From positions 1 through 15,691 of the forward strand of contig JADFJB010000110.1 in the NCBI GenBank assembly GCA_022566355.1: a DNA stretch of 15,691 bases, given 5' to 3'. The notes below the pieces were generated by a model, which saw only the letters and a list, made by a program, of their open reading frames with translations, made no database searches and was not told where the DNA came from. Position numbers and translations under genes: made by a program. Shown piece after piece: positions 1 through 15,691 of this stretch; positions within the stretch are counted from its first letter, which is position 1; each line of letters begins with the position of its first letter. The DNA is from a candidate division KSB1 bacterium (GTDB taxonomy: Bacteria; Zhuqueibacterota; JdFR-76; DREG01).

Positions 1-476
1 ATAAAGTAAACCAAAAATACTGAAAATAGCGATAAACCCGATTGAATAGATAATCATCAAAGAGCCCCTTTGGCCTCGTTCAATAACTCCGGACAGCGCC
101 CCAAGGCCAAAAAAGACATTGACCAAAAATGTAAATAGAAACTTGAGTGGATAAATATAGAACAATACCACAAAAAGCAGTCTTTCATTAAAAGTGACGG
201 TAACCGCATTTTGTAAAACCATAGCGACGGAAATAAATATAATGATTATACCAAATCCAGATGAGAAACGCGAAACAGATGCCGAATGCAACAAATCTTT
301 TTATAGTATAAATTAAATCGTCGAAAGATTTTGGAACTTGCAGAGAAACGACCAATAGCGTAATCGCAAAAGCAACACTGCATCGCTTAAGCCTTCAATT
401 CGGGAGACATTTCCGCCTCGCCATCGAAGTCTGTCTCATAGCCCACTCCTCGTTCTTCAATCATATTTCGAATCAT
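1..476 (-). pseudogene. TMEM175/DUF1211-like membrane protein, frameshifted and cut by the window edge
   Basis: Translating the minus strand from ATG at 476 in pieces gives a coherent protein only if three one-base shifts are allowed. The first part ends in YETDFD. A shift near 423 leads to WRGGNVSRIEGLSDAV, and another near 374 leads to AFAITLLVVSLQVP and then FLIWIWYNHYIYFRRYG. A shift near 217 leads to LLFVVLFYIYPLKFLFTF, and the frame then runs off base 1. The SDAV-FAFAITLLVVSL block and the aromatic-rich WYNHY helix resemble the TMEM175/DUF1211 family, whose studied members are potassium channels. A GAGG ribosome site precedes the ATG. All three shifts are single bases in T runs, so this is either a decayed gene or local sequencing error; the other genes here are intact. 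The family call comes from recognised pattern, not a search. Confidence 0.6.
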
Positions 477-511
477 ACTCGCCTCTTTTTCTGATCGCTG
501 TATATTGTTCT

Positions 512-775
512 TTATTTATTCCTGTATACAATGGCCGAACCCGTAACCGCACCACAGGCAAGAAAACTGGCAATCATTCCTGTCAAAAGGTAGGGATCAT
601 TTTGATAAATACCGTGCAGAATACCGGTGATCTGCAAGATATTAAAGCCGGCAAATGTGATCAGTGATACTTCTTTAGCGCTCTTTGTTTTGATAATTTT
701 AATTGCCTGGGGAATAAATAGGCCGGCATTCACCATCAGTCCAAGTCCAAAAATGTAAGCTACAATTCCCTTCAT
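512..775 (-). CDS. SemiSWEET (MtN3/PQ-loop) small sugar transporter
   Basis: An 87-residue membrane protein with three predicted helices (about 4-22, 38-56 and 62-83), the size and layout of bacterial SemiSWEETs. The family's PQ motif is at residues 22-23 in GLFIPQAIKIIKTKSAKEVS. The stretch after it, KTKSA.E.SL, is typical of the loop leading into helix 2. Known SemiSWEETs dimerise to form a small facilitator for sucrose or glucose in the cytoplasmic membrane. The substrate here cannot be read from sequence. The ATG at 775 is preceded by GGAGAA at good spacing. The gene starts 288 bases from the GNAT gene and ends 35 bases before the broken TMEM175-like gene, in the same direction. Some PQ-loop proteins have other substrates, so the sugar role is inference. 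Confidence 0.8.
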   Translation of the reverse strand: MKGIVAYIFGLGLMVNAGLFIPQAIKIIKTKSAKEVSLITFAGFNILQITGILHGIYQNDPYLLTGMIASFLACGAVTGSAIVYRNK

Positions 776-1063
776 ACCTGGTTCTCCTTTTTATTTTGTG
801 ATGTGACTTTAAACATAAAAGTCAGAAATATGAATTCAATCTATGTCTTTGAGATTGTTGCAAAATACAATATTCATAAATTAAACGAAAACAATCAAGC
901 ATCTTGAGCAAATTTCACGTTTTTCATCATTATTAGTTCGAAGGTGGTGATGTTGCAGAATATTGGTACATTGATTTCATTTGTAGCCAATTTGCAAAGG
1001 CCGCTAAAGAAGGGACAGAAAATTTATAGCCTTAGGTGAAATTAAGAAACTGAATTTTGAGAA

Positions 1064-1561
1064 TTAATTCAAGCTTGAAATTTTACTTCGCCGTTCCATT
1101 AACAGGGTATTTCTCCACTTACCATCCAGTTTGCCAATTTTCTCTCGATACCCCACTATTCGGAAATCGCATGACTCATGCAATACGATGCTGGCTTTAT
1201 GTTCAGGAAAGATGACAGCCTGGAGAGTCCAGATACCGTTTTTTTCAGATTCTTGGATAAGCGCTTGCAATAAAATTCTGCCAACTCCTTTACTCCTGGC
1301 TTCTTCTGCAATGTAAACAGATTCTTCGGCTACCCCGGAATATACATCCCTGTGAGAAACCGACGTCAATGCAGCCCATCCGATAATCCTCTCATTGTCT
1401 TCGGCGACCAACCGGCAGATCTGCATATGATTTTTTTCCCATTCTTCCCAGGATGGTACACCAACCTCAAAAGTAGCCAGCCCTGTTTTTATTCCTTGTT
1501 CAAAAATAGAACAAACAGAAGACCAGTCTGATGGTTGCATGGGGCGTATCTGGATGTTCAT
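1064..1561 (-). CDS. GNAT-family N-acetyltransferase, phosphinothricin acetyltransferase-like
   Basis: A 165-residue cytoplasmic acetyltransferase covering a full GNAT domain. It opens with IQIRPMQPSDW, the usual beta-1 start. The acetyl-CoA pyrophosphate loop is RSKGVGR (residues 89-95), following a GVAEESVYI strand. The C-terminal half carries FPEHKASIVLHE (118-129) and ends with GKWRNTLLMERR. These blocks match the Pat/Bar/MnaT group, which acetylates the amino group of phosphinothricin, methionine sulfone or related amino acids. Most relatives have FPEN..S where this one has FPEH. The ATG at 1561 is preceded by AAGG-rich sequence. The gene lies 65 bases downstream of the YwaF-like gene and could be the last gene of a DUF885-YwaF-GNAT transcript. 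The true substrate is not known. Confidence 0.85.
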   Translation of the reverse strand: MNIQIRPMQPSDWSSVCSIFEQGIKTGLATFEVGVPSWEEWEKNHMQICRLVAEDNERIIGWAALTSVSHRDVYSGVAEESVYIAEEARSKGVGRILLQALIQESEKNGIWTLQAVIFPEHKASIVLHESCDFRIVGYREKIGKLDGKWRNTLLMERRSKISSLN

Positions 1562-1626
1562 CGTCTGAGCCTTTATTCCTTGATTTCACGATTTTTTGAT
1601 AATACACCTTACTCTGTGTCTCACAC

Positions 1627-2337
1627 TTACCCCTCGATTTTTCTTCTCTTTATGAAATCAATAACTAAATACGGACTATAGTAGATGAAAAAGACAAAAA
1701 ATGCCACGCCCATCAAACTTAATATATACCACGGCCATGGACCGAGAAAAGTAAGCAGCGTCGTGCCATGGGGTTTACTCATCAAAAAAAGATAATTAGC
1801 ATCAAGAAGGATGTTTACAGGATATATGATTGCTGCATATAATAAAGTGATCAAAAAGACCTGGCTAACAGATTTTAAAGAGGGTCGATGTTTAAAGACA
1901 ACAATTGCGTATAAAACGCAGACCATACTTAGACCATGAGGGATGAAGTAAAAGAAAAAATTGATATGCGGAAATCCAACCTGTAAATCGGGAGTCAGAA
2001 TAGACTGAATGCCGCCGCCCAATCCCCAGAAATAACCAAGTTTAAACAAGAGACTGTTTTCACGAAGCAGGAAAAGAGCGATGGCAATAGCGCCAATATC
2101 ACATAACTGGAGAGGAAGTTGAGTTTGCCATGCTTCCCCGATGGCTATCCTGTAAATCGGTTCTCCAACCTTAAACACCAACAAAATTGAGGCCAAAATC
2201 ACGGCAGTTGTTTGAGTTACTGATTTGGAATTGGCTTGTCTGATGATAACGGGAATAAAAATCATTGCTAAAACAATGAGAATAGCTGAAACGAAATGCT
2301 GGCTACCGAATTGAGTAAATGTCGGAGTTTGGTTCAA
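1627..2337 (-). CDS. YwaF/TIGR02206-type integral membrane protein
   Basis: A 236-residue protein with about seven hydrophobic helices and no soluble domain. Family landmarks are present in order: LPLQLCD (74-80), LTPD (114-117), the HG pair (134-135), NYLFLMSKP (181-189) and LGPWPWY (198-204). These identify the YwaF family (TIGR02206, related to eukaryotic TMEM164), which has no firmly assigned bacterial function. The first codon is TTG at 2337, preceded by AAGGGA eight bases upstream; the next methionine (residue 24) would remove the first helix, so TTG is preferred. It begins 29 bases after the DUF885 stop codon on the same strand, which suggests co-transcription. Family assignment is strong; biochemical role is unknown. 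Confidence 0.85.
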   Translation of the reverse strand: MNQTPTFTQFGSQHFVSAILIVLAMIFIPVIIRQANSKSVTQTTAVILASILLVFKVGEPIYRIAIGEAWQTQLPLQLCDIGAIAIALFLLRENSLLFKLGYFWGLGGGIQSILTPDLQVGFPHINFFFYFIPHGLSMVCVLYAIVVFKHRPSLKSVSQVFLITLLYAAIIYPVNILLDANYLFLMSKPHGTTLLTFLGPWPWYILSLMGVAFFVFFIYYSPYLVIDFIKRRKIEG

Positions 2338-2359
2338 ATTCTGAATCCCTTACCTGCGA

Positions 2360-2381
2360 GCGATTACTACTTACTAATCGC
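2360..2381. repeat. Short inverted repeat spanning the DUF885 stop codon
   Basis: GCGATTA (2360-2366) and TAATCGC (2375-2381) are exact complements around an eight-base loop that contains the minus-strand stop codon. No T run follows in the direction of transcription, so it is not a standard intrinsic terminator. It could modulate read-through or mRNA decay between the DUF885 and YwaF-like genes, or be chance. Confidence 0.35.
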
Positions 2382-4052
2382 TGCATTCAACATCGACTTA
2401 TCACCAGTCAACTGCCAGTAGACCAGGGATACCGGGATGACGCCGGCTTTATTGAAGTCATCCATAAACTCCTTAAAAACGAAATTGCCTTCACGCTGAC
2501 GGGCATATTCAGCAATCAGTTTTTCAATTTCGATTTTACCGATTACATAGCTTGTGCCATATGCTGGCTGTCGCAGGTAGAACTGTTCCTCCCACTGTAT
2601 CGTACTACCCTGTGCAGGCAGCAAACCCCAGGGCGTCCATTTTGAGGCGAACTTGGTGGCCTCATCGTGGTTCATTTCCAGGCCGTGCTGGTATAAGCCG
2701 CCAAGACCCCGAGCAGCACGCTGGGCCAGCAGGATCCAGATCAACTCCCGGGCACGAGGTTTATCGTCGAGAAAACCAGCATGCATCATCATCTCTTCCA
2801 TGCCTGTGGCCATCCCTTCGGCGCGACCGTCAAAGATGTTGTAGAGCAGCGGCGTACGACGAATCCGACTTTTATTGGGTTCATCGCGCATGCGAGCCAG
2901 GTCGATCCAATGATATTGGTGTGTACGCATGATGATGGGATCCCGGTAGCCAATCTCCGAGAAGAATCCACGGAGACCGTCGGATGGCGAAAAACTCCCG
3001 ATGCGGGCACGCAGGGCAGCATCCATATAACCCTTCATCGGTACGATTTCTTCTTCCTCGAGGAATTCCATGTATTCGGTTACCGCCGCGTTCAGAAGCC
3101 GGTCGTAGTCTTTAGCGTTATCGATCAAAGAAAGCTTCGGTAAATCACGATTGCGATTTTCTTCCAGTCGAAGCGATGTATGGGATCGCGCCAGCTCACG
3201 CTGCATGAGCAGTACTTCTTCCTCCCAGGAATATGGCAAAAGATGGACGTTTCTGAGATTCCAGGTATAGTTTTCTTTGCCTACTCCTGATGATCCAGTC
3301 TTCGAAGACGCACGCTCGGCCAGCCAGTCTGCAAATTGGTTCGATGCCTCACGAACCTCAAGCGCCACAGCAGCAAGCTCCGGATATGTTTGAGTCACAA
3401 ATTTAGCCAGGGTTGCGAGATCGTTACTTTGATCATGAATACTTCGGATACCGAGAACCCACAAATCACGGGCATTACCCGTCAGGTTGATCCTGGCTTG
3501 CTTAAAAACCTCAAGTGCCCGGCGCAACCGGCTGGATATTTCCGCGGCATCGTCGTCGGAGAGCGGCCACTGGTAGTTCGGTAGTTCAATATTTCCATAT
3601 GCGTTGGGTCCCTCACGCTCGGGAACATCCGTTGGAGATGGATGATACCAGACATAAAATGCCGGATCCCGCGACCATGGTTTCTTGACCCGATGAGCAA
3701 AATCCAGTCCGTTCATTTCTACCCAGATCAAGTACCAGTCGATCTGGTGGGCGATTGGCCATCCCGTAGTATCGAAGTCGGCCAGGCGGCTCTGCCAATC
3801 AGCAAGTTCACGATGCCGAAGTTCCATGGCTTTTACAGAGTAGTCCGGAACGCCATCGATCATTTTTGGTGCATGGAATTCACGCCAGGCAAAAAAGAAG
3901 TCGACAAGATCATCATAGGTTTCCGGAGCTGATGCAGCTTTAGATGCCAACATTTCATTATCCGGCGACAAATTCGGTTGTGCATTTAGTCCAACATTTA
4001 CAATCAGGACCACCCCACTTACCAGCACCGTAATGACAAGCTTTTTCAACAT
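2367..4052 (-). CDS. Exported DUF885-family protein with altered metal-site motif
   Basis: A 561-residue protein with an N-terminal signal peptide (basic MLKK, hydrophobic stretch to about 23, likely cut near NAQ at 25), so probably periplasmic. No lipobox cysteine is visible. The C-terminal half resembles DUF885, a family related to zinc peptidases: a THQYHW segment (377-382), AEGMATGMEEMMMHAG (411-426) in the place of the usual AEGWALY block, and QPAYGTSYVIGK (495-506) near the end. Typical DUF885 proteins carry an E-x-x-PGHH-type motif before the AEG block; here only H378 and H381 remain in that place. Activity may therefore differ or be lost. GGAGAA lies five bases before the ATG. It is upstream of, and close to, the YwaF-like gene. 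Confidence 0.75.
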   Translation of the reverse strand: MLKKLVITVLVSGVVLIVNVGLNAQPNLSPDNEMLASKAASAPETYDDLVDFFFAWREFHAPKMIDGVPDYSVKAMELRHRELADWQSRLADFDTTGWPIAHQIDWYLIWVEMNGLDFAHRVKKPWSRDPAFYVWYHPSPTDVPEREGPNAYGNIELPNYQWPLSDDDAAEISSRLRRALEVFKQARINLTGNARDLWVLGIRSIHDQSNDLATLAKFVTQTYPELAAVALEVREASNQFADWLAERASSKTGSSGVGKENYTWNLRNVHLLPYSWEEEVLLMQRELARSHTSLRLEENRNRDLPKLSLIDNAKDYDRLLNAAVTEYMEFLEEEEIVPMKGYMDAALRARIGSFSPSDGLRGFFSEIGYRDPIIMRTHQYHWIDLARMRDEPNKSRIRRTPLLYNIFDGRAEGMATGMEEMMMHAGFLDDKPRARELIWILLAQRAARGLGGLYQHGLEMNHDEATKFASKWTPWGLLPAQGSTIQWEEQFYLRQPAYGTSYVIGKIEIEKLIAEYARQREGNFVFKEFMDDFNKAGVIPVSLVYWQLTGDKSMLNAAISK

Positions 4053-4188
4053 GTTTGTTCTCCAATTAGTTAAAGTCTTTTTTATCGGTTAAATCCCGCC
4101 GGTATTGCGACAAAGTTTGATAGATTCTCACGTTCTTCATTGCTCCTGCAATATATTTAATCTAAATTAAGTTGAATCAATAAGAAGT

Positions 4189-4244
4189 TAAAAAGTAAAA
4201 AGTAAAAAGTAAAAAGTAAAAGGTAAAAGGTAAAAGGTAAAAGG
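4189..4244. repeat. Eight-unit heptamer tandem array
   Basis: Eight perfect seven-base units in a row: four of TAAAAAG (4189-4216) followed by four of TAAAAGG (4217-4244), then TAAATA. The two halves differ by one base at position six of the unit, with no mixing. Such an array is prone to slippage. It lies about 140 bases upstream of the DUF885 start codon. Confidence 0.95.
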
Positions 4245-4397
4245 TAAATAGATGATTCGAAAAAACAAAGGAAAATCAAATAATATTAAACCCGTAATCC
4301 AAATAACTTTCCTTCCGGCGCATCATCAGACAATTTGACCACTTAATTCCACATCGTCAATAGAGAGTTTACAGAGGATTAGGCGGTCTGTTTCTAG

Positions 4398-4413
4398 AAT
4401 ATTCATGAATATT
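4398..4413. repeat. Perfect 16-base palindrome AATATTCATGAATATT
   Basis: The sequence equals its own reverse complement across all 16 bases. It lies 65 bases past the M24 gene stop and about 345 bases upstream of the DUF885 start. There is no trailing T run, so it is more like a protein-binding site or chance than a terminator. Confidence 0.5.
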
Positions 4414-4478
4414 GTACCATCACTCGAATGATAATGTTAACACTTACTTATTCCGTGTTGTGTGCTCTACAAACAAGT

Positions 4479-5795
4479 TTATTTTATGAGCAGAATTCGC
4501 TCAGCTACCGGGTATAACCATTCTATCCCACGGGTAGTGGCTACCCCATCGTCTTCGATAGGGATTCGAACTTTTGCTCCACCCCACTCGGGTAATGGAA
4601 TATAAACAAAATACTCGATAGAAAAAAGATTATTGGGTTTGATTTCAAATTGCAGCCGGCGCGGATTGAAGAAAGCGATGGAAGGTCCGATGCCATGCCC
4701 GAGATTACCGACAGAATGACAACCGACGATCACATCTATAGCATCGCCTCCTGAAGGCTTGTTGAATTCTTTCATGATGGCAAAGCCGGCCTCTTCGATC
4801 TTTTTGTTCAAGATTTTGTAGGTAGCTGCAGCAGTTTTTCCAGGCAATATATTCTTTCGCAAAATATCACGGATGCTCAATGCTGTGGTGTAAGCATCAG
4901 TCAAGTTCTTGGGTGCAGCGATTTCCCCCTCCTTTAGGACATAAGCCACTCGTTTGACATCTGTGTACATATTGAGATACCCTAATCCCCAGTCCGTCAT
5001 CATAAAATCGCCGCGTTGGATAATTCGTGTATTGGAAATGGCTTCGATCCCCTTTGGTCCAGTTATATAGACAGAGGGCATGTCAAATGAGGTTTGCAAG
5101 CCTTTAGCCAGAACCTGATCCTGGATCCACCAGGCCACATCCTCCAAGGTTGTTACACCAGGTGTGATGACCTCATTCGACAATGCTGTTTCGGTGATCT
5201 GACGTGTGAGCTCTCCTGCTTCACCGAATGCAACGAGTTCCGAGGCAACTCGACGAGAACGAAAATCCGATACCAGTTTTTCAGCTGATTTCAATCGTGA
5301 TGCATAGGTCTCACCGAGCTCTTTTTTCAGGAATTCATAACTGGAGTGTGATAATCCGTCGGCAGCGCCAATATGATCGGAAATATTGATGCCAATGGTT
5401 TTCGGATTTCGATCCTGGACAAATTTCCGAAGATTGACCTCTCCCAGTACCTGGTCATAAACGCCACATTCTTTGAGCATATACCCTGAAATACCGATCG
5501 CGATCCTCTCAATTCTATCACCGCCCCGATCGGTGAAAATATAGTAACCTTTTGAGCCTGTATAGCCACGACCCAGGTCTTCGTATAGTGGATCCGGGTT
5601 GCCCTCCTTCATCATTGTGATCCACATATCTATACCGTTCTCGCGCATGACTTCTGGCAGGATGAGGTCGAATTTCTGCCGCCGTATCTCGCACATTCGT
5701 TCCCATCGACGGCGAGCTTCCTGGCCATAACTTTCTAATACTATACTCAGCAAACTGAAAGCAACCAATGCCAAAATCAAATATTTTCGGTTCAT
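4479..5795 (-). CDS. Exported M24-family metallopeptidase (Xaa-Pro aminopeptidase-like)
   Basis: A 438-residue protein with a signal peptide (MNRKYLILALVAF onward, likely cut near SYGQ at 22-25), so probably periplasmic. The N-terminal half (about 30-180) looks like a creatinase-type N domain. The C-terminal half is the pita-bread M24 domain with all five metal ligands in order: D268 and D279 in DWGLGYLNMYTD, H367 in GHGIG, E394 in FSIEYF and E414 in RIPIEDD. The 11-residue spacing of the two Asp matches aminopeptidase P. The family cleaves N-terminal X-Pro bonds or related substrates using two metal ions. The reading frame opens further upstream to 5843, but ATG at 5795 is chosen because GGAGGA lies eight bases before it and the signal peptide then starts correctly. 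Substrate is not known. Confidence 0.85.
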   Translation of the reverse strand: MNRKYLILALVAFSLLSIVLESYGQEARRRWERMCEIRRQKFDLILPEVMRENGIDMWITMMKEGNPDPLYEDLGRGYTGSKGYYIFTDRGGDRIERIAIGISGYMLKECGVYDQVLGEVNLRKFVQDRNPKTIGINISDHIGAADGLSHSSYEFLKKELGETYASRLKSAEKLVSDFRSRRVASELVAFGEAGELTRQITETALSNEVITPGVTTLEDVAWWIQDQVLAKGLQTSFDMPSVYITGPKGIEAISNTRIIQRGDFMMTDWGLGYLNMYTDVKRVAYVLKEGEIAAPKNLTDAYTTALSIRDILRKNILPGKTAAATYKILNKKIEEAGFAIMKEFNKPSGGDAIDVIVGCHSVGNLGHGIGPSIAFFNPRRLQFEIKPNNLFSIEYFVYIPLPEWGGAKVRIPIEDDGVATTRGIEWLYPVAERILLIK

Positions 5796-6444
5796 ATTTC
5801 TAATCCTCCGTTGTAATAATTGTTTCGATTTTACATCAATCACAAAAGAACCAGCCAGACTTTCATATCCTATTAAGATGTGATCTATTAAGCTGATTAC
5901 AGAGTATATTTGAATTCATCTAATTCCGCAGTTTTAAATAAAACAAAAGTTATTAAAATGACTGTTGGAATTTATAAAATGAAACCTACGAAAAATAATA
6001 TGATATTAATGAAGAAAAAACCTACAATTATTTCCATGTTCGCTGCAGTTGAAGTAAGAATGCATAGAATATTTCGCGTAATAAAAAAGACCTAAACTAA
6101 AAAACGATTCAGGAAAAACCAAATATCAATAATGCTGAAAGACCAATGCTTTATTCGATTGCGTTATGATCCAGGCTATACCATTCAAAGATTATAAAAT
6201 ACTGTGGTTTAAATGATTATGACAGACCTACCACAAGTCCGATTATTATTTGAATTACATTTCCAGGCATGATAATTCTAATGAACATTGGATCAGTTTA
6301 CAATTAATCATTCCTTTGAAAAAATAAAATAAATTTAATTGATATAAAAAAACAAAGCAGTCAAATTTATTTGATACTTCCTTGATTGGAAATATTTTTT
6401 CCTTTAATTTACGACACAAAATCTAATAAAGAGGAGATAGCACA
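5796..6444. other. AT-rich divergent intergenic region
   Basis: This 649-base gap separates the minus-strand M24 gene from the plus-strand phosphate module. Both promoters must lie here. No convincing gene is seen. A 61-codon plus-strand frame (5910-6095) has no ribosome site and a composition driven by poly-A. On the minus strand, short hydrophobic frames around 5920-6085 and 6217-6290 could be debris of a membrane protein, but no family is recognisable. Confidence 0.5.
6371..6410 (+). promoter_or_regulatory. Candidate promoter for the DUF47-PiT operon
   Basis: Two overlapping sigma-70-like pairs are visible: TTGATA (6371-6376) with TATTTT (6393-6398) at 16 bases, and TTGATT (6382-6387) with TAATTT (6405-6410) at 17 bases. 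The second would start transcription about 28 bases before the ATG. The region is AT-rich, so chance matches are likely. No Pho-box direct repeat was recognised. Confidence 0.3.
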
Positions 6445-7122
6445 ATGAGAGGGTTTTCTGCATTGTTCTCTCGTTCCCCATTTGCCCCATTACAAACGCA
6501 TATGGAAAAAGTTGCAGCTTGTATTGGTAAATTGGAGGAACTTTTCAAAACCTATAAGGAAGAAAATTTTGAACGAATAAGCCAGCTAGCAGAGGAAATT
6601 TCAGAACTGGAGCACGCTGCCGATCTTACTAAAAATAAAATTCGCAATAATTTACCTAAGGGTTTATTTCTTGCAATAGACCGTGGAGATTTACTTCAAA
6701 TTTTAGCCACACAGGATGCTATTGCTGATACAGCAGAAGATATTGCGGTTCTTTTTACACTTAAAAATCTTGAACCATTACCTGATTTGGAAAAGGAGTT
6801 GGAAATTTTCTTGAATAAAAACATAGAAGCATTTCATATGGCTCATCAAATTATTCGTGAGATGGATGAACTCCTGGCGTCTTCTTTTGGCGGTAACGAA
6901 GCGGAAAAAGTTCGGCGAATGACAGATGAGGTTTCACTAATGGAGCATGAAGCTGATATACAGCAGCGATCATTAGGAAAAAAAATGTTCAATATAGATG
7001 ATAAATATCCATATACCAGTTTCATGTTGTGGAATAGCATAATCCGCGCCATGGCATCTTTGGGGAATCTTTCTGAAAATCTGGCAGATAGAATAAGGAT
7101 GCTGCTTGATCTTAAAAAATAA
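6445..7122 (+). CDS. DUF47 (TIGR00153) PhoU-like phosphate transport accessory protein
   Basis: A 225-residue, all-helical, acidic cytoplasmic protein. It has the DUF47 layout: an N-terminal helix ending in SPFAPLQTHMEKV, then EISELEHAADLTKNKIRNNLPKG (about 48-71) and a second related EVSLMEHEADIQQRSLGKK segment (about 161-179), the two E-x-x-A-D helices of the PhoU-like fold. DUF47 proteins bind metal ions through such helices and are nearly always coupled to PiT permeases, where they are thought to regulate transport. Here the PiT gene follows after 60 bases. GAGGAG (6431-6436) precedes the ATG at good spacing. Length matches the family (about 210-230). The assignment is strong; the regulatory mechanism is inferred from the family. 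Confidence 0.9.
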   Translation: MRGFSALFSRSPFAPLQTHMEKVAACIGKLEELFKTYKEENFERISQLAEEISELEHAADLTKNKIRNNLPKGLFLAIDRGDLLQILATQDAIADTAEDIAVLFTLKNLEPLPDLEKELEIFLNKNIEAFHMAHQIIREMDELLASSFGGNEAEKVRRMTDEVSLMEHEADIQQRSLGKKMFNIDDKYPYTSFMLWNSIIRAMASLGNLSENLADRIRMLLDLKK

Positions 7123-7182
7123 AGCAAAGGAAAACATATCGATGAATTTAAGAATATCAGCTGATGATTAGGATGTCCGAAT

Positions 7183-8607
7183 ATGGAAGTTGAAACAATA
7201 TTACTTTATCTCGCTATTGCTTGTGGATTTTATATGGCATGGAGTATAGGGGCAAATGATGTTGCAAATGCTATGGGCACATCAGTAGGATCTGGCGCAT
7301 TAACTATTAAAAGAGCTGTCATCATTGCAGCTATTCTGGAATTCGCCGGGGCTTTCTTAGTAGGTACGAATGTATCAGAAACGATTAGAAAGGGAATTAT
7401 TAACCCGGAGGTTTTCCAAAATGCTCCTTTAGACCTGGTTTTCGGCATGGTTGGCGCTCTGTTAGCAGCAGCTATTTGGCTGCAAGTGGCCTCTTATTAT
7501 GGCTGGCCTGTCTCAACAACACATTCCATTGTAGGGGCCGTCCTGGGTTTTGGAGCTGTGATAGGAGGTATACATGCCGTTGATTGGGAACAAGTTGGAT
7601 TTATCTTTTCCAGTTGGATCGTTTCTCCCCTGCTTAGCGGCACAATCGCTTTTTTAATTTTTACATTGCTGCGGAGATTTATCTTTTACAGTGTCGATCC
7701 CGTAAGATCTGCCAAACGCTTGACGCCTTATATTGTGTTTTTTGTTTTTGCAATACTCACTTTGACGATGGTTTTCAAGGGACTTAAAAATTTGAAACTA
7801 GATCTGGACTTTTTAGATGCAATATCAATAGCAATTGGTGTTGGCATATTAGCGGCTTTTGTAAGTTTTTTCCTGGTAAAGCGAATTCCTGATCATCAAT
7901 CGGAAGATAGAATAACAATAAGACAGCCATTAGTAGTTAACAAAAATGTAGAAAAGGCCATTCAACATCTCTCCAAGGTTTCGGAAAATGCAACAGGAAT
8001 AATCAAAGACCAAGCAGAACAAATGCTAATTGACCTTAAAGGCATTCATAAAGAAGTTGAAATGGGCACCAAGGTTGAACAAGGATCCAGCGAATTTAAA
8101 ACAGTGGAACGGATTTTTGCTTTTCTTCAAATACTCAGTGCATCATTCGTGGCCTTTGCGCATGGCGCAAATGATGTTGCAAATGCTGTAGGACCGCTTG
8201 CAGCTGTTATAGCAACCCTCAAGTCCGGTGTTGTGGATTTGGAATCTACAGTGCCCGTTTGGGTTTTAGGTTTGGGTGGCGTTGGCATTGTTTTCGGTTT
8301 AGCGACCTGGGGCTGGCGTGTGATGGCTACCATTGGTAAAAAGATCACCGAATTAACGCCTACCCGAGGATTTGCTGCGGAGTTTGCTGCGGCAACAACT
8401 ATTGTCCTAGCTTCTAAATTAGGCCTCCCAATCAGCACAACGCATACGCTTGTAGGCGCTGTTATCGGTGTCGGGCTGGCCCGCGGCATTGGGGCTTTAA
8501 ATTTACAAGTGGTGGTCACTATTATTATATCCTGGATTATTACAATTCCTATAGGAGCCATAGGTGCAATATTTTTTTATTATATCTTTAAAGCAATTTT
8601 TGGATAA
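7183..8607 (+). CDS. PiT-family inorganic phosphate permease
   Basis: A 474-residue polytopic membrane protein with the duplicated signature of the PiT/PHO4 family: SIGANDVANAMGTSVGSGAL near residues 21-40 and AHGANDVANAVGPLAAV near 326-342. Each half also has a WPVSTTHS- or LPISTTHT-type motif at the substrate site. The halves are joined by a hydrophilic loop (about 245-310) rich in charged residues. The family moves phosphate, usually as a metal-phosphate complex with protons or sodium, across the cytoplasmic membrane at low affinity. It is expressed with the DUF47 gene upstream. No strong ribosome site precedes the ATG at 7183, so translation may be coupled to something upstream. The gene ends 32 bases from the convergent small membrane protein gene, with no clear terminator between them. 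Confidence 0.93.
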   Translation: MEVETILLYLAIACGFYMAWSIGANDVANAMGTSVGSGALTIKRAVIIAAILEFAGAFLVGTNVSETIRKGIINPEVFQNAPLDLVFGMVGALLAAAIWLQVASYYGWPVSTTHSIVGAVLGFGAVIGGIHAVDWEQVGFIFSSWIVSPLLSGTIAFLIFTLLRRFIFYSVDPVRSAKRLTPYIVFFVFAILTLTMVFKGLKNLKLDLDFLDAISIAIGVGILAAFVSFFLVKRIPDHQSEDRITIRQPLVVNKNVEKAIQHLSKVSENATGIIKDQAEQMLIDLKGIHKEVEMGTKVEQGSSEFKTVERIFAFLQILSASFVAFAHGANDVANAVGPLAAVIATLKSGVVDLESTVPVWVLGLGGVGIVFGLATWGWRVMATIGKKITELTPTRGFAAEFAAATTIVLASKLGLPISTTHTLVGAVIGVGLARGIGALNLQVVVTIIISWIITIPIGAIGAIFFYYIFKAIFG

Positions 8608-8639
8608 GGATAATAGTTTGGCTTAATCAAATAACCATT

Positions 8640-8921
8640 CTACAATTCCTTTTTAAAAATTCTGGGATAAAGCAATCCATTTGCCAACGCAACTATCGTA
8701 AATGCGATCACACCATCCAAAATATTTAAAATATAAAATGTCTTCGCATGCGTGTAATGATTCATATAGATTGCACTAATACTAGCGAAAAGTAAAAATA
8801 TTAACCCAAATACCTTCAAACTTTTTATGATCATATTTCCCTGTAAGTTTTTATGCATTAATACAAAAACCACCGTTACAATGAACCACATCATAAAATT
8901 GTAAAAAATGAAGTTACCCAA
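8640..8921 (-). CDS. Small three-helix membrane protein of unknown function
   Basis: Up to 93 residues, almost entirely hydrophobic, with about three predicted helices (roughly 5-20, 33-52 and 64-85) and a basic C-terminus (RIFKKEL). I do not recognise the family. The open frame begins with TTG at 8921, and no ribosome site supports it; ATG codons at residues 10-11 are an alternative that would shorten the first helix. An ATG at 8941 in another frame reads MNLQHSIG and stops, so a one-base shift could join it to this frame. The gene follows the KS/flavoreductase cassette in the same direction and may be its last member. It has no visible catalytic motif. A membrane anchor or lipid-pathway helper is only a guess from position. 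Confidence 0.5.
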   Translation of the reverse strand: MGNFIFYNFMMWFIVTVVFVLMHKNLQGNMIIKSLKVFGLIFLLFASISAIYMNHYTHAKTFYILNILDGVIAFTIVALANGLLYPRIFKKEL

Positions 8922-8939
8922 TCGAATGTTGTAAATTCA

Positions 8940-9050
8940 TTATTGAATATGGTGGGATTTTCTGACATTACTTCGAATAATTTTGGCAGAATCGTAAACT
9001 GCTCGATTGGCCCGGCCACGAAATAACGTACAAGATTTAGGGTCCTCCAT
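8940..9050 (-). CDS. Possible 36-residue ORF after the flavoreductase
   Basis: ATG at 9050, four bases past the flavoreductase stop codon, opens 36 codons beginning MEDPKSCTLFRGRANRAVYD. The peptide is basic and not low in complexity, and local GC (about 9000-9045) is higher than around it. No ribosome site precedes the ATG, since GGAGG lies just inside the frame. It has one cysteine and no recognised motif. It could be a real small cassette gene, the end of a larger decayed gene, or chance. I do not recognise it. Confidence 0.3.
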   Translation of the reverse strand: MEDPKSCTLFRGRANRAVYDSAKIIRSNVRKSHHIQ

Positions 9051-9054
9051 AAGA

Positions 9055-10203
9055 TTACAATATCATTTTATTAAACACACTTTTTGCAGCCAGTTTCGTG
9101 AGTATTAAATTTCCGGATCCAAATGAAATGAGTTTATTCGTAACCCCTGAATTTCTTAAGATGGGTGAAAATACATGATTGACCCAAAATCGATTTATTT
9201 TGGAAAATTCCAAGGTATCGGTTTTATTGCCAAAATGTTCCAAAATCCTCTTTGCAGCAATCACTCCGTCTTGAAGAGCGAAGTAAATTCCTTGCCCTGT
9301 AAACGGCTCCACAGTTTTTCTTGCATCTCCAATTAAACAGCTAAACTGAAATTCAGTTTGACGTTGTCTTGGATTAATTGGAAATGCCGTAAGCGAATTC
9401 TCAAATTTAGAGACTTCCCCAAAAATTTGATTGAATGGATTATTGGATTTAATTGTTTTTGACAGGAATTTTAATGGATTCTTAGAAACAAGCCTTGCAA
9501 TTCCCGGAGTTGTTACCATCGCAAGGTTTATTAAATTTTGGCCTAATCCTACTATGCCAAAATATCCTAAATCATAAAAAAATAAATCAACACAATTATT
9601 TTCGAACCCACGACTGTTCAATAACCATTGAATGCCAACACGATCTAAGCTTTTGCCATTATTGAACGATTTATTCTTTTGAGATTGCTTGCTTAGTTTT
9701 CTTGCTACAAAAGAATTTCTGCCGTCGGCGCCGACTAATATTTTGGCATTAACTTTTTTATTATTCTTATTTTTTATCCCGGAAATAAAAATATTCCACT
9801 TTCTGTCGTAAATCAGATCCACTACTCGAGTTTCATCCAGGACAATCACACCCAATTTTTTCGCATGATTTAGCAAAATATCATCCAATTCACTCCTGCA
9901 CATTGCAAAAAAGGGTGTGATATTTTTTTTAAGATGAACTTGCACAATTTCGCCATTCTTGTTATGAACACGAATCCATTCTATGAAATTTGGAGTTCGG
10001 GCTTTGATCTCATCACTAATCCCCAGCAAATCGAAAATGTGCCAGGCTGCCGGATTAATACAATCTCCGCAAATTTTTTGTCGAGGAAATTTCGCTTTGT
10101 CAATGAGTAAAACTTCTAAACCGGCTTTGCTTAATAACGCAGCACAAGTTGAACCGGCGGGTCCGCCACCTACCACTATGACATGAAATTCATTGGATTG
10201 CAT
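9055..10203 (-). CDS. FAD-dependent oxidoreductase, geranylgeranyl reductase family
   Basis: A 382-residue flavoprotein. The N-terminal dinucleotide fold has VVGGGPAGSTCA (10-21) and the ribose-binding acid D35 in LLIDKAKFPRQKICGDC, whose CGDC block is typical of geranylgeranyl-reductase-like enzymes (TIGR02032). A second FAD motif is LVGADGRNS (156-164), and the third is IGDARKTVEPFTGQGI (291-306). The family reduces isoprenoid or other conjugated double bonds, or hydroxylates aromatic rings, with FAD. The ATG at 10203 overlaps the ketosynthase stop by one base (TAATG), which means translational coupling. Codon use is AT-rich like its neighbours. In this context it probably reduces or oxidises the product of the ketosynthase; that is inference. 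A halogenase is less likely, as no W-x-W-x-I motif is seen. Confidence 0.88.
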   Translation of the reverse strand: MQSNEFHVIVVGGGPAGSTCAALLSKAGLEVLLIDKAKFPRQKICGDCINPAAWHIFDLLGISDEIKARTPNFIEWIRVHNKNGEIVQVHLKKNITPFFAMCRSELDDILLNHAKKLGVIVLDETRVVDLIYDRKWNIFISGIKNKNNKKVNAKILVGADGRNSFVARKLSKQSQKNKSFNNGKSLDRVGIQWLLNSRGFENNCVDLFFYDLGYFGIVGLGQNLINLAMVTTPGIARLVSKNPLKFLSKTIKSNNPFNQIFGEVSKFENSLTAFPINPRQRQTEFQFSCLIGDARKTVEPFTGQGIYFALQDGVIAAKRILEHFGNKTDTLEFSKINRFWVNHVFSPILRNSGVTNKLISFGSGNLILTKLAAKSVFNKMIL

Positions 10204-11447
10204 TATTGAATGTAGCGACCAAAAACCAATGCAGAATTAATTCCGCCAAATCCGAAAGAATTGGTCAAGATATAATCTACCGTGGCTTCTCGCCCTCTAT
10301 TTGCAACATAATCCAGATCACAATCATGGTCAATATTTTCAAGGTGGATCGTTGGAGGGATAAAGTTGTGGGTAAAGATCATTGCGCTAATGGCTGCTTC
10401 GATAGCGCCGGCCGCACCCAATGAATGGGTGTGCATCGATTTTGTAGCGCTGATTGGAATTTTGTAAGCCCTGTCGCCAAAAACCTGTTTTATTGCATAA
10501 GTTTCGGTTTTGTCATTCAAAGCAGTGGAACTGCCATGAGCATTGATATAGCCCACGGAGTCGATGTTTATATTTGCTTCCTGCAATGAATTCTTCATGG
10601 CCTTTATTGCACACAGACCGTCGGGTCTTGGAGCTACCATATGATAGCCGTCATTATTACAGGAAAAGCCAAGCACTTCGCAATAAATGTTTGCCCCTCG
10701 TTTAACAGCATTCGATAATTCTTCCAACACAAGAACTGCAGCCCCCTCACCCATTACAAAGCCATCACGGTTTTTATCAAATGGCCTGGAAGCTGAATCG
10801 GGATCAGGGTTGGTAGACATCGCACGAATGATAGAAAAGGCGCTAAAACTTAATTCAAACAACGGCGCTTCCGCTCCGCCTGTTATCATTGCATCGGCAT
10901 AGCCGTCACGAATATACCGAAATCCTTCCCCAATTCCAATTGTTCCAGATGAACAGCTGTTTGAATTTGCATTGCTTGGACCGGTGAATCCATACTGTAT
11001 TGCAATATTACTTGATCCTGCTCCACCAAAAACCGTAAGAGCCAAACTCGGATCTACCGCGCGAATGCCTTTTTCTAAAAATGCCTTATGCTGCTTTTCT
11101 GCACCGGCAACTCCTCCCAACGCTGTTCCCAAGGTTACACCAACCCGTGAATTGGGCTGCTTTTGATCATAAACCAATTTAGCATCCTCGACTGCCATAT
11201 TGCCGGCTGCCAGGGCAAATTGGGAAAATCTATCCATTCGCTTCACTAATTTTTTATCAAAAAAATCTAAAGGATTAAAGTCAATAATTTCACCTGCCAC
11301 TTTATTGCGGATTTGCGAAGTATCAAATCTTGAAATAACCCGTGCGCCCGATACTCCTTCACTAGCGCCTTTCCACAAGCCATCCTTGCCATGACCTATT
11401 GGAGTAATAGCGCCGATGCCTGTTATAACGACTCGTCTACGATCCAT
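10203..11447 (-). CDS. Beta-ketoacyl-ACP synthase, FabF-like (KAS II type)
   Basis: A 414-residue thiolase-fold condensing enzyme with a complete active site: C165 in NSNSCSSGT, H304 in NAHGSSTALND, K336 and H341 in KSMHTHSLGAAGA. These lie within two residues of the E. coli FabF sites (163, 303, 335, 340). The C-terminus has NSFGFGGINSALVF. It catalyses decarboxylative condensation of malonyl-ACP with an acyl chain. The open frame extends to a TTG at 11459, but ATG at 11447 is preferred because MDRRRVVITGIG is the normal family start. It overlaps the upstream cyclase-like gene by 11 bases and the downstream reductase by one. The cassette context suggests secondary metabolism rather than housekeeping fatty acid synthesis. 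The active-site Cys rules out a chain-length-factor-type partner. Confidence 0.92.
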   Translation of the reverse strand: MDRRRVVITGIGAITPIGHGKDGLWKGASEGVSGARVISRFDTSQIRNKVAGEIIDFNPLDFFDKKLVKRMDRFSQFALAAGNMAVEDAKLVYDQKQPNSRVGVTLGTALGGVAGAEKQHKAFLEKGIRAVDPSLALTVFGGAGSSNIAIQYGFTGPSNANSNSCSSGTIGIGEGFRYIRDGYADAMITGGAEAPLFELSFSAFSIIRAMSTNPDPDSASRPFDKNRDGFVMGEGAAVLVLEELSNAVKRGANIYCEVLGFSCNNDGYHMVAPRPDGLCAIKAMKNSLQEANINIDSVGYINAHGSSTALNDKTETYAIKQVFGDRAYKIPISATKSMHTHSLGAAGAIEAAISAMIFTHNFIPPTIHLENIDHDCDLDYVANRGREATVDYILTNSFGFGGINSALVFGRYIQ

Positions 11448-11886
11448 ATTTTTGCTCAATATATTGTTTCATATGGATGAGTGTTTGATTTGCCACATAA
11501 TGGATGAAGAACTTTCCAACAATTTGTTCTGCAATGAATTTTCCGATAATTGGAATTTTAGATTTCAGGTCATGCACAATGCGAACATCTACCCCGCTGT
11601 CTAATTGCGTAAATGTCCAAACTACATCCATACCTTTGGTAAACGCCTTTAAATGATGAAAATGAATTTCCTTTTTATCTGGATTTATTGTAATATCCGA
11701 AGTCCATTTTATGGGAATCCAATTTCGTTTTGCAGCCATTTCAACCCTGAATTTAGTTGACTTCTTTTCTAAAAAATTGACATATCGGTAATGTGGTAAA
11801 ATTTTAGGCCAGAGCGACAAATCAGCGGCAGTTTCGAAAATATTATCTAAAGCTGAATAGATTATAATACTACTTTCGCTATGCAT
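11437..11886 (-). CDS. SRPBCC (START-like) polyketide cyclase/COQ10-type protein
   Basis: A 149-residue protein with the START/SRPBCC pattern: an N-terminal strand (ESSIIIYSALDNIFETAADL, about 4-23), then LWPKILPHYRYVNFLEKK with the W-P-x-x-LPHY block of the cyclase/dehydrase and coenzyme Q-binding groups, alternating strands, and a long amphipathic C-terminal helix (about 115-145). Such proteins bind hydrophobic ligands in a central cavity; some act as polyketide aromatases or cyclases. The ATG at 11886 lies two bases after the methyltransferase stop, and its GGAGAA ribosome site is inside the end of that gene, so the two are coupled. Position directly before a ketosynthase favours a cyclase or product-binding role, but no catalytic residue can be assigned. 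Confidence 0.8.
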   Translation of the reverse strand: MHSESSIIIYSALDNIFETAADLSLWPKILPHYRYVNFLEKKSTKFRVEMAAKRNWIPIKWTSDITINPDKKEIHFHHLKAFTKGMDVVWTFTQLDSGVDVRIVHDLKSKIPIIGKFIAEQIVGKFFIHYVANQTLIHMKQYIEQKYGS

Positions 11887-11888
11887 AC

Positions 11889-12605
11889 CTATTCTCCAAT
11901 TAATAGTAGGCGAAAGAACGGCCGTTTTTTAATAGTAATCTTTTCAATACCCGCTTTAACCGCCATTTTGCCCAGTTCAGATTTTGTAAATCCGCGCAAG
12001 ACCGAAAGATAGGAATCGTGAAGAGTCATGGGATTTCGTGTTGTTGCATGCGTGTAAAGCCATGTAGTCCAGGCGCCAGGCCAGGTTCGATTTAAATCGT
12101 TAACAATTAAAGCAACCCTGCTTATTAAATTCATATGATTCAATATGATAATAACTTCATCTTCTGTAAAATGATGAATGGCAAGTGAACAAATCACGAT
12201 GTCAAAACTGTCTGATCCGTAAGGAAGCTTTAAAATATCGTGTTCTTCAATATGGATTTCCGGAAAATCTTTGGTTTGCTGTCTGGCTACTTCAAGAATA
12301 TCAGGATTCTTATCAACTGCTACAATTTTAAAATTTAGCTCTTTTTCATATAGAAAATTAGCAATCGCAACCGGATGGTCTGCAGATCCTGTTGCCAAAT
12401 CGAGAATACTGATCTCTTCATGTTTATCCATTCTCAACAATAATTTTTTGATCTCCGACAGTACTGCCGCTAAGCCGCCAAACAATCGATTGATCACCTG
12501 CAGATTTTTCAAATCATCGCGTAAGATAAGGGGGTCATTGTTCTGATTATCGATCATTTCCGGAACCGATGGATCAAAATGACGATGCGGGATAAAGATA
12601 TTCAT
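11889..12605 (-). CDS. Class I SAM-dependent methyltransferase
   Basis: A 238-residue Rossmann-fold methyltransferase. Motif I is ILDLATGSADHP (67-78), the acidic residue ending strand 2 is D98 in VAVDKNP, and motif IV is FDIVICSLAIHHF (134-146). An N-terminal PEMIDNQNNDPLILRDDL region and a C-terminal LSVLRGFTKSEL block resemble methyltransferases often found next to type III PKS and flavoreductase genes, in my recollection. The acceptor could be an oxygen or carbon of the cassette product. The frame stays open to 12719, but that extension is encoded by tandem repeats (it repeats IMSVQVCG twice), so the ATG at 12605 is chosen, although no ribosome site is evident there. It is the first gene of the minus-strand cassette. 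Confidence 0.8.
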   Translation of the reverse strand: MNIFIPHRHFDPSVPEMIDNQNNDPLILRDDLKNLQVINRLFGGLAAVLSEIKKLLLRMDKHEEISILDLATGSADHPVAIANFLYEKELNFKIVAVDKNPDILEVARQQTKDFPEIHIEEHDILKLPYGSDSFDIVICSLAIHHFTEDEVIIILNHMNLISRVALIVNDLNRTWPGAWTTWLYTHATTRNPMTLHDSYLSVLRGFTKSELGKMAVKAGIEKITIKKRPFFRLLLIGE

Positions 12606-12644
12606 AAGCCGATAATTTTTTAGTTGACAAAATAAGGACTTATA

Positions 12645-12796
12645 GCCACAGACTTGCACAGACATAATGCCACAGACTTGCACAGACATAATGCTACTGA
12701 CTTTCACAGACAAAAGCAAGCCACTGACTTACACTGACAAAAGCAAGAGGAAATACTAAAAAATCTGCTTTAACTAGTCTGTGGCTGTCTGTGGCT
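12645..12796. repeat. Degenerate tandem and inverted AGTCTGTGGC-family repeat
   Basis: Two identical 24-base units (12646-12669 and 12670-12693) containing CCACAGACTTGCACAGACAT are followed by two related 27-base units (12694-12720, 12721-12747) that share ACAAAAGCAAG ends. Inverted copies lie at 12776-12785 (AGTCTGTGGC) and 12787-12796 (GTCTGTGGCT). GCCACAGACT at 12645-12654 is the exact complement of 12776-12785, so the block could fold as one large stem-loop. It lies between the divergent methyltransferase and sigma-factor genes, where both promoters should be. Confidence 0.9.
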
Positions 12797-12900
12797 CCTA
12801 TCCTTTTTATTTTTTATGTATCTTTACTAATAAAACCACCTATTTTGTTGAATAAGTTAAAGGTTTTTTCAAATACGAATAATAGGATAACCATTCACAT

Positions 12901-13521
12901 TTGCAAAGCGATTCATCGTTAAGGAACCCAAACGAAAAATCAAATAAGGAACTTCCCGATGAAGTTCTTGTTGTGGCAGCGATTCTTGGCGATTTTGAAG
13001 CCTTTAATGAGCTGGTGCTGCGTTATCGGACTGCAGTCGTTCGCTTTGCACAGTCAATTGTTGGGTTCACGGATGCCGAAGATGTTGCACAGGATACTTT
13101 ACTACTCGCATTCAAGGCTTTGCCTTCTATCGAAAACCCCGATAAATTTGCGGCATGGCTTATGACTATTGCCCGTAACCGTGCTTTAAGATTCATCAAA
13201 CGGAAGAAGGACAAATCAGCCAAACATGTGGAATTTGATGAAATGCTGCTTGAACACATAAGTGAACTGAACCAGCCACTGATTGACAGGAAAGACAGCA
13301 ATGAGGAAATAATGATGGCCTTAGCAAAGCTACCCGAAGAATATGCAATGGTAATGCGAATGCGGTATTTCGACGAGATGCCTCTAAAAAGAATGACGGC
13401 TTTCCTTAACGTACCCATGCATACGATAAAATGGCGAATATTTCGCGGCAAACAGTTGCTGCGCGATCAAATTAATTTATTAAGAGAAGGAGAAAAGAAA
13501 TGGATAGAGAAAAAGAACTGA
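12901..13521 (+). CDS. ECF-type RNA polymerase sigma factor
   Basis: A 206-residue sigma-70 family protein with only regions 2 and 4. Region 2 runs from about 19 to 100, with GDFEAFNELVLRY (30-42) and the conserved DAEDVAQDTLLLAFKAL (58-74). Region 4 (about 141-189) starts LAKLPEEYAMVMRMRYFDEM and has a helix-turn-helix ending TIKWRIFRGKQLL. ECF factors direct RNA polymerase to stress or envelope-response promoters and are normally held by an anti-sigma factor encoded next door. The first codon appears to be TTG at 12901, with a weak AGGA upstream and an in-frame stop at 12883-12885; the domain starts later, so a shorter product is possible. The last 22 bases overlap the next gene. Confidence 0.9.
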   Translation: MQSDSSLRNPNEKSNKELPDEVLVVAAILGDFEAFNELVLRYRTAVVRFAQSIVGFTDAEDVAQDTLLLAFKALPSIENPDKFAAWLMTIARNRALRFIKRKKDKSAKHVEFDEMLLEHISELNQPLIDRKDSNEEIMMALAKLPEEYAMVMRMRYFDEMPLKRMTAFLNVPMHTIKWRIFRGKQLLRDQINLLREGEKKWIEKKN

Positions 13522-13991
13522 CCAAACTGGTCAACATGTTGCGACGAACCGCTCGAATGGCTTTAAATGTGGAGTGGACAGAAGACACTACGGATTCTGC
13601 ACAATATTGTGTGGCACAATACAACCGGGTCCTGGAACGTTTAAAGCAGCTTGACCCAAATGAAACGACTGTATTTGAACCGCTGGAATCAGGAAGTTCA
13701 TTAAATGTAGTGGCGATTGCCAGCCGGCAGTTGGCAGCTTATTACGAAGATGAAGTAACAGATTCCAATGCCTGGCAGACCTTTTGTGGTGGTGCAGCAA
13801 CCAGCGCAGATGCCTTCAAAGATTTCTGGCGTAAAGGGGCATCCGATGTTCAAGACTTGGGCGAAGCTATTCGGGAGAGTATCGAAACCTGGTCAAAACA
13901 ACGAAAGAGTAGAGACAGTGAATCTTCAACCGAGAACAAACCTGACGAAGAGAAGGATAAGAAAGCCGATCCGGATGTAGATAAATCCTAA
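13500..13991 (+). CDS. Unknown soluble protein coupled to the ECF sigma factor
   Basis: A 163-residue protein I do not recognise. The first about 130 residues look helical, with a central WQTFCGGAATSADAFKDFW segment (92-110). The tail (about 134-163) is highly charged and probably disordered, rich in K, D, E and S. It has no hydrophobic helix and only two cysteines (37 and 96), and lacks the H-x3-C-x2-C zinc motif of classical anti-sigma factors. AGGAGA (13488-13493) lies inside the sigma gene six bases before the ATG, and the genes overlap by 22 bases, so co-translation is near certain. From position it may be an anti-sigma factor or other regulator of the sigma factor; that is inference. 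Length and charge do not exclude a structural role. Confidence 0.8.
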   Translation: MDREKELTKLVNMLRRTARMALNVEWTEDTTDSAQYCVAQYNRVLERLKQLDPNETTVFEPLESGSSLNVVAIASRQLAAYYEDEVTDSNAWQTFCGGAATSADAFKDFWRKGASDVQDLGEAIRESIETWSKQRKSRDSESSTENKPDEEKDKKADPDVDKS

Positions 13992-14020
13992 TTAGTAACC
14001 TTGAATGATGCAAATATAAA

Positions 14021-14115
14021 AACCGCTAAAGCGGTTGAAATCTTTTGATAATCCTATTAGCACCTGGCTTAAGCCAGGTGTTAATAAATAATCTGTAATA
14101 ACCGTTGCAACGGTT
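14021..14115. repeat. Three-palindrome REP-like element
   Basis: The left palindrome is AACCGCT-AA-AGCGGTT (14021-14036), the centre is CACCTGGCTTAAGCCAGGTG (14061-14080, perfect over 20 bases) and the right is AACCGTTGCAACGGTT (14100-14115, perfect over 16). The outer two share AACCG...CGGTT and flank the centre almost symmetrically. Such sets resemble REP-type repeats mobilised by RAYT transposases; no transposase is present in the window. The first hairpin could also end the sigma-factor transcript. Confidence 0.8.
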
Positions 14116-14290
14116 TCAAGGCAATTTGCTATTTCATCAATTATTTTGTAAATGTTGTTCATCTTGTTAATCCTGTCTTAATTTTTTTTCGAATAAGTAC
14201 GCGTTACTATGAAAATCCTGAAATTTGATTTTAGAGTTTGCTTAGAAATTAGAAATTCGAAATTGCATCCACCTGCTTTTTGTTAGTGTA

Positions 14291-14354
14291 AGTCTGTGGC
14301 TTGTATTAGTCTGTTCCGGTCTGTGGCATTTTTTAGTCCTTGAAAGTCTGTGGC
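14291..14354. repeat. Second AGTCTGTGGC-family repeat cluster
   Basis: AGTCTGTGGC occurs at 14291-14300 and 14345-14354, GTCTGTGGCA at 14319-14328, with an AGTCTGTTCC variant between them. All read in the plus direction and match the inverted copies at 12776-12796 and the complement of the tandem units at 12646-12747. Confidence 0.85.
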
Positions 14355-14424
14355 TTTACCTGTCATTTTTCCCAATCCTACTTTTACCATAAAAAATATA
14401 ATTGATATTTGAAACACTAGAGAC

Positions 14425-14453
14425 TTGCTTTTGCTTTTCTGAGTTTTTATATT
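14425..14453 (+). promoter_or_regulatory. Candidate promoter for the NACHT gene
   Basis: TTGCTT (14425-14430) and TATATT (14448-14453) are 17 bases apart, about 30 bases before the ATG. The -35 match is partial and the region is AT-rich. The CTTGCTTTT wording also resembles the ends of the 27-base repeats at 12694-12747, so part of this promoter may be repeat-derived. Confidence 0.3.
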
Positions 14454-14483
14454 CAGAATAAAATAAAAATCCAGGGAACCTTA

Positions 14484-15691
14484 ATGCCGCCGGATACAAC
14501 TGCAGTTTCTTCATTTTTAGCAAATCCCAACCCTTTAACAATTATTGCAACTATTGTTGGAATTATAGCCGGCTTGGTTGCGATTACAGTTGGATACATC
14601 ACAAAGATACATCCCTGGTTGCAAAACAAACGAGATCGCCGATCCTTAAAAAAGAGATTTGGCGCTGAGCTTTATCCAATTGGAGTCATTGAAAATTCAA
14701 CCCGTTATTATATTGAGCCTTTTTGCCAGAGCCTCGATCCGGCCGGCTCGGAAGAACCTCGACTTGTATATGGCGCAAAGCAGAATCTTTTCGATGCAAT
14801 AGATGACGCCTTAAACAACCCGACCGATTACCGCTACATATTCTTACTGGCTGATTCGGGAATGGGAAAATCAACTTTCTTGCTCAATTACTACGCGCGT
14901 AATTTAAGAAAACGCCGACGGAAATTCGAATTCCAACTCATCCCTTTGGGAATTCCCGACGCTGATAAGAGGATTGTGCGGGTTAAGAACAAAAAGGATA
15001 CTGTATTATTTCTCGATGCCCTGGATGAAGACACGCTCGCCATCGTCGATCATGTGGAACGGCTGAGAATTCTGCTCGACTTATCCAGAGAGTTTGCCAA
15101 AGTCCTGATCACCTGCAGAACCCAATTTTTCCCAAAGGAAGAAGAGATTCCTCAAGAAACCGGTATCGTTAAGTTTGGGCCACGGGAAGCTGGTGAAAAG
15201 GCTGAATTTGTTTTTCATAAACTCTATCTTTCGCCATTTACCAATGAACAAGTTCAAGCTTATTTAAAAAAGCGTTATCCGCTGAGGCAGTTAAAGCGCC
15301 GGGGTATCGCCCAGGAGATGGTGAAAAAAATTCCCAATCTCAGCATTCGGCCCATGCTGCTGGCACATATAGATGATTTGGTAACAACTGGACGAAATAT
15401 TAATTATGCTTTTGAACTATACGAAGAAATGGTCGAAGCCTGGTTAATACGAGAAGAAGGGATTGTTCCCGGCTTGAAAAAGGACCCTTTACGCAAATTT
15501 TCTGAGAGATTGGCAGTCGATTTGTACACCAAAAGGAAAGCACGCGGCGCTGAACGTATTGCCAAAGATAAACTCGCTATGCTGGCTAATAAATGGAACA
15601 TACCCCTGAATGACTGGCAACTCACCGGTCGTTCCCTGCTTAATCGCGACGCTGGTGGAAATTACAAGTTCGCCCACCGTTCTATCATGGA
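14484..15691 (+). CDS. Membrane-anchored NACHT-type NTPase, cut by the window end
   Basis: The first 402 residues of a longer protein, open to the last base. One hydrophobic helix (about 18-39) is followed by a basic stretch (KRDRRSLKK, 49-57), so the bulk should face the cytoplasm. The NTPase has Walker A ADSGMGKST (123-131), with Ala for the usual first Gly; Walker B TVLFLDALDED (173-183), whose LDALDE matches the NACHT form; and sensor-like VLITCRTQFFP (207-217). Helical-bundle blocks SIRPMLLAHIDDL (287-299) and YKFAHRSIM (394-402) are typical of NACHT proteins. AGGG lies seven bases before the ATG. Bacterial NACHT proteins (bNACHT) include antiphage proteins that sense through C-terminal repeats; here that part lies beyond the window, so the target and effector are unknown. 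A defence role is inferred. Confidence 0.85.
   Translation, partial: MPPDTTAVSSFLANPNPLTIIATIVGIIAGLVAITVGYITKIHPWLQNKRDRRSLKKRFGAELYPIGVIENSTRYYIEPFCQSLDPAGSEEPRLVYGAKQNLFDAIDDALNNPTDYRYIFLLADSGMGKSTFLLNYYARNLRKRRRKFEFQLIPLGIPDADKRIVRVKNKKDTVLFLDALDEDTLAIVDHVERLRILLDLSREFAKVLITCRTQFFPKEEEIPQETGIVKFGPREAGEKAEFVFHKLYLSPFTNEQVQAYLKKRYPLRQLKRRGIAQEMVKKIPNLSIRPMLLAHIDDLVTTGRNINYAFELYEEMVEAWLIREEGIVPGLKKDPLRKFSERLAVDLYTKRKARGAERIAKDKLAMLANKWNIPLNDWQLTGRSLLNRDAGGNYKFAHRSIM

Follow-up and report, generated by a model that had tools for sequence, protein, structure and literature searches.

A 15,691-nt stretch of DNA from a candidate division KSB1 bacterium, hereafter the window, carries an ECF sigma factor gene which is overlapped at its 3' end by the gene of a small soluble helical protein. 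This protein, here called the partner, belongs to a family that appears to be new and is very probably a dedicated regulator or cofactor of the adjoining sigma factor. The near-obligate pairing of the two genes, their junction, a conserved promoter, an asymmetry in the loss of the sigma gene and the predicted helix layout of the partner suggest that, on balance, it acts as an antagonist, that is, as an anti-sigma factor.

The sigma gene overlaps the gene of its partner

The features of the unit are collected in Table 1. An earlier note, made from the DNA sequence, had proposed an ECF sigma factor at this position, and the profile matches indicate that the sigma is an ordinary member of this type. 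Sigma70_r2 (PF04542, E 1.8e-14) and Sigma70_r4_2 (PF08281, E 9e-9) were both matched above cut-off, TIGR02937 (sigma70-ECF) gave a score of 74.8 bits for a cut-off of 42.9, and only regions 2 and 4 were present, region 3 giving no match in the protein. The 22-base overlap and the ribosome-binding site within the sigma gene, also described in that note, were both found, and we infer from the overlap that translation of the two genes is coupled. Since the partner is conserved at 39–55% identity among its homologues and junction overlaps of 22, 31 or 16 nt were seen again in other genomes, the arrangement is more than a chance one. The sigma and the partner of one locus (L044) share a single reading frame; a model of the product expected from TGA read-through had a pTM of 0.46 and displayed no readable interface.

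Table 1. Features of the sigma-partner unit (positions in the window)
Feature	Position	Strand	Basis or remark
CTATCCTTTT-N10-GTATCTTTA, a predicted autoregulated ECF promoter directed towards the sigma gene	12798..12826	+	Counterparts in orthologues; uniqueness in the genome
ECF (group IV) sigma factor, 206 aa, TTG start	12901..13521	+	Profile matches; clade with 20 partner-bearing sigmas, support 99/99
AAGGAG, ribosome-binding site of the partner, within the sigma gene	13487..13492	+	7 nt before the partner ATG
Sigma/partner overlap, 22 nt (sigma end and partner start)	13500..13521	+	Same 22-nt overlap in L041, L134, L137, L138, L139
Partner, soluble, all-helical, 163 aa, ATG start; family unmatched in the libraries searched; proposed anti-sigma factor	13500..13991	+	
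Three-helix N-terminal body, residues 2–97, conserved; part common to short tandem paralogues elsewhere	13503..13790	+	AlphaFold2 and alignments
Long fourth helix, residues 103–144, missing from short paralogues	13806..13931	+	AlphaFold2 and alignments
Charged tail, residues 136–163, low prediction confidence, unconserved	13905..13988	+	
Two hairpins 3' of the partner (14021–14036, 14055–14086), likely operon end	14021..14086	+	

The partner is a predicted helical protein of a family without recognized relatives

The partner had been described in the earlier note as a protein with no membrane helix, no H-x3-C-x2-C zinc motif, a helical body and a charged tail, and the first three of these features were borne out. 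Its best 19-residue mean hydropathy is 0.78, and this value reaches at most 1.48 across the family, for a membrane helix threshold of about 1.6. Neither H-x3-C-x2-C nor C-x2-C was found in the partner or its homologues (0 of 36 sequences examined in all). Four helices were predicted by AlphaFold2 (residues 2–27, 31–51, 68–97 and 103–144), with a pLDDT of about 90 or more over residues 1–80 and a low confidence at residues 95–101, between the three-helix body and the fourth helix. This last helix, which was predicted with moderate confidence, contains the conserved motifs F-K/R-x-F-W and D-x-G-E-x-I-R-E. The tail is real in the window, where 17 of the last 28 residues are charged, but its sequence varies freely among homologues and it is nearly missing in L041; it is therefore not a defining part of the protein.

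Sequence searches of Pfam (with 35 members of the family), NCBIfam and the PDB gave no match, and the family thus appears to be new. Weak matches to Pullulanase_Ins, CAP and YcaO in Pfam or NCBIfam were below cut-off and differed from member to member, and two matches to PHROG families without function, each obtained with a single member, were set aside. The anti-sigma families of Pfam and NCBIfam were not matched by any of the 35 members. A Foldseek search with the partner model returned nothing at an E value of 0.001 or better, and no anti-sigma chain was present among the matches listed.

The partner accompanies a single clade of sigma factors

Single-sequence searches with the partner recovered nothing from 58 relatives, genome contigs, viral contigs and plasmids, and a profile search of viral contigs was also empty. 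This early appearance of an orphan protein was due to the sensitivity of the searches and to the places searched. A search with the sigma led to eight orthologues at about 49–60% identity, seven of them from Acidobacteriota (Blastocatellia, Pyrinomonadaceae and others) and one from a Rhodothermales MAG, and a partner homologue followed the sigma directly in all eight. The partner as an orphan was ruled out, a homologue adjoining every close sigma orthologue. Partner profiles matched in 12 of 396 Acidobacteriota genomes, in 5 of 146 genomes from the class of the Rhodothermales MAG and in 2 of 82 from the phylum of the window; altogether, the partner was found in 25 genomes from these three groups.

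Homologues of the partner did not lie mostly apart from sigma factors. In 22 of the 25 genomes the gene immediately before the partner is an intact ECF sigma gene, a count that includes two incomplete contigs (in G065 the contig begins within the sigma gene, and in G064 the sigma gene and the first part of the partner gene lie at a contig end); the sigma is damaged in two further genomes and missing in one. In 14 loci the sigma gene and the first partner gene overlap (by 22 nt in six of them, by 31 nt in three and by 16 nt in two), and the two genes are 0–57 nt apart in loci without overlap. As for the exceptions, G629 has kept the promoter and 28 sigma codons ahead of an intact partner (L247, about 4140–4250), G556 has an internally deleted sigma next to an intact partner (L245, 3234–3512) and G262 (L140) has a partner with no sigma beside it. 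These losses may be natural or may result from assembly errors. The resulting asymmetry of 3:0 (sigma absent or damaged with an intact partner in three genomes, the reverse in none), which comes from few cases and draft assemblies, fits an antagonist, because the partner is kept without the sigma and never the reverse.

When a sigma profile was run against the 396 Acidobacteriota genomes, the 11 members of the clade stood out with E values of at most 3e-81, the next sigma being at 1e-30 or worse. Each of the 11 genomes with a clade sigma is among the 12 that bear the partner. Twenty-one partner-bearing sigmas were placed on one side of a single branch in a 72-row tree (support 99/99, stem of 1.1 changes per site), and the partner was absent beside the next-nearest sigmas, which are about 33% identical. 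Distances between sigmas and between partners were correlated (r 0.80, 0 of 5000 permutations), a correlation that common ancestry by itself would produce. The intact pairs extend over at least three phyla, and genes beyond the unit are mostly unrelated between loci. This patchy spread over phyla suggests horizontal transfer of the unit.

Behind the genes of the next-nearest ECF sigmas (L048, L049, L051–L054 and L057; Thermoleophilia and other Actinomycetota) lies that of a different soluble-looking protein of 72–89 aa, after which a likely mechanosensitive channel gene was observed in at least two loci. They form another candidate for an uncharacterized sigma-partner pair.

A predicted promoter motif, nearly unique within each genome, precedes the sigma gene

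Nearly all orthologous sigma genes are preceded by the pattern CTAAC-Y-TTTT-N10-12-GTCTCTATA. The strict form of this pattern was matched only once in the entire 4.6-Mb genome of the window, at the promoter listed in Table 1, and the reversed pattern not at all. When 40 genomes were analyzed, strict matches were obtained in 17, all of them partner genomes, 16 of which have exactly one match, before the sigma gene; the remaining one, G075, has two, the extra one lying before an ABC exporter gene. Of the genomes analyzed, 17 lack the sigma, namely G262, 14 Acidobacteriota listing no partner and two near relatives; none of these had a strict match, and the reversed pattern had no match in any of the 40 genomes. 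A looser sequence model, with 150 candidates scored per genome, revealed no other confident site except the one before the G075 exporter gene. The window site, itself one of the 16 that make up a scoring matrix, scored 28.9 bits with this matrix, against 17.7 bits for the next site in the window and 400 kb of its genome. From this conservation, the sigma probably reads its own promoter and the unit is probably autoregulated. The unit also looks self-contained, since the promoter is nearly unique in each genome and the downstream genes are mostly unshared.

The second perfect match in G075 (L171, 1501–1531) makes the ABC exporter gene, which encodes a permease-ATPase fusion, a candidate member of the regulon. 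An ABC transporter ATPase gene was also noticed 3' of the partner gene in L043 and L044.

Genomic surroundings in the window

Degenerate repeats of the form GCCACAGACTT-G/A-CAC-A/T-GACA, in opposite orientation, were found at 12644–12796 and 14275–14358, where they bracket the promoter, the sigma gene and the partner gene. The repeat arms are of 53 nt and 79% complementary, and a 400-kb sample of the remaining genome sequence contained no match to the 19-nt motif. These repeats may mark the ends of a mobile cassette. Upstream, genes for beta-ketoacyl synthase-like, polyketide-cyclase-like and methyltransferase-like proteins lie in a row on the reverse strand (10203–12719), possibly a small biosynthetic cluster. 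On the other side, a NACHT-like NTPase gene with an N-terminal hydrophobic stretch (14484–15689) starts about 490 nt beyond the partner gene and is cut off by the end of the window.

Proposed mechanism and alternative explanations

In the mechanism that we favor, the sigma would direct transcription of its own operon from the conserved promoter, and the gene overlap would tie translation of the partner to translation of the sigma, giving the two proteins in a fixed ratio. The partner, with its three-helix body and separate long fourth helix, would bind the sigma and withhold it from RNA polymerase, and release would follow a cytoplasmic signal. Since the sigma would activate its own promoter, a brake would be needed, for which a coupled soluble partner is a natural candidate.

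A different, unlikely, possibility is that the partner is a positive cofactor, either needed for sigma activity or strengthening it, for instance as a stabilizer or as a co-sigma factor of the type represented by SigO-RsoA of Bacillus subtilis. Near-obligate pairing and coupled translation would be equally expected from such a cofactor. However, the sigma is already complete in regions 2 and 4, with no obvious missing part, and the retention of the partner in the three genomes where the sigma is absent or damaged fits an antagonist better. We give less credit still to a signal relay, in which the partner would act together with another regulator and a short paralogue would compete with the long copy, as in partner switching. 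In 11 loci (L040, L041, L042, L046, L134, L135 and L147–L151) such a paralogue, of 81–119 aa and reduced to the three-helix body, with no fourth helix, separates the sigma gene from the long partner gene, and its tail contains Arg and Cys in several Acidobacteriota. Against the relay, the long copy is the only one in the window and in roughly half of the other loci, and no kinase or response regulator was recognized by eye beside the unit.

It is very improbable that the partner is a passenger of the operon with no functional tie to the sigma. G262 does carry the partner without the sigma, which indicates that it can persist alone, but 22 intact pairs over several phyla, amid mostly unrelated neighbors, speak against a passenger. 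Least probable of all is a proteasome adaptor that would target the sigma for degradation in the manner of Mycobacterium tuberculosis Bpa: this protein gave the best structural alignment among the matches listed (Z 10.8–11.3 over residues 1–100, with 97 residues at Z 11.3 and an rmsd of about 3) and has a helix-bundle topology similar to that predicted for the partner over this part, but Z values below about 13 are common between helical bundles, none of 35 family members matches the Bpa family in Pfam, no sequence relation was found, and just one Proteasome-family (PF00227) gene is present in nearly all of 24 genomes searched, as would be expected of HslV. E. coli has one gene of this family, HslV, and a 20S core needs two; the partner genomes would seem to be without a two-subunit 20S proteasome.

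Relation to known regulators of ECF sigma factors

Class I (ASDI) anti-sigma factors, in which three helices are followed by a separate fourth one, are encoded directly after their sigma, and their soluble members are cytoplasmic (PMC7406223, PMC8999054). Like the soluble members ChrR, RsrA and RshA, the partner is small, helical and encoded directly after the sigma, and its predicted layout of three plus one helices resembles, in broad outline, the anti-sigma domain as described (PMC7406223). It differs from the class in the absence of a sequence match and of the zinc motif, and in its longer helices (21–42 residues). In class I factors a flexible linker leads from the three-helix bundle to the fourth helix, helix 1 contacts sigma4 and helix 4 contacts sigma2. 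Soluble regulators of ECF sigmas are known among ZAS proteins, partner-switching systems, CfrX and Asp23-like proteins; those outside the ZAS type include SigX-CfrX in ECF102 and the Asp23-like proteins of ECF286 and ECF292 (PMC8999054). The window unit has in common with these three groups an ECF sigma adjoining a small soluble protein proposed as its controller, but the partner falls into no Pfam or NCBIfam family, so that it is not recognizably one of theirs. Anti-sigma factors of classes II and III (CnrY and RsbN, respectively) are small helical proteins with two or three wrapping helices (PMC7406223); the partner is also small and helical, but it has no Pfam or PDB match and is predicted to form a bundle and a long helix instead. 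Systems that pair an ECF sigma with a soluble regulator encoded beside it are already known, and to these the partner would add a protein family that appears new; the sigma clade may already have an ECF group number.

The earlier note had suggested a new kind of soluble sigma regulator. The pairing, with an intact sigma in 22 of 25 genomes, and the unmatched family support this suggestion in part; the regulatory role itself is read from these patterns, and none of the matches listed was to an anti-sigma factor. Taken together, our results lead us to propose, tentatively, that the partner may be a zinc-free, soluble, helical-bundle anti-sigma factor of ECF sigmas, of a further structural class, which would form with its sigma a self-contained, autoregulated and horizontally spreading unit, and which the short copy would tune in some lineages.

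ECF sigma factors are among the commonest signal-transduction systems of bacteria, and many of their groups have no recognized regulator. If the proposal is true, a new family of soluble regulators, associated with a defined and highly specific promoter, would be added as a regulatory class, and hypothetical proteins in Acidobacteriota and their relatives would gain a name. It would also provide an orthogonal set of sigma, regulator and promoter, testable in E. coli.

Follow-up and report, generated by a model that had tools for sequence, protein, structure and literature searches.

A membrane-anchored NLR-like STAND NTPase gene of a candidate division KSB1 bacterium, with relatives whose lectin-fold sensors appear to be diversified by DGRs

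The gene at the end of the window (the whole stretch of 15,691 nucleotides analyzed here) encodes, judging from its motifs and those of its homologues, an NLR/NACHT-like STAND NTPase carried on one N-terminal membrane helix. The main feature beyond the view of the earlier note on this DNA is the diversification of the C-terminus, driven by diversity-generating retroelements (DGRs), that is read from the sequences of its relatives, and KSB1 bacteria probably have immune-like receptors with targeted, antibody-like variation. The balance stands about even on a fuller reading, in which the window gene would be the first half of a gene for a receptor that is anchored in the membrane and NLR-like, carries a DGR-diversified lectin-fold sensor, oligomerizes on binding a ligand and damages the membrane in defense. 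The domain order, diversification, topology and fold in this reading are taken from sequences and a structural model of relatives, and we infer the ligand, the oligomerization, the membrane damage and the defensive role.

The open reading frame lies on the forward strand, starts with an intact ATG at 14484 and continues for 402 codons with 0 stops to the contig end at 15691, where the 3' sensor part is broken off. The window is the entire contig C110 of genome G000, and the truncation therefore stems from assembly. The product begins with a single predicted transmembrane helix (residues 18-36, nucleotides 14535..14591, mean hydropathy 2.62) followed by the basic stretch KIHPWLQNKRDRRSLKKR. Further along the same strand are the Walker A motif ADSGMGKS (14850..14873, with GMGK at nucleotide 14859) and, by motif reading, a NACHT-style Walker B of the D-small-hydrophobic-D-E type, LFLDALDED (15006..15032), and the sensor-1-like motif TCRTQFF (15111..15131). 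All of the elements behind the earlier proposal of one N-terminal membrane helix fused to a NACHT-type NTPase were thus found. Across 35 homologues, the most divergent at 25%, the LADSGMGK of Walker A was near-perfectly conserved and D178, D181 and E182 were invariant, and because of this conservation the motifs are not chance. Upstream of the gene is a dispersed, REP/BIME-like intergenic repeat (14000-14230) holding three short palindromes (14021-14036, 14061-14080 and 14100-14115), copies of which, about 200 bp long and 71-85% similar, lie on several other contigs of G000. Searching Rfam with the window gave 0 matches.

Pfam matched the NTPase to nSTAND_NTPase5 (E 0.0015) and nSTAND3 (E 0.0017), both below gathering and both scoring slightly better than NACHT itself (E 0.046; 14 bits versus a gathering value of 26.7). 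The match to AAA_16 was also under the Pfam cut-off, and that to the NCBIfam model of EruA, a NACHT antiphage protein, was far under the equivalog cut-off (E 0.0028). A profile search of PDB sequences returned no matches, and the link to NLRs therefore rests on motif and fold. The fold was tested on L106, the nearest full-length relative (77% identical over the NTPase). AlphaFold2 modeled L106 with a mean pLDDT of 81.9, and residues 53-499 of this model aligned to NLRC4 with a Z of 18.5 over 336 residues, compared with a Z of 13.8 for NLRP3 and about 10-12 for AAA+ proteins, and residues 446-619 aligned to the C-terminal domain of Legionella Lcl (Z 10.3). Structural alignment also related the model to AVAST5 (Z 11.6) and Avs5 (Z 10.5), and Avs4 was matched by Foldseek. 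The NLR fold of the model and the conserved motifs support the earlier assignment to NLR-like signaling proteins; the NTPase did not fall away from NACHT, its fold being nearest to NACHT proteins even though the Pfam NACHT match is below threshold.

A clear N-terminal helix was present in 62 of the 80 family sequences scored, with no other N-terminal module, in agreement with the prior description of the helix as the only N-terminal domain. The count of Lys and Arg was higher after the helix than before it in 57 of the 62 helix-bearing homologues, a positive-inside bias that predicts an N-out/C-in topology with the NTPase and sensor in the cytoplasm.

Homologues were patchily distributed, being present in 8 of the 59 genomes searched, with the window's own counted, and several genomes had multiple copies; a scan of genome contigs yielded 80 homologous loci from many phyla. 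The closest homologues, L106, L107 and G053:C199, are 72-77% identical to the window gene, and L106, of 623 aa, has Lcl_C as its last domain (PF07603, once called DUF1566; E 6e-20). The C-terminus is Lcl_C in most KSB1 relatives and an FGE-sulfatase domain in a few, while those from other phyla also include pentapeptide and leucine-rich-repeat ends or regions without a domain assignment. Both Lcl_C and FGE have the C-type-lectin fold, which is the fold that DGR targets use (PMC6642488, PMC10907252). The missing C-terminus had been guessed to be pentapeptide, SUMF1, TPR or LRR; the closest relatives instead carry Lcl_C, and FGE (SUMF1), pentapeptide and LRR occur in other relatives. A housekeeping C-terminus, which the earlier note had named as evidence against its proposal, was rejected, since the relatives end in Lcl_C or other non-housekeeping domains. 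Proteobacterial members from Lysobacter, Luteimonas and Sphingomonas (L131, L135, L138, L141 and L144) share a C-terminal region of about 260 residues without assignment, and no DGR was seen in the neighborhoods examined near them. In the family tree, many homologues outside KSB1 have no DGR and different C-termini, which we count against the main reading.

DGR cassettes made up of Avd, a template repeat (TR), a reverse transcriptase (RT) and a variable repeat (VR) adjoin STAND homologues in G036:C5, G053:C306, G030:C146, L111 and L112. Most of the cassette RTs have the DGR-type motif IGNLTSQ, and the G036 Avd matched bAvd (PF22296) with an E of 1.1e-8, slightly under gathering. The VR forms the final 25-30 or so codons of the lectin-fold sensor in these relatives. 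For six STAND targets, 86 of 87 mismatches between TR and VR fell at TR adenines, with adenine making up about 1/3 of the template (per-locus p from 1.5e-5 to 2e-9). Comparison of L077 with L111 revealed identical TRs (0/91 differences) and VRs that differ at 16 of 72 sites (22%), versus 12 of 330 (3.6%) in the remaining Lcl_C (p 1.3e-6), which is the trace expected from targeted hypermutation since the two split. Within the clade of the window gene itself, L108 is accompanied by a DGR RT and L106 by an Avd gene, and G053:C199 has Avd together with a TR-like repeat whose reading is rich in asparagine. Some differences between this repeat and its VR are at non-adenine sites, and no RT was found between the repeat and the next target.

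Several KSB1 receptor copies (L107, L108, L110 and G035:C47) are frameshifted or interrupted, through what may be assembly error, retrohoming error or decay; the frame break of L107 falls within the variable repeat. The Chlorobi members L153, L162, L171, L178, L183 and L184 have FGE sensors with clear template and variable repeats, and at several of these loci there are two or more variable repeats.

The templates of STAND cassettes match further receptors. The TRs in G030 and L112 also match VRs of TIR-Lcl_C proteins, that of G030 in addition the VR of a short Lcl_C protein with a membrane helix, and that of G036 the VR of a protein in which CHAT, nSTAND1, a membrane helix and Lcl_C follow in order. 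In G053, the STAND genes have deoxyribosyltransferase-like-Lcl_C proteins as neighbors, and one of these proteins carries a membrane helix. The TIR-Lcl_C proteins are without a convincing membrane helix, and therefore their pocket should be cytosolic; a hydropathy peak at residues 53-71 of the G030 protein was rejected as a membrane helix because it falls within the TIR domain. The helix of the CHAT-STAND protein lies between the STAND and Lcl_C domains, so that its pocket may face the periplasm. We tentatively suggest, as a possibility well short of an even chance, that one DGR template feeds one hypervariable pocket to several output arms (an NLR-like one that perturbs the membrane, TIR, CHAT-STAND and deoxyribosyltransferase-like), part of them cytosolic and part facing the periplasm. 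Such an arrangement would constitute an anticipatory, somatically diversifying, antibody-like receptor set, with membrane rupture as one output.

In the working we propose for the receptor of the window gene, a signal-anchor helix at the N-terminus would be followed by the NACHT-like STAND switch and then by a sensor of C-type-lectin fold, either Lcl_C or FGE. The DGR RT would copy the template RNA with errors at adenines, and the mutated cDNA would replace the VR, giving cells with differing ligand pockets on the cytoplasmic side. A cytoplasmic ligand, most likely a protein of a phage or other invader, would bind the diversified pocket, upon which the ATPase would open and oligomerize at the inner membrane. 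The clustered N-terminal helices might then perturb or permeabilize that membrane, and the infected cell would be killed or halted.

The main rival, less probable yet to be taken seriously, retains the DGR-diversified receptor and treats the helix as an anchor only, output coming from a separate effector such as a co-diversified TIR-Lcl_C or CHAT-STAND-Lcl_C protein of the cassette. Candidates are at hand in the TIR-Lcl_C proteins of G030 and L112, the deoxyribosyltransferase-like-Lcl_C proteins of G053 and the CHAT-STAND-Lcl_C protein of G036, and for Thiohalocapsa PB-PSB1 it has been proposed that an adaptor recruits a separate protease (PMC10907252). These neighbors, however, bear sensors of their own and look more like receptors acting in parallel than like effectors acting downstream; many homologues of other phyla have no such neighbor, and the helix is the sole constant N-terminal part. 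It is unlikely, in our estimation, that the role of the diversified pocket lies in self/non-self recognition, symbiosis or cell-cell signaling instead of immunity. In favor of such a role, the majority of DGR targets in cells are anchored in the membrane and are believed to bind substrates outside the cell (PMC8144416), but the sensor is cytoplasmic by predicted topology, and soluble TIR-Lcl_C proteins use the same template.

The assembly of the window's own genome, G000, is 98.5% complete and in 213 contigs. A search of these contigs revealed no intact DGR RT and no Lcl_C-type template, which also counts against the main reading; the sole DGR-type RT found is on C146 and has lost its 5' part. 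It belongs to the remnants of a second DGR, of FGE type (L086, G000:C146, 1-1781), made up of an FGE-type target end, an Avd-like gene, a DUF559-like gene and this RT. When G000 was searched with the C-termini of relatives for the missing 3' end, two VR-like ends of Lcl_C type were obtained, one at the start of contig C175 (bp 3-163) and one in a frameshifted gene on C183, and the sites at which they differ are mostly A in the templates of other genomes. The C175 end has the strand needed for a continuation of the window gene, with a gap between C110 and C175 of about 0.5 kb judged from L106; in the synteny comparison, no relative held genes of both flanks together. The C183 gene (L082, 2658-4015) encodes a multi-helix membrane protein, then frame breaks, then Lcl_C with the VR-like end, and resembles a second DGR target that has been broken. 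That the window copy is an ordinary STAND protein or a relic, its working DGR or Lcl_C end lost or never present, is improbable, for although G000 has only the broken RT on C146 and the frameshifted target on C183, and L107, L108, L110 and G035:C47 are frameshifted, the window ORF is unbroken up to the contig end, its closest relatives are Lcl_C proteins and G000 retains two VR-like ends.

STAND NTPases with DGR-diversified CLec sensors have been proposed as putative antigen sensors, and those described include N-terminal extensions and effectors of TIR or peptidase type, with a membrane placement for DGR 3 (PMC10907252); links of DGRs to putative immunity have also been surveyed (PMC10053308) and were reported for VMAP systems (PMC7159879). 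Within the literature covered, which was open-licence papers, the window-gene family is a membrane-anchored variant of these published sensors. Likened by description, DGR 3 and DGR 6 of Thiohalocapsa PB-PSB1 (DGR clade 5D, of multicellular bacteria; PMC10907252) share the central STAND/NACHT NTPase and the C-terminal CLec with VR, often two targets per cassette, and some targets with an N-terminal TIR or peptidase. The DGR 3 targets there are NACHT plus CLec with a predicted cytoplasmic or periplasmic placement (PMC10907252). The window-gene family, by contrast, is defined by one constant N-terminal signal-anchor helix, has Lcl_C/DUF1566 or FGE as sensor, is hosted by candidate division KSB1, Chlorobi and Bacteroidota, and includes members without a DGR, whose ends are pentapeptide, LRR or of other kinds.

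The bNACHT and Avs anti-phage STAND proteins (bNACHT25, AVAST5 and Avs4; PMC12169576) share the tripartite plan and the NLR-like switch, but their described N-terminal effectors are nucleases or SIR2 (PMC12169576), whereas the family studied here has a lone membrane helix. No PADLOC model matched the window protein, five STAND homologues of the family, or the CHAT-STAND protein, which also weighs against the main reading. PADLOC applied to 78 neighboring proteins from six loci gave a few defense-type matches (GajB-like, RT-helicase and AriA); these were not adopted as a defense island, there being no background set for comparison. The Lcl_C/DUF1566 targets of DGRs (PMC6642488; Legionella Lcl C-terminal domain, 8q4e) have the same C-terminal CLec domain, the commonest Pfam of DGR targets, yet those described are mostly surface or adhesin-like, unlike the KSB1 proteins in which it is fused to a predicted intracellular NLR-like switch. 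The DGR-linked FGS domains of VMAP ternary conflict systems (PMC7159879) likewise bring a DGR-diversified CLec into a putative conflict system, but no vWA, MoxR or VMAP parts were seen here.

The family bears on whether DGR-diversified NLR-like proteins act as adaptive immune sensors. The receptor is compact (about 620 aa) and encoded by a single gene, with TR, VR, Avd and RT in one cassette and a one-helix candidate output, so that the question could be put to the test in E. coli; the one NTPase family also has both DGR-diversified sensors and fixed sensors (pentapeptide, LRR), a natural contrast.

The DGR RTs at L112 (10746-12266) and L078 (1303-2910) have a C-terminal MutS domain I (PF01624), with a score of 27.5 bits against a cut-off of 20.6 in the L112 RT and a weaker match in that of L078. 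A MutS-like DGR accessory, MSL (PF01624), is already known (PMC10053308); in known DGRs MSL is an accessory (PMC10053308), whereas in L112 and L078 the MutS domain is fused to the RT.
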